Positions 1 to 51,717 of a DNA stretch of 51,717 nt are shown piece after piece. The stretch comes from an uncultured Bacilli bacterium (GTDB lineage Bacteria > Bacillota_I > Bacilli_A > RFN20 > DUOF01). A program made the translations under genes and the position numbers. Position 1 is the first letter of the stretch. The number at the start of each line of letters is the position of its first letter. The stretch covers positions 208,107 through 259,823 of the forward strand of contig CALVUJ010000024.1 of NCBI GenBank assembly GCA_944363575.1, read 5' to 3'. The notes beneath the pieces were generated by a model, which made no database searches, was not told where the DNA came from, and was given only the letters and a program-made list of their open reading frames with translations.

Positions 1-2242
1 CATCCTTAATACTATCAAAACTCATAATCTTAGCAAGTTCTTCTCTCTTATTCTCTTCTTCTTTAACAATCTCAATATACATCCTAATAGCCATATAATT
101 ATCTAAAGCTTGCACATATTTACCCTGATTATCCGAAACTTCTAAAGCAAAATCTAAAATTTTCTTCTCTTGCTCTCCAAGATTACTCAACTCAACTTTA
201 ATATCTCTAATTAAACTATAATTTGATAATGCTTGCTTAAGATTACGAAACATATTACCATTACCATTCAAAATAGCCCCTACCATCATTTGGTACCCTT
301 TTTCACTCATTATATTCTTCAAAAAATCAAAATTTCTAATCTCTTCTTTAATTTCTATCAAAGCACTATCAAATATCTTTAAAAGATCTTTCTCAAAACT
401 AGACTTAACAAATACCCCTTTTTTATTATTTTGTTTAGCAATCATATCAACCAAAAGTTTTAAATCCTCTTCCTTTATGATATCTGTACAAACACAATAC
501 GCTATAAGATAAGAACTATATGGATACTTAGAAGTATCAAAACCTATCGTCTTATTATTTAAAATATAATCCACTTTATTAAGAGCATTATCAACCTTAT
601 AAATATCTAAATCATCTTTCAAATGCTCCACAACCATATTCTTCTCTTTAATAAATTTATATTTATAATAAAGATTACCCCTCTTATTTTGTTTAATTAT
701 ATTTAACGATCTCCTCAAATCATCATATTTAATATCTAACAAATCTTTCCTAGCAACAAGTTTCTCATAAATTTGATGATCAAAACTATTCTTAGAAATC
801 TGTGAACTCATTTCATACATCGTTTCTAAACAAGCCCCGAACTCTGTAGGCACATACAAAACACTAAAAATCTTCTCTAATTCTTTATATTTTTCTTGTA
901 TTAACTCCTCAATATAGGAATGCTTTTTAACATCTTCAACATAATTATACTTATCAATAGAAGCACTATCATCACATATTTTCTTATAAAAACTTTCTCG
1001 ATCTTTCTCTGGATCAGAAATAAACATCGCTTTCTTTTTAACTTTTCCTAATCTATTATACACTACATCTAGTGCCGCTTTCTTTTGTGAAACAACCAAA
1101 ACTCTTTTCTTCTTAGCCAAAGCATCACTAATTACATTAACAATAGTTTGCGACTTACCAGTACCAGGAGGCCCATAAATAACCATATTACCATCAGTAT
1201 TTATCTTTTCAATCGCTTTCTCTTGCGTATAATCCAACTCATGAATTGAAAAAATTTGTTTATTCCCTATTTTCTTTAAATTCTTTAAACTCTTCGCATA
1301 AATCAACTCATCAATCGCTTCATTAGAAGAAGCCTTCTTCTTTTCTAACTCATTATAATCATTATAAATAGCATTAGCCAGTGGATATCTCCCCATCACA
1401 CAATGGTTTTTAATACTTAAATCACTATTTTTTTGAGGAATCCCACTAGAATCAAAAGAAGAAACAAACCCCTTACCCATTTCACCAAAATCAATACGAT
1501 ACTTTCTCAAATACTTCAAAACATCATCAACATTTTTAAATGTACTCGAAAAATTACCCTTAAACTCCATCTCCAAATCATCAACATTTATTTTCTTCTC
1601 ACCAGCATACGCAAAAATAAGAGCCTTATTCAACATAACAGGCATTTCTTTAACACTATCAATCTCCACATTATTTTCATCAATCACATTAATTCTAACA
1701 GGAAACAAAACTAACGGAGCCTTAATAAAAGTATCCCCAGCCATATTTCCATACACAAACGGATACCCAATATATAATTCATACTTACCCGTCTCCTTAG
1801 ACACATCAATAATTTCTTTCTTCAGTTTAACAAGAGAATTAACATTTGTTCTAACTAAATTCTTAATCGCACTATTTTTAAACTTATTCGCATATTTCTT
1901 AGCCTCATCTTTATCTTCTAAAAGCAATTTCTTATACTTTTGATCTTTTTGAAGTGCATTATCAACCCCAGAACCCAAATATAAATTCATAACGCTATCT
2001 TTATTAACCAAAGAAAAATTATCTAACTTTTCTTTCCAAAGCAAATCAAACAACGCAGTATTACTTCCCAAAAATTCCCCAATATCAAATGAAAAACCAG
2101 TATTTCCTTTCCTACTAAAAATACTTCTACTTTTCCCACTTACTTCAATTAATCGCTCTTTATATTTAGTATATATAGATTTCATCAAAACAACCCCTAA
2201 CACACCAATAATTATAAACGATATAAAAATAAAATCAATCAT
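1..2242 (-). CDS. AAA/superfamily 1 helicase-like ATPase with N-terminal membrane helix (3' end off window)
   Basis: The frame is open from an ATG at 2242 to the left window edge (747 codons), so the C-terminus is missing. The first 20 or so residues are hydrophobic and look like one membrane anchor. About 330 residues follow without a recognisable motif. Then comes a Walker A motif GPPGTGKS at residues 357-364 and a following strand of the type RVLVVSQKKAALDVV, as in the AAA_11/AAA_12 (Dna2/NAM7, COG1112-like) superfamily 1 helicases. Later helicase motifs would lie beyond the edge. A second in-frame ATG at about 2185 would remove the membrane helix, and neither start has a strong SD. Function is unknown; RNA/DNA processing or defence are possible. 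Neighbours do not help. Confidence 0.75.
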   Translation of the reverse strand, partial: MIDFIFISFIIIGVLGVVLMKSIYTKYKERLIEVSGKSRSIFSRKGNTGFSFDIGEFLGSNTALFDLLWKEKLDNFSLVNKDSVMNLYLGSGVDNALQKDQKYKKLLLEDKDEAKKYANKFKNSAIKNLVRTNVNSLVKLKKEIIDVSKETGKYELYIGYPFVYGNMAGDTFIKAPLVLFPVRINVIDENNVEIDSVKEMPVMLNKALIFAYAGEKKINVDDLEMEFKGNFSSTFKNVDDVLKYLRKYRIDFGEMGKGFVSSFDSSGIPQKNSDLSIKNHCVMGRYPLANAIYNDYNELEKKKASSNEAIDELIYAKSLKNLKKIGNKQIFSIHELDYTQEKAIEKINTDGNMVIYGPPGTGKSQTIVNVISDALAKKKRVLVVSQKKAALDVVYNRLGKVKKKAMFISDPEKDRESFYKKICDDSASIDKYNYVEDVKKHSYIEELIQEKYKELEKIFSVLYVPTEFGACLETMYEMSSQISKNSFDHQIYEKLVARKDLLDIKYDDLRRSLNIIKQNKRGNLYYKYKFIKEKNMVVEHLKDDLDIYKVDNALNKVDYILNNKTIGFDTSKYPYSSYLIAYCVCTDIIKEEDLKLLVDMIAKQNNKKGVFVKSSFEKDLLKIFDSALIEIKEEIRNFDFLKNIMSEKGYQMMVGAILNGNGNMFRNLKQALSNYSLIRDIKVELSNLGEQEKKILDFALEVSDNQGKYVQALDNYMAIRMYIEIVKEEENKREELAKIMSFDSIKD

Positions 2243-2315
2243 TAAATAGCAAGTATACACAAAGAAAATACTTATCTTCTTAAAATTTTTCTAACTTAAC
2301 AAATAAATACTAAAA

Positions 2316-2819
2316 CTATCCTTTACCCCTATTTTTAAATAACTTCCTAATACTATATAAAACATCAAAAACTAATACTAACATAAAACAAAAAATAATT
2401 AATTTAATAAGAAAATAATGTAAAACATTAAAATTAATAAAAGAAAAAAGTAACATGCAAAAGATACCAAGAAACCCCCAATAAACACTAAACTTAAAAC
2501 ATATTAACCCCCTATAATTTAAAAAATTACAACTATAATCCCAAAGAGGAACTTTAAAATACTTAATAAAAATTAACCCACACAATAACTCAAGCAAAGT
2601 CAAAAACAAAACAATAAATAAAACTTTAAAAATAAAATTTAAATCTAAATTATAAAATAAATAACAAACACATAACCCCATCCCATACAAAGGTAAATAA
2701 ACACCCTTAAAAACACCAGGCTTAACCCATTTCTTCATAACTATTCTTCTATAAAATAACTCTAAAAAATAACCTAAAACACTACCCATCATAAATATAA
2801 ATAAATAATTAAAAAGCAT
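2316..2819 (-). CDS. CmpB-like 'ABC-transporter type IV' membrane protein
   Basis: A membrane protein of about 167 residues with five or so hydrophobic segments. It matches the family annotated as putative ABC-transporter type IV (CmpB-like, PF06541): an N-terminal G-x-x-x-E with a nearby R-R, a 'KPGVFKG..LPLYGMG' segment, then 'LWDYS' and a WG-x-x-G near the end. Family function is not established. The start is taken as the ATG at 2819 because GGTG lies six bases upstream; the upstream TTG/GTG codons lie on or before that SD. The start codon and SD sit in a hairpin of complementary 7-mers (see separate entry). Confidence 0.7.
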   Translation of the reverse strand: MLFNYLFIFMMGSVLGYFLELFYRRIVMKKWVKPGVFKGVYLPLYGMGLCVCYLFYNLDLNFIFKVLFIVLFLTLLELLCGLIFIKYFKVPLWDYSCNFLNYRGLICFKFSVYWGFLGIFCMLLFSFINFNVLHYFLIKLIIFCFMLVLVFDVLYSIRKLFKNRGKG

Positions 2820-2844
2820 AGCTATCACCAATAATAACTATGCT
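2815..2844 (-). promoter_or_regulatory. Inverted repeat enclosing the SD and start codon of the CmpB-like gene
   Basis: AGCATAG (2815-2821) and CTATGCT (2838-2844) are exact reverse complements. On the minus strand the ATG lies in one arm and the GGTG SD lies in the 16-base loop. This could be an operator or a translation-modulating hairpin; chance is also possible at this AT content. Confidence 0.35.
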
Positions 2845-2918
2845 AAATTAATAAATTATATACTTATTATACAAACTATTTAAATACTATTCTCCTATAG
2901 TCACATACTTAAATAAGA

Positions 2919-4229
2919 CTATTCCTCATCACCATCATTACTATCTTTTAAATCATTAAACATCTTCTGCATCGTAGCATTACCTCTAGTTAATTTCCTA
3001 ATAGATAAATCTTGTGCCTTATCATTAGCAAGCCTAAGATTCCTATCACTACTTAACAAATTATCTTTAACTTTATTTAAATGATTAATTGTATTATCAA
3101 TCTCTTTAATAGCATCTTGAAACTTATTACTAGCACTCAGATAATTTTTAGAAAACTTATCCTGAAAATCAAGAAGCTTATTTTCAAAATTAGTAATATC
3201 AATATTCTGATTCTTCACAATTTGTAATTGATTTTTATATTCCAACGTCTTCTCTGCTGCGTTTCTTAAAAGTGTAATAATAGGAATAAAGCATTGAGGT
3301 CTCACTACATACATCTTATCATATTTATAAGATACATCTACTATTCCAGCATTATATAGATCACTATCACCCTCTAAAGTAGATACTAATACTGCATATT
3401 CACATTTCTTCTCATTTCTATCTTTATTAAGTTTCTCAAAAAAATGTTCGTTTTTGTGCTTAGTAACAGTCTCATCACTTTCATTTTTCATTTCAAACAT
3501 TATAGATATCATCTCTACTCCGTTTTCATCAACTTCCCTATAAATATAATCACCCTTACTACCATCTCTAGCATCATTATCTTTCTCAAAATAAGCATTT
3601 CTAAAAGCCGTAGCCCTCAACTTATTAAATTCAATCTCACAATGCTGCTCCAATGTTTCTCCAACTAATTTAGTAGACATCTTACTCTTTAAATCTTTGT
3701 ACTGCGCTATAATTTCATCTTTTTGATTTAAAGCTTCCTTATGCTTCTCATTCAAAGTCTTAATCTCTATCTCTTTTTGAGAAACCATTAATTTAATATT
3801 ATTTTCTAAATCTTTAATCTTATTTTCCTTCTCATTAATAGCCTTACTAACCTCATTTTCTACAGACTCTTCAACATGTTTAATTTGATCTTTTAATCTC
3901 ACTATCTCTAAATCTTTACTATTTAGCAAATCTTTATTCTTATTACTCTCTTCATTAACAGCCAATTTCTTTTCATTTTCATAATTATTTAACTTATAAT
4001 TCAATACTTCAATTTGCTTAGTTAAATCCGCTATAACTTTAGCATTATTAACCTCCATATCTTTTTTAACTAACTCAAACTCACTCAATTTACTAGCTAA
4101 CTCAACCTTAATCCTCTCATCAACTTCCTCTTTAAAAGCCTCATCTCTAATTTGCTTCACAATAGCGCTATAATCACTTTCATCTACACTAAACAATTCT
4201 CCACATCTAGGACACTTAATCTCACCCAT
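2919..4229 (-). CDS. DUF2130 domain protein with zinc-ribbon-like N-terminus and long coiled coil
   Basis: The protein starts with an [10 protein letters not shown] motif, one CxxC half of a zinc knuckle. It continues with about 170 residues of Lys/Glu-rich coiled coil. From about residue 190 a conserved globular part follows, with [21 protein letters not shown], a [14 protein letters not shown] stretch and an IMFEMKNE segment, as in DUF2130 proteins. The D...E..K pattern resembles a PD-(D/E)XK nuclease-like fold, as suggested for RmuC-like relatives; that link is an inference. The ATG at 4229 is chosen because a strong SD (GGTAGGAGGGTG) sits just upstream; a TTG six codons earlier overlaps that SD. 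Function is unknown. Confidence 0.8.
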
Positions 4230-4550
4230 ATTACACCCTCCTACCAAAATATCTTCATAACTATTGTCTTTTCTTTAATTTCAAACATCCTCCTTTTTAT
4301 ATTACCTTTTGTTCTCCCATTAAACAATCTTTTTTCACTATTTTAAGCAACACATCATCATGTTTTTTTTCATTTATTTTCCCTACCTAAACTACTTATC
4401 CCCGAAAGCAAAAACATCTTATTATACTTGATAGAACTAACACTATTCGCCATCACTATAACAAAAAAAAGGGCACATGCCCTTCAAATTTAAGATCCTT
4501 ATTACTAATTACACCATTTTATTTAATCATTATCTAAGATAATTCAAAAA
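4230..4550. other. Gene-free stretch between DUF2130 gene and pbp
   Basis: It holds the pbp terminator (4463-4486) and the leader of the DUF2130 gene. In the leader, about 55 bases upstream of the DUF2130 start, there is a second GGAGG followed by a 15-codon open frame (ATG at about 4284) whose TAG overlaps the SD of the DUF2130 gene. This may be a leader peptide, but its SD is too close to that ATG to be convincing. Otherwise I see nothing. Confidence 0.4.
4463..4486 (-). terminator. Rho-independent terminator after pbp
   Basis: On the minus strand, AAGGGCA and TGCCCTT form a short tight hairpin followed by eight T. It lies about 65 bases past the PBP stop. Confidence 0.85.
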
Positions 4551-6452
4551 TTACCCTAACATTATCACTATCGTACTCCCTTCCTCAATTTTCTCTCCAT
4601 ATTTAGGCAATTGATCAATAACCACATTACCATCTCCTACAAACTCAAATTTAAAATACTTAGACTTCACATCACCTTTACTTAAACCTATATAATTATC
4701 TACAAGATAACTTTTCTTATCCATCCAAGTATACTTTCTTTCAACTCCACCATCCCTTTTACTAACTCCTAAATAAGGTAACGCATCACTTAAAATAGCT
4801 TTTACTATAGGACCTGCTACTGTACCCCCATATTGAATCGCACTCTCAGGATTATCTATTGCTACATACACTACAATCTCAGGATCATCCATTGGAGCAG
4901 CCGCAATCATAGATAAATTATAATTACCCGCTTGATAAACACCATTAATTGCCTTTTGAGCAGTACCAGTCTTGCCACCTACACGATACCCTTCAAGATA
5001 AGCTGTACGCCCTCCACCAACACTAACAACATGCTCTAAAGCATCTCTCATAAGATTACTCGTCTCTTCACTAATAACCTGCCTAACAACTTCATTTTCC
5101 TTCTCATAAACTACCTCTTTAGTAGAAGTCAAAGAAACACTATCTAAAATGCTAGGAACATATAAATAACCCCCATTTATTACCGCACTAAAAGCCGTAA
5201 CTAACTGAAGAGCTGTTACACTTACACCTTGACCAAAAGCACTCGTCGCCTGCTCTAATAAATTGTAATCATCATACTTAAACATAATACCAGCACTCTC
5301 GCCCCAAATATCTATACCAGTCTTACTCCCAAAACCAAAATTAGTAATATAATTATATAAATTATCTTTACCTAACTTTTGTGCAATACTAACAAATCCT
5401 GGATTAGAAGAATTTTGTAATACCTCTAAATATGTTTGAAGCCCATGCCCTCCTTTTTTCCAAGATTTAATCCGTTGCCCCTCAACATAAACAGAACCTG
5501 TATCATAGTAAGTATCCTTATACATATCAATTTTCTTTTCCTCTAAGGCCGCAGCAAAAGAAAACACTTTAAAAGTAGAACCAGGTTCATATGATTTCCA
5601 AATAGCTAAATTACGATTATAAGTATCACTATCATAATTTTGATAATTATTAGGATTGAACGTAGGATAATTAACAATCCCAAGTATTTCTCCATTTTTA
5701 GGATTCATCGCTATCCCTATTACAGACTCTGGAGAATACTTTAAATAAGCATTATATAACTCTCTTTCCATGATACTTTGAATATTAAAATCAATTGTTA
5801 AATTTAAACTAAGCCCTGAAGATGGTGCAATAATATTAGACTCTAAATTGCTAAATAACCCTCCTTTAGCATCCATATAATAATTAAGATAACCATTACT
5901 CCCCTTTAAATAGTTATCATAATAAGCTTCTACTCCAGATAAACCCTGATTATCAATACCTACAAAACCTAAAGTATGCGCTAACATCGTTTCATAAGGA
6001 TAATATCTTCTAGAATCTCTAATCAAATAAACCCCTTCCAATCTTAACTTATTAATTTGCATAGCTACTTCATCACTAATCTTTTTCCCATTCCCTTTCA
6101 ATCTAACAATAGAAACTTTTTTATTAATCTGCTCATAAATATCTTTTGCTTCCATCTCTAAAATAGGTGCTAAAATGATACTTGTCTTAGCCTTTTCTTT
6201 AACTTGATAAGGAATAACCGATAGTGACATTGTAGGAATATTAATAGCTAAACTAACCCCATTACGATCATAAATATAACCCCTACTAGCCTCAATTGGA
6301 AAACTCCTTTGCCAAGACTCACTTGCCCCCTTTAATAACACATTATTTTTAACAATCTGCACATACCCTAGTCTAACCCCAATAATTACCATTATTAAAG
6401 AAAAAATTATCTCCAAACTAAAAATCTTTTTTATCATTGAGACTCTAATCAC
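4551..6452 (-). CDS. Class B penicillin-binding protein (transpeptidase) with C-terminal PASTA domain
   Basis: A cell-wall transpeptidase of the PBP2B/SpoVD type. It has a short cytoplasmic N-terminus, one membrane helix (about residues 8-30), a PBP dimerisation domain, a penicillin-binding domain and one PASTA domain in the last 60 residues. Active-site motifs are intact: STFK (catalytic Ser near 292), SSN (348-350) and KTGTAQ (494-). The place after mraZ-rsmH-ftsL fits the division enzyme PbpB/FtsI; the PASTA domain also fits SpoVD, and the sequence alone does not settle it. The start is taken as a GTG at 6452 preceded by GGTG six bases upstream; an ATG four codons earlier (6464) lacks an SD. 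A terminator lies between this gene and the upstream protease gene. Confidence 0.93.
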   Translation of the reverse strand: MIRVSMIKKIFSLEIIFSLIMVIIGVRLGYVQIVKNNVLLKGASESWQRSFPIEASRGYIYDRNGVSLAINIPTMSLSVIPYQVKEKAKTSIILAPILEMEAKDIYEQINKKVSIVRLKGNGKKISDEVAMQINKLRLEGVYLIRDSRRYYPYETMLAHTLGFVGIDNQGLSGVEAYYDNYLKGSNGYLNYYMDAKGGLFSNLESNIIAPSSGLSLNLTIDFNIQSIMERELYNAYLKYSPESVIGIAMNPKNGEILGIVNYPTFNPNNYQNYDSDTYNRNLAIWKSYEPGSTFKVFSFAAALEEKKIDMYKDTYYDTGSVYVEGQRIKSWKKGGHGLQTYLEVLQNSSNPGFVSIAQKLGKDNLYNYITNFGFGSKTGIDIWGESAGIMFKYDDYNLLEQATSAFGQGVSVTALQLVTAFSAVINGGYLYVPSILDSVSLTSTKEVVYEKENEVVRQVISEETSNLMRDALEHVVSVGGGRTAYLEGYRVGGKTGTAQKAINGVYQAGNYNLSMIAAAPMDDPEIVVYVAIDNPESAIQYGGTVAGPIVKAILSDALPYLGVSKRDGGVERKYTWMDKKSYLVDNYIGLSKGDVKSKYFKFEFVGDGNVVIDQLPKYGEKIEEGSTIVIMLG

Positions 6453-6484
6453 TACTATCACCATTAAAACTTATGTCCATAAAT

Positions 6485-6508
6485 AAAAAAATAGACTAAT
6501 CGTCTATT
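6485..6508 (-). terminator. Terminator between protease gene and pbp
   Basis: AATAGAC and GTCTATT (minus strand) form a 7-bp stem with a 5-base loop followed by a run of T. It begins three bases after the protease stop codon, inside an otherwise continuous division gene cluster, so it should reduce read-through into pbp. Confidence 0.75.
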
Positions 6509-6510
6509 CA

Positions 6511-7257
6511 TTAACTATTCAAAAATTCTCTAATCTTATTAATAGGTATCGCATACCCCGTTACAAATGCTTCATCACTATCAAAAACCCCTGCAAAAGT
6601 AATACCTATAACCTCATCATCTTCATTTAAAAGTGCACTCCCACTTGAACCCTTCATAATTTTAGCACTATGCACTATTACCTCAAAATTAACTTTAGAA
6701 TACTCATTATTCACATTAACTTTACTAAAACATCTAACACTACCTTCACTAATAACATTCTTTACCGTATTAGGATTACCCATAGACTTAACACTATCAT
6801 TAACATTTATCACTTCATCACTTAATTCAAGCACCCTTAAATCCACTACCCTATTAATTCTAAGCACTGCTAAATCATAACTATCATCCTTATAAACAAT
6901 CTCAGCTTCATACTCATTTCTAAAATAATCTTCAATTATAACCTTATGATAATCATAACTATAATCATACTCAACAACATGATTATTCGTTAAAAGATAA
7001 TAATATTTATCATCACTATCATATATAAAACCACTCCCATAATTAGAATGCTCCTTATATTTAACCCCCAAAAACTTACTATAATTATAACTATGAACAA
7101 AAACATTACCATTTAATATCTCACTATTATCACTAGAATAATAATTAATATAATCATCAGTAGAAACCATCTCAACCTTATCATCATATACTTCACTAAC
7201 GCAACCACCAACTAAAAGGAAAATAAACAAAACTATTACTAACTTAAAAAATTTCAC
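6511..7257 (-). CDS. Trypsin-like (S1-type) serine protease lipoprotein in the division cluster
   Basis: The N-terminus is a lipoprotein signal: a hydrophobic run ending in LVGGC, with Cys19 as the lipidated residue, so the protein should sit on the outer face of the membrane. The protease core shows the triad His93 (NNHVV), Asp128 (YDLAVL) and Ser205 (KGSSGSAL). The oxyanion motif is GSSGS rather than the GNSGG of HtrA. It ends directly after the protease domain (248 residues), so there is no PDZ domain. Start is GTG at 7257. The place between ftsL and pbp is unusual for a dcw cluster and suggests a role in envelope processing during division; that role is inferred. Confidence 0.85.
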   Translation of the reverse strand: MKFFKLVIVLFIFLLVGGCVSEVYDDKVEMVSTDDYINYYSSDNSEILNGNVFVHSYNYSKFLGVKYKEHSNYGSGFIYDSDDKYYYLLTNNHVVEYDYSYDYHKVIIEDYFRNEYEAEIVYKDDSYDLAVLRINRVVDLRVLELSDEVINVNDSVKSMGNPNTVKNVISEGSVRCFSKVNVNNEYSKVNFEVIVHSAKIMKGSSGSALLNEDDEVIGITFAGVFDSDEAFVTGYAIPINKIREFLNS

Positions 7258-7302
7258 CCTCTATTTTCCCTCCTCAACAAAAAAATAGCAAAAAACTATC
7301 TT

Positions 7303-7536
7303 TTAATCTTCTTTAATTGTACTTTCAATCACAATCTCTTCTTGCTCATACTTTAATCTATCATTTAAACTCTCTTCTCGCTTAATTTCTTCTTGTAAAT
7401 TATTATTATTCTCATTCTCTTTATTAACTTGAGGGCTAACAAAAAGAATTGTAAAAGCAAACAATAACAAAGCACAAACACCAAACGTCCTAATTTGATA
7501 ATCAAATTTTGTCTTTAATCTCTTCCTTGTAACCAT
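7303..7536 (-). CDS. ftsL: FtsL-like division protein
   Basis: A 77-residue bitopic protein. It has a basic cytoplasmic tail (RKRLKTKFDYQ), one membrane helix (about residues 19-36), then a charged outer segment rich in Glu, Asn and Lys that could form a short coiled coil. Sequence identity to FtsL is too low to judge by eye; the call rests on size, topology and the position between rsmH and the PBP gene. The ATG at 7536 is chosen because AGGAGG lies eight bases upstream; a GTG three codons earlier overlaps the SD. Confidence 0.75.
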   Translation of the reverse strand: MVTRKRLKTKFDYQIRTFGVCALLLFAFTILFVSPQVNKENENNNNLQEEIKREESLNDRLKYEQEEIVIESTIKED

Positions 7537-7548
7537 CTCAAGCACCTC

Positions 7549-8478
7549 CTATATTCTTTCAATAATTCTTAACTTAGCAGAATGAGAACGATTATTCTCT
7601 TTTAATTCTTCTTCACTAGGTAAAATTGGCTTCTTAGTAACTAACCTAAATTCTTTATCACTAGAACTAACTACTACAGGCATACTCCTTGACCAACTTT
7701 CCCCATCAACTGCCTTCTTAAATATCTCTTTAACTATACGATCTTCTAAAGAATGAAAAGTAATAACGGCTATTCTTCCTCCTTTATTAAGTAACTTTAA
7801 ACTATCTTCTAATGCTACCCTAAGACTATTTAGCTCATCATTAACTTCAATTCTTATAGCTTGAAAAGTTCTCTTTGCTGGATGACCCTCTCTTAAAGCA
7901 CTACCTGGCATACTACTTTTAATAACATCTACTAACTCAAAAGTTGTTTCAATAGGTTTAATTTTCCTCTTTAAAACAATGTTTCTAGCAATGCTCTTAG
8001 CAAACTTTTCTTCACCATAGTTAAATATAATATTTCTAAGATCTTCTTCCTTATATGTATTCACAACAGTAAAAGCATCTAACTTATCTTCCTTATTCAT
8101 ACGCATATCTAATCTAGCATCGTACTTGTAAGAAAACCCTCTTTCACCATTATCTAGTTGGGGAGAGGAGACACCCAAATCAAACAAGACACCATCAACA
8201 TTAGTTACATCACGCTTATTAAGCTCCATTTTGATAAACTTATAATCAGCATGAATCAATTCAAATTGGGGAGAAATAGTTGATAGCCGTTTCCTTGAAG
8301 TCTCCATAGCTTCTAAATCTTTGTCAAAGCAATATAGCTTCCCAAGATTAGACAACTTACTTAATATATGGTAACTATGCCCTGCTCTACCTAAAGTAGC
8401 ATCAACATAGGTCCCACCACTTTTAATATTGAGCCCTTCAATAGACTCCTTTAACAAAACTGAAACATGTTCACTCAT
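7549..8478 (-). CDS. rsmH: 16S rRNA m4C1402 methyltransferase RsmH (MraW)
   Basis: It methylates N4 of C1402 in 16S rRNA. Family features: the N-terminal SEHVSVLLKES, the SAM-binding YVDATLGRAGHS (family DxTxGxGGHS), VDGVLFDLGVSSPQLD, an RLDMRMN motif, and the C-terminal VITFHSLEDRIVK with KPILPSEEE. At 309 residues it is full length. The start at 8478 begins the conserved MSEHVSVLL and lies just past the mraZ stop, giving TAA-A-ATG spacing, so the two genes are translationally coupled. Confidence 0.97.
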   Translation of the reverse strand: MSEHVSVLLKESIEGLNIKSGGTYVDATLGRAGHSYHILSKLSNLGKLYCFDKDLEAMETSRKRLSTISPQFELIHADYKFIKMELNKRDVTNVDGVLFDLGVSSPQLDNGERGFSYKYDARLDMRMNKEDKLDAFTVVNTYKEEDLRNIIFNYGEEKFAKSIARNIVLKRKIKPIETTFELVDVIKSSMPGSALREGHPAKRTFQAIRIEVNDELNSLRVALEDSLKLLNKGGRIAVITFHSLEDRIVKEIFKKAVDGESWSRSMPVVVSSSDKEFRLVTKKPILPSEEELKENNRSHSAKLRIIERI

Positions 8479-8479
8479 T

Positions 8480-8911
8480 TTACTTACCAACAAAAGATAA
8501 CTTTTCCGCAACATCTTCTAAACTAGAAGATGCTTCTTCATAATATGAATCCCATGCTTCTTTTGCCCAAATCTCAATATGATCAAGTAAACCCACAATT
8601 ACACACTCTTTATTAATGCCTGCTTCTTTAATAAGATTGATAGGTAAATTAATTCTGCCCTGCTTATCAAACTCTTGACTAGAAGCACTACCCACTAACA
8701 CACGAATATGCTTACGAGCATCTTGCATCGTATTAGGCAAAGTAAGTAATGATGTTTGGAACTTTTCCCAGCCCTCCGTAGAATATAAAGTAATACACTT
8801 ATCAAATCCACGAGTAACTACCACAGCATTAGAAAGTTGTTCCCTTAACTTAGATGGAATGATAATACGCCCCTTTTCATCAATATTATGTAAAAACTGA
8901 CCCATGAACAT
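8480..8911 (-). CDS. mraZ: MraZ transcriptional regulator
   Basis: First gene of the division/cell-wall cluster and its repressor in the bacteria studied. Two AbrB-like halves are visible: MFMGQFLHNIDEKGRIIIPSK at the N-terminus and a second 'EFDKQGRINLP' near residue 85. The family start MFMG fits the ATG at 8911, giving 143 residues, the usual length. Three AAGTGG boxes lie just upstream (see operator), which supports autoregulation. Confidence 0.96.
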   Translation of the reverse strand: MFMGQFLHNIDEKGRIIIPSKLREQLSNAVVVTRGFDKCITLYSTEGWEKFQTSLLTLPNTMQDARKHIRVLVGSASSQEFDKQGRINLPINLIKEAGINKECVIVGLLDHIEIWAKEAWDSYYEEASSSLEDVAEKLSFVGK

Positions 8912-8920
8912 ATTAATCAC

Positions 8921-8950
8921 CCACTTTCTACCACTTTTCACCACTTACAC
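8921..8950 (-). promoter_or_regulatory. MraZ operator: three AAGTGG boxes at 10-bp spacing
   Basis: CCACTT occurs at 8921, 8931 and 8941 (AAGTGG on the minus strand), exactly one helical turn apart. The boxes lie between the -10 box and the mraZ start codon. MraZ is known to bind repeated G/T-rich boxes near its own promoter (TGGG-type in E. coli, AAAGTG-type in mycoplasmas), and these match the latter closely. Confidence 0.85.
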
Positions 8951-8954
8951 CACC

Positions 8955-8984
8955 ATTATAGCCACCATTTCACCCTTTTGTAAA
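8955..8984 (-). promoter_or_regulatory. Sigma-A promoter of the mraZ cluster
   Basis: Minus strand: -35 TTTACA (8984-8979) and -10 TATAAT (8960-8955) with an 18-bp spacer. The inferred transcription start falls in the first MraZ box. Confidence 0.8.
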
Positions 8985-8994
8985 TACTTTTTCA

Positions 8995-9027
8995 CAAAAA
9001 AAAAACAACTTTGTATAAAAAAAGTTG
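8995..9027 (-). terminator. Second terminator after rpmF
   Basis: CAACTTT (minus, 9027-9021) pairs with AAAGTTG (9012-9006) around an 8-base loop and is followed by a long T run. It lies between the first rpmF terminator and the mraZ promoter. Confidence 0.65.
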
Positions 9028-9034
9028 CTTTAAA

Positions 9035-9061
9035 TAAAAAAAGTTATCACTAAGGATAACT
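9035..9061 (-). terminator. Terminator after rpmF
   Basis: AGTTATC and GATAACT form a 7-bp stem with a 6-base loop, followed by seven T on the minus strand, 12 bases past the rpmF stop. Confidence 0.8.
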
Positions 9062-9073
9062 CAACAAAAAATA

Positions 9074-9241
9074 TTATAATACTTTTTTACCATCGTAATA
9101 TCCACAATTAGGACACACAACATGAGATTTAATCATTTCTCCACAATTACTACAAGCACTTAAATTAGGCGCTACTAATTTTTGATGAGTTCTACGCTTT
9201 CTTTTTGCTGTCTTGGAAATTCTTCTTGCTGGTACTGCCAT
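9074..9241 (-). CDS. rpmF: 50S ribosomal protein L32
   Basis: A 55-residue protein starting [19 protein letters not shown], the typical L32 N-terminus. Four cysteines in two CxxC pairs (C30/C33 and C43/C46) make the zinc-binding form. A strong AGGAGGTG SD and a near-consensus promoter lie upstream, and two terminators lie downstream, so it is a single-gene unit. The DUF177 gene that often precedes rpmF is absent. Confidence 0.97.
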
Positions 9242-9283
9242 AAATAAACACCTCCTAAGTCCATGTATTTAGCAACATGAAAG

Positions 9284-9312
9284 ATTATATATTAGAGTAA
9301 AACTAAAGTCAA
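9284..9312 (-). promoter_or_regulatory. Sigma-A promoter of rpmF
   Basis: Minus strand: -35 TTGACT (9312-9307), 17-bp spacer, -10 TATAAT (9289-9284). Very close to consensus. Confidence 0.88.
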
Positions 9313-9345
9313 TAATTTTTCCTTAGTAATTTAACACATATCAAA

Positions 9346-9702
9346 CTATTTTTTCAAATGAACAATATAATTCTCAAGCAACCTAACATTACTTCTAGGA
9401 TCATCTAAAATAAAAGAAGAAAGAATTTTAGACCTTCTAATAATTTTTAACAACGTATTATCTTTTAAATACTCATCATTAGAATCTTCCATAACATAAT
9501 CCATTCCAAGCAAATAATCAACAGGAACCTTAAAATAATTAGCAATCTTCCTAATCATCAAATTACTAGGCATCCGCTTACCACTTTCATAATAAGAAAT
9601 AGTAGCTTTTGTAATACCTAACTCCATACTTACTTCTGTTTGAGTAACATTCTTATTAACCCTTAATTCTTTAAATCTTTTTGCAAAAATTTCATTGTGC
9701 AT
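9346..9702 (-). CDS. XRE-family transcriptional regulator
   Basis: A 118-residue protein with an N-terminal HTH_3 domain: FAKRFKELRVNKNVTQTEVS, then a recognition-helix segment ITKATISYYESGKRMPS, then the PVDYLLG end typical of the family. The last 45 residues are unrelated and may serve for dimer formation or ligand sensing. The ATG at 9702 is preceded by GAGGTG six bases upstream. A palindromic site lies upstream of its promoter, which would fit self-regulation. Target genes are unknown. Confidence 0.88.
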   Translation of the reverse strand: MHNEIFAKRFKELRVNKNVTQTEVSMELGITKATISYYESGKRMPSNLMIRKIANYFKVPVDYLLGMDYVMEDSNDEYLKDNTLLKIIRRSKILSSFILDDPRSNVRLLENYIVHLKK

Positions 9703-9720
9703 CCACAACACCTCAAGGGC

Positions 9721-9770
9721 ATTATATGTAAAAAAAGAACGTTTTATTCAAATGTTAACTTCTGGTTAAC
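9721..9770 (-). promoter_or_regulatory. Promoter and GTTAAC double-palindrome upstream of XRE gene
   Basis: Minus strand: -10 TATAAT (9726-9721) and a possible -35 TTGAAT (9751-9746) at a long 19-bp spacing. Directly upstream, GTTAAC occurs twice (9754-9759 and 9765-9770) five bases apart, 11 bases centre to centre. GTTAAC is itself a palindrome, so each could be a half operator. Confidence 0.5.
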
Positions 9771-9777
9771 TATTACC

Positions 9778-10497
9778 CTATTGTTTACGAAATTCATATA
9801 AATTATTAATTATTTTTTCCTTAATTTCACTAGATAACTCATTTGTATTTTTCTTTTCATAAACACTAGAATCAATCACATCAACAACCTTAACATTAAC
9901 TACCAAATCTTTTTTATACTTCGTAGATAAGATCTTATATGACCCATCCATCGCTAACACTACAATCTTTGTCTTAGTATCATAAGCCGGTTTCAAAGCG
10001 CCAGCCTTAAACTCTCCAGGCATATGATTCTCATCTCTAGTTCTAGTTCCCTCAGGAAAAATAACAACACTACGATTATTACGTAATTTTTCTTCACACT
10101 CCCTAATCATCCTAACAGAATCTCTAAGATTTTCCCTATCAAAAAAAATCCCTTCAATAAAATATATTATTTTCCCCACAAACGGATACTCTCTTGCTTC
10201 TTTCTTAGAAACAAAACAAAAAGGTTTATCAAAAAGATAAATCATAACTAAAGCATCCATAAACCCTTGATGATTACCTACAAATAAATATGTCTCATCA
10301 TTATTAATCTTTTCAAATCCCTCTGTCTTAATTTCCACTCTAAAAGCTTTCATAACAATATTAATTAATTTACGAGCATACGCATACCTTTCTTCTAAAG
10401 AATACTTATCCCTATTTTTCGCATATTTTCTAATCTTAGGATAAGCAAACAAAATTTTATAAGCACCCCTAAAAATAACTTTAATATATTTAAACAT
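9778..10497 (-). CDS. 1-acyl-sn-glycerol-3-phosphate acyltransferase (PlsC family)
   Basis: It transfers an acyl chain to lysophosphatidic acid in phospholipid synthesis at the inner membrane face. Catalytic motif NHQGFMD (NHxxxxD) lies near residue 75 and the FPEGTRTRD substrate-binding motif follows about 70 residues later. Length (239) is normal. The ATG at 10497 has GGTG six bases upstream (GGTGATAGTA-ATG). It is read leftward between the SSB-like gene and the XRE regulator. Confidence 0.9.
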   Translation of the reverse strand: MFKYIKVIFRGAYKILFAYPKIRKYAKNRDKYSLEERYAYARKLINIVMKAFRVEIKTEGFEKINNDETYLFVGNHQGFMDALVMIYLFDKPFCFVSKKEAREYPFVGKIIYFIEGIFFDRENLRDSVRMIRECEEKLRNNRSVVIFPEGTRTRDENHMPGEFKAGALKPAYDTKTKIVVLAMDGSYKILSTKYKKDLVVNVKVVDVIDSSVYEKKNTNELSSEIKEKIINNLYEFRKQ

Positions 10498-10544
10498 TAC
10501 TATCACCTATATAATTTTATCAAACCTAATATACTTTTCAAGAT

Positions 10545-10832
10545 TTAACTAACTTTATTTAACAACACGACCTGTTCCGCTAAAATATCACACTTTCCTT
10601 CATTATCCACCAACCTTCCTTTAATAGCAACCACATCCCCTTCTTTACAATTAAGACTAATTTTCTTACTAATCGCCACCCACAAATGACACCTAAAACA
10701 ATCTTTTTCAAAAACCCCCTCTACATTTTTATAATTTCTCTTCACTTCCACAATAAACTCATTATTATCCATCATCTTATCAAACATCGGCATCTTCTTT
10801 ATAACACCAACTAGCAACAATTGATTAATCAT
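10545..10832 (-). CDS. Short OB-fold, SSB-like protein
   Basis: A 95-residue protein starting MINQLLLVGVIKKMP, which resembles the first strand of single-stranded-DNA-binding proteins (M-x-N-x-V-x-L-V-G-x-L). Later 'CHLWVAISKKIS' and 'GDVVAIKGRLV' correspond to the SSB 'v.vwgk.ae.. ..kGd.v.v.Grl' segment. It stops after the OB fold and has no acidic C-terminal tail, so it is not a normal replication SSB. It could be an accessory SSB or PriB-like protein. The ATG at 10832 follows a GGGGG run seven bases upstream. Confidence 0.65.
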   Translation of the reverse strand: MINQLLLVGVIKKMPMFDKMMDNNEFIVEVKRNYKNVEGVFEKDCFRCHLWVAISKKISLNCKEGDVVAIKGRLVDNEGKCDILAEQVVLLNKVS

Positions 10833-10955
10833 TACTATTCCCCCTTTCTTCCATATTAAAATCTTATTCGACAAAAACATATCTTTATTTTGTTACTCTC
10901 GTTTTATTTTTGTTTCAATTATCAATATTGGTTAAAAATAATACTGGTGAAACAC

Positions 10956-11987
10956 ATGGAAGAACAAAAAACAAACTCAACAAATATATTAATAATTTTC
11001 TTTTTATCATACAGTTTTTACACTATCCAAGTATTAACCCAACAACTCTTCTACTCCTACTCCAAACAATCTATCTTTATAATATGTTTATTTTATTTAC
11101 TATTCCCATTAATGGTCTTTATAACTTGCAAAATAATTAATAATCGTATCTTAAAAAACAAAATCCAAAACAACTTCCTCTACTCTATAATATCATCCAT
11201 CTATTTATTACTTACAACAATCATATCTGTTATTAATATAAGTAACATAATACTCATATACTACTATCCACAATCATCCTTAATCATTCTTCTAATTTTC
11301 CTATCACTACCACTTATATACACCATCATAAAAGGAGAAAACAACTTTTTCTCCCTAGCCTTTATTTTATTAATGATAATGATAATATTTAAATATTCTT
11401 ACTTGGCCAACCCATCCAAGTTTGACTCATACACTTTTTATAATTTCTTTAAAATAAATAAAGATAATATACTACCAATAATCATTACTTCATCACCAAT
11501 TCTACTAGAACCACTCCTATTACTTAATAATCAAAAAACATTTTCTAATAAAATAAATCTAAAATTTGCTACTATTGCCGCTTCTATTATCTCCTTAATA
11601 GGAATCTACACTGTCTTACGCCAATTATCTGAATTCGGCATTCTCTTAGATCGAATACGCTTCCCTTACTTAGAAAGCATAAAAAATATAGTCGCAGGAA
11701 AATTCTTTGAAAACATAGATTACTATTACATATCATCCCTTGCTATCTCCATATACATAAAACTTGGTTACACTTTTATCTCCATCAAAAAAAACTTTAA
11801 CATCTCCAAAATACTTACAATTATTCTATTAATCAGCACTTTTATCTTAATATTCTTTATTGAAAGAAGCATGAACCTCTATGAATACCTTCTAACCAAA
11901 ATCTTATTCATCACATCATCCACTTTAATTATATCTTTACTCCTACTACCATTCATAAGCAAAAGGAGGAAAAAGAAACATGCCTAA
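10956..11987 (+). CDS. Spore germination permease GerB/GerKB family
   Basis: An integral membrane protein with about ten hydrophobic segments (343 residues), of the spore_permease (APC superfamily) type. In the nutrient receptor this B subunit holds the ligand-binding site in the spore inner membrane. It is first in a B-A-C operon: the A-subunit gene overlaps its end by 8 bases. The ATG at 10956 is chosen because GGTG lies six bases upstream and the region before it is not membrane-like. I could not find a convincing sigma-G promoter in the 120 bases upstream. Confidence 0.88.
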   Translation: MEEQKTNSTNILIIFFLSYSFYTIQVLTQQLFYSYSKQSIFIICLFYLLFPLMVFITCKIINNRILKNKIQNNFLYSIISSIYLLLTTIISVINISNIILIYYYPQSSLIILLIFLSLPLIYTIIKGENNFFSLAFILLMIMIIFKYSYLANPSKFDSYTFYNFFKINKDNILPIIITSSPILLEPLLLLNNQKTFSNKINLKFATIAASIISLIGIYTVLRQLSEFGILLDRIRFPYLESIKNIVAGKFFENIDYYYISSLAISIYIKLGYTFISIKKNFNISKILTIILLISTFILIFFIERSMNLYEYLLTKILFITSSTLIISLLLLPFISKRRKKKHA

Positions 11988-13365
11988 ACTAATAAACATG
12001 ACTAATAAACTAAGAAAAAAATATCAAAAAAACCAATACATTGTTTTCTTAACCATAACTGATGAAACAGAATTACTCTTAATTTATCATCGTTCAATGA
12101 CAAATATCGATTTATTACAAAAAAGTTTTATTCCTTCCCTAAGTGAAAAATCAAGAATCTCCCCAAACTTTGAAACCTTAAATATTACAGGAATAACTAA
12201 AATAGAAGAAAAAGAACTAGACGCAAATCTTTTCAGTGGAAAAGTAATCATTTATAACTACAAAAATAAAAACTTTTACGCTTTAAGCAATGATGACATC
12301 CCAACTAGACAGACCACTGACCCTATAAACGATATTTCTATTTCTGGCTCTCGTGATGCTCTAGTTGAAAGTAATGATAAAAATGTTGCTTTAATCCAAA
12401 AAAGAATAAAAAGTGATACTTTATCTATTGAACAATATACAATCGGAAAAACAACTAACACTAATGTCGTTGTAATGTATATTGATAAAGTAAGTAATAA
12501 AAAAATAATTAATAATATAAAAGATAAATTAAGTAAAATAGAAGTAGATAGTTTAACAAATATCGGTGAACTACAATCTTTTTTTACTAACAAAAAAAGT
12601 CTAATCCCTCTAATGAACTATTCTTCACGACCTGACTGGATAGCCCAATCGCTTATAAAAGGACGCATTATTATCATGATGGATGGTATTCCATTAGCCT
12701 TAATCGCCCCCTCTACTTTTTTCTTCTTTTTTGAATACCATGATTCACTAAGTGAAAACTTTTATGTTGTCCTATTTGACCGTCTAATATTTGCAATTTC
12801 CTTTTTTCTTTCCGTAATAATTGTCCCCTTTATTACAGCAGTAATCAGTTTTTACCCCGAATTTTTTCCCTTATCACTAATCGCCTCAACCATTAACAGT
12901 AGAAAAGGAATAGCCACTTCCTTCATCTTTGAAATTATCATCGTTGAAATTATTTTTCAAATCTTTAGAATATCAGGAACAAGACTATCACAAGTGATGA
13001 GTGCAGGATTACTTGTCATAGGAAGTTTACTACTAGGACGAGCAGTCATTGAAGCAGGAATACTTAGCCAAGAAGCCCTCTTTGTAGGATCCATAAGTGT
13101 TATAACAAGTTATGTAATCTCCAACAACAGCAGTTTCAACACCAGCGTTAACATACTTAGATGGTTTCTTTTCCTTTTTACTGTTCTTTTTGGCTTAGTT
13201 GGAATAAGTGTAGGTATTCTTCTAATACTTATATATCTAACATCACAAAACTCTCTAGGAGTTCCTTACATGTACCCACTCGCTCCTTTAAACACAAAAG
13301 ACTTACTAAAATCATTAATGCCTATTAATTATTTAAAAAAGAAAGGAGAAAAGAAAAATGATTAA
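11980..13365 (+). CDS. Spore germination protein GerA/GerKA family
   Basis: The A subunit of a nutrient germinant receptor (PF03323). A soluble N-terminal half of about 230 residues ends in the family motifs ISGSRDALVES and GRIIIMMDGIPLALI. Four to five membrane helices follow, and then a short basic tail. SD AGGAGG lies just upstream and inside the end of the gerB-like gene. The C gene overlaps the 3' end by 8 bases, so the three subunits are made from one coupled message. The presence of this operon is good evidence that the organism forms endospores. Confidence 0.95.
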   Translation: MPKLINMTNKLRKKYQKNQYIVFLTITDETELLLIYHRSMTNIDLLQKSFIPSLSEKSRISPNFETLNITGITKIEEKELDANLFSGKVIIYNYKNKNFYALSNDDIPTRQTTDPINDISISGSRDALVESNDKNVALIQKRIKSDTLSIEQYTIGKTTNTNVVVMYIDKVSNKKIINNIKDKLSKIEVDSLTNIGELQSFFTNKKSLIPLMNYSSRPDWIAQSLIKGRIIIMMDGIPLALIAPSTFFFFFEYHDSLSENFYVVLFDRLIFAISFFLSVIIVPFITAVISFYPEFFPLSLIASTINSRKGIATSFIFEIIIVEIIFQIFRISGTRLSQVMSAGLLVIGSLLLGRAVIEAGILSQEALFVGSISVITSYVISNNSSFNTSVNILRWFLFLFTVLFGLVGISVGILLILIYLTSQNSLGVPYMYPLAPLNTKDLLKSLMPINYLKKKGEKKND

Positions 13366-14467
13366 AAAATTAATACTCATCATCCCTTTATTATCTCTAC
13401 TATCAACTGGATGCTTTATCAAAAACAAAGATTTAAATAAAATGTTCTTCCCTATCTCAATAGGACTAAGCTATGAAGAAAACAAATATAAAGTATATTT
13501 ATACATTTTAAACACCTCTACAATTTCCGTTATAGAAACAGAAAACTACGACACCTCTACTTCTTTTATCTTAATTAGTGAAGAAGATGAAAGTATAAGT
13601 GAAGCCTTCACCAAACTAGGATTAAAAGCTGCTACTTATGTAAGTGCTATCAAAGTAAAAAGCATCGTACTACACAAATCAATTTTTGAACAAGGCCCAA
13701 TTGATTATTATCAAGTTGGACAATACTTTGTTAATAATCCTATTTTTAGAACTAAAGTACAACTATTTTTAACAAACACCGATTTAGATAAATTTTATAA
13801 TGTAAAATATATGCTCGTAGGTTCAAGAATATATTCTCACGATAATAATCAAGTGCCTGAAATTCTTCGTGCAGAAACAAAACCTTCTTTCCTACTAGAT
13901 TCTTTAAAAAGTTATGCTGATTATAATAGAATGTATTATTTTCCTGTTATTGATGTAAAAAATGAAACTCTAGAAGAAGGAGATGAAAAAGGAGAATTAA
14001 GCGGTTTAGAAACTTATTATTATAATGGAATATGTTACACAACCTATAATGATAAAAAAATAGATTGCTTGAGTGAAGATGAAGCGGAAGGACACAAATG
14101 GTATCACCAAATCAAACACATTACAATAGAGGCTTCAAATGATGAATCCACTATTAATGTAATAATAAAAAAAGCAGACTGGGACACTAAACTAAAAGAT
14201 AACAACTATTACATAAAAATTAAAACACAAGCTTACATCAACTTTAATTTATCATCATTATCAATAGATAAAATAACTGATAAAATCAATGAAAAAATCA
14301 AACAAGAAATAAAAACGACATTAACCAAATCATATGAAAAAGACATTGACATTTACCATTTAAATGACCTAGCTTTAAGAAAAGATAAACAACTAAAATA
14401 TAATTTAGAAAATGTAAATATTGAAGTAGAAACATCAATTATCAACACTACTTACTATAAATACTAG
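13358..14467 (+). CDS. Spore germination lipoprotein Ger(x)C family
   Basis: The C subunit of the germinant receptor. The N-terminal signal ends in LLSTGC, so Cys19 is lipidated. The family's N-terminal domain begins right after it with 'FFPISIGLSYEENKYKVYLYI', corresponding to 'alaig.D..' of GerAC proteins. The C-terminal domain holds the 'IKIKTQAYINFNLSS' segment and the helical 'EKIKQEIKTTLTKSYEKDIDIY' region. It ends tail-to-tail with acpS: the CTAG at 14464-14467 supplies both TAG stops. Confidence 0.92.
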   Translation: MIKKLILIIPLLSLLSTGCFIKNKDLNKMFFPISIGLSYEENKYKVYLYILNTSTISVIETENYDTSTSFILISEEDESISEAFTKLGLKAATYVSAIKVKSIVLHKSIFEQGPIDYYQVGQYFVNNPIFRTKVQLFLTNTDLDKFYNVKYMLVGSRIYSHDNNQVPEILRAETKPSFLLDSLKSYADYNRMYYFPVIDVKNETLEEGDEKGELSGLETYYYNGICYTTYNDKKIDCLSEDEAEGHKWYHQIKHITIEASNDESTINVIIKKADWDTKLKDNNYYIKIKTQAYINFNLSSLSIDKITDKINEKIKQEIKTTLTKSYEKDIDIYHLNDLALRKDKQLKYNLENVNIEVETSIINTTYYKY

Positions 14468-14775
14468 TCCTCTAAAATAACAAAAGCACAAACTAACCCA
14501 CCATCATGAGTAATACTAACATAACCCTTAAGATCTTTTAAAAAAGGTTTCCCCTTTTCATCATTTAAAACACTAATTTTATCATAATTATATAAAGAAT
14601 TATCAGCCTTATACAAAGCCTCTTTAACAGCAAAACGCTCTGCTAAATATTCTTTTTTTAAATGCTCCTTCAAACTATTAAAAACACTCATTTCCTCACT
14701 AGACAAAACTTTCCTAGCAATCTTTAAATCTATTCTTTTATAATCAACTAAATCAACACCAATACCCTTAATCAT
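14464..14775 (-). CDS. acpS: Holo-[acyl-carrier-protein] synthase
   Basis: It transfers 4'-phosphopantetheine from CoA to apo-ACP. It opens with MIKGIGVDLVDYKRI, including Mg2+-ligand Asp8. The RFAVKEALYKA motif supplies Glu52 and Lys56, and ISVLNDEKGKPF and ISITHD-like 'VSITHDGG' follow. At 103 residues it is slightly short. It overlaps the end of the YmfH-like gene by 8 bases, so it is the last gene of the ftsK-M16-M16-acpS operon. Confidence 0.95.
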   Translation of the reverse strand: MIKGIGVDLVDYKRIDLKIARKVLSSEEMSVFNSLKEHLKKEYLAERFAVKEALYKADNSLYNYDKISVLNDEKGKPFLKDLKGYVSITHDGGLVCAFVILED

Positions 14776-16048
14776 CTTTTTTTCCTTTCATCACACAACA
14801 AACACTACAAGCCTTCATTAAATACTTTTTATAAACATCTTCCAAATCCTTAACACTAATTTCTTTAATAATTTTAATTAAATCTAAATAATTAGTATTC
14901 TCAAACAAATACAAAGCAAAATACTTTGCTAAATTACTACAAGAATTACAACTTCTAATAATAAAAGATATTTCACTTTTCTTAACTTTCTCTAAATCTT
15001 CTTCCTTAAATAATTCTAAAGCCTTATTTACCCTCTCTTTAACTAATCTTTTAACTTCATCTACATCATTAACATCACTAGAAAAAGCCAAACAATTAAT
15101 CCCCTCATAACTAATAAAATCAAAATTAATATTATTAGCCAAATCTTTACTTATTAAATTATCATAAAAATCACTACTACTAGAAAACAATAACGTACTT
15201 ATAAAATCTAAACATAGTCTTTCTTTAACTACATCACCCTCAAAAGGTTTCATCTTATAAGCAATCATTATCTTATTATTATTAATATTTTCTTCAAAAA
15301 CTTCTTCTTCCTTAACCACTTCATCATACTTTTCATCAATCTTTTTAACTTCATGCTTAGAAGTCTCAAACTTCTTACTCTCTTGATTCTTTTCAATAAT
15401 CTCTAAAGTTTTATCAACATCAAAATCCCCTACTACTACTAATTTCATATTAGCTGGAGAATAAAACGTCTGATGACATAACCTTAATAAATCTCTAGAA
15501 GTCCCTCGCACTTCTTCTGGTTCACCACCAACATCAAATCTAATAGGATGTTCAAAATACAAATTATTCATCGTATGCTCAAAAATCTTTTGATCAGGCA
15601 TATCTTTATACATCAATAATTCTTGCACAATAATATCCTTTTCCTTTTCTACTGCTTCTTCACTCATCTCAAAAACACTAGGAAAATCTAAAAGCAAATT
15701 CAAACACTCTTCAAAATTATCAATCGTTGAAAAATAATAAACCGTCTTATTATAAGAAGTAAAAGCATTCGTATATGCCCCTAAATTATCATACAAATCC
15801 ATTACATTACCCTTATAATAATCAAATAAACGATGCTCTAAAAAATGAGCAATTCCCCCAACCACTAAATGTTTATTACCATCATTATCAATTAAAAAAT
15901 CACCTGTTTCAAATGAGCCAAATCCAGTACCAAAAAAAGCGCACTTCTCTTTAAAACCATCTTTTTTAATCAAATAAACATTTAGTCCATTACTAAGAGT
16001 CTTATGATAAACTTCTTCTTTTATATCAGAATATACCCATTTATCCAT
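14768..16048 (-). CDS. M16 family zinc peptidase (YmfH-like, active subunit)
   Basis: It has the inverted zinc motif of M16 peptidases, H68-F-L-E71-H72 (HxxEH), with a distal Glu143 in 'DIIVQELLMY'. The domain order is N-terminal peptidase half, linker, C-terminal M16 half (426 residues). Its start overlaps the stop of the upstream M16 gene in TAATG form. In Bacilli a YmfF/YmfH pair of this type lies near ftsK/spoIIIE. This one keeps the catalytic residues and should be the active partner. Confidence 0.92.
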   Translation of the reverse strand: MDKWVYSDIKEEVYHKTLSNGLNVYLIKKDGFKEKCAFFGTGFGSFETGDFLIDNDGNKHLVVGGIAHFLEHRLFDYYKGNVMDLYDNLGAYTNAFTSYNKTVYYFSTIDNFEECLNLLLDFPSVFEMSEEAVEKEKDIIVQELLMYKDMPDQKIFEHTMNNLYFEHPIRFDVGGEPEEVRGTSRDLLRLCHQTFYSPANMKLVVVGDFDVDKTLEIIEKNQESKKFETSKHEVKKIDEKYDEVVKEEEVFEENINNNKIMIAYKMKPFEGDVVKERLCLDFISTLLFSSSSDFYDNLISKDLANNINFDFISYEGINCLAFSSDVNDVDEVKRLVKERVNKALELFKEEDLEKVKKSEISFIIRSCNSCSNLAKYFALYLFENTNYLDLIKIIKEISVKDLEDVYKKYLMKACSVCCVMKGKKDD

Positions 16049-17277
16049 TATTTACCCTCCTTTAAAATAACACTAAACTTCTTTTTAAACAATTTACTAA
16101 CTTCATTAATTTCCTCATCTTTAACATTATTAATACGAGAAATAGTTTCATCTAAACTCCCTAAATTATAAAGAAAACACATTTTTTCTCTATTCAAAGA
16201 CTTAACCTGACTATCATCCTCTTTCTTTAAATTATTAATAATTTTCTTTTTACAAATCTCTAAAACACTTAAATCAATCTCACCCGCTAAATCACTAACA
16301 ATTTTATCAATTAATTCTAAAGTTTTACTATAATTTTTAGCCTCAATATTAGATTGTAAATAACAAAGCCCTCTTGAACTTAAATAATGTGCATATATTG
16401 AATAACAAAAATTATACTCTTCCCTAACAATCTTAAATAAATAATAATTAAACATTTCTACAAACACTAACATAGGATAATAATTTTCTTCTCCAATATA
16501 AACATTACACTCATATACAACAGCAATTGATGACTGATTAAAAGAAGAAGAAAATTCCTTATCTTCAGTATTTTCAATTTTCCCTTTATAAAAATAATTA
16601 TAAGAATGACGAACTTCTTTAAAAAACAAATATTCATTAACTAATTTCTCTACTTCTTCAAACTCAAAATCACCAATAACCATCACACTTTTACATAAAC
16701 TACTTAAATTTAAATAACTATCATAAAGATCTTTATTACTAACTCTCTTTAAACACTTAACATTACCTTCTAAAATAGGGAAATTACCAACAATCTCACT
16801 AACTTTTTTATTAACTACATATTCCTTATAATTATCTAAATTAATTAAATTTTGCTTATACTCACTAACTATCTCCTTAAAATACTCATTAACAAACTCT
16901 TCATCTTTAACTAATGGCTTATACAAAACTTCATTTAATACTTCAAATTGTTTTTTAAGCAAATTTTCATTATTTAAAACATAATCCTTATTTAAAGCAT
17001 TAACAAATAAAGAAAAACCCAATGTCGCTCCATAACCATTCTTATATGAAGATACCTTCATATCATATAAATCATTTAAATATTTTTTAAATGACTCCCT
17101 ACTAGAATGTACACCCGTTTTAGTAGTCAATAATTTCATAAGCAAATTATACAAAGTAATATTATCATCATTTAATTCACATTCAAAATTCAAAGCAACC
17201 TCTACTGTCTTAAATTTCTTTGTTTTAATCATTAAAAGCCTAACACCACTATCAAGAAAAATCTCTTTTCTATTCAT
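16048..17277 (-). CDS. M16 family peptidase homologue without zinc motif (YmfF-like)
   Basis: It has the length and organisation of an M16 protein, but there is no HxxEH in the N-terminal half, where 'YNLLMKLLTTKTGVHSSRES' stands instead. It is therefore probably the inactive partner of the downstream YmfH-like enzyme, as is usual in two-subunit M16 proteins. The start is the ATG at 17277, which has AGGAGG nine bases upstream and overlaps the ftsK stop (ATGAATAG). Confidence 0.85.
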   Translation of the reverse strand: MNRKEIFLDSGVRLLMIKTKKFKTVEVALNFECELNDDNITLYNLLMKLLTTKTGVHSSRESFKKYLNDLYDMKVSSYKNGYGATLGFSLFVNALNKDYVLNNENLLKKQFEVLNEVLYKPLVKDEEFVNEYFKEIVSEYKQNLINLDNYKEYVVNKKVSEIVGNFPILEGNVKCLKRVSNKDLYDSYLNLSSLCKSVMVIGDFEFEEVEKLVNEYLFFKEVRHSYNYFYKGKIENTEDKEFSSSFNQSSIAVVYECNVYIGEENYYPMLVFVEMFNYYLFKIVREEYNFCYSIYAHYLSSRGLCYLQSNIEAKNYSKTLELIDKIVSDLAGEIDLSVLEICKKKIINNLKKEDDSQVKSLNREKMCFLYNLGSLDETISRINNVKDEEINEVSKLFKKKFSVILKEGK

Positions 17278-19675
17278 CTGTTTTTTCCTCCTTATCATAA
17301 TTAACTAAAACTTCCCTAGGTTTAGCACCATTCGCACCAGAAATAATCCCATCACTCTCTAATCTATCCATCATTCTTGCCGCCCTAGCATAACCTAAAG
17401 TAAAATATCTTTGAAGTAAAGAAGTAGATGCTCTTTTATTACGAATAACAAAATCCTTAATATCTTCATATAACTTCTCATCATTATTATTCTCATCATT
17501 TATTAATAAATTATTAATTGCTTCTTTATTTTCTTCTTCTAAATTCAAAAATTCACTATCATAGTTAACTTCATATTTTTTCTTAATATAATTAACAACA
17601 TTAAATATTTCCTCATCACTAACAAAAACACCTTGCACTCTATTTAAAGTACCACTACCAGAAATATCCATAAGCATATCACCCTTACCTAAAAGTTCCT
17701 CTGCACCTGCTCGATCAATAATTGTTCTAGAATCAACTTGTGATGAAACAGAAAAAGCAATACGTGAAGGAATATTAGCCTTAATAACACCCGTAATAAC
17801 ATCTACTGATGGCCTTTGAGTTGCAACAATTAAATAAATACCTGCTGCTCTAGCTAACTGGGTAATCCTTTGAATACTTTCCTCTACTTCTTTAGCAGCC
17901 ACTAACATTAAATCTGCTAACTCATCAATAATAACAACAATATTACAAAGAAGTTTCTCACCTTTCTCTAACATAACTTTATTATAGCCTTCAATATTTC
18001 TAACCCCATTATTAGCAAATTCTTCATACCTACGATCCATCTCACTAACAACCTTCTTTAAAGCAACCGAAGCCTTTTTAGGATCCGTAACCACTGGGCA
18101 TAATAAATGAGGCATATTAGCATAAGGCAACATTTCAACTTTTTTAGGATCAATTAAAATCATTTTAACTTCTTCTGGAGTCGTTCTAAGTAGTAAAGAA
18201 ACAATCATCGAATTAATACAAACGGACTTACCACTACCAGTAGCCCCTGCCACTAATAAATGAGGCATCTTATCAATATTAATTACAACTTCTTTATTAT
18301 TTAAATCTTTACCAATCCCAACGAGTAACTTACTAGTATCATCTTTATAAGGACTAATAACCTCTTTTAAATAAACTGGATATCTTTTCTTATTAGCCAC
18401 TTCAATACCTACCGCACTCTTACCTGGAATTGGAGCCTCCATCCTTGTTTTTACAGCTGCTAATGCTAACTTCAAATCATTCTCGATGTTCACAATTGAA
18501 CTAACCCTAACCCCAATCTCAGGAACAATTTCATATCTAGTAACGCATGGCCCAATAATATAATTAGTAACGCTAGCTTTAATATTTAACTCTTGTAACT
18601 TTTGATTAATTTTCTCACAATTAACTTCTACTTCATCCTTTAACTCCATATAAGCATTATTCTCTAAATTATCTTTTAATAAACTATAAATATCACCAAC
18701 AACTATCTCTTCTACCCTATTTTCCACCTTAACTTCTTCTTTAATAAATGGTTCCTTAGGAACTACTTCTTCAACAACTTTTTCTTCAACACTCACTTCA
18801 TTTAATTCTTCATCTCCAAAAAACTCTAACCCATCTTCACTAAACTGTATATCTTCACAAGTATTTTCTTCATTATTTACCATAACAGTTTCTTCCTTAA
18901 CTTCTTCACTCACTAACTTTTCATCAACTAATTCATCAGAATCATCAAATATCTTTTCATGAAAAATATCAAAAGTAAGTTCCCCTTCTTTCTTAAGAAC
19001 TACTTCCTTAGCAATTTCTAAATTACTACTAACATCATTACTAAACTCTTTAACATCTTCTATAACTTGCTCATTTTTCTTCTTTTCTTTTCTCTTTTTA
19101 ATAAAAGAAACAACCTTCTTATAAACAAAACTTATTGGCTTTTTAAACAAAATATACAAACACCCTAATATAAATAAAACAATAACTAACCCTGCAACAA
19201 AATTACCAAGTAACGAAACTAATAAAATATACCCACCATAACCAACCAAACCACCACCAACTACATCAATTCTTCTAACATCAACCTTAAAAGCTCTTAC
19301 GGTAACTTCATCAAAATTATTTTGAAAATGATCAAACCAATTATTCAAAGAAGCCCCATCAAACTTACTTGCTCCAATAAGTAAAAATAAAATCAAAAAG
19401 ATAACAGCAACCCCATTTAACCCTAAAATAATCGTTGGTTTCTTCTTCTTAAAAAATAAATATAACCCTAAATAAATACAAAATAGTAACACGACAAAAT
19501 ACATACTACCAAATAAATAAACTAAACAATATGTCAAAAAACCTCCTAACCATCCCTGATTAAGCAAGCCTATCAAAGAAGTAATAGATAAAAGCAACCC
19601 CAAAAGAGCAACCTCTGCTTCAACAGATATCTTTTTAGGCTTTTTACTTTCATCTCTTTTCTTATCTTTAGACAC
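17270..19675 (-). CDS. FtsK/SpoIIIE DNA translocase
   Basis: It pumps chromosomal DNA through the closing septum. About four membrane helices lie in the first 190 residues. A long acidic, low-complexity linker (about 200-330) leads to the alpha/beta motor domain with Walker A GATGSGKS near residues 477-484, Walker B VVIIDELADLM, and a C-terminal gamma (KOPS-type winged helix) domain with 'ASTSLLQRYFTLGYARAARMMD'. The best start is the GTG at 19675, which has AGGTAGGTG ending six bases upstream; a GTG at 19684 lies inside that SD. Whether it serves division (FtsK) or the forespore (SpoIIIE) cannot be told. Confidence 0.95.
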   Translation of the reverse strand: MSKDKKRDESKKPKKISVEAEVALLGLLLSITSLIGLLNQGWLGGFLTYCLVYLFGSMYFVVLLFCIYLGLYLFFKKKKPTIILGLNGVAVIFLILFLLIGASKFDGASLNNWFDHFQNNFDEVTVRAFKVDVRRIDVVGGGLVGYGGYILLVSLLGNFVAGLVIVLFILGCLYILFKKPISFVYKKVVSFIKKRKEKKKNEQVIEDVKEFSNDVSSNLEIAKEVVLKKEGELTFDIFHEKIFDDSDELVDEKLVSEEVKEETVMVNNEENTCEDIQFSEDGLEFFGDEELNEVSVEEKVVEEVVPKEPFIKEEVKVENRVEEIVVGDIYSLLKDNLENNAYMELKDEVEVNCEKINQKLQELNIKASVTNYIIGPCVTRYEIVPEIGVRVSSIVNIENDLKLALAAVKTRMEAPIPGKSAVGIEVANKKRYPVYLKEVISPYKDDTSKLLVGIGKDLNNKEVVINIDKMPHLLVAGATGSGKSVCINSMIVSLLLRTTPEEVKMILIDPKKVEMLPYANMPHLLCPVVTDPKKASVALKKVVSEMDRRYEEFANNGVRNIEGYNKVMLEKGEKLLCNIVVIIDELADLMLVAAKEVEESIQRITQLARAAGIYLIVATQRPSVDVITGVIKANIPSRIAFSVSSQVDSRTIIDRAGAEELLGKGDMLMDISGSGTLNRVQGVFVSDEEIFNVVNYIKKKYEVNYDSEFLNLEEENKEAINNLLINDENNNDEKLYEDIKDFVIRNKRASTSLLQRYFTLGYARAARMMDRLESDGIISGANGAKPREVLVNYDKEEKTDE

Positions 19676-19740
19676 ATTATTCACCTACCTAGTAATTTTT
19701 ATTATATCACTATTATTATTTCCTACAAAGAACAACCAAA

Positions 19741-19781
19741 AAAAATAAAAAAAAGCTGTAGTCTAAATTATCGACTACAGC
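19741..19781 (-). terminator. Terminator after htrA-like gene
   Basis: GCTGTAGTC and GACTACAGC form a perfect 9-bp stem with a 9-base loop, followed on the minus strand by T8-A-T6. It lies about 65 bases past the HtrA stop. Confidence 0.92.
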
Positions 19782-19845
19782 AAAGGAATATATCTTACGA
19801 AAAAGGGAGGGGCCTTTTTGCGATATAAATTACGTATCACCCCCT

Positions 19846-20973
19846 TTAAGATAAGGTAATGCTGTAACTAGTAGTGTTGCCCCCACTACCATTAGTCGTT
19901 ACAACATTAACCGTATCGCCAGAATGGTATTTATATAACTCACAAGAAAAATCTGCCATATCACTTACTTCAACTTCATTAATCTTCACAATAACTAAAC
20001 CTTTACTTAAAATCCCCTTACTAGGACCACTAGAAGAAACACTTTCAATATAAAGCCCCTTACTAACTTCAATATTATAATTATCTCTTTCTTTTAAAGA
20101 CATTGACGTAATATCAATTACTGTCACACCCATAAGTGGCCTACTATAACTACCATTCTCCGCTAAAGAATTAGCTACCATCACAAAATGATTAATTGGA
20201 ATACTAAAATTAAAACTCTCAACATCTTCACCACTAGAATCACTCATAATTTTTAAAGTATTAACTCCAATAACTTCCCCCTTCATATTAAACAAAGGGC
20301 CACCACTATTACCAGGATTTAAAGCAGCATCTATCTGAATTAAATACATCGTTGTCTCAACACCATCACCATCATCATCCGTATTTTCTTGAACTCTTAC
20401 ATTACTAACTATACCTTTCGTAATCGTATTAGAATAAACTAACCCTAATGGACTACCTAAAGTAAACACCTCTTCACCAGGACTAACCGCATCACTATTA
20501 CCTAATGAAGCAACCGCAAAATCTTGACCATCCATTTCAACTTTCATAATAGCCACATCTTCACTACCATCGCTATAAGCAAGACTAGCATAACTACGAT
20601 ATCCATCATGAAAAACAACTTCATAATAACTTTGATTATAACCCGTATCTACTGATACAACATGAGCATTAGAATACAAATAAATATAATTATCATCATA
20701 AGCATAAACAAAACCACTACCACTACTATACAAACTAGTAACTACTTGCCCTCTATCATAATAACTCGCATAATTTAAAATCGTAACTACACTCTTCTTA
20801 CAATTACTATACAAAGTAACTAACTCACTCTCATCATCACTACTATAAGTTGTATTAATAACTGTCGTAGGAACACTATTCTTCATGCCATCATTAGAAT
20901 CAGTAAAATCACATTTACACCCACTACACAAAAAAACCGTACATAAACTTAAAAATACTATAAATTTTTTCAT
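19846..20973 (-). CDS. HtrA/DegP-type serine protease lipoprotein with PDZ domain
   Basis: The signal peptide ends in LCSGC with Cys19 as the lipid site, so the protein is on the outer membrane face; HtrA proteins of this phylum are more often anchored by a membrane helix. The triad is intact: His104 (SNAHVV), Asp139 (SEDVAIMKV) and Ser223 (NPGNSGGP). A PDZ domain fills about residues 278-372 (RPLMGVTVIDI ... GLYIESV ... KGLVIVKINEVEV). It should degrade or refold damaged exported proteins. It is a second lipoprotein protease, after the PDZ-less one at 6511-7257. Confidence 0.93.
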   Translation of the reverse strand: MKKFIVFLSLCTVFLCSGCKCDFTDSNDGMKNSVPTTVINTTYSSDDESELVTLYSNCKKSVVTILNYASYYDRGQVVTSLYSSGSGFVYAYDDNYIYLYSNAHVVSVDTGYNQSYYEVVFHDGYRSYASLAYSDGSEDVAIMKVEMDGQDFAVASLGNSDAVSPGEEVFTLGSPLGLVYSNTITKGIVSNVRVQENTDDDGDGVETTMYLIQIDAALNPGNSGGPLFNMKGEVIGVNTLKIMSDSSGEDVESFNFSIPINHFVMVANSLAENGSYSRPLMGVTVIDITSMSLKERDNYNIEVSKGLYIESVSSSGPSKGILSKGLVIVKINEVEVSDMADFSCELYKYHSGDTVNVVTTNGSGGNTTSYSITLS

Positions 20974-21357
20974 TTATATCACCTTTCTTTAAAATTACTA
21001 TACCCACTAAACCTTAAAGAAAAATTGAAAATAAAAAAATTTTTTCATTAATAGAAAAAATATCATTTAATCACTTCTTATCTATAATCTAGTTTGGTTT
21101 AACAAACCACATATAATGTTTTAATAATTTTATTCTAGATACTCTATAATTTACTTGTCCTTTTTTAACTAATTCTAATAAATATTTATAAATCTACCTA
21201 AATTACCCTATATTTTTAAAATTATTTTTCAGCATAAAATTTATACCTTCCCTGCTTCTTTTAACAACCAATAGACCCAACTAACCAAACTAGTAAAAAG
21301 CAAGAAAAGATGCTATGAAAAATTATATAGTTGGTAAATTAAAAGATAAACCTAGAC
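20974..21357. other. Gene-free stretch between htrA-like and ZIP genes
   Basis: It contains the htrA leader (SD AAAGGTGAT) and a small hairpin TGGTTT-aac-AAACCA at 21095-21109, which has no T run and so is not a clear terminator. I see no convincing open frame or RNA gene. Confidence 0.4.
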
Positions 21358-22128
21358 TCATCCAAGTGCTACATCCAACACCATCATAAGTAAAAAACCA
21401 ATCGCAACTCCAATTACTGACAAATTAGAATGCTTACCATTATGTGAATTTGGAATAAGTTCATCCACTACTACATAAATCATCGCTCCCGCTGCAAACG
21501 ATAAAAAATAAGGTAAAATAGGCTCGACTAACGAAACTAGTAAAATAGCTAATAAAGATGCTATTGGCTCTACAACTCCTGATAACACCCCATACCCAAA
21601 AGCTTTAAATTTAGACATCCCATTTGCTTTTAAAGGCATTGATATAATCGCCCCTTCAGGAAAATTTTGAATTGCTAAACCAATACACAAAACAAAAGCC
21701 CCAGCAACAGACATCATAACTTCCCCACTAAGAACACCAGCAAAAACGATACCTACCGCTAAACCTTCTGGAATATTGTGCAAAGTAACTGCAAGCATAA
21801 ACTTATTAATATCGCTAATCGAAGAACTTATACCTTCTTCACAATCACTATCCTTATGCTTATGAGGAACTAAACAATCAAGTAAAAATAAAAAGCCCAC
21901 TCCCAAAACAAACCCCACACAAGCAGGCAACCATTTTAAATTATCGACCATCTCCATACTTGGAATAAGCAACGACCAAACAGACGCTGCAAGCATAACT
22001 CCACTCGCAAAACCAAGCAATAATTTTTCTAACCGTTCATTTATTTTATCTTTCAATAAAAACACTACTGAAGAACCCAAAATTGTACCAACAAAAGGCA
22101 AAAAGATCCCAACAAAACTTTGAAGCAT
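21358..22128 (-). CDS. ZIP family metal (zinc) transporter
   Basis: A membrane protein of 256 residues with about eight helices, of the ZupT/GufA-like branch. Binuclear metal-site motifs are present: H117-NIPEG in helix 4 and Q154-NFPEG in helix 5, followed by DELIPNSH near the end. A His-rich cytoplasmic loop (VPHKHKDSD) lies around residue 88. It should import zinc or other divalent metals. The ATG at 22128 is chosen because GGAGG lies eight bases upstream. I found no Zur box. Confidence 0.93.
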   Translation of the reverse strand: MLQSFVGIFLPFVGTILGSSVVFLLKDKINERLEKLLLGFASGVMLAASVWSLLIPSMEMVDNLKWLPACVGFVLGVGFLFLLDCLVPHKHKDSDCEEGISSSISDINKFMLAVTLHNIPEGLAVGIVFAGVLSGEVMMSVAGAFVLCIGLAIQNFPEGAIISMPLKANGMSKFKAFGYGVLSGVVEPIASLLAILLVSLVEPILPYFLSFAAGAMIYVVVDELIPNSHNGKHSNLSVIGVAIGFLLMMVLDVALG

Positions 22129-22246
22129 GCTATCAACCTCCAAATTTATTTTACTTCACTCTCTATTTAAAAAAAACTTTTTTCTACTTTTTTCCCCTCA
22201 CCTTCCCCAAATTTTAATGATAGGGGACTCCCTAAATTCGACAAAG

Positions 22247-22272
22247 CAAAAAAAAAGACTCCAAAGAGTCTT
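22247..22272 (-). terminator. Terminator overlapping the stop of the SleB-like gene
   Basis: AAGACTC and GAGTCTT form a 7-bp stem with a 4-base loop, followed by eight or more T on the minus strand. The first stem bases are part of the TAA stop at 22273-22271. Confidence 0.85.
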
Positions 22273-22693
22273 ATAATCCACATCCTTCTAAATTATCAGG
22301 ATCATAGAAACAATGGTTTTTAAACCTACCTGCGAATTCTCCCCAAAAACGATCCTTACACGGTTTACCTTTACCTGGGTTTTGAAAATATAATGCATTA
22401 TACGCAGGATCAGCTCTCCAAAACTTAATATTTTTCTCAGCCAACCCTTTAATCTTAGAATTAACTGGTGAATTAAACAACTTAGTATTAACGCCTAAAA
22501 AGTTGCCTGGCTGATACACCATCTTTTGAATAGTAGTAATATTTTTAAAAGGAATGCATTTGTATACAACCCTATTAATACCCACATTACCAACAAGTAA
22601 CATTCCAAAGTTACCTTCACCTAATGCCTCACTTTTCATTAACCTAGCTAAAGTTTCAATATCCTTCTTATTATATTTAACCCTACTAGACAT
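22271..22693 (-). CDS. SleB/CwlJ-type cell-wall hydrolase
   Basis: A 140-residue protein made almost wholly of the Hydrolase_2 domain (PF07486). It starts with 'DIETLARLMKSEALGEG', whose Glu is the likely catalytic residue, followed by 'MLLVGNVGINRVV', 'ITTIQKMVYQPGNF' and 'DPAYNALYFQNP'. There is no signal peptide or peptidoglycan-binding domain, as in CwlJ. In spore formers such enzymes degrade the cortex during germination, which fits the ger operon 8 kb away. The ATG has GAGGTG six bases upstream. Confidence 0.88.
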   Translation of the reverse strand: MSSRVKYNKKDIETLARLMKSEALGEGNFGMLLVGNVGINRVVYKCIPFKNITTIQKMVYQPGNFLGVNTKLFNSPVNSKIKGLAEKNIKFWRADPAYNALYFQNPGKGKPCKDRFWGEFAGRFKNHCFYDPDNLEGCGL

Positions 22694-22802
22694 TCATAAC
22701 ACCTCAACCTAATATATGAAAAAAAGAAAAAAAGGACATTAATAAACATTTTTGTAACAATATTTTTTCATCTTTACACCAACAAAAAAATAAACCTCTT
22801 TA

Positions 22803-23363
22803 TTAGTATTTTGCTAATTTTTCAAAAATAGGAACATTCTCTTTATACCCTTTTGGATTTAATGGACTTGGATGATAAATAGGTAAAACTTTATACATTT
22901 TATTATCTATTTCTATTTCAAATTCTTTTCCAACATAATCAGCAAATCTTTTTATCTTCATTCCTAATAAAGCTTGAGTTGGATGAACACCCATACAAAC
23001 AATAATATTACATGGTAGAGTTGATAATTGCTTAAAAAGTATTGGCAAACAATTTTTAGAACATTTTTCAAGTTGCTTCCTATCCTCAATAACACACTTA
23101 CAACATTCCGTAAAATAAATATCATTAATAGATAAATTAATATTATTTAATAGTTTCTCTAACACTTTACCAGTTGCTTGCAATTTACCATTTTTATTAT
23201 AAAAAGCTCTTTTTGAAACAACCCACCCATCTTTACTAGGACTCTCACCAATAAAAATAAAAGGTATTGTCCCAACCTTTATAGTTTCACCAGCAAGTTT
23301 AACTAACTTACCACAAAGAGAACAACATTTAATCTCTTCATCTATGCTTTCACCTTTATACAC
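22803..23363 (-). CDS. Uracil-DNA glycosylase superfamily protein (Fe-S type)
   Basis: It has the superfamily motifs in order: 'FIFIGESPSKDGW' (family GExPG), 'IYFTECCKC' at the cluster region, 'NIIVCMGVHPTQALLG', and 'YHPSPLNPKG' (family HPSP...). Cysteines at 13-17 (C-C-x-x-C) and between 87 and 105 fit a 4Fe-4S cluster as in type 4/5 enzymes. It removes uracil or related bases from DNA, or may be a relative without that activity. The start is a GTG with GAGGTG five bases upstream. It is the last gene of the nrd-side cluster. Confidence 0.78.
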   Translation of the reverse strand: MYKGESIDEEIKCCSLCGKLVKLAGETIKVGTIPFIFIGESPSKDGWVVSKRAFYNKNGKLQATGKVLEKLLNNINLSINDIYFTECCKCVIEDRKQLEKCSKNCLPILFKQLSTLPCNIIVCMGVHPTQALLGMKIKRFADYVGKEFEIEIDNKMYKVLPIYHPSPLNPKGYKENVPIFEKLAKY

Positions 23364-23385
23364 ACTAACACCTCAAATCTATTAC

Positions 23386-23964
23386 CTACCTTATTCTACT
23401 TTTAAAATCTTCAAAATCTTTAACCCTTTCAACTTTTTCATCTAACATCAAATCTTCATTATACTTAGAAGTCATAAGAAAAACCTTAATATTTTTTAAA
23501 TGATTAGCTACCTTACTAGTAATTTTAACATCATCATCCATAAAATAATCTGCTCCCTCTATCTCACAAATATTTTCCTTATCTACCCTACCAACATAAA
23601 GTTTATGATATTTGATACCAACTTTCTCTAACCACTCTTTAGTAACCCCTTCAGGATCACAATGCCAATCAGTAGCTCTCGCCGTAGCAATAATAATCCT
23701 ATTCCCTGCATCATATAAACTATTAATAACTTCAACAGATCCCTCTTTACAAGGAAACTCTAACATCATTTGATCCCCATATTTTTTATACCAATCAAGA
23801 GCAACTTCCTTACTCCAACTAAATTTCTCCTCAGCAAAACGCACCTTATCACATACTTTTGTATATGGTAAAACATGTTTATCAATAAATTCTGAAATAT
23901 ATTTTTCACTATATTCATCACTCATACACACTGTATCATCCAAATCAAAAACAAACTTTTTCAT
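23386..23964 (-). CDS. HAD-family 5'(3')-deoxyribonucleotidase-like protein
   Basis: A 192-residue HAD enzyme of the NT5C type. Motif I is FDLDDTV with Asp7 and Asp9, motif II lies in 'IIATAR', and motif IV is 'DYFMDDDVK'. Members dephosphorylate deoxynucleoside monophosphates, which fits its place next to ribonucleotide reductase genes as a dNTP-pool control enzyme; that link is inferred. The ATG at 23964 has a GGGTG element upstream; earlier ATGs lack one. A terminator separates it from nrdG, so it may be only partly co-transcribed. Confidence 0.85.
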   Translation of the reverse strand: MKKFVFDLDDTVCMSDEYSEKYISEFIDKHVLPYTKVCDKVRFAEEKFSWSKEVALDWYKKYGDQMMLEFPCKEGSVEVINSLYDAGNRIIIATARATDWHCDPEGVTKEWLEKVGIKYHKLYVGRVDKENICEIEGADYFMDDDVKITSKVANHLKNIKVFLMTSKYNEDLMLDEKVERVKDFEDFKSRIR

Positions 23965-23993
23965 CACTAACACCCATACCATAATACAATTTA

Positions 23994-24020
23994 TATAAAA
24001 AAAAAGGAAGTTAATCCTTT
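23994..24020 (-). terminator. Terminator touching the nrdG stop codon
   Basis: AAAGGA and TCCTTT (24020-24003) form a 6-bp stem with a 6-base loop followed by nine T on the minus strand. The stem starts on the last base of the nrdG TGA. Confidence 0.7.
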
Positions 24021-24535
24021 CAAATATCCAATAAAACGACCTCTTCCCTTTTTAAAGACTCCTTAAAATCAATAACCCGTTGATTACTACTCCCTCTAAA
24101 CTTCAAACTAAGATCTTTTTTACTCAAAACAAATTTACCATCCACTAAAACATCAATATATTTAACTAATTCTTTAGTAATCTCAAATTTCTCAATCATC
24201 TGTTTAATCTGCTCAAAAGTAAACCCACTATAACACCAAATACTTTTAGAAGGATAAACATCCTTAACTTTCTTCACTAAAGGTAAAATACCTTGTTGAT
24301 TAACTAATTCCAATGGTTCCCCACCAAGCAAAGTTAATCCTTTAATATAATCAGGCTTTAACATCTCAATGATTTTATCTATTTCTTTTTCACTAAACTC
24401 TTGCCCGTAATTAAAATCCCATGCTTCCGGATTAAAACACCCCTCACAATGATGATTACAACCACTCACAAACAAAGAAACACGAACACCTAACCCATTT
24501 GCAACATCAAAGTTCTTTATTGATGCAAAATGCAT
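24020..24535 (-). CDS. nrdG: Anaerobic ribonucleotide reductase activating enzyme NrdG
   Basis: A radical-SAM enzyme that makes the glycyl radical on NrdD. The cluster motif CxxxCxxC is at Cys26, Cys30 and Cys33 (SGCNHHCEGCFN), and 'LTLLGGEPL' gives the SAM-binding GGE. The 171-residue length is usual. It follows nrdD by 12 bases with its own SD (AAGGAG). Together with NrdD it shows that deoxynucleotides are made without oxygen. Confidence 0.97.
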   Translation of the reverse strand: MHFASIKNFDVANGLGVRVSLFVSGCNHHCEGCFNPEAWDFNYGQEFSEKEIDKIIEMLKPDYIKGLTLLGGEPLELVNQQGILPLVKKVKDVYPSKSIWCYSGFTFEQIKQMIEKFEITKELVKYIDVLVDGKFVLSKKDLSLKFRGSSNQRVIDFKESLKREEVVLLDI

Positions 24536-24547
24536 ATCACCATCTCC

Positions 24548-26674
24548 TTATAAATGAGTAACCCTTAATTTCATCTCTTTCGTTTTACCAGCATTCCAAA
24601 AGTTCTCTCCTAAATAACCACAAGTCCTTCTAGTAACATTCATCTTATCATGATTTTTATTCCCACAATTTGGACATTCCCACTCATTTTGATCATTAAT
24701 AATTATCTCCCCAGTAAAACCACATTCATGACAATAATCTGACTTAGTATTAAACTCAGCATATAAAATATTATCATAAATAAACTTAACAACATCCTCT
24801 AAAGCCTCAAGATTCTTCTCCATGTTAGGAATCTCAATATACGAAATAGCTCCACCAGAAGATATTTCTTGGAACTCACTTTCAAAACTTAACTTAGAAA
24901 AAGCATCAATATGTTCCCTAACATCAACATGATATGAATTAGTATAGTACCCTTTATCAGTTACATCCTTAATCTCCCCATACTTTTCTTTATCAATTTT
25001 AGCAAAACGATAACATAAACTTTCCGCTGGTGTTCCATACAAAGCAAAACCTAAACCAGTCTCTTCTTTCCACTTATCAACCGTTGAACGAAGCTTTTTC
25101 ATTAACCTAACAGCAAAATCATGACCTTCACTAGAAGTATGACTTGCCCCAGTCATTAATTTAGTAACTTCATATAAACCTATATAACCTAATGATATTG
25201 TTGAATACTTACTATTTAAATACTTATCAATTACTTCACCATGTTGCAACCTCGCAATACCACCATACATCCAATGGATTGGACTAACATCTGCCGTTGT
25301 ACCAAGCAAAGCATAATGCCTACACATTAAAGCTTCCTTACATAAACCTAATCTTTCATCTAACAAACTCCAAAATTTATTTTCATCCCCATTAGCAATA
25401 ATCCCAATCTGAGGTAAATTAATACTAACAACACCTTGATTAAACCTACCCTCAAATTTATACTCACCATTCTCATCTTTATAAGGAGACAAGAAACTAC
25501 GACACCCCATTGGACTAAACACATTACCTTCATAATATTCTTTCATCTTTTTAGCACTTATATAATCAGGATATAATCTCTTTGAAGAACACTTAACAGC
25601 AAGCCTTGTCAAATAATCATACTTCCCTCCAGTTAAATTATTATGTTCATGTAAAACATACACTAACTTAGGAAAAGCAGGAGTAATATAAACACCTTTT
25701 TCGTTTTTAATACCCTCATATCTTTGTCTTATAATCTCTTCAATAATCATCGCATTTTCTTCAATATAAGGATCTCCCTCTTCAAGATTCAAAAACAAAG
25801 TAACAAAAGGAGATTGACCATTCGTAGTCATTAAAGTATTAATTTGATATTGAATCGTTTGAACACCAGACTTCAATTCTTCTTTCAAACGACGATTAAC
25901 TACTCTATTAATAACTTCCTCACTTGCTTCATCACAACAAGCTTCTCTAGTCTCCCTAATAAACTTTTCTTTACTTCTTCTTAAATATTTACCTAAATGC
26001 TTAATTTCCACAGATTGTCCCCCATATTGCCCACTAGCAATCGCTGCAATAATCTGTGTCATAACAGTACACGCAACCTGAAAACTCTTAGGTGACTCTA
26101 CCAATTTCCTATTCATAACCGTCCCATTATCCAACATATCCTTAATATTTACTAGACAACAATTAAAAAGAGGTTGTAAGAAATAATCTGCATCATGGAA
26201 ATGAAGAACCCCATCTTCATGAGCCTTCGTAATCTTCTCTGGAAGCAACATTCTCTTAGTTAAATCTTTACTAACTTCCCCTGCAATTAAATCTCTTTGA
26301 GTAGATGCTACTACTGCATTCTTATTAGAATTCTCCTCCATAACATCCTTGTTTGTTTTCTTAATTAACCCTAAAATAGATTCATCTGTAGTATTTTTCT
26401 TTCTAACTAACGATCTAGTATAACGATAAACAATATACTTTTTAGCTAACTCGTATCTCCCAAACTCCATTAACTTCATCTCAATAATATCTTGAATATC
26501 CTCTACTAATATTCTTTTTTTATTAAGATCCTCAATTCCCTTAATAATGTTATGAATCTCTTCATTACTTGCTCTCTCTTTTTCGCTAACCTCATTATTA
26601 GCCTTACTAATCGCTGAAATAATTTTTTCCCTATCGTATTCAACAATAGTCCCATTTCGCTTAATTACTTTCAT
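24548..26674 (-). CDS. nrdD: Anaerobic ribonucleoside-triphosphate reductase NrdD
   Basis: Class III ribonucleotide reductase of 708 residues. The N-terminus is an ATP-cone (KVIKRNGTIVEYDREKI), the allosteric site. The catalytic barrel contains 'VLHFHDADYF'. The C-terminus has the zinc site CxxC...CxxC ('YCHECGF', 'CPNCGN') and the glycyl-radical loop RRTCGYLGENFW with the radical Gly near 686. The ATG at 26674 is preceded by GGAGG; an in-frame upstream region has no SD. The promoter has a palindrome that a Crp/Fnr regulator could bind (see separate entry). Confidence 0.97.
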   Translation of the reverse strand: MKVIKRNGTIVEYDREKIISAISKANNEVSEKERASNEEIHNIIKGIEDLNKKRILVEDIQDIIEMKLMEFGRYELAKKYIVYRYTRSLVRKKNTTDESILGLIKKTNKDVMEENSNKNAVVASTQRDLIAGEVSKDLTKRMLLPEKITKAHEDGVLHFHDADYFLQPLFNCCLVNIKDMLDNGTVMNRKLVESPKSFQVACTVMTQIIAAIASGQYGGQSVEIKHLGKYLRRSKEKFIRETREACCDEASEEVINRVVNRRLKEELKSGVQTIQYQINTLMTTNGQSPFVTLFLNLEEGDPYIEENAMIIEEIIRQRYEGIKNEKGVYITPAFPKLVYVLHEHNNLTGGKYDYLTRLAVKCSSKRLYPDYISAKKMKEYYEGNVFSPMGCRSFLSPYKDENGEYKFEGRFNQGVVSINLPQIGIIANGDENKFWSLLDERLGLCKEALMCRHYALLGTTADVSPIHWMYGGIARLQHGEVIDKYLNSKYSTISLGYIGLYEVTKLMTGASHTSSEGHDFAVRLMKKLRSTVDKWKEETGLGFALYGTPAESLCYRFAKIDKEKYGEIKDVTDKGYYTNSYHVDVREHIDAFSKLSFESEFQEISSGGAISYIEIPNMEKNLEALEDVVKFIYDNILYAEFNTKSDYCHECGFTGEIIINDQNEWECPNCGNKNHDKMNVTRRTCGYLGENFWNAGKTKEMKLRVTHL

Positions 26675-26701
26675 AAAATTTCCTCCCCAGATCCAAGTAA
26701 C

Positions 26702-26750
26702 TACTCCCATAATAGCACTATTCCTATAATATTAATGTTGCAATTGCAAC
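26702..26750 (-). promoter_or_regulatory. nrdD promoter with Crp/Fnr-type palindrome
   Basis: A perfect 14-bp palindrome GTTGCAATTGCAAC lies at 26737-26750. A -10 box TATTAT (minus, 26714-26709) predicts a start at about 26702, which puts the palindrome centre (26743.5) at -41.5, the classical position for activation by a Crp/Fnr dimer. No good -35 box is needed in such promoters and none is clear. A Crp/Fnr-family gene is divergent on the other side. Confidence 0.65.
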
Positions 26751-26814
26751 AAATAACGAAAATATTTACTTTTTTTAAAAATTTTTTTAAAATGGTAAAA
26801 AAGGAGATAATTAT

Positions 26815-27426
26815 ATGCAAAGAACTTTTATAGACGCCTTAAAAAGCAATCCCAACTACTCAAAATCATTAAAACAATTAAAATTTAAAAAAGGACAAAT
26901 TATTACTAATTACATTAATAATCGTTTTAATTTATGTATTATTGAAAAAGGAACTGCAGATTTAATGAGACATGATTATAATGGAAATAAAATAATTATT
27001 GATAGATATTATGAAAATGAATTATTTGGCGAAGTATTTTATAAAATCACTACTAATAATGAATTATTTGTTATCGCTAAAGAAGAAACGGTTATCTATG
27101 AACTAGACTACAAATTACTTCAGCAACTAAACAACTATGAAGACATTAACAAAATGCTAAACGACTTACTCTTACAAAAAATAATTAATTTAAACACTAA
27201 ACTAGAACTCATCTCCAAAACAACTACTAGAGATAAACTACTAGAATATTTCTCTAACCTATCAAGAAAAAATTACAATAGTAAAAAAATAAAGTTACCC
27301 TTCTCCTACACTGACCTTGCGGCTTACCTATCAATTAATCGTAGCTCTATGATGAGAGAAATAACCAGTTTAATTGAAGAAGGCTTTATTGAAAAAGATG
27401 GAAAAAGCATAACTTTATTTTATTAA
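26815..27426 (+). CDS. Crp/Fnr-family transcriptional regulator
   Basis: A 203-residue protein with an N-terminal cyclic-nucleotide-binding-like beta roll (about residues 20-110, 'IIEKGTADLMRHDYNGNKIII' and 'ENELFGEVF') and a C-terminal HTH_Crp domain with 'FSYTDLAAYLSINRSSMMREITSLIEEGFIE'. It has only one cysteine, so it cannot carry an Fnr-type Fe-S cluster, and the cAMP-contact Arg of Crp is not seen; the signal is unknown. It is divergent from nrdD and likely binds the palindrome between them. It ends exactly where the RNase J-like gene ends on the other strand. Confidence 0.88.
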   Translation: MQRTFIDALKSNPNYSKSLKQLKFKKGQIITNYINNRFNLCIIEKGTADLMRHDYNGNKIIIDRYYENELFGEVFYKITTNNELFVIAKEETVIYELDYKLLQQLNNYEDINKMLNDLLLQKIINLNTKLELISKTTTRDKLLEYFSNLSRKNYNSKKIKLPFSYTDLAAYLSINRSSMMREITSLIEEGFIEKDGKSITLFY

Positions 27427-29100
27427 TTAAATTTCTACAACCATGGAAAGAACCATTGGATCTTTACCAGTTTCTTTTTTCACATATTTTGAAATCTTAT
27501 CTCTAATAAGCACTCTTTTTTCATTAATATCTAATTTATCATTACTAAACGTTTCTTTAACCGTTACCACATAAAGATCCGCTACATCCTTAACTAAATG
27601 ATCAGACTCTTTAATAAAAACTAATCCCCTTGTTTGAACATCAGGACCTGCTATAATCTCTTTTGTCTTAGAATCAAGTGTAATACCTAAAATAATTACC
27701 CCATCATCAGCTAACTTATTACGATCGTTAATAACTACACTACCAGCATCAAAAATACCTAACCCATCAACCATTAACTCACCAACTTGGACCATCTCTT
27801 CACCTGCTACAAACTTTTCATCAACAAACTTAGCCACCATACCATTATCAAAAACAAAAATATTACTATGATTTAACCCAATTTGCATATTATTAGCTAA
27901 CGTAGCATTAGCAATTAAATCTTTATAATATCCTTTCACAGGTAAATAAAATTTAGGTTGAAGTAAACTAATAATTGTTTTAATATCTTCTTCTTGAGCA
28001 TGCATACTAGAAATCTTTTTACTACTAATATTAACAATTTTAGCCCCTGTTCTATATAACAAATCTAAAACATTTACTGCAATAACTTCTACCCCAGGAA
28101 CAGAAGGAGCAGCCATAATAACTAAATCGTTCTCCCCTAATAACAAACCTTTTTCTTCATACAATTCTTCATTAGCAATTCTTTCAAGCATTCTAAATAA
28201 TCTCTCACCATTACTAGTAATAATCACTAAAATATCGCTTTGATCTTCCTTCTTTAAATCATCTAATGTTCCCCTATTTCTTTCAGGAATATCAAGAAAA
28301 CCTTCAATATTAAAATTATTCATCAAATTTTCCATATCCTTACTAAAAATAACGATCTTCTTATTATTTTTAACACCTAAATTAATAACCTCTTGCAAAC
28401 CAAACAAATTCTGATTATAAAGAGCAATCACAATTCTCCCCTTAAATTCCTCAAATGGCCTTTTAATTAAAGGAGTTAACTTATGATTAGGAGAAGCATA
28501 ATCAGGTTTATAACTCGCTACTGACTCATTCATTAAACACAAAACTTTATTTTCAGCAATCTTTGCTAAAGCTTTTAAATCCGTCCTAAACTTCTTAAAA
28601 GCCCCACAATCAACGATATAATCACCAGTATACACAACATACCCTTGACTAGTACTAATAGCTACCCCCATCGATTGAGCAACCGAATGCGTCGTAGAAA
28701 AAAACTTGAAAAGCCTGCCCGCAATCATCACATCACTCGTAGTATCTACAATATGAAAATCTAACTTTAAATTCTGACGATACCTTCTAGCCGTATCCTT
28801 AATCATTTCACTTGTAACTTTACTACAATAAATAGGTGCAGGAACATCCTTACACACATAGGTAATAGAACCCATACAATCATCATGCCCATGTGAAACG
28901 ATATAAGCCTTAACTCTCTCCTTATTTTTAATTAAATAAGTATAATCAGGAATAATAATATCAATTCCTGGCATACTACTTTCTGGATATTTCATACCGG
29001 CTTCTAAAACAAAAATATCATTGTTAATCTCTACAACATACATATTTTTACCATTTTCGTCTAGACCACCTAATGCAAATATCCTAACGATATCTGACAT
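27427..29100 (-). CDS. Ribonuclease J2-like metallo-beta-lactamase/beta-CASP protein
   Basis: Full RNase J architecture over 557 residues: metallo-beta-lactamase halves, beta-CASP insert and C-terminal domain. The metal-binding motif is HGHDDC (residues 70-75) where active RNase J1 has HGHEDH, so the last His is Cys. The later PVHGEYR motif reads PVKGYYK, so His389 is Lys. The SDSTNAE motif is also altered (NESVASY). Other ligands (His70, His72, Asp74, His138, Asp160, His367) remain. Loss of these two histidines also marks B. subtilis RNase J2, the weak partner of J1. It is therefore probably a J2-like subunit in RNA turnover. Confidence 0.85.
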   Translation of the reverse strand: MSDIVRIFALGGLDENGKNMYVVEINNDIFVLEAGMKYPESSMPGIDIIIPDYTYLIKNKERVKAYIVSHGHDDCMGSITYVCKDVPAPIYCSKVTSEMIKDTARRYRQNLKLDFHIVDTTSDVMIAGRLFKFFSTTHSVAQSMGVAISTSQGYVVYTGDYIVDCGAFKKFRTDLKALAKIAENKVLCLMNESVASYKPDYASPNHKLTPLIKRPFEEFKGRIVIALYNQNLFGLQEVINLGVKNNKKIVIFSKDMENLMNNFNIEGFLDIPERNRGTLDDLKKEDQSDILVIITSNGERLFRMLERIANEELYEEKGLLLGENDLVIMAAPSVPGVEVIAVNVLDLLYRTGAKIVNISSKKISSMHAQEEDIKTIISLLQPKFYLPVKGYYKDLIANATLANNMQIGLNHSNIFVFDNGMVAKFVDEKFVAGEEMVQVGELMVDGLGIFDAGSVVINDRNKLADDGVIILGITLDSKTKEIIAGPDVQTRGLVFIKESDHLVKDVADLYVVTVKETFSNDKLDINEKRVLIRDKISKYVKKETGKDPMVLSMVVEI

Positions 29101-29143
29101 ACATTATTTCCTCCATTCAACAAAAACGTTTTCAACTTGAGTA

Positions 29144-29172
29144 ATTATAATTAAAAAGTTCACTATATGCAA
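29144..29172 (-). promoter_or_regulatory. Sigma-A promoter of the RNase J2-like gene
   Basis: Minus strand: -35 TTGCAT (29172-29167), 17-bp spacer, -10 TATAAT (29149-29144), about 45 bases from the start codon. Confidence 0.75.
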
Positions 29173-29204
29173 GATAAATCTATCTTTTTATAAAAATTTA
29201 TAAT

Positions 29205-30497
29205 TTACACTCTACTCTTACTTTTCCTACTAACAGATAACTTTTCAAAATATCGCTGATATTTATCATCAAATTTCACATGCAACAAATCATCCAAATC
29301 TTTCCTAGTATCACTACTATATATACCCTGCTTACATCTTTTCTTAATCGTCTCTAAATCACCCTTAAAACTAAAAATTCTACACTTAATCAAATCATAA
29401 TAAATCTTTCTATCTTCCAAACTACATGCTCCATCCATATCACTAACTAATCTATCAATATCCTTCATTTTAAACTCACCATTATCCAAATAAGAAGCAT
29501 ACATAAGTATCGGATATTCCTCACTAATTATCTTTTTAAATCTCTTCATATCCTTTTTCTTTAAAACATTCATATTCTTTTCAAACAAACAATTCAAATC
29601 ACAACGATCTTCACCATAACCCCTTTTCAAAGAAGAAAAATATTGAGAATCATATAACACCCCACGAACATATTCTCTAAAATTCTTTTTTGAAATTTCT
29701 TTTAACATAACTCCTGTCTTAATTCTAGATTTTACTTCAGCATCAAACTCAAAACTAAGTGCATAATAATTACTTTTACTATAACTATCATGAAACAAAC
29801 TAACTAAAACATCATCTTGAATATATTCTAAAACTTGTAAATCTTCATCAACACAAAAATTTTTCATCTTAACTATTTGAACAATATGCTCTATCTCATG
29901 ATTAATAGCTTGTAAGATTTCATCCGCAAAAAGTTCTTTATCAGAAATATATAAATTCAAAATATTATCATCTCGATTATATGAAGCAATACTATCCGAA
30001 TTAATATCATACTTAAATAAATTAATTTTATAATTATCACCAAGCATTCGTAACTGCTTAGAAGTATATACTTGAAAAGCAAGCATTTCCAACAAATCCA
30101 TTTCATGCCTCAAAAGATTATTATTACTCATACTTACTAAAACATCTTCCACACTTCTACAACCTTTATACTTACCCCTTAATGCCTTCAACAATTTTTG
30201 CTCGATATCATCACTATAATCACCACAACAATAACCATCATCATCTTTTAAACACAATCTATAAAGTTCTTCATTCTCATCTCTTTGAATATAAGAAAAT
30301 AAATCAATCAAATTATGCAACTCTAAACACGATAATGGAAAACGAACCCAAAACAAATCTTCAACAATATCTTTATCCAAATACGTATTATTAAAATAAT
30401 TGATAACTTTTCTTTTCTTATTTCTACTTAAATTAGAAAAACCGCCACTTATCTCTTTCCTAGTTAAAATACTTTCAATACCTTCATAACTACTCAC
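29205..30497 (-). CDS. Uncharacterised protein with HExxH metallopeptidase motif
   Basis: A 430-residue soluble protein that I do not recognise. There is no signal peptide or membrane helix. A zinc-protease-like H200-E-I-E-H204 lies in 'AINHEIEHIVQ', and Glu250 or Glu254 in 'SFEFDAEVKSR', about 50 residues later, could be the third ligand, as in gluzincins. The rest is Lys/Asp/Ser-rich and mostly helical by composition. The start is a GTG with AAGGTG five bases upstream, 17 bases after the desulfoferrodoxin stop, so it belongs to the methyltransferase-desulfoferrodoxin operon. The substrate is unknown; a role in oxidative-stress protein turnover would be speculation. Confidence 0.65.
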   Translation of the reverse strand: MSSYEGIESILTRKEISGGFSNLSRNKKRKVINYFNNTYLDKDIVEDLFWVRFPLSCLELHNLIDLFSYIQRDENEELYRLCLKDDDGYCCGDYSDDIEQKLLKALRGKYKGCRSVEDVLVSMSNNNLLRHEMDLLEMLAFQVYTSKQLRMLGDNYKINLFKYDINSDSIASYNRDDNILNLYISDKELFADEILQAINHEIEHIVQIVKMKNFCVDEDLQVLEYIQDDVLVSLFHDSYSKSNYYALSFEFDAEVKSRIKTGVMLKEISKKNFREYVRGVLYDSQYFSSLKRGYGEDRCDLNCLFEKNMNVLKKKDMKRFKKIISEEYPILMYASYLDNGEFKMKDIDRLVSDMDGACSLEDRKIYYDLIKCRIFSFKGDLETIKKRCKQGIYSSDTRKDLDDLLHVKFDDKYQRYFEKLSVSRKSKSRV

Positions 30498-30514
30498 ATA
30501 ATCACCTTACTACA

Positions 30515-30895
30515 TTATTCAACAATTGTCTTCCACAAACCGTGCAAATTACAATAAGCAAAAATAGCTACAGGTTCATCATCATCAAAAACAAAACTAA
30601 CAACAGGCTCTTTACCAACCTCTAAACCCTTTCTTTGTCCGCCTTTTTTTGTTTGAACATAAACCCAAGCAATATTATGACTCTCCTCCATAGGATGAAT
30701 AGCACTACCTACAGTTACCTTCAAAACATTATTATCCCACTCATAAACAGGTAAATGTTTCTCACTTGAAGCATCAACTGTATTAGCCTTTAACTCTTCC
30801 ATAACTTCCCCGCAACAAATCATCGGAACCTTCCCATCAATCATCCCTACTAAATTACCACAATTACGACAAACATAAAATTTTTGATCTCTCAT
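30515..30895 (-). CDS. Desulfoferrodoxin / superoxide reductase
   Basis: It reduces superoxide to peroxide in anaerobes. The N-terminal desulforedoxin-type iron site is present as Cys9, Cys12, Cys27 and Cys28 (CRNC, CC). The catalytic iron site has His47 (EKHLP), His67, His73, Cys115 and His118 (AYCNLHGLW). At 126 residues it is a full two-iron (class I) form. It lies 12 bases after the methyltransferase gene. Confidence 0.96.
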   Translation of the reverse strand: MRDQKFYVCRNCGNLVGMIDGKVPMICCGEVMEELKANTVDASSEKHLPVYEWDNNVLKVTVGSAIHPMEESHNIAWVYVQTKKGGQRKGLEVGKEPVVSFVFDDDEPVAIFAYCNLHGLWKTIVE

Positions 30896-30907
30896 TTTAT
30901 TTCCCCC

Positions 30908-31573
30908 TTACATTAAATAGAGATTATCTTTTAATTTATCATCACTAAAACTACCTCTTTTATCAACTTTCTTCAAAAGCACACAATAACAAGGCATATT
31001 ATTCCCACTAGGAAACACTTCACTAACATGTTTAATACTAATAACCTCAAAATCTTCAAACAACCATTCAAAATCACTCTCTATAACATTATAAAACACA
31101 TTACCATTATACAACTCATCATCTAAATCCATATCCGAAACCGTACTAATAATATTAAAATAAACTTCACCATTCACCTTCAAAACCCTATACATCTCTT
31201 TAATAATCTCTAAAATACCACTTTTATCACTATTAGAAAGAACACCCATCGCAAGCACACAATCAATGCTTTCATTACCATAAGGAATATTATTAACATT
31301 CCCAACACACACCTTAACATTCAAGCCTTCATTAAAAGCTTTTTCCTTCACAACATCTACAACATAACTAGATCTATCAAAAGCAAAAACATTAAAACCC
31401 TGCTCAGCCATAAACAAAGAATGCCTACCTAATCCACACCCTAAATCTAAAAAAGTTTTAAAACCTGCTTTTTTCCATCTATAACTCAAATAATGTATCA
31501 TAAAATCAGGAGTATTCCAATACTCATCATCCTTAGATAATAATTCCCACTTCCATCCTTTAGATATAACCAT
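30908..31573 (-). CDS. Class I SAM-dependent methyltransferase
   Basis: A Rossmann-fold methyltransferase with motif I FLDLGCGLGRHSLFMAEQG near residue 40, the acidic end of strand 2 in 'VFAFDRS', 'VNNIPYGNESIDCVLAMGVL' (motifs post I and II), and 'EMYRVLKVNGEVYF'. The substrate cannot be told; the closest general type is Methyltransf_11/25. The ATG at 31573 is chosen because AGAGGG lies six bases upstream. It is the first gene of a three-gene operon with desulfoferrodoxin and the HExxH protein. Confidence 0.88.
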   Translation of the reverse strand: MVISKGWKWELLSKDDEYWNTPDFMIHYLSYRWKKAGFKTFLDLGCGLGRHSLFMAEQGFNVFAFDRSSYVVDVVKEKAFNEGLNVKVCVGNVNNIPYGNESIDCVLAMGVLSNSDKSGILEIIKEMYRVLKVNGEVYFNIISTVSDMDLDDELYNGNVFYNVIESDFEWLFEDFEVISIKHVSEVFPSGNNMPCYCVLLKKVDKRGSFSDDKLKDNLYLM

Positions 31574-31698
31574 TTGCATCCCTCTTTTTATATATACCCC
31601 TACTAATATAACATTACTAACCCCTTTTTAAAAGAAAATAAAAAATTTTTTCCTTAAAAACATTCACTAAAAGGCAAAAATAAACCATATGTTAACAA

Positions 31699-32544
31699 TT
31701 ACCAAAACAATAACCCAGCTAAACCACCAAACATCAAAAACAAAAGAAACAATTTCTTTAAAAATTTCTTCTCCTTCAAGAAAACACACCCTAACACAAC
31801 CCCAATAAAAACAGATAACTTACGCACTATTGATACCATTGATAAAGATGCATTATCATAACTAATAGCTACATAATAAAACAAATCTGCTAAAAAAATA
31901 CTAACTCCAATACCTATAACCCATACACTTTTCTTATAATTAAAAAACTTAATTTTCTTATTTTTAATAATATTAAGAATAAAATAAATAACCATTAAAA
32001 AAAAGAAAAACCAAAACATAACACCATTATACCCTACATCATCAATCAAAAACTTATCAATAATCGCACATACAGAAGAAAGAAAAGCTGCTAAAACAAG
32101 CAAAAGCAAATACCTATAATCCCTATTTTCACCTCCTTTTTCACACAATCTTGATAGCAAAAATAACCCAAGCAAAATAACTAACATTCCCCCAATCTGT
32201 TCAACACCTATCTTCTCTTTCAAAACAATACTCGCTAAAATAGTTGTGCCCACAGACCCTAACAAAGAAAAAGGAACAACAATCCCTAGATCTAATTTAC
32301 TCATTGCCTTCATCGTTAAAAACCAACTAAAACTAATAACAAAAGACTTTAACAAAATAAATAAAACTGACTTAAAATCAACCAAAAAAGCCTCCCTAAC
32401 AAAAACAAAACTACAAATAAAAGCCACTAGAGCATAAAAAAACAAAACTCCATATATATCATTATCTTTCAAACTAATTTTCTTAAGCAAATCATATAAA
32501 GCTAAAAAAACAGCACTAATAACTGTAAAAACAAGATAAATCAT
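31699..32544 (-). CDS. EamA-type drug/metabolite transporter
   Basis: A 281-residue protein with ten membrane helices in two repeated halves of five, as in the DMT superfamily. The end of each first half-like segment has the typical 'VVPFSLLGSVGTTILASIVLKEKIGVEQIGGMLVILLGLFLL' type pattern, and the second copy is 'ASLSMVSIVRKLSVFIGVVLGCVFLKEK'. It probably exports metabolites; the substrate is unknown. It is monocistronic as far as can be seen. Confidence 0.88.
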   Translation of the reverse strand: MIYLVFTVISAVFLALYDLLKKISLKDNDIYGVLFFYALVAFICSFVFVREAFLVDFKSVLFILLKSFVISFSWFLTMKAMSKLDLGIVVPFSLLGSVGTTILASIVLKEKIGVEQIGGMLVILLGLFLLSRLCEKGGENRDYRYLLLLVLAAFLSSVCAIIDKFLIDDVGYNGVMFWFFFFLMVIYFILNIIKNKKIKFFNYKKSVWVIGIGVSIFLADLFYYVAISYDNASLSMVSIVRKLSVFIGVVLGCVFLKEKKFLKKLFLLFLMFGGLAGLLFW

Positions 32545-32705
32545 TATCTTCTCTCCTTATAATTATTATCCATTCTTTTAACAAAAATATGCTTTTCTAA
32601 TTATTAAAATATCCCATTATAAACTCTTTTCTTGATATAAATCAATCACATACCATACTCAATTCATAAGAAAAACCCACAATATAAAAGCAAAAACATT
32701 ACCTT

Positions 32706-33536
32706 TTAACCAATTTTTCTCAATAATGCCCATGTTTTACTTCCTACAACCCCATCACTAACTAAATCATTATCTTTTTGAAAACTTTTAACAGCATTCT
32801 CTACACCTGCTCCAAAAACCCCATCAATATTCCCTACATTATATAATTTTGATAATAGTTTTGCTTGTAAATACTTAACATTATCACCACGACTACCTAA
32901 CCTCAACACTGGATATTCTCTACTAGTAGGTTTACTATAACTAACATTTAAATAATCACACACCCCATGACAACACTCTTCTCCAACTTCCTTCTGAAAA
33001 TCAGGATCCATCATTAACTTTGCTTCTCTTAAATTAGTCATAAAGCCTGCTTCTAGTAAAACAGATGGACACGTTACCGCTCTTAACATATAAAAATTCG
33101 CCGTCTTCAAACCCCTATTATTTTGCTTTGTTCCTTCTTTTAAGTGGTTTAAAATATTGTTAGCTAAATCTTTACTCTCGTTTGGATATGGATTAATTAA
33201 AGAATAATACACTTCATACCCACTAGCACTAGAAAACTCCTCATCACTAGAAGTAGCGTTATATGCAAAAGTTAATAATAATGTTGGATTGCTAGAGTTA
33301 ACAATTTGTGCCCTAGCTGTTAAAGATAAATCTTGGTTGCCTGGCTTAACATCAAGTGTCCTAAACCCCTGCCTAGCACACGCTTCTAAAAAATATCTCT
33401 TTGCCTCTTTATTAAATTCATTTTCATAAAAACTCCTACCAACATTAGGCATAACAGGAGTTCTCTTACCTATCGTTGGTTGAGGCTCTAACCCATGTTC
33501 ATCATTGCCCGCTATTAAATAATCACTATTAGCCAT
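32706..33536 (-). CDS. N-acetylmuramoyl-L-alanine amidase-like protein with peptidoglycan-binding domain (zinc site altered)
   Basis: The first 195 residues follow the Amidase_3 fold: a start strand 'DYLIAGNDEHGLEP', 'LSLTARAQIVNSSNP', 'SGYEVYYS', 'NRGLKTANFYMLRAVTCPSVLLEAGFMTN'. The last 70 residues are a PG_binding_1 domain (LRLGSRGDNVKYLQAKL ... GIDGVFG-like ... VVGSKTWALL). The motif SxHxNA that normally gives the third zinc His reads TFAYNA, so that His is replaced by Ala. The catalytic Glu (LLEAGF) is kept. It may bind rather than cut the wall. There is no signal peptide, so it may act in the mother cell or be released by lysis. Confidence 0.82.
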   Translation of the reverse strand: MANSDYLIAGNDEHGLEPQPTIGKRTPVMPNVGRSFYENEFNKEAKRYFLEACARQGFRTLDVKPGNQDLSLTARAQIVNSSNPTLLLTFAYNATSSDEEFSSASGYEVYYSLINPYPNESKDLANNILNHLKEGTKQNNRGLKTANFYMLRAVTCPSVLLEAGFMTNLREAKLMMDPDFQKEVGEECCHGVCDYLNVSYSKPTSREYPVLRLGSRGDNVKYLQAKLLSKLYNVGNIDGVFGAGVENAVKSFQKDNDLVSDGVVGSKTWALLRKIG

Positions 33537-33573
33537 TTATACATCACATCCTAATATAGAATATGAAAGCAAT

Positions 33574-33612
33574 AAAAAAAAGTCCCTATTATTTATAGGA
33601 ACTATTTTTTTA
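33574..33612. terminator. Bidirectional-type terminator hairpin
   Basis: AGTCCCTAT and ATAGGAACT pair over 9 bp with one mismatch or wobble, with A8 on one side and T7 on the other, so it could work on both strands. No plus-strand gene ends here. Confidence 0.6.
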
Positions 33613-33815
33613 CTTAATCAAAATAATCATTAGGACTTTCTACTAGTAACTACTAATCTATACTACATTTGTTTCATACCCTAAAAAGAAACTTTTGAAG
33701 GCCTCTTCATATAACAATGTATCTTCTTATCACCCAAAAAAACATTTTCTCTTCTTGCCTTGATATATGAAGATTAAATATATGTTACAGTTAACATTAC
33801 AAGTATTATTACTAA

Positions 33816-33845
33816 AGAAAAACACTACATCTATTTAATGCAGTG
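33816..33845 (-). terminator. Terminator of the repeat-protein gene
   Basis: On the minus strand CACTGCAT pairs with ATGTAGTG (one G-U pair) around a 7-base loop and is followed by T5CTTT. It lies about 100 bases past the stop. Confidence 0.7.
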
Positions 33846-33941
33846 CTTATTTTCGTAGGACATAACTTTTCTATTAATAAATCAAATCATTTATTCATGA
33901 ATTATTAAACTCAACTAATGTCAAATTACCACCTCAAATTA

Positions 33942-35054
33942 TTAGCAACTATTTCTTATATTTTTTTTCTTATTACATTCTTCTAACAAATCTTTTTTAT
34001 TTTCGTTTATTTCTTTATATATTTTTTGTAGTTTTTTATCAAATTTTTCTTGAATTTTATCAGGAACATCATCAATATAACCATGTTTTTTACATACTTG
34101 ATCATAATGTTGCATTAATTTAGTTTTTACAATATTTAATAAATTATTTCTAAGAGAATAATTAAGAATAACATTTGCTGGTAAATCTTCTTTATTTATT
34201 TTACCTGCACCAAACAGTATTAGAGCATCTAAACTTTCTTTTGAAATTTTACTTATTTCCCCAGGAATAACTCGTCTTTGTTCTTCTGTTAAATCCCCCA
34301 AGTTTCCACCATTTGCTACACGATGATTAATAAGCTCCTGTGTAATCGCTCGCCTTTGTGCTTTTGTTAAATACCCTAAGTATCCACCATTTGCTACATA
34401 CTGATTAATAAGCTCTTGTGGAATAGCTTGTATTTGTGATTTTGTTAAACGCCCCAAGTCTCCACCTTTTGCTATATATTGATTAATAAACCCTTGCGGA
34501 ATCGCTTGTATTTGTTCTTTTGTTAAATATCCCAAGTCCCCACCATTTACTGCACGTTGATTTATTATCTTTTGTGGAATAACTTGTCTTTGTTCTTTTG
34601 TTAAATACCCTAAGTACCCGCCATTTACTACATACTGATTAATAAACACTTGTGGAATAGCCTGTATTTGTTTGTCTGTTAAACCCCACAATTCCCCGCC
34701 ATTTGCTACACGTTGATTGATAAACTCTTGTGGAATCACTTGTATTTGTTCTTTTGCTAAATCTCCCAAGTAACCTCCTTTTGCTACATATTGATTAATA
34801 AGCTCTTGTGAAATCTCTTGCATTTGTGCTTCTGTTAAATACCCTAAGTACCCACCATTTGCTACATACTGATTAATAATCTCTTGTGGAATCGCTTGTC
34901 TTTGTTCTTTTGTTAAACGAATCAAGTTCCCACCATTTGCTACATATTGATTAATAATCTCTTGTGGAATCCCTTGTTTTTGTTTTTCTGTTAAATACGT
35001 TAAGTCCCCACCATTTGCTACATATTGATTAATATCTTCCTGCGTTATTCTCAT
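33942..35054 (-). CDS. Protein of ten 26-residue tandem repeats (unknown function)
   Basis: A 370-residue protein. Residues 8-267 are ten consecutive units of exactly 26 residues with the pattern INQYVANGGxLxxLTxxQ, then a short xxIPQEx. The scaffold (I-N-Q, V-A-N-G-G, L..LT, Q, I-P) is nearly constant; the residues after GG and between the two Leu vary (D/N/Y/E, T/I/G/W, Y/R/D/G). The last 100 residues are non-repetitive and Lys-rich. There is no signal peptide or membrane helix. The repeat looks like a short helical solenoid unit suited to protein binding, but I do not recognise the family. The ATG at 35054 has AAGGAG upstream. It is apparently monocistronic. Confidence 0.85.
   Translation of the reverse strand: MRITQEDINQYVANGGDLTYLTEKQKQGIPQEIINQYVANGGNLIRLTKEQRQAIPQEIINQYVANGGYLGYLTEAQMQEISQELINQYVAKGGYLGDLAKEQIQVIPQEFINQRVANGGELWGLTDKQIQAIPQVFINQYVVNGGYLGYLTKEQRQVIPQKIINQRAVNGGDLGYLTKEQIQAIPQGFINQYIAKGGDLGRLTKSQIQAIPQELINQYVANGGYLGYLTKAQRRAITQELINHRVANGGNLGDLTEEQRRVIPGEISKISKESLDALILFGAGKINKEDLPANVILNYSLRNNLLNIVKTKLMQHYDQVCKKHGYIDDVPDKIQEKFDKKLQKIYKEINENKKDLLEECNKKKNIRNSC
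34254..35033 (-). repeat. Ten tandem 78-bp repeats inside the coding region
   Basis: The units keep exact length and reading frame, and neighbouring copies are very alike at the DNA level (for example the 'ccaccatttgctacatattg' block recurs). This suggests recent expansion or gene conversion between units. Confidence 0.9.
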
Positions 35055-35251
35055 AAAGTATCTCCTTCTTATCAAAAGTATTGTAATATTATGATATCAT
35101 ATCTATTTTTAAAATCAAGATAAAAAAAGGCATGGAAATTCATGACTATTTATTAATTGTAAAGTAAACATAACATTAAAAATATGTATTGTTAAAAGTT
35201 CAATATACTATTAATTACTTTAGTTACTAATTTTTTGTTTTTTTATATTTA

Positions 35252-35773
35252 CTAATATTGTTTTATTCTATCTAATAAAACCTTTCTAAGTGACTTAGAT
35301 GCATACCCTAATCTATCACAAATAATTCTAGCACCTTCTAAATACTTCTCATGCTTCTCTTTTGACCAACTAGAAACTTTTGAGTTAATGTTATAACATC
35401 TATCTGCAAGCTTAACTATAGCAATTTCCTTTTTTAATTTAACTATGCGTTCAATACTATCAACTAGTTGCTCATCATAAGGTAAACTACTATCTTTCGA
35501 TAAAGCCAACACACCATCTGCTACCTCTTTACCAAATTCTTTACATATATCATCATATGTAGTACCAGTATCCTCAATCGTATCATGCAACAAAGCTACT
35601 TGAACAATCAAATTCCAATCAACATCTTTTTCTTTCACATGATTTATAGCCGTCATACAAACACCAACACAATGCGCACAATAACTTATATCACTAGGAA
35701 ATATCATCATTTGCCCATCATGTGCTCTCATTGCAAAAAATAATGCTTTATTAAATAATTTATCATTCCACAT
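35252..35773 (-). CDS. HD-domain ppGpp hydrolase-like protein (MESH1/RelA-SpoT type)
   Basis: A single HD_4 domain of 173 residues: 'ALFFAMRAHDGQ', a His in 'YCAHCVGVC', the HD pair 'ALLHDTIEDTGTTYDDI', and 'IAIVKLADRCYNI'. These are the metal- and nucleotide-binding motifs of small alarmone hydrolases. There is no synthetase domain. The ATG overlaps the end of the YnbB-like gene by 11 bases. It may hydrolyse (p)ppGpp or act on another phosphorylated nucleotide. Confidence 0.85.
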   Translation of the reverse strand: MWNDKLFNKALFFAMRAHDGQMMIFPSDISYCAHCVGVCMTAINHVKEKDVDWNLIVQVALLHDTIEDTGTTYDDICKEFGKEVADGVLALSKDSSLPYDEQLVDSIERIVKLKKEIAIVKLADRCYNINSKVSSWSKEKHEKYLEGARIICDRLGYASKSLRKVLLDRIKQY

Positions 35774-37004
35774 TCTCTTTACACCCTTTTATTAATCCTT
35801 CAATTGCTACCATGACACCTAACTTACCATATTCATAAGTTAAACTACCTTGTTGATAAGCAATATATGGACTTCTTAATGGCCCATCACAAGATAACTC
35901 AATTGAAGAACCCTGCACAAAAGAACCACTAGCCATCACAATCTTATCATCATACCCAGGCATATCACTAGGCTCAATTAAAGCATCACTATCAATAACA
36001 CATCCTCTTTGAATACCTCTAACATAAGTAATCAAATCCTCACTATTATTAAAAATAATACTTTGAACTATATCTACTCTATCATCATTATACTTAGGCT
36101 CTACCTCATACCCTAACTTTTCCATAACAAGACTAGTTAAAGTAGCAACCTTAACACTACTACTAACAACACTTGGAGCCATATATAACCCTTGTAAAAT
36201 ACTCTTATTCTGGTTTAAAGGACCAACTTCCTTACCTTGCCCAGGAACATTTAAACGTTCTGCTGCTAACTCCACCAAATCTTTCCTACCAACAATATAA
36301 GCCCCATTTAAAGCTATCCCTGCCCCTAAATTCTTAATAAGCGAACCCACAACCATATCAGCACCAACCTCACTAGGCTCCCTATCACTAACAAACTCAC
36401 AATAACAATTATCAATCATAACAATAACTTCTTTATCAATACTTTTAATAAACTTAATAACTTTCTCTAACTTATCAATAGAAATACTCTTTCTACTAGA
36501 ATACCCTTTACTTCTTTGTATCTCAATCAGTTTAATCTTCTTACTCTTTAAAACTTTTTCAATACCCTTATAATCAAAATCATCATTAACTAAATCAACC
36601 TGCTCATACTTAACCCCAAAAGCTTTTAAAGAACTCTTATTATCCACAATCCCAATAACTCCATCTAAAGTATCATAAGGCTTACCACTAATTGATAACA
36701 AAATATCATTAGGTCTTAAAACAGCAAACAAGGCTACCGTCAAAGCATGAGTACCAGAAATAAAACTACTCCTAACTAAAGCATCTTCAGCTTTAAAAAC
36801 ATCTGCATATATCTTTTCTATAACCTCTCTACCTAAATCATTATACCCATACCCTGTCGCACTATTAAAATGAGTCTCATACACATGATTCTCCCTAAAA
36901 GCCTTCCACACTTTCTCACTATTAGCCAAACAAACACGATCAATCTTCTCAAACTGACCCTTCAACTCTCTCTCACACTCTTCAATTAACTTAATAGTTT
37001 CCAT
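35763..37004 (-). CDS. PLP-dependent YnbB-type protein (methionine gamma-lyase family)
   Basis: A 413-residue member of the family annotated as aluminium-resistance or methionine gamma-lyase family (PF06838; YnbB in B. subtilis). Visible are 'NSATGYGYNDLGRE', 'VRSSFISGTHAL' for cofactor phosphate, 'IDNCYCEF' with the cofactor Asp, and 'GSLIKNLGAG' with the Schiff-base Lys. True substrate is not known. The ATG at 37004 has GGAGG five bases upstream and overlaps the SDR gene; the HD gene overlaps its end. The three genes are coupled. Confidence 0.88.
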   Translation of the reverse strand: METIKLIEECERELKGQFEKIDRVCLANSEKVWKAFRENHVYETHFNSATGYGYNDLGREVIEKIYADVFKAEDALVRSSFISGTHALTVALFAVLRPNDILLSISGKPYDTLDGVIGIVDNKSSLKAFGVKYEQVDLVNDDFDYKGIEKVLKSKKIKLIEIQRSKGYSSRKSISIDKLEKVIKFIKSIDKEVIVMIDNCYCEFVSDREPSEVGADMVVGSLIKNLGAGIALNGAYIVGRKDLVELAAERLNVPGQGKEVGPLNQNKSILQGLYMAPSVVSSSVKVATLTSLVMEKLGYEVEPKYNDDRVDIVQSIIFNNSEDLITYVRGIQRGCVIDSDALIEPSDMPGYDDKIVMASGSFVQGSSIELSCDGPLRSPYIAYQQGSLTYEYGKLGVMVAIEGLIKGCKENVE

Positions 37005-37734
37005 ACATACCTCCATCAATCCTAATAACTTCATTATTAATATAACTTGCATCATCACTAGCTAAAAAACAAATAACCCTAGCCACTTCTTCTTCCTTGC
37101 CAACTCTCCTTAAAAAGATTTTCTCCTCTTCACTCTTAATAAACTGCTCATCCATATCACCAATCTCACTCTCCGTAGCAATAAAACCTGGAGCCACAGC
37201 ATTAACATTCACATAAGGAGCAAATTGCATTGCTAAATTATGTGTAAGCGAAATAATACTTGCTTTACTAGCATCATAATCTATACACATTGGAAAATAA
37301 GTATTAATCCCATTTGTTGAACTCACATTAATAATCTTACCTTCTTTATTCTCATACATAATCTTACCCACATACTTACTAACCAAAAAAGTCCCTAAAA
37401 CATTAACTTCCATAACTCTTTTAAAATCACTAACACTCTTATCCTCAAATAAACTATCACATGAAATACTAGCATTATTAACTAACACATCAATCTTACC
37501 AAATCTATCTCTAATCTTATTAACCATGTAAACTACTTCTTCTTCCTTACTAATATCAGCTTTAATAACTAAACATTCATTACCTAACTCTTTAATTTCT
37601 TTTTCTAAAGCTAATGCCTTCTTCTCACCATGATTATAATTAATAACAACTTTATACCCTCTTTTAGCAAACTCTTTAATACAAGCCCTACCAATACCTC
37701 TACTAGAACCAGTAACTAACACAACCTTACTCAT
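36991..37734 (-). CDS. SDR-family oxidoreductase (FabG-like)
   Basis: A short-chain dehydrogenase of 247 residues. The NAD(P) motif is VTGSSRGIG at the N-terminus, 'LVNNASIS' follows, the catalytic Ser lies in 'IINVSSTNG', and the YxxxK is in 'DYDASKAS'. 'APGFIATE' and the C-terminal 'GGMYGNY' are typical of 3-oxoacyl-ACP reductases, but no fatty-acid genes are near, so the substrate is open. The ATG at 37734 is chosen because it starts the conserved SKVVLVTG and has GGTGG upstream. The efp terminator lies just upstream. Confidence 0.88.
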   Translation of the reverse strand: MSKVVLVTGSSRGIGRACIKEFAKRGYKVVINYNHGEKKALALEKEIKELGNECLVIKADISKEEEVVYMVNKIRDRFGKIDVLVNNASISCDSLFEDKSVSDFKRVMEVNVLGTFLVSKYVGKIMYENKEGKIINVSSTNGINTYFPMCIDYDASKASIISLTHNLAMQFAPYVNVNAVAPGFIATESEIGDMDEQFIKSEEEKIFLRRVGKEEEVARVICFLASDDASYINNEVIRIDGGMYGNY

Positions 37735-37743
37735 TTTGCCACC

Positions 37744-37768
37744 AAAAATAAAAAAGAGCCTAGGCTCT
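37744..37768 (-). terminator. Terminator containing the efp stop codon
   Basis: AGAGCCTAGGCTCT (37755-37768) is a perfect palindrome followed by T6 on the minus strand. The efp TAG stop is in the middle of it, and the SD of the SDR gene lies right after the T run. Because the palindrome has no unpaired centre, the effective stem is about five bp with a 4-base loop. Confidence 0.7.
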
Positions 37769-38314
37769 TGAAGAATACTTACCATCAGCAGTAGTAACTA
37801 AAATCTTTTCTCCCTGCTCGATAAATAAAGGAACTCTAATAACAAGCCCAGTCTCTAAAGTAGCATCTTTAGTAGCACTAGGAGAAGTACTCTTAATTGG
37901 AGGAGTCGTCTCAGTAACCGTTAATTCAACTTTATCAGGTAAATTAATACCTAACATTTCACCCTCATATTGAATGAAATCTACTAAAGTATTTTCAATT
38001 AAATAATACTTATTATCACCTATTTGCTCACTACTTAACTCAAGTTGCTCATAAGTATTCATATTCATGAAATAATATATCCCACCTGCTTCATACAAAT
38101 ATTGAACTTGAAATTTATTAATATTAGCCTTTTCTAACTTAACATTCGTATTAAAAGAAACTTCTGTTGTCCCACCTGTTCTTAAATTCTTAAGTTTAGT
38201 ACGCACAAATGCTGCACCCTTACCTGGCTTAACATGTAAAAACTCAATTACTTGTACAATATTACCATCTACTATTAAAGTCATCCCATTTCTAATATCA
38301 TTAACACTTATCAT
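37760..38314 (-). CDS. efp: Translation elongation factor P
   Basis: It relieves ribosome stalling at proline runs. It starts with SVNDIRNGMTLIVDG, and the loop 'EFLHVKPGKGAAFVRTKLKN' carries Lys32, the usual site of modification. The C-terminal OB domain ends in 'LFIEQGEKILVTTADGKYSSRA', as in most EF-P. Length is 184. It has its own promoter upstream and a terminator that includes its stop codon. Confidence 0.97.
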   Translation of the reverse strand: MISVNDIRNGMTLIVDGNIVQVIEFLHVKPGKGAAFVRTKLKNLRTGGTTEVSFNTNVKLEKANINKFQVQYLYEAGGIYYFMNMNTYEQLELSSEQIGDNKYYLIENTLVDFIQYEGEMLGINLPDKVELTVTETTPPIKSTSPSATKDATLETGLVIRVPLFIEQGEKILVTTADGKYSSRA

Positions 38315-38339
38315 AAACTAACCTTCTTTCCTCATTTAT

Positions 38340-38366
38340 TTTATAGATATTCTTTTAATCTGTCAA
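38340..38366 (-). promoter_or_regulatory. Probable efp promoter
   Basis: Minus strand: -35 TTGACA (38366-38361) and -10 TATAAA (38345-38340). The spacer is 15 bp, shorter than ideal. Confidence 0.5.
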
Positions 38367-38522
38367 AACATTCTTATATCTTTAATAAAATTTACCTTAT
38401 TTTCAATTAAAATATTCCACTTATCAATATTCAATCCTCTACTTAATTCACTCATAAATATAATAAAGAATCTTAAAACACTTAAAATACAATCATCAAA
38501 TCACTTTATTCTTTTATAAATA

Positions 38523-39038
38523 TTATCTATAACTAATTATCTCACTAACCACATCACTCAAATATTGCCCTCTTTTTAACTCTATCTTCTTATCATACCT
38601 AGAATCTCTAACATTAGAACTATAAAACTCTTCCCATACTTTCTCATTAGCAACTCCTTCAATAAAATTTTCTTTATTACCTCTATTCTTCATCCTTAAA
38701 ACATACTCATCCCTACTATCTAAAGAAGCATACACTAAACAACATCCAATATCTTTACTTCTCACATACTCTAATATTTTCTCATGATAAGATAATAAAA
38801 TAATCTTACCCTTAATCAACTCTTCATCTATTCTTCTTTTAATATACTCACTCGTATCTTTTTTACTAACACCACTCCTATTAAACTTACCACTTTCTAA
38901 TTCAAAATCACTAACTCCCCACAAATCATATTTATACTTAGCTCTTTCATCATCCAAATCAACAAATCTACTATCATTTCTAGCAAGATATGTTTTACCA
39001 ATCGCCGGCCCACAAACAATAACCTTAATATCTCTCAT
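38523..39038 (-). CDS. P-loop nucleotide/nucleoside kinase-like protein
   Basis: A 171-residue protein with Walker A CGPAIGKT at residues 9-16, 'FVDLDDE' soon after as in small nucleoside or shikimate-type kinases, 'GKIILLSYHE' in the position of Walker B, and a later 'LRMKNRGNKENFIEG' that may be the lid. Such small kinases are common in phages, but no other phage gene is near. The substrate is unknown. It lies 85 bases past the clpB stop, after the clpB terminator. Confidence 0.68.
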   Translation of the reverse strand: MRDIKVIVCGPAIGKTYLARNDSRFVDLDDERAKYKYDLWGVSDFELESGKFNRSGVSKKDTSEYIKRRIDEELIKGKIILLSYHEKILEYVRSKDIGCCLVYASLDSRDEYVLRMKNRGNKENFIEGVANEKVWEEFYSSNVRDSRYDKKIELKRGQYLSDVVSEIISYR

Positions 39039-39092
39039 CTAACTCACCCACCAATCAAAAAAATAATAACAAAAGTAAAAACTAATTAAAAT

Positions 39093-39118
39093 AAAAAAAT
39101 TGCTAAATTATTAGCAAT
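39093..39118 (-). terminator. Terminator of clpB
   Basis: ATTGCTAA and TTAGCAAT form an 8-bp stem with a 4-base loop, followed by T6 on the minus strand, 5 bases past the clpB stop. Confidence 0.85.
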
Positions 39119-39123
39119 TTTCA

Positions 39124-41667
39124 TTATTTAACAAAATATTCATTATCCTTATAATCAATACTAATAAGCTCTTTATTTGGATTAACAAGCAATTCTTTAG
39201 CAATAATACTCTCAATATTCTTTTGAATATATCGCTTTAAAGGTCTAGCCCCAAACTCTTCACTATACCCATCTTTAATAATTTGTTTCTTAGCTTCTTC
39301 ACTAATCTCTAACCTCTTACCACCATTACTTAATCTCTTACTTAATAAATTAATAAACTTATCATATACCTTTTCAATAACCTCACTAGATAACTTATTA
39401 AAATAAATAATCTCATCAATACGATTAATAAACTCTGGCTTAAATGTCCCCTTTAAAGCCATCTCCACCTTACTATAAGCATCCTTATCATCACTTAATA
39501 AATATTCACTACCAATATTACTAGTCATAATAATAATCGTATTCTTAAAATCTACTACTACACCCTTAGAATCCGTTAACCTACCTTCATCTAATACTTG
39601 TAATAAGATATTAAACACATCAGGATGAGCCTTCTCAATTTCATCTAATAAGACTATACTATATGGCTTCCTTCTAACAGCCTCAGTTAACTGCCCACCT
39701 TCTTCATACCCCACATAACCAGGAGGAGCACCAATTAACCTAGACACCGCAAACTTCTCCATATACTCAGACATATCAATTCTTACTATTTGACTCTCCT
39801 TATCAAACAAAAACTCTGCTAAAGCCTTACAAACCTCTGTCTTACCAACACCAGTAGGACCTAAAAACAAGAAAGAACCTAAAGGCCTATTCTCATCATT
39901 AATTAAAGTTTTAGACCTTAAAATAGTATCACTAATAGCCCTCAAAGCCTCATCTTGCCCAATAACTCTTTTCTTCAATTCATCTTCTAAATGTAACAAT
40001 TTATCAATTTGACTTTGCTTTAACTTATCAAGAGGAATCCCACTCCACTTAGAAATAACCTTATTAATATTCTCATCATCCACTACTTCATTAAGCATAC
40101 TATCCTTTTTCTCTTTACTCTCTAATTCCTTTAATTCCCTCTCTAAATTAGGAATCGTATCATATTGCAATTTAGCAGCCTCTTCATACCTCGCCTCATT
40201 ACTTGCACTAGTAAGCCTATTTCTAGCATCATCTAACTCACCCTTTAATCTCTTAGATAACTCCAAATCTTCCTTTTCCTTACTCCATTTAGCCATCAAA
40301 TTATTTTCAATCTCTTTTAAATTAACTCTCTCCTTTTCAATATCAATCTTCCTAGCAAGAGACTTATCATCTTTTTCATTCTTTAAAGATTGAAGCTCAA
40401 TATCTAACTGCATTATCTTCCTTTTAACTTCATCTAATTCTTGAGGCATTGAATCTATCTGCATTCTAACACTTGCACAAGCTTCATCTATTAAATCAAT
40501 TGCTTTATCAGGTAAAAAACGATCACTAATATAACGATTAGATAGAACCGCTGCACTCACTATCGCATTATCCGTTATTTTAACCCCATGATGAATCTCA
40601 AACCTTTGCTTCAAACCCCTTAAAATAGAAATCGTATCCTCTACTGTTGGCTCATTAACCATAACTTTTTGCATTCTTCTCTCAAGTGCAGGATCACTTT
40701 CAATATATTTACGATGCTCATCTAAAGTAGTAGCCCCTATACAATGTAACTCTCCTCTTGCTAGTAATGGCTTCAAAATATTTGCAGCATCCATTGCCCC
40801 ATCACTACGACCTGCCCCAACAAGAAGATGAATCTCATCAATAAACATAATAATTTTCCCATTACTCTTAACAACTTCATTCATAACACTCTTTAATCTC
40901 TCTTCAAACTCGCCCTTGTACTTAGCCCCTGCAAGTAAACTAGCAATATCCAACTCATAAACAGTAGTATCCTTCAAACTTAAAGGAACGTCACTTTTAA
41001 AAATACGCCATGCTAAACCTTCTACAATTGCCGTCTTACCAACCCCTGGCTCACCTATTAAAATAGGATTATTCTTCGTTTTCCTACACAAAATCTCCAT
41101 AATCCTACGAATCTCGTCATCCCTACCAATCACAGGATCAATCTTCCCCTTAGCCACTAAATCAACCAAATCTCTACCATACTTACTCAAAACCTCATAC
41201 TTATCTTCAGCACTCTTACTATCTGACATATTATCACCCCTTATACTCATAATAACTTCTTCTACTTTTTTCTTATTTAAACCAAACTCTTTAATAATAT
41301 CTTTAGCTATCGTATTAGAATTATCAAAAAGAGCTAACACTAAATGCTCACTACTAACATACTTATCCTTCATCTTACTAGCAATATTTTTAGCATTACT
41401 AAATAACACAGACAAATCATAACTCATCTTAGGCTCACTAGAATTAGAATCACTATGAATAGAATCTAAATACTCATTAACCCTAGCTCTAACCCTACTA
41501 ATATTAACTCCTAACTTATTTAAAACATTACAAAACATCGAACCATTATCATCTAAAAAAGCCTTCAAAAGATGCCCTACATCCACCTGATAATGCTTAC
41601 TATCCCTTGCTATCTCAAGTGACTTATACAACAACTCCTCTACTTTTTCTGTATAAAGTTCTTCCAT
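39124..41667 (-). CDS. clpB: ATP-dependent disaggregase ClpB
   Basis: It rescues aggregated proteins together with DnaK. The domain order is Clp_N (1-145), first AAA+ with Walker A GEPGVGKT (205-212), a long coiled-coil middle domain (about 400-520), second AAA+ with GPTGVGKT (603-610), and the C-terminal ClpB_D2 domain. The long middle domain with '[20 protein letters not shown]' marks ClpB rather than ClpC or ClpE. Length 847 is usual. The operator and promoter lie directly upstream: CIRCE overlaps the leader, so HrcA should control it. Confidence 0.95.
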
Positions 41668-41679
41668 AATCTCACTCCT

Positions 41680-41706
41680 TTAGCACTCTCATTGCTTGAG
41701 TGCTAA
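41680..41706 (-). promoter_or_regulatory. CIRCE element (HrcA operator)
   Basis: TTAGCACTC, a 9-base spacer, then GAGTGCTAA: a perfect match to the CIRCE consensus. It lies between the -10 box and the clpB SD (AAGGAG), so HrcA binding would block transcription from the promoter at 41711-41738. Confidence 0.97.
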
Positions 41707-41710
41707 CTAT

Positions 41711-41738
41711 ATTATATACTTTATATCTAAAAAGTAAA
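41711..41738 (-). promoter_or_regulatory. Sigma-A promoter of clpB
   Basis: Minus strand: -35 TTTACT (41738-41733), 16-bp spacer, -10 TATAAT (41716-41711). The start would fall within CIRCE. Confidence 0.75.
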
Positions 41739-41757
41739 CTATAAATTATTATTTTTT

Positions 41758-41788
41758 ATAAAAAAAGACTTGCTAATCAACAAGTCTT
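41758..41788 (-). terminator. Terminator with the stop codon of the thioredoxin-like lipoprotein in its loop
   Basis: AAGACTTG and CAAGTCTT form a perfect 8-bp stem with an 8-base loop, followed by T7 on the minus strand. The TAG stop (41775-41773) lies in the loop. Confidence 0.88.
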
Positions 41789-42753
41789 AAATATTCATCA
41801 AAGAAAGCATCAAGCTTCTCTTCATAAAAATCATCTAATTTATCATGATATTCACTATAAGGCATCGTTTGACCAATATAAGGATTATCACTATAATAAC
41901 TACCATTAATCTTAACATTATAAGAACCATCAGGATTTTGTGTAAACTCCATATCATCATTAAAATATATTGCAGCCTTAGAAAGCACCCCTTCACTATA
42001 ATATTGGAAAGTAGGCACATAACCTACCCCATATCCATGCGTAGAATTACCTTCCTTACTCAACCCATAATCTTTCTTAAACTTATTCCATTGCTCATCA
42101 TTTACTACTCCATCTTTTAACCTAATTCCTTCTACATTAGTCTCAATAACATAAAAACTCTTATTATTATAATTATCTTCTAAAAAATCTTGTAAATAAT
42201 GTTTATCAACATATGAACAATCACTACAATCATTACGTGAATAATAAATAATAAAACTCTCTTTATTATTAATCTTATTATTTAATTGCTCTAAATTAAT
42301 ATAATACATCGTAGGCATATAAGTATACTTATCTAAAAAAGACTTAAAACCATCATAATTTTCAAAATACTTAGCATTACTATCAGGATCTACTTTAATT
42401 AATAAATCTCCCTCATCATAAACTACTAAAGAAGGCGTATACTTTAACCCACTAAGTTCATGATCATTACTAATATTATTATATTCTATCGCATAAACAA
42501 TTAAATGTCTATCCACAATAACATTCTCTATAATAGGTTTAAACAAATCACAACCCCCACAAGTAGTACTATACACATATAAAACAAAACTATCTCCATC
42601 TTCTATCTTCGTATTTAACTCCATCATAGTAATTGTCTTATAACTAGTCGCATTCATATCACCAACTTGCAAACTAGCTTTATCTTTATCACAACCACAA
42701 CCACTAATAACTAACACACAAAACAGACTAATCAAAAACAATATTCTTTTCAT
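41773..42753 (-). CDS. Lipoprotein with two thioredoxin-like domains
   Basis: The signal peptide ends in VISGC (Cys19 lipidated). Two thioredoxin-like units follow, each with a CxxC: Cys65-GG-Cys68 in 'YSTTCGGCDLF' and Cys176-SD-Cys179 in 'YSRNDCSDCSYV'. Each is followed by a cis-Pro-type segment ('YTPSLVVY' and 'YVPTFQYY'). It should act in disulphide exchange outside the membrane. The usual CGPC/CPHC residues are absent, so redox potential cannot be guessed. The ATG at 42753 has GGTG seven bases upstream. It appears monocistronic. Confidence 0.82.
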   Translation of the reverse strand: MKRILFLISLFCVLVISGCGCDKDKASLQVGDMNATSYKTITMMELNTKIEDGDSFVLYVYSTTCGGCDLFKPIIENVIVDRHLIVYAIEYNNISNDHELSGLKYTPSLVVYDEGDLLIKVDPDSNAKYFENYDGFKSFLDKYTYMPTMYYINLEQLNNKINNKESFIIYYSRNDCSDCSYVDKHYLQDFLEDNYNNKSFYVIETNVEGIRLKDGVVNDEQWNKFKKDYGLSKEGNSTHGYGVGYVPTFQYYSEGVLSKAAIYFNDDMEFTQNPDGSYNVKINGSYYSDNPYIGQTMPYSEYHDKLDDFYEEKLDAFFDEYLRLVD

Positions 42754-42855
42754 ACAATCACCCACCCTTATTATTCTACAATTATAAAAAATAAGCAATC
42801 TTTTACCTAAATAAAAAATTAAAAACTAAAAACAAAATAGCACACATTAAAAAAA

Positions 42856-42869
42856 TGCGTAAATACGCA
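42856..42869 (-). other. Short inverted repeat upstream of the DUF4143 gene
   Basis: TGCGTA and TACGCA lie two bases apart, and the minus strand continues into T7, so it has terminator form with a 5-bp stem and 4-base loop. No minus-strand gene ends nearby. An operator for the DUF4143 promoter 18 bases downstream is an alternative. Confidence 0.4.
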
Positions 42870-42886
42870 AAAATTTCACGCATTAA

Positions 42887-42915
42887 TTGACATCACCATA
42901 AAAACAAAATACAAT
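42887..42915 (+). promoter_or_regulatory. Sigma-A promoter of the DUF4143 ATPase gene
   Basis: -35 TTGACA (42887-42892), 17-bp spacer, -10 TACAAT (42910-42915). Near consensus. Confidence 0.85.
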
Positions 42916-42949
42916 TAATTTATAAAAATAACATAAAGGAGTTGAAATC

Positions 42950-44251
42950 ATGGAAATAAAACGTGACCTATACTTAAATAAATTAATTAGTAAAAAAGAA
43001 AACGGACTAATTAAAGTTATTACAGGAATTAGAAGATGTGGTAAATCTTTTTTACTATTTAATATTTATCACGATTACCTTATTTCTATCGGTGTTAATA
43101 ACAATCAAATAATAGAATTATCATTAGAAGAAACACAAAACATAAAATATCGAAACCCTTTAGAACTTGATAAATATATTAGAAGTCTAATTACTGATAA
43201 AAATAAAATGTATTATGTTTTTATAGATGAAATTCAAAAAGTTGAAGAAATTCAAAACCCATACATTGAAAATCAAATTTCAAAAATAACCTTTGTAGAT
43301 ACCTTACTTGGTCTTATGAAAATTAAAAATATAGATCTTTATGTTACTGGAAGCAATTCCAAAATGTTATCTAGCGATATTTTAACAGAATTTAAGGATC
43401 GTGGAGATGAAATTAGAGTTAACCCCTTAACTTATAAAGAATTTTGTGATGCATATGGTGAAGTATCTTCTAAAACTTGGAAAGAATATATAACTTATGG
43501 AGGAATGCCTCTATCTGTTATAAAAAAAACGCATGAAGAAAAAAGTAAATATTTAAAAGATTTATTTACCAAAACTTATATAACTGATGTAATTGAAAGA
43601 CATAAGATAAAAGAAAATAAAGACTCCCTAGAAGAATTATTAAATATTGTTTCTTCTTCAATTGGTTCCCTTACTAATCCAAAAAAAATATCTGATACTT
43701 TTAAAAGTGTTAAACAAACTAATATATCCCCAACAACAATTTCTCAATATTTAGATTATTTTATCGATGCTTTTTTACTTAGCAAAGCAATGCGCTATGA
43801 TATTAAAGGTAAAAAGTATATCAATACCCCTCTTAAATACTATTTTACAGATCTTGGACTAAGAAATGCTAGGCTTAACTTTAGACAACAAGAAGAAAAC
43901 CACATCATGGAAAATATCATATATAATGAACTCCTAATTAGAGATTTTGATGTTGATGTAGGAGTCATAGAATATAACACCAAAAATGAAAAAGGCAATG
44001 GTGAAAGAAAACAATTGGAAGTAGATTTTATAGCTAATAAAGGTAGCAAAAAATATTATATTCAATCTGCACTTAATATTGATGACGACATCAAAAGGAA
44101 ACAAGAAACATTTTCTCTTACTAGAATAAATGACTCATTTAAAAAAATTGTAGTTATAAAAAACGACATATTACCATGGCATGATGAAAAAGGCATTTTA
44201 TACATTAGTATTCAAGATTTCTTATTAAAAGATGATTCCATTGATTGGTAA
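42950..44251 (+). CDS. AAA_14/DUF4143 family ATPase
   Basis: A 433-residue protein of the common archaeal/bacterial AAA_14-DUF4143 type. Walker A is GIRRCGKS near residue 26, Walker B is 'VFIDEIQKV', sensor-1-like 'LYVTGSNSKML' follows, and then 'RVNPLTYKEFCDAYG'. The C-terminal DUF4143 part contains 'YYFTDLGLRNARLNF', 'IMENIIYNELLIRDFDV' and 'EVDFIANKGSKKYYIQ', a PD-(D/E)XK nuclease-like pattern (E...D...Q). Function is not established for this family. It has a strong promoter of its own. Confidence 0.92.
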   Translation: MEIKRDLYLNKLISKKENGLIKVITGIRRCGKSFLLFNIYHDYLISIGVNNNQIIELSLEETQNIKYRNPLELDKYIRSLITDKNKMYYVFIDEIQKVEEIQNPYIENQISKITFVDTLLGLMKIKNIDLYVTGSNSKMLSSDILTEFKDRGDEIRVNPLTYKEFCDAYGEVSSKTWKEYITYGGMPLSVIKKTHEEKSKYLKDLFTKTYITDVIERHKIKENKDSLEELLNIVSSSIGSLTNPKKISDTFKSVKQTNISPTTISQYLDYFIDAFLLSKAMRYDIKGKKYINTPLKYYFTDLGLRNARLNFRQQEENHIMENIIYNELLIRDFDVDVGVIEYNTKNEKGNGERKQLEVDFIANKGSKKYYIQSALNIDDDIKRKQETFSLTRINDSFKKIVVIKNDILPWHDEKGILYISIQDFLLKDDSIDW

Positions 44252-44366
44252 ATACTTCAGCATAGTGGTAAGTAAAAACTTACTCTTACGAATAACCTTT
44301 TTATTTTCGCATTAACTTTTAAAACTAACATTAACACACTTTTATCAACATTTTGAAACTAGTATA

Positions 44367-44395
44367 TTTAACTTAACTATTGCATATATTATGAT
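44367..44395 (+). promoter_or_regulatory. Promoter of the candidate RNA
   Basis: -35 TTTAAC (44367-44372), 17-bp spacer, -10 TATGAT (44390-44395). A shifted pair (CTTAAC and TATAAA at 44395-44400) also has 17 bp. The start would be at about 44402-44407. Confidence 0.55.
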
Positions 44396-44401
44396 ATAAA
44401 T

Positions 44402-44579
44402 AGGTTAAGGAGGAACACTCATCCCAAGTAAAAAAAATCAAAGTGTACCATTTATATGTGTTGAATACTAACTAGTCTTAGGATCCTAATTATAAATGCG
44501 AAGCTTAATATCCTGTAAAAAATGGATAGTAAAACGTCACTTAATCTTGAAAATAACTAGGATAAAACCTAGTTTTTTT
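44402..44579 (+). ncRNA. Candidate structured RNA, about 178 nt (6S-like or leader RNA)
   Basis: Nested pairings make a rod: AGGTTAAG (44402-44409) with CTTAATCT (44540-44547); ACTcATCC (44417-44424) with GGATAGT (44524-44530) with one bulge; a large open loop of about 24 bases on each side; CATTTATA (44449-44456) with TATAAATG (44491-44498); and the apical palindrome TTAGGATCCTAA (44478-44489). It ends in a clean terminator. Length, closing stem and large central bubble recall 6S RNA, but no conserved 6S sequence is recognised. It could instead be a leader of the HIT gene: AACTAG (44470-44475) can pair with CTAGTT of the terminator and so act as an antiterminator. Confidence 0.5.
44555..44579 (+). 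terminator. Terminator of the candidate RNA
   Basis: AACTAGG and CCTAGTT form a 7-bp stem with a 6-base loop followed by T7. It is 38 bases upstream of the HIT start codon, and no second promoter is evident between them. Confidence 0.88.
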
Positions 44580-44617
44580 CATCTTTTTAAGTCATAATAT
44601 AAAAAAGGAGAGATATT

Positions 44618-45022
44618 ATGGAAAATTGTATTTTTTGTAAAATCATAAATAAAGAAATACCTTGCTATAAAATATATGAAGATGAATATACTTTAGCTTT
44701 TTTAGATATTGCTAAAGATGTAGATGGACACACTCTTGTTATTCCTAAGAAACACTGCACTAATATTCTAGATGCCGATGAAGAAACTATCAACCATCTA
44801 ATGCACACTATACAACTAGTATCTAATCATTATATAAATAAATGTGGATATGCAGGAATTAACATTTTAAACAACAATAATGCTTGTGCTGAACAATCAG
44901 TTATGCACTTACACTTTCACATTATCCCACGTAATGAAAATGATCAAATTTATGTCTATCCTAAATTCCCTGGAGCTAAATACCCTATAGAAGACACTCT
45001 AAAAAAACTAAAAATTAATTAG
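44618..45022 (+). CDS. HIT-family nucleotide hydrolase
   Basis: A 134-residue HIT protein. The active-site triad motif is H97-L-H-F-H101 in 'SVMHLHFHIIPR' (HxHxHxx), and the N-terminal 'CIFCKIINKEIP' is typical, with Cys4 and Cys7 as likely zinc ligands. Members split AMP-linked substrates such as dinucleoside polyphosphates. SD is AAAGGAGAG. Transcription may come by read-through from the candidate RNA. Confidence 0.95.
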   Translation: MENCIFCKIINKEIPCYKIYEDEYTLAFLDIAKDVDGHTLVIPKKHCTNILDADEETINHLMHTIQLVSNHYINKCGYAGINILNNNNACAEQSVMHLHFHIIPRNENDQIYVYPKFPGAKYPIEDTLKKLKIN

Positions 45023-45066
45023 TTTAAAATTCGCACTTTAGTAAAAAATATAACTAGGGTGAGAAT

Positions 45067-45357
45067 ATGTCTAAAATAAAATGCGAACAAGAAAAGTGCA
45101 AATACAACAGCAATAAATATTGCATGAAAGATGGAATTTACGTAGATAAACATGCTTCATGTGATTCTTATGAAGAAGGAGCAAAAACATCTAATACTAA
45201 CTTTGAAATTAGCTCTTTAGAATCTAAAGACAATCAAATAGTATGTAATGCTACCCATTGTGTTTACAACAATCACAAAGACTGTACAATAACACATTTA
45301 AACATAGGAAAAGAAAAAGATTCTGCTAATTGTATAGACTTTGAAGAAATGGATTAA
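45067..45357 (+). CDS. Protein with two DUF1540 units
   Basis: A 96-residue, Cys-rich protein. Two copies of the DUF1540 pattern are visible: C-x4-C-x-Y-N-x5-C ... A-x-C in residues 6-35 and again in about residues 59-92 (C-x4-C-V-Y-N-x5-C ... A-N-C). Such units probably bind a metal; function is unknown. It is 44 bases after the HIT gene and followed by a strong terminator, so HIT and this gene likely form one unit. Confidence 0.88.
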
Positions 45358-45358
45358 T

Positions 45359-45388
45359 AATACTTGGAAAAAGCCAAGTATTTTTTTT
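45359..45388 (+). terminator. Terminator after the DUF1540 gene
   Basis: AATACTTGG and CCAAGTATT form a 9-bp stem with a 6-base loop followed by T8. Confidence 0.93.
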
Positions 45389-45470
45389 ACATTTACCCAT
45401 TTTTTCAAAAATTGTTCATTTAACTAGTTCAACATCATTTTGCTACATAACTTGTAGTGAGGTGAAAAAA

Positions 45471-46661
45471 ATGAATAATTCATGTCCCAATCCATGTATG
45501 AATGGAGATAATTGTGGTATAAGAAGATGTTGTCATAACCATAACAGCTGCTTTCCAAACAACCGTTGTTGCCCTCTTGTTATTCCTGGTCCTCCTGGTC
45601 CACCAGGACAAAATGCTACGATATCAATAGGAACAACTACTACTGGTTCCCCAAACACCCCTGCTATGGTAACAAACACAGGTACTTCTACCAATGCTAT
45701 TTTAAACTTTACTATTCCTAGAGGTGCTACTGGTCCTCAGGGTCCTCAAGGGCCACAGGGTCCACAAGGGCCTCAAGGTCCTCAAGGTCCTCAAGGGCCA
45801 CAGGGTCCTCAAGGGCCTCAAGGTCCACAAGGTCCTGCAGGTGAAGATGGTGAAGATGGTGAAGCTGCCACTATAACTGTTGGAACAACTACTACTGGCG
45901 AACCTGGTACTGATGCTTCAGTTACTAATGTAGGTACTGACACTAATGCTATCTTAAACTTCGTTATCCCTAGAGGTGAAGATGGTGAAGATGGTGAAGC
46001 TGCTACTGTAACTGTTGGAACAACTACTACTGGTGATCCTGGTACTGATGCTTCAGTTACTAACGTAGGTACTGATACTGATGCCATCTTAGATTTCGTT
46101 ATCCCTAGAGGTGCTGACGGTGAAGCTGCTACTGTAACTGTTGGAACAACTACTACTGGCGAACCTGGTACAGACGCTTCAGTTACTAACGTAGGTACTG
46201 ATACTAATGTCATCTTAAACTTCGTTATCCCTAGAGGTGCTGATGGTACTCCTGCTACAATTGCTGTAAACACTACAAAAACAGGTGAACCAGGAACAGA
46301 AGCATATGTTACAAATTCCGGTACTGACAAAGAAGTAATATTGGAATTTGTAATTCCTAGAGGTAATGCTGGTATCGATGGTACAAATGGTACAAATGGT
46401 GTAGATGGACTTGCTGCTACTGTACAAGTAGGTACAACCACTACCGGTGAACCAGGAACAGAAGCAATGGTTACTAACTCAGGAACAGAAAATAACGCAA
46501 TCTTAAACTTTACTATCCCACGTGGTGAATGTTGTAAAATAAAACCAGGAAAACATGTAAAAACTGTAAAACATGGAGCTTCTTTACAAGAAGTAACAGA
46601 AACTTTAAACGAACTAATAACTTCTTTAACTAACGCTGGTTTTCTTGAAGCACAACATTAA
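45471..46661 (+). CDS. Collagen-like surface (exosporium-type) protein
   Basis: Residues 1-40 are Cys/Asn-rich. A GPPGPPG run follows, then eleven GPQ triplets plus GPA, a true collagen (Gly-X-Y) stretch. Six modules of about 38 residues alternate with it, each ending in ILNFxIPRG and carrying 'VGTTTTGxPGTxAxVTNxGT'. The C-terminal 50 residues are a helical tail with a CC pair. Such collagen-like proteins coat spores or cells in Bacillota; with the ger and SleB-like genes near, an exosporium role is plausible. The ATG at 45471 has GAGGTG six bases upstream. The repeats make this gene clearly richer in G+C than its surroundings. Confidence 0.9.
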
Positions 46662-46680
46662 AATAAGTTATCTCAATAAA

Positions 46681-46713
46681 AAGGACTATTAATTAACCTA
46701 ATAGTCCTTTTTT
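46681..46713 (+). terminator. Terminator after the collagen-like gene
   Basis: AAGGACTATTA and TAATAGTCCTT form an 11-bp stem with a 7-base loop followed by T6. Confidence 0.95.
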
Positions 46714-46738
46714 GTTATAATAAAATTAGGTGGTATAT

Positions 46739-47749
46739 ATGAAAAAATTATTATGTGTTATATTAATATTTTTAACAACTGGATGTACAATAGATTACTC
46801 TAACTTTACACCTCGTTCAAACATTATCAAAAATAAAGATGGAACATATACAAAATATTTATCAAAAGATACCTGCTCAACACTAGAAGTATACTATTTA
46901 GATTTAAAAGACAATAATAATGAAACTAAAATTGGAGATTCCACTTATATCAAATGTAACGATATAGATATTATTATCGATGCAGGAGTTAAAAATGTTG
47001 GAAGTTCCACCGTCGTACCATTTTTAAAAGAAAAAGTAACAGATAAAAAAATAGAATTAGTGATAGCTACACACACAGATAATGATCATATTGGAGGTTT
47101 TGTAGGCCTTTCTAAAAAAGAAGGTGTACTAAGTATAACTGATTTCACTTATGATTACATTTTAGAATCAGGATATGTATCAGATTCTAATGTTTACAGC
47201 GATTTTATGGAATTAACTACTAAGGCTAGTAAAGTATGCAATGCATACGATTCATTACTAGGAAACAATGAATGTATCAAAATTTTTAAAATTGGAAATA
47301 TAACTCTAGAAATCTTAGATACTTCTTTCTATAACAGCCAAAATGCAAGTCCTAATAACCGATCAATAGTAACTTTATTAACATATAATAATATAACTTA
47401 TTTATTCCCTGGTGACCTAGAAGATGATGAATACCTAGCAAATAATATATCTCATGTAGATATCTTTAAAGCTTCTCATCATGGAGCCAGTAGTGCTAAC
47501 TCCACTTCCTTATTACAAGCCCTAACCCCAGAAGTCATTATCCTATCTACTGATGGCACAAACAATTACGATATACCTCAACAAGAAAGCTTAGATAGAA
47601 TGTATGCCATAACCAATCAAATATACGCAACCTTTACAACAGGAACAATTAAAATATCAACCGATGGAAACACATATAATATAACAAGTGATAATTTAAT
47701 CCTATTTCAAAATAGTGAATGGTTCCTTCAAAACAGAACCTTAAATTGA
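46739..47749 (+). CDS. ComEC-like metallo-beta-lactamase domain lipoprotein
   Basis: The signal peptide ends in LTTGC (Cys16 lipidated), so the enzyme is outside the membrane. The beta-lactamase fold has 'ATHTDNDHIGG' (the H-x-D-x-D-H form seen in ComEC C-terminal domains), 'FPGDLEDDE', 'FKASHHGAS' and 'VIILSTDGTN'. In ComEC this domain is thought to degrade one DNA strand during uptake. Here it stands alone without the channel part. It may be a nuclease or phosphodiesterase on the surface. The ATG at 46739 has AGGTGG six bases upstream. Confidence 0.85.
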   Translation: MKKLLCVILIFLTTGCTIDYSNFTPRSNIIKNKDGTYTKYLSKDTCSTLEVYYLDLKDNNNETKIGDSTYIKCNDIDIIIDAGVKNVGSSTVVPFLKEKVTDKKIELVIATHTDNDHIGGFVGLSKKEGVLSITDFTYDYILESGYVSDSNVYSDFMELTTKASKVCNAYDSLLGNNECIKIFKIGNITLEILDTSFYNSQNASPNNRSIVTLLTYNNITYLFPGDLEDDEYLANNISHVDIFKASHHGASSANSTSLLQALTPEVIILSTDGTNNYDIPQQESLDRMYAITNQIYATFTTGTIKISTDGNTYNITSDNLILFQNSEWFLQNRTLN

Positions 47750-47774
47750 CATTTATTTATGAATTTAATAGAAT
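47746..47774 (+). promoter_or_regulatory. Sigma-A promoter of cysS overlapping the previous stop codon
   Basis: -35 TTGACA (47746-47751), 17-bp spacer, -10 TAGAAT (47769-47774). The TGA inside the -35 box is the stop codon of the ComEC-like gene. Confidence 0.85.
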
Positions 47775-47800
47775 ATACTAGTTTAAAGGAGAAATGAATT

Positions 47801-49207
47801 ATGAAACTATACAATACTTTAACAAGGAAATTAGAAACATTTATCCCTCATGATAATAAAGAAGTAAGAATATATACCTGTGGACCAACAGTATATCATT
47901 TTCAACATATAGGAAATATGCGTACATATATTAGTGAAGATATCCTAGAAAAATCTTTAAGATTTTTAGGATATAATGTTAAAAGATGCATGAATATTAC
48001 CGATGTAGGACATTTAACTAGTGATGGTGATACTGGTGAAGATAAAATGGAAATTGCTGCTAAAAGAGAAAATAAAAGTGTTTTAGAAATAGCTAAAATG
48101 TATACTGAAATCTTTTTTAAAGATATGGGAAAATTAAATATTAAAATGCCTGAAATAGTTTCTAATGCAACTGATAATATAGATGAATATGTAAAAATTA
48201 TTAAAGAATTATTAAAGAAAGGTTATGCTTATGAATCTGGAAATAATATTTATTTTGATGTATCTAAGTTTCCTTCTTACTATGATTTATCTAGAAAAAA
48301 AGCCGACGATTTACAAGTAGGATCTAGAGAAGATGTACAATTTGATTCAAAGAAAAGAAATCAAGCCGATTTTGTATTGTGGTTTAATACTTCAAAATTT
48401 GAAAATCATGCTTTAAAATGGGATACAGAAATAGGTAATGGCTATCCTGGATGGCATATTGAATGTAGTGGTATCTCCATTAAATATTTAGGAGAATACC
48501 TAGATATTCACTGTGGAGCAGTCGATGCTATCTTCCCTCATCACACTAATGAAATTGCTCAAAGTGAAGCTTATTTAGGGCATAAATGGTGTAACTATTG
48601 GATTCATATGGCTCACCTAAATGATACTACTGGCAAAATGTCTAAATCAAAAGGAGAATTTTTAACGGTTGAAAACTTAGAAAAAAGAAATTATTCTCCC
48701 CTTGCCTATCGATTTTATTGTTTACAATCACATTATCGCAATACTCTATCCTTTGATTTCGACAAAATGAATGATGCTAATGATAATTATAATAAACTTA
48801 TTAATAAAATACATTCATTAAAAGAAAACACTAATAATGAACAAATTAATAAACAAATATATGATTCATATATTAATAAATTCAAAGAATGTTTATGTAA
48901 CGATCTAAACACTTCTTCTGCGATTACACTAATATATGACTTATTAAAAGAAAATACCAATAATAATACTAAAATAGCTATTATTGAACAATATGATAAG
49001 GTATTATCATTAAATCTATTAAATAAACAAATAATAACAATAGACAAAGAATTAGAAACATATATAAATGAAATGATAGAAAAAAGAAATATTGCTAAGA
49101 AAAACAAAGATTTTCTACTAGCAGATCAAATAAGAAACGAACTAAAAGAAAAAGGAATCATTATAAAAGACACTAGAGAAGGGACAACCTACGAACTAAT
49201 TAAATAG
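47801..49207 (+). CDS. cysS: Cysteinyl-tRNA synthetase
   Basis: It charges tRNA-Cys. The class I motifs are HIGN (36-39) and KMSKS (279-283). Zinc ligands are Cys27, Cys222 (HIECSG), His247 and Glu251 (FPHHTNE). The C-terminal tRNA-binding part ends in 'LADQIRNELKEKGIIIKDTREGTTYELIK', the usual end. Length 468. It has its own promoter and a terminator that includes its stop codon. I see no T-box leader, as the start of transcription is only about 20 bases upstream of the ATG. Confidence 0.98.
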   Translation: MKLYNTLTRKLETFIPHDNKEVRIYTCGPTVYHFQHIGNMRTYISEDILEKSLRFLGYNVKRCMNITDVGHLTSDGDTGEDKMEIAAKRENKSVLEIAKMYTEIFFKDMGKLNIKMPEIVSNATDNIDEYVKIIKELLKKGYAYESGNNIYFDVSKFPSYYDLSRKKADDLQVGSREDVQFDSKKRNQADFVLWFNTSKFENHALKWDTEIGNGYPGWHIECSGISIKYLGEYLDIHCGAVDAIFPHHTNEIAQSEAYLGHKWCNYWIHMAHLNDTTGKMSKSKGEFLTVENLEKRNYSPLAYRFYCLQSHYRNTLSFDFDKMNDANDNYNKLINKIHSLKENTNNEQINKQIYDSYINKFKECLCNDLNTSSAITLIYDLLKENTNNNTKIAIIEQYDKVLSLNLLNKQIITIDKELETYINEMIEKRNIAKKNKDFLLADQIRNELKEKGIIIKDTREGTTYELIK

Positions 49208-49226
49208 TTCTCCCTTCTCTTTTTTA
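49175..49226 (+). terminator. Terminator with the cysS stop codon in its stem
   Basis: AGAGAAGGGA (49175-49184) pairs with TCCCTTCTCT (49211-49220), followed by T6. An inner stem GAACTA/TAGTTC (49193-49198 and 49205-49210) contains the TAG stop at 49205-49207. Confidence 0.88.
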
Positions 49227-51717
49227 TTTAACTATTTTTCTTTTCCTAATTAACAATATACTTAACAAACAAACCACTACACTTAATACACCAATAACAT
49301 ACCATAACATCACATTACCACTTTCAACAATAATTGTTTGATAAACTATTGTTTCATTACCACTACTATCTACTACTCTATAAGCCATCTCATACGTTCC
49401 TGCCTTATCAAAATCAACACCACTACTTAATCTCTCAATAGTAAGATTCTCATCATAATTATCATAAACCACAAAATCAGTCTTATTAAACGTATGCCCT
49501 TTCTTAACTGTTATAACATCACTACTTAATTCTACAACAGGTGCCTCATTATCTACCACATCATACTCTATAATATATGTTTCACTCTTATTACCAAACA
49601 TATCAATACCATAACTAGTTACAATATATTTACCTAACACACTAGTATCAACCTTATCAACTTCAACACCATTAAAAGTAATAGTATTCACTACATTAAC
49701 AGGAACACCATAATAAGTTACAAATGATAATGGAGTAACTTCACACTCTTCACCATAATCACAAACTACATTAGAAGTAGGAGTAACGATAACACCTGAA
49801 TTATTTACTAATTTAGGAGAAAAATCATAAATAACATAAGGAATAGCAATACTAGAAGGAATAGGATAGCCACTATTAATAGTACTAGTAGTAGCACTTA
49901 TAGTAACTACACCAGTATAAATTGCAACATAACCATTAGTAATTTGGTATTCTGATGATTTAGAAATACTATTAAGAACATCATTATAGTTACTTAAAAT
50001 GCTAATAGCATTACTACCTAATAACATAGATTTTAAAGCACTAATAAAATAAGAAGTACTACTAGAATCTTTTACATTAACAAGAAGTGCACTTCCATCA
50101 CTAAGTACCGTATATGAACTCATAGTATTATCATTATCAACAGGCGTTGCAGGAGTATATATCTCTAAATCTTTCTTAACAATACTAAGTGCATTATTTG
50201 TTGTATCTAAATAAATAATAGACACGGCATCATCATACTCTGCATTATATAAATATCTATTACCTGTAGCACTAGAAAATTCACTTAAAACCATTAAACA
50301 TGTTGTTGTATAATTTGAAGTAGTACATGTCTTTTCATATCCTTCCATCATAATTTTTATTGTCTCAGTAGTGCTAGTAACATTTCTAGCTGGATGATCA
50401 ATAATAGCAACTATATTGCCATTGATAATTTCAAAATCAGAAAGAATCAATTCGTTATCAGTAGTCTCAATAATAGCTTGATCTACATTGCTTAATACAG
50501 CAGAATACACTCCACTAGAATTTGAAATATCAATATGAGTATAATTTCTCATACTTAAATAAGCATAATTTATATTAAACACTGCACTATTAGTTGACTT
50601 TAAAACTCCATCATAGAAGAATACATAACCACTAGAACTATTAATCGCATATCCTCCTTTAGCAATAATCGCAGGTTTAGTTTTATATAAAGTGCCTGAT
50701 GAGTAACCAATAATTAATTTAGTTTCTTTACCACTATTCATAACATATGTCCCTGTAATATTAATAACATTATTAGTAGAACTATATGAACGCAACTCAC
50801 CAGCAGTACTAGCACTATCAATGATAGTAACTGCAACATTTATACCACTAACATTAATTAATGATGATCCAACATAATTATTGACAATCTTGCCATTTAA
50901 ATTCAAAGTCAAACTCTTAGAGATTGTAATATCTTTCTCCGTTATATTTTCTTGCATTACAATTGTACTGCCACTGCTAGCAGCATTAATAGCTTCTTGC
51001 AAAGTAGTATAAGATGTACTTCCAATCTTTGCTACTCCAGTAACAAGTCTAGTAGTAAGATATCCTGCTTCACTAACACCATAATCAGTATACTCGCTTG
51101 TTCCCCCTCTTCTTACATAAGAAGAAAAAGAATGAGTGTAAGTTGAACTTAATGGACTCTTTAAAAAACCATTATAATAGGTAAACGAACCCAATACTGC
51201 ATAACCTCCTAAACCTTTTATTACTGGTGCGTTGCCAATGCTTGAGGAACTATCACCAATTTGGGTTTCAGCAGAATTATTTACATTCCCCGATACTCCA
51301 TTACCTCCTCCTTCTACATATCCATCACGTATTATCAATGTTCCATTATTATTTATTGCTGTTGCTCCAATACCACCAGCTATTACTGAACCTCCATTCA
51401 TATATAACTCTCCTGAATTATCTACTCCATAACTATAATGTCCATATACACTGCCACCAGCTATCAACACTTTTCCGCTATTACTTATTCCATAACTTTC
51501 TCCTTCTACAGATCCACCGCTTAATATTACTCCATATGAACTGCTCACACCTCCATTAGATAAGTTAGATATTGCTGTTGATTCAGACTTTACTGTTCCG
51601 CCACTTACTTGTACAGTTCCATTAGAACCATTATATATTCCTCTAGCATTAGCATTATCTGTTCCAACTGTTCCACCTTGAACTTTTATTGTTCCAGAAG
51701 AATAATTATATATTCCA
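49224..51717 (-). CDS. Large repetitive surface protein with Ig-like domain and C-terminal membrane anchor (5' end off window)
   Basis: The frame is open to the right edge (831 codons seen), so the signal peptide and start are missing; a GTG at 51548 is internal. The first 150 residues are Gly/Ser/Asn-rich repeats of the type 'G(I/V)xNxSGxxxxxGGxV', suited to a beta-solenoid. A 'GVAKIGSTSYTTLQEAINAASSGSTIVMQENI' segment starts a second beta-helix-like region. Near the end, 'DNEAPVVELSSDVITVKKGHTFNKTDF' marks a DUF5011-type Ig-like domain. One membrane helix and 'RKRKIVK' end the protein. No LPxTG is present, so anchoring is by the helix. Probably an adhesin or cell-surface fibre. Confidence 0.8.
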   Translation of the reverse strand, partial: GIYNYSSGTIKVQGGTVGTDNANARGIYNGSNGTVQVSGGTVKSESTAISNLSNGGVSSSYGVILSGGSVEGESYGISNSGKVLIAGGSVYGHYSYGVDNSGELYMNGGSVIAGGIGATAINNNGTLIIRDGYVEGGGNGVSGNVNNSAETQIGDSSSSIGNAPVIKGLGGYAVLGSFTYYNGFLKSPLSSTYTHSFSSYVRRGGTSEYTDYGVSEAGYLTTRLVTGVAKIGSTSYTTLQEAINAASSGSTIVMQENITEKDITISKSLTLNLNGKIVNNYVGSSLINVSGINVAVTIIDSASTAGELRSYSSTNNVINITGTYVMNSGKETKLIIGYSSGTLYKTKPAIIAKGGYAINSSSGYVFFYDGVLKSTNSAVFNINYAYLSMRNYTHIDISNSSGVYSAVLSNVDQAIIETTDNELILSDFEIINGNIVAIIDHPARNVTSTTETIKIMMEGYEKTCTTSNYTTTCLMVLSEFSSATGNRYLYNAEYDDAVSIIYLDTTNNALSIVKKDLEIYTPATPVDNDNTMSSYTVLSDGSALLVNVKDSSSTSYFISALKSMLLGSNAISILSNYNDVLNSISKSSEYQITNGYVAIYTGVVTISATTSTINSGYPIPSSIAIPYVIYDFSPKLVNNSGVIVTPTSNVVCDYGEECEVTPLSFVTYYGVPVNVVNTITFNGVEVDKVDTSVLGKYIVTSYGIDMFGNKSETYIIEYDVVDNEAPVVELSSDVITVKKGHTFNKTDFVVYDNYDENLTIERLSSGVDFDKAGTYEMAYRVVDSSGNETIVYQTIIVESGNVMLWYVIGVLSVVVCLLSILLIRKRKIVK

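Follow-up and report, generated by a model that had tools for sequence, protein, structure and literature searches.

The window analyzed here, the whole stretch of 51,717 nucleotides, comes from the genome of an uncultured Bacilli bacterium (hereafter G000). As the original prediction had stated, a gap of 366 bp (44252–44617) separates two of its open reading frames (42950–44251 and 44618–45022), with an AAA_14/DUF4143 gene on one side and a HIT-domain gene on the other. Within this gap, on the plus strand, is a free-standing RNA gene of about 180 nt that possesses a terminator of its own, and its predicted transcript including the terminator spans 44402–44581. The intrinsic terminator (44555–44581, plus strand) consists of a hairpin at 44555–44574 plus a T-run; it is the only such site in 1.4 kb, where shuffled sequences give 0.3, and the terminator proposed earlier is thus borne out. 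A promoter had been proposed as well, and a suitable pair does exist: a consensus scan identified the promoter-like site TTAACT-16 nt-TATGAT at 44368–44395 on the plus strand, 7 nt before the predicted 5′ end, and we infer a transcription start near 44402. Such sites are, however, no commoner in the scan than expected by chance (9 against 9.7 in shuffled sequences), which makes this element weak evidence when taken alone. Further along the window, a Cys-rich DUF1540 protein (45067–45357) adjoins a collagen-like protein (45462–46661) that contains G-P-Q repeats and repeated TTTGxPGTxAxVTNxGT blocks.

A blastn search of the window RNA against 58 relatives revealed further copies. The second copy in G000 (G000:C22:39557–39709; 82% identity, E 2.5e-35) directly follows aspS, and a relative from the same family, G001 (JAFWYE010000006.1, “Bacilli bacterium isolate RGIG6178”, sheep rectum), carries two tandem copies (E 4.5e-24 and 5.7e-17), one of which, G001b, directly precedes a DUF896-like/transketolase gene. 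The tandem pair is located on the minus strand of locus L022 (G001:C1) at 4824–4962 and 5070–5206, separated by about 110 nt and flanked by a hisS-like gene and the DUF896-like/transketolase fusion; the two G000 copies are far apart. All four copies have their own terminator, with sequences unrelated between copies, and share the closing stem as well as an apical arm whose core reads GUGUUGAAYACUA...UUAGGAUCCUAAUUAUA. Since identity between copies is higher within a genome (80%) than between genomes (74–77%), the sequences suggest that each genome duplicated its own copy separately, or that gene conversion has occurred between copies.

6S RNA is widespread in bacteria, where it binds RNA polymerase and lowers transcription. 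The original prediction noted that the rod, the bubble and the length of the present RNA recall 6S RNA, and also that no known motif is recognized; both remarks proved correct. At gathering scores Rfam matched nothing in the window, and at E ≤ 10 nothing in the gap; at the latter threshold neither the 6S model RF00013 nor the raiA RNA model RF03072 had a match over the whole G000 genome, nor did RF00013 at the other three copies. Where the Rfam comparison suggested earlier (6S, raiA and riboswitches) thus remained without a match at E ≤ 10, 6S RNA was recovered by a model of the lineage itself. The connection appears from both directions. A model built from the four copies only (R1) and searched over 279 genomes of the order matches these copies and then, as the best further match, G007:C4:429974 (E 0.055), which is a 6S RNA according to RF00013 (38.1 bits, E 2e-6), directly precedes transketolase and has GGUGUUGAAAGCUAA...UUAGGAUCCUAA in common with the window RNA. 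Another R1 match, G181:C42 (L026, E 0.086), showed no 6S core on visual inspection and was set aside. Conversely, the covariance model R2 was built from 24 6S RNAs that RF00013 had detected in the order, leaving out all four copies, and its top match in the whole 1.13-Mb G000 genome is the aspS-linked copy (45.1 bits, E 1.8e-8), followed in second place by the window RNA (44403–44546, 32.2 bits, E 3.4e-5); the third match has an E-value of 5.0. For G001, R2 places the tandem copies first and second (E 3.3e-4 and 1.4e-3), ahead of a third match at 4.5. Through this lineage model the window RNA is homologous to accepted 6S RNAs.

The E-values of R2 are approximate, and matches can be favored by AT-rich composition. 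When R2 was applied across the order at E ≤ 0.01, with one place counted per genome and filters strict enough to lose the second G000 copy as well, which makes copy numbers lower bounds, 65 of 279 genomes were detected; the other 214 gave no match, and a composition artefact is therefore disfavored. RF00013 finds 29 of the 279 genomes at E ≤ 1, only two of them above its curated cut-off. The window RNA does not reach this cut-off either, and because 27 of the 29 detected genomes miss it, the cut-off reflects a limit of the model rather than a defining trait of 6S RNA. It follows that a curated 6S family for this order is missing and that Rfam overlooks most of the 6S RNAs that can be detected there. 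The 17-nt-rich apical core agrees column by column with the 6S RNAs of the order. A search of about 85,000 species genomes with the pattern GTGTTGAANRCTA-N{2,14}-TTAGGATCCTAA returned 16 stretches, all of which are R2 matches at E ≤ 1.7e-4 and four of which exceed the Rfam 6S cut-off; as the pattern was designed on the window RNA and G007, this result speaks for its specificity and not for independence. Thirteen of the 16 stretches directly precede a gene homologous to the ThiF/TcdA-like one of L079, which by our own identification from its sequence would be tcdA/yrvM.

Gene order is informative in the same respect. Outside family f4, 15 of 16 RF00013 loci directly precede transketolase, one of these 15 (G004) with the arrangement aspS-6S-tkt. 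The 6S-1 gene (bsrA) of B. subtilis lies between aspS and yrvM (PMC11077062), and tcdA/yrvM on the 3′ side of the core-pattern stretches reproduces this arrangement. Neighborhoods of 6S type are seen for the sister copy (aspS) and for G001b (transketolase), and the window copy is found between the AAA_14 and HIT genes. To our knowledge, the site before the HIT gene is not a known 6S locus.

The fold of the RNA agrees with this assignment. Its minimum free energy structure (44402–44581) has −34.4 kcal/mol and a z-score of −2.16, and the fold check proposed earlier is in this sense favorable, but 8 of 200 shuffled sequences fold equally well, so that the value is modest by itself. Closing stem P1 is formed by AGGUUAAG (44402–44409) and CUUAAUCU (44540–44547), as found in the fold and the copy alignment and supported by covariation. 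The apical stem pairs AUUUAUA (44450–44456) with UAUAAAU (44491–44497), and here the sister copy has the compensatory pair ACUUAUA/UAUAAGU. Above it lies the 6S apical core GUGUUGAA-UACUAACUAGUCUUAGGAUCCUAA (44458–44489), near-identical in the 6S RNAs of the order and at the tcdA-linked 6S loci, which contains a further apical hairpin (44468–44471/44478–44481). The 3′ strand of the central bubble forms the hairpin UAUCC...GGAUA (44509–44528, arms 44509–44513/44524–44528) in the predicted fold; it is present in the 6S RNAs of the order, and such a hairpin has been reported for B. subtilis 6S-1 (PMC8876501). All these elements are on the plus strand. The palindrome TTAGGATCCTAA was considered as a dimerization site, but as a hairpin arm together with GAUCCUAA it is accounted for by the 6S apical core and needs no separate role. 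A possible AACAC/GUGUU pseudoknot is invariant across the four copies and absent from the 6S consensus.

Compensatory changes among relatives, the evidence that the original prediction had called for, were found. In an R2-fitted alignment of 19 distinct sequences including the family of the window, where fitting to the structure itself favors pairing, 91.3% of cells are paired and 27 of 35 pairs show double changes, a result attained by none of 500 shuffles; neither shuffled nor slid versions approach the observed pairing. Helix 1, the closing stem, is paired in 93% of cells. The four copies alone give 85.6% with nine double-change pairs, a value reached by 6 of 500 shuffles, and in them helix 3, on the bubble's inner edge, pairs in only 71% of cells. 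The nested helices claimed at the outset are accordingly borne out by the fold together with the compensatory changes that both the closing and the apical stem show, and fold and covariation agree on the rod expected of a 6S RNA (approximately 150–200 nt, with a closing stem, a large central bubble, an apical arm and a terminal hairpin). The stretch from 44402 to about 44581 thus very probably encodes a divergent 6S RNA that has a paralogue elsewhere in its genome. That it is a 6S RNA is almost certain, and this assignment rests on homology within the order, the architecture with its covariation, the neighborhoods of the sister copies, and the terminator of its own. Judging from homology, the RNA would fold into the rod with closing stem, open central bubble and apical arm, mimic an open promoter and bind the housekeeping sigma-A RNA polymerase holoenzyme; the bound 6S RNA would repress sigma-A transcription until the polymerase copied the 5′ bubble strand into a short pRNA, upon which it would be released.

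It is the 5′ half that has diverged. In all four copies (window, L021, L022) the block GTTAAGGAGGAACACTYATC replaces GCGUUUCCGACAU of the order, and it is not seen in the 6S RNAs of other families; the UUUCC element of the order's 6S RNAs is absent from the 5′ bubble strand of the four copies. In the window this block, invariant in the four-copy alignment, occupies 44403–44423 on the plus strand and includes the Shine-Dalgarno-like AAGGAGG at 44407, exactly where the original prediction had placed it. It is possible that the block serves as pRNA template. Because it ends where conservation stops, as a template would, pRNA synthesis might start near 44423–44425, a position that we propose with low confidence. 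In lactic acid bacteria and other groups, a GG has been reported as a hallmark of pRNAs (PMC8414754). The corresponding template CC (GG at pRNA positions 4/5 or 5/6) could be supplied by CCC at 44423–44425 (CAUCCC) in the window copy, whereas the remaining three carry UCGC there, so that the hallmark is encodable by the window copy alone. A more radical proposal, which we consider improbable, is that the 5′ half of the 6S RNA has been rebuilt, with the block GUUAAGGAGGAACACUYAUC replacing the template and giving anti-Shine-Dalgarno-like pRNAs or contacting the ribosome, and with the paralogues sharing the work. The diverged template region is a natural set of variants on which the need for individual parts of 6S RNA could be tested.

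Some of these features invite other readings. The window copy could be a decaying, non-functional paralogue, with the aspS-linked copy doing the work, and three features point in this direction: its R2 score is lower (32.2 against 45.1 bits), its inner helix contains a C-A mismatch, and it reads GUAAAAC at the site that is GUUAAAC in the remaining copies. Since these differences exist, the window copy may be the minor one; outright decay is improbable, for it keeps the promoter-like site, a clean terminator, the closing stem and the full apical core, and in the apical stem it differs from its sister by the compensatory U-A/C-G change. The original prediction regarded the element as a candidate new structured RNA, and a new class resembling 6S RNA by convergence would explain both the silence of Rfam and a 5′ half unlike that of the order's 6S RNAs. 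We consider this very unlikely, as a 6S model made without the four copies puts them first genome-wide, the apical core is shared and sister copies occupy 6S loci; the homology by R2 and the conserved architecture mark the RNA as a divergent 6S RNA, and the claim of novelty was mistaken.

Two readings tie the element to translation or to the adjoining gene. A cis-acting leader or attenuator of the HIT gene had been envisaged in which AACTAG (44470–44475) acts as anti-terminator strand; it does pair with the 3′ arm of the terminator in the window and can do so in the second copy if one G-U is allowed, and the HIT start codon is only 43 bp 3′ of the terminator hairpin. A riboswitch or attenuator would be recognized by one conserved class of downstream gene, whereas the four copies stand beside different genes, those 3′ of the other copies being a YabP/YqfC-like gene, DUF896-transketolase, or another copy. 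As both G001 copies lack AACTAG, the terminators are unrelated and AACTAG is part of the 6S apical hairpin, this reading is unsupported and highly improbable. The perfect Shine-Dalgarno core kept in all four copies is likewise what gave appeal to a short open reading frame of 16 codons beginning at ATC after AAGGAGG. Across the copies this frame runs for 16, 14, 21 and 5 codons, reaching a stop after five in one of them, and encodes unrelated residues, so it is not conserved; its start would be ATC, and substitutions preserve base pairs rather than codons, which leaves the peptide next to no chance.

A divergent 6S RNA, the reading that we prefer, can be compared with known examples. Transketolase-linked 6S RNAs of the order, which lie upstream of that gene (e.g., G007:C4:429974–430120), resemble it in length, closing stem, open 5′ bubble strand, 3′-bubble hairpin, apical core GUGUUGAA...GGAUCCUAA and detection by R2, and G001b occupies the transketolase locus itself. 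The present family (f1) differs in lacking the GCGUUUCC-ACAU element and the 3′-strand CCCACC motif, in possessing GTTAAGGAGGAACACTYATC, in being AT-richer and in having two copies. B. subtilis similarly has two paralogues, 6S-1 (bsrA) and 6S-2 (bsrB), one of them after aspS, and its 6S-1 is a rod with a 3′-bubble hairpin (PMC8876501, PMC11077062), whereas the sequences of the present family are beyond the reach of RF00013 at E ≤ 10 and their template is not recognizably of 6S-1 type. A parallel in terms of detection is Weissella, whose lineage-specific 6S RNA is hardly found by covariance-based search, is supported by synteny, and was shown to be transcribed from the syntenic region (PMC8414754); that case belongs to Lactobacillales, with a rarA/uspA locus and RNA-seq support. 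In the open-licence literature we found neither a paper joining 6S RNA with RF39 (our guess for the order) nor a description of a transketolase-linked 6S locus.

With this finding, 6S RNA no longer seems to be missing from an uncultured lineage of Bacilli with small genomes, and claims of reduced Bacilli without 6S RNA need rechecking. Two smaller genomes of the same family (G002 and G003, 0.8–0.9 Mb) gave no credible 6S RNA with R1 or R2, which would reflect loss or further divergence; G003 has no transketolase match either. In G000 (G000:C22:16973–17152 and 17118–19079; L064, L067) and in G002, a separate frame that overlaps the transketolase frame encodes the DUF896-like N-terminal part of this enzyme, whereas in G001 the two are fused (L022:2621–4747).
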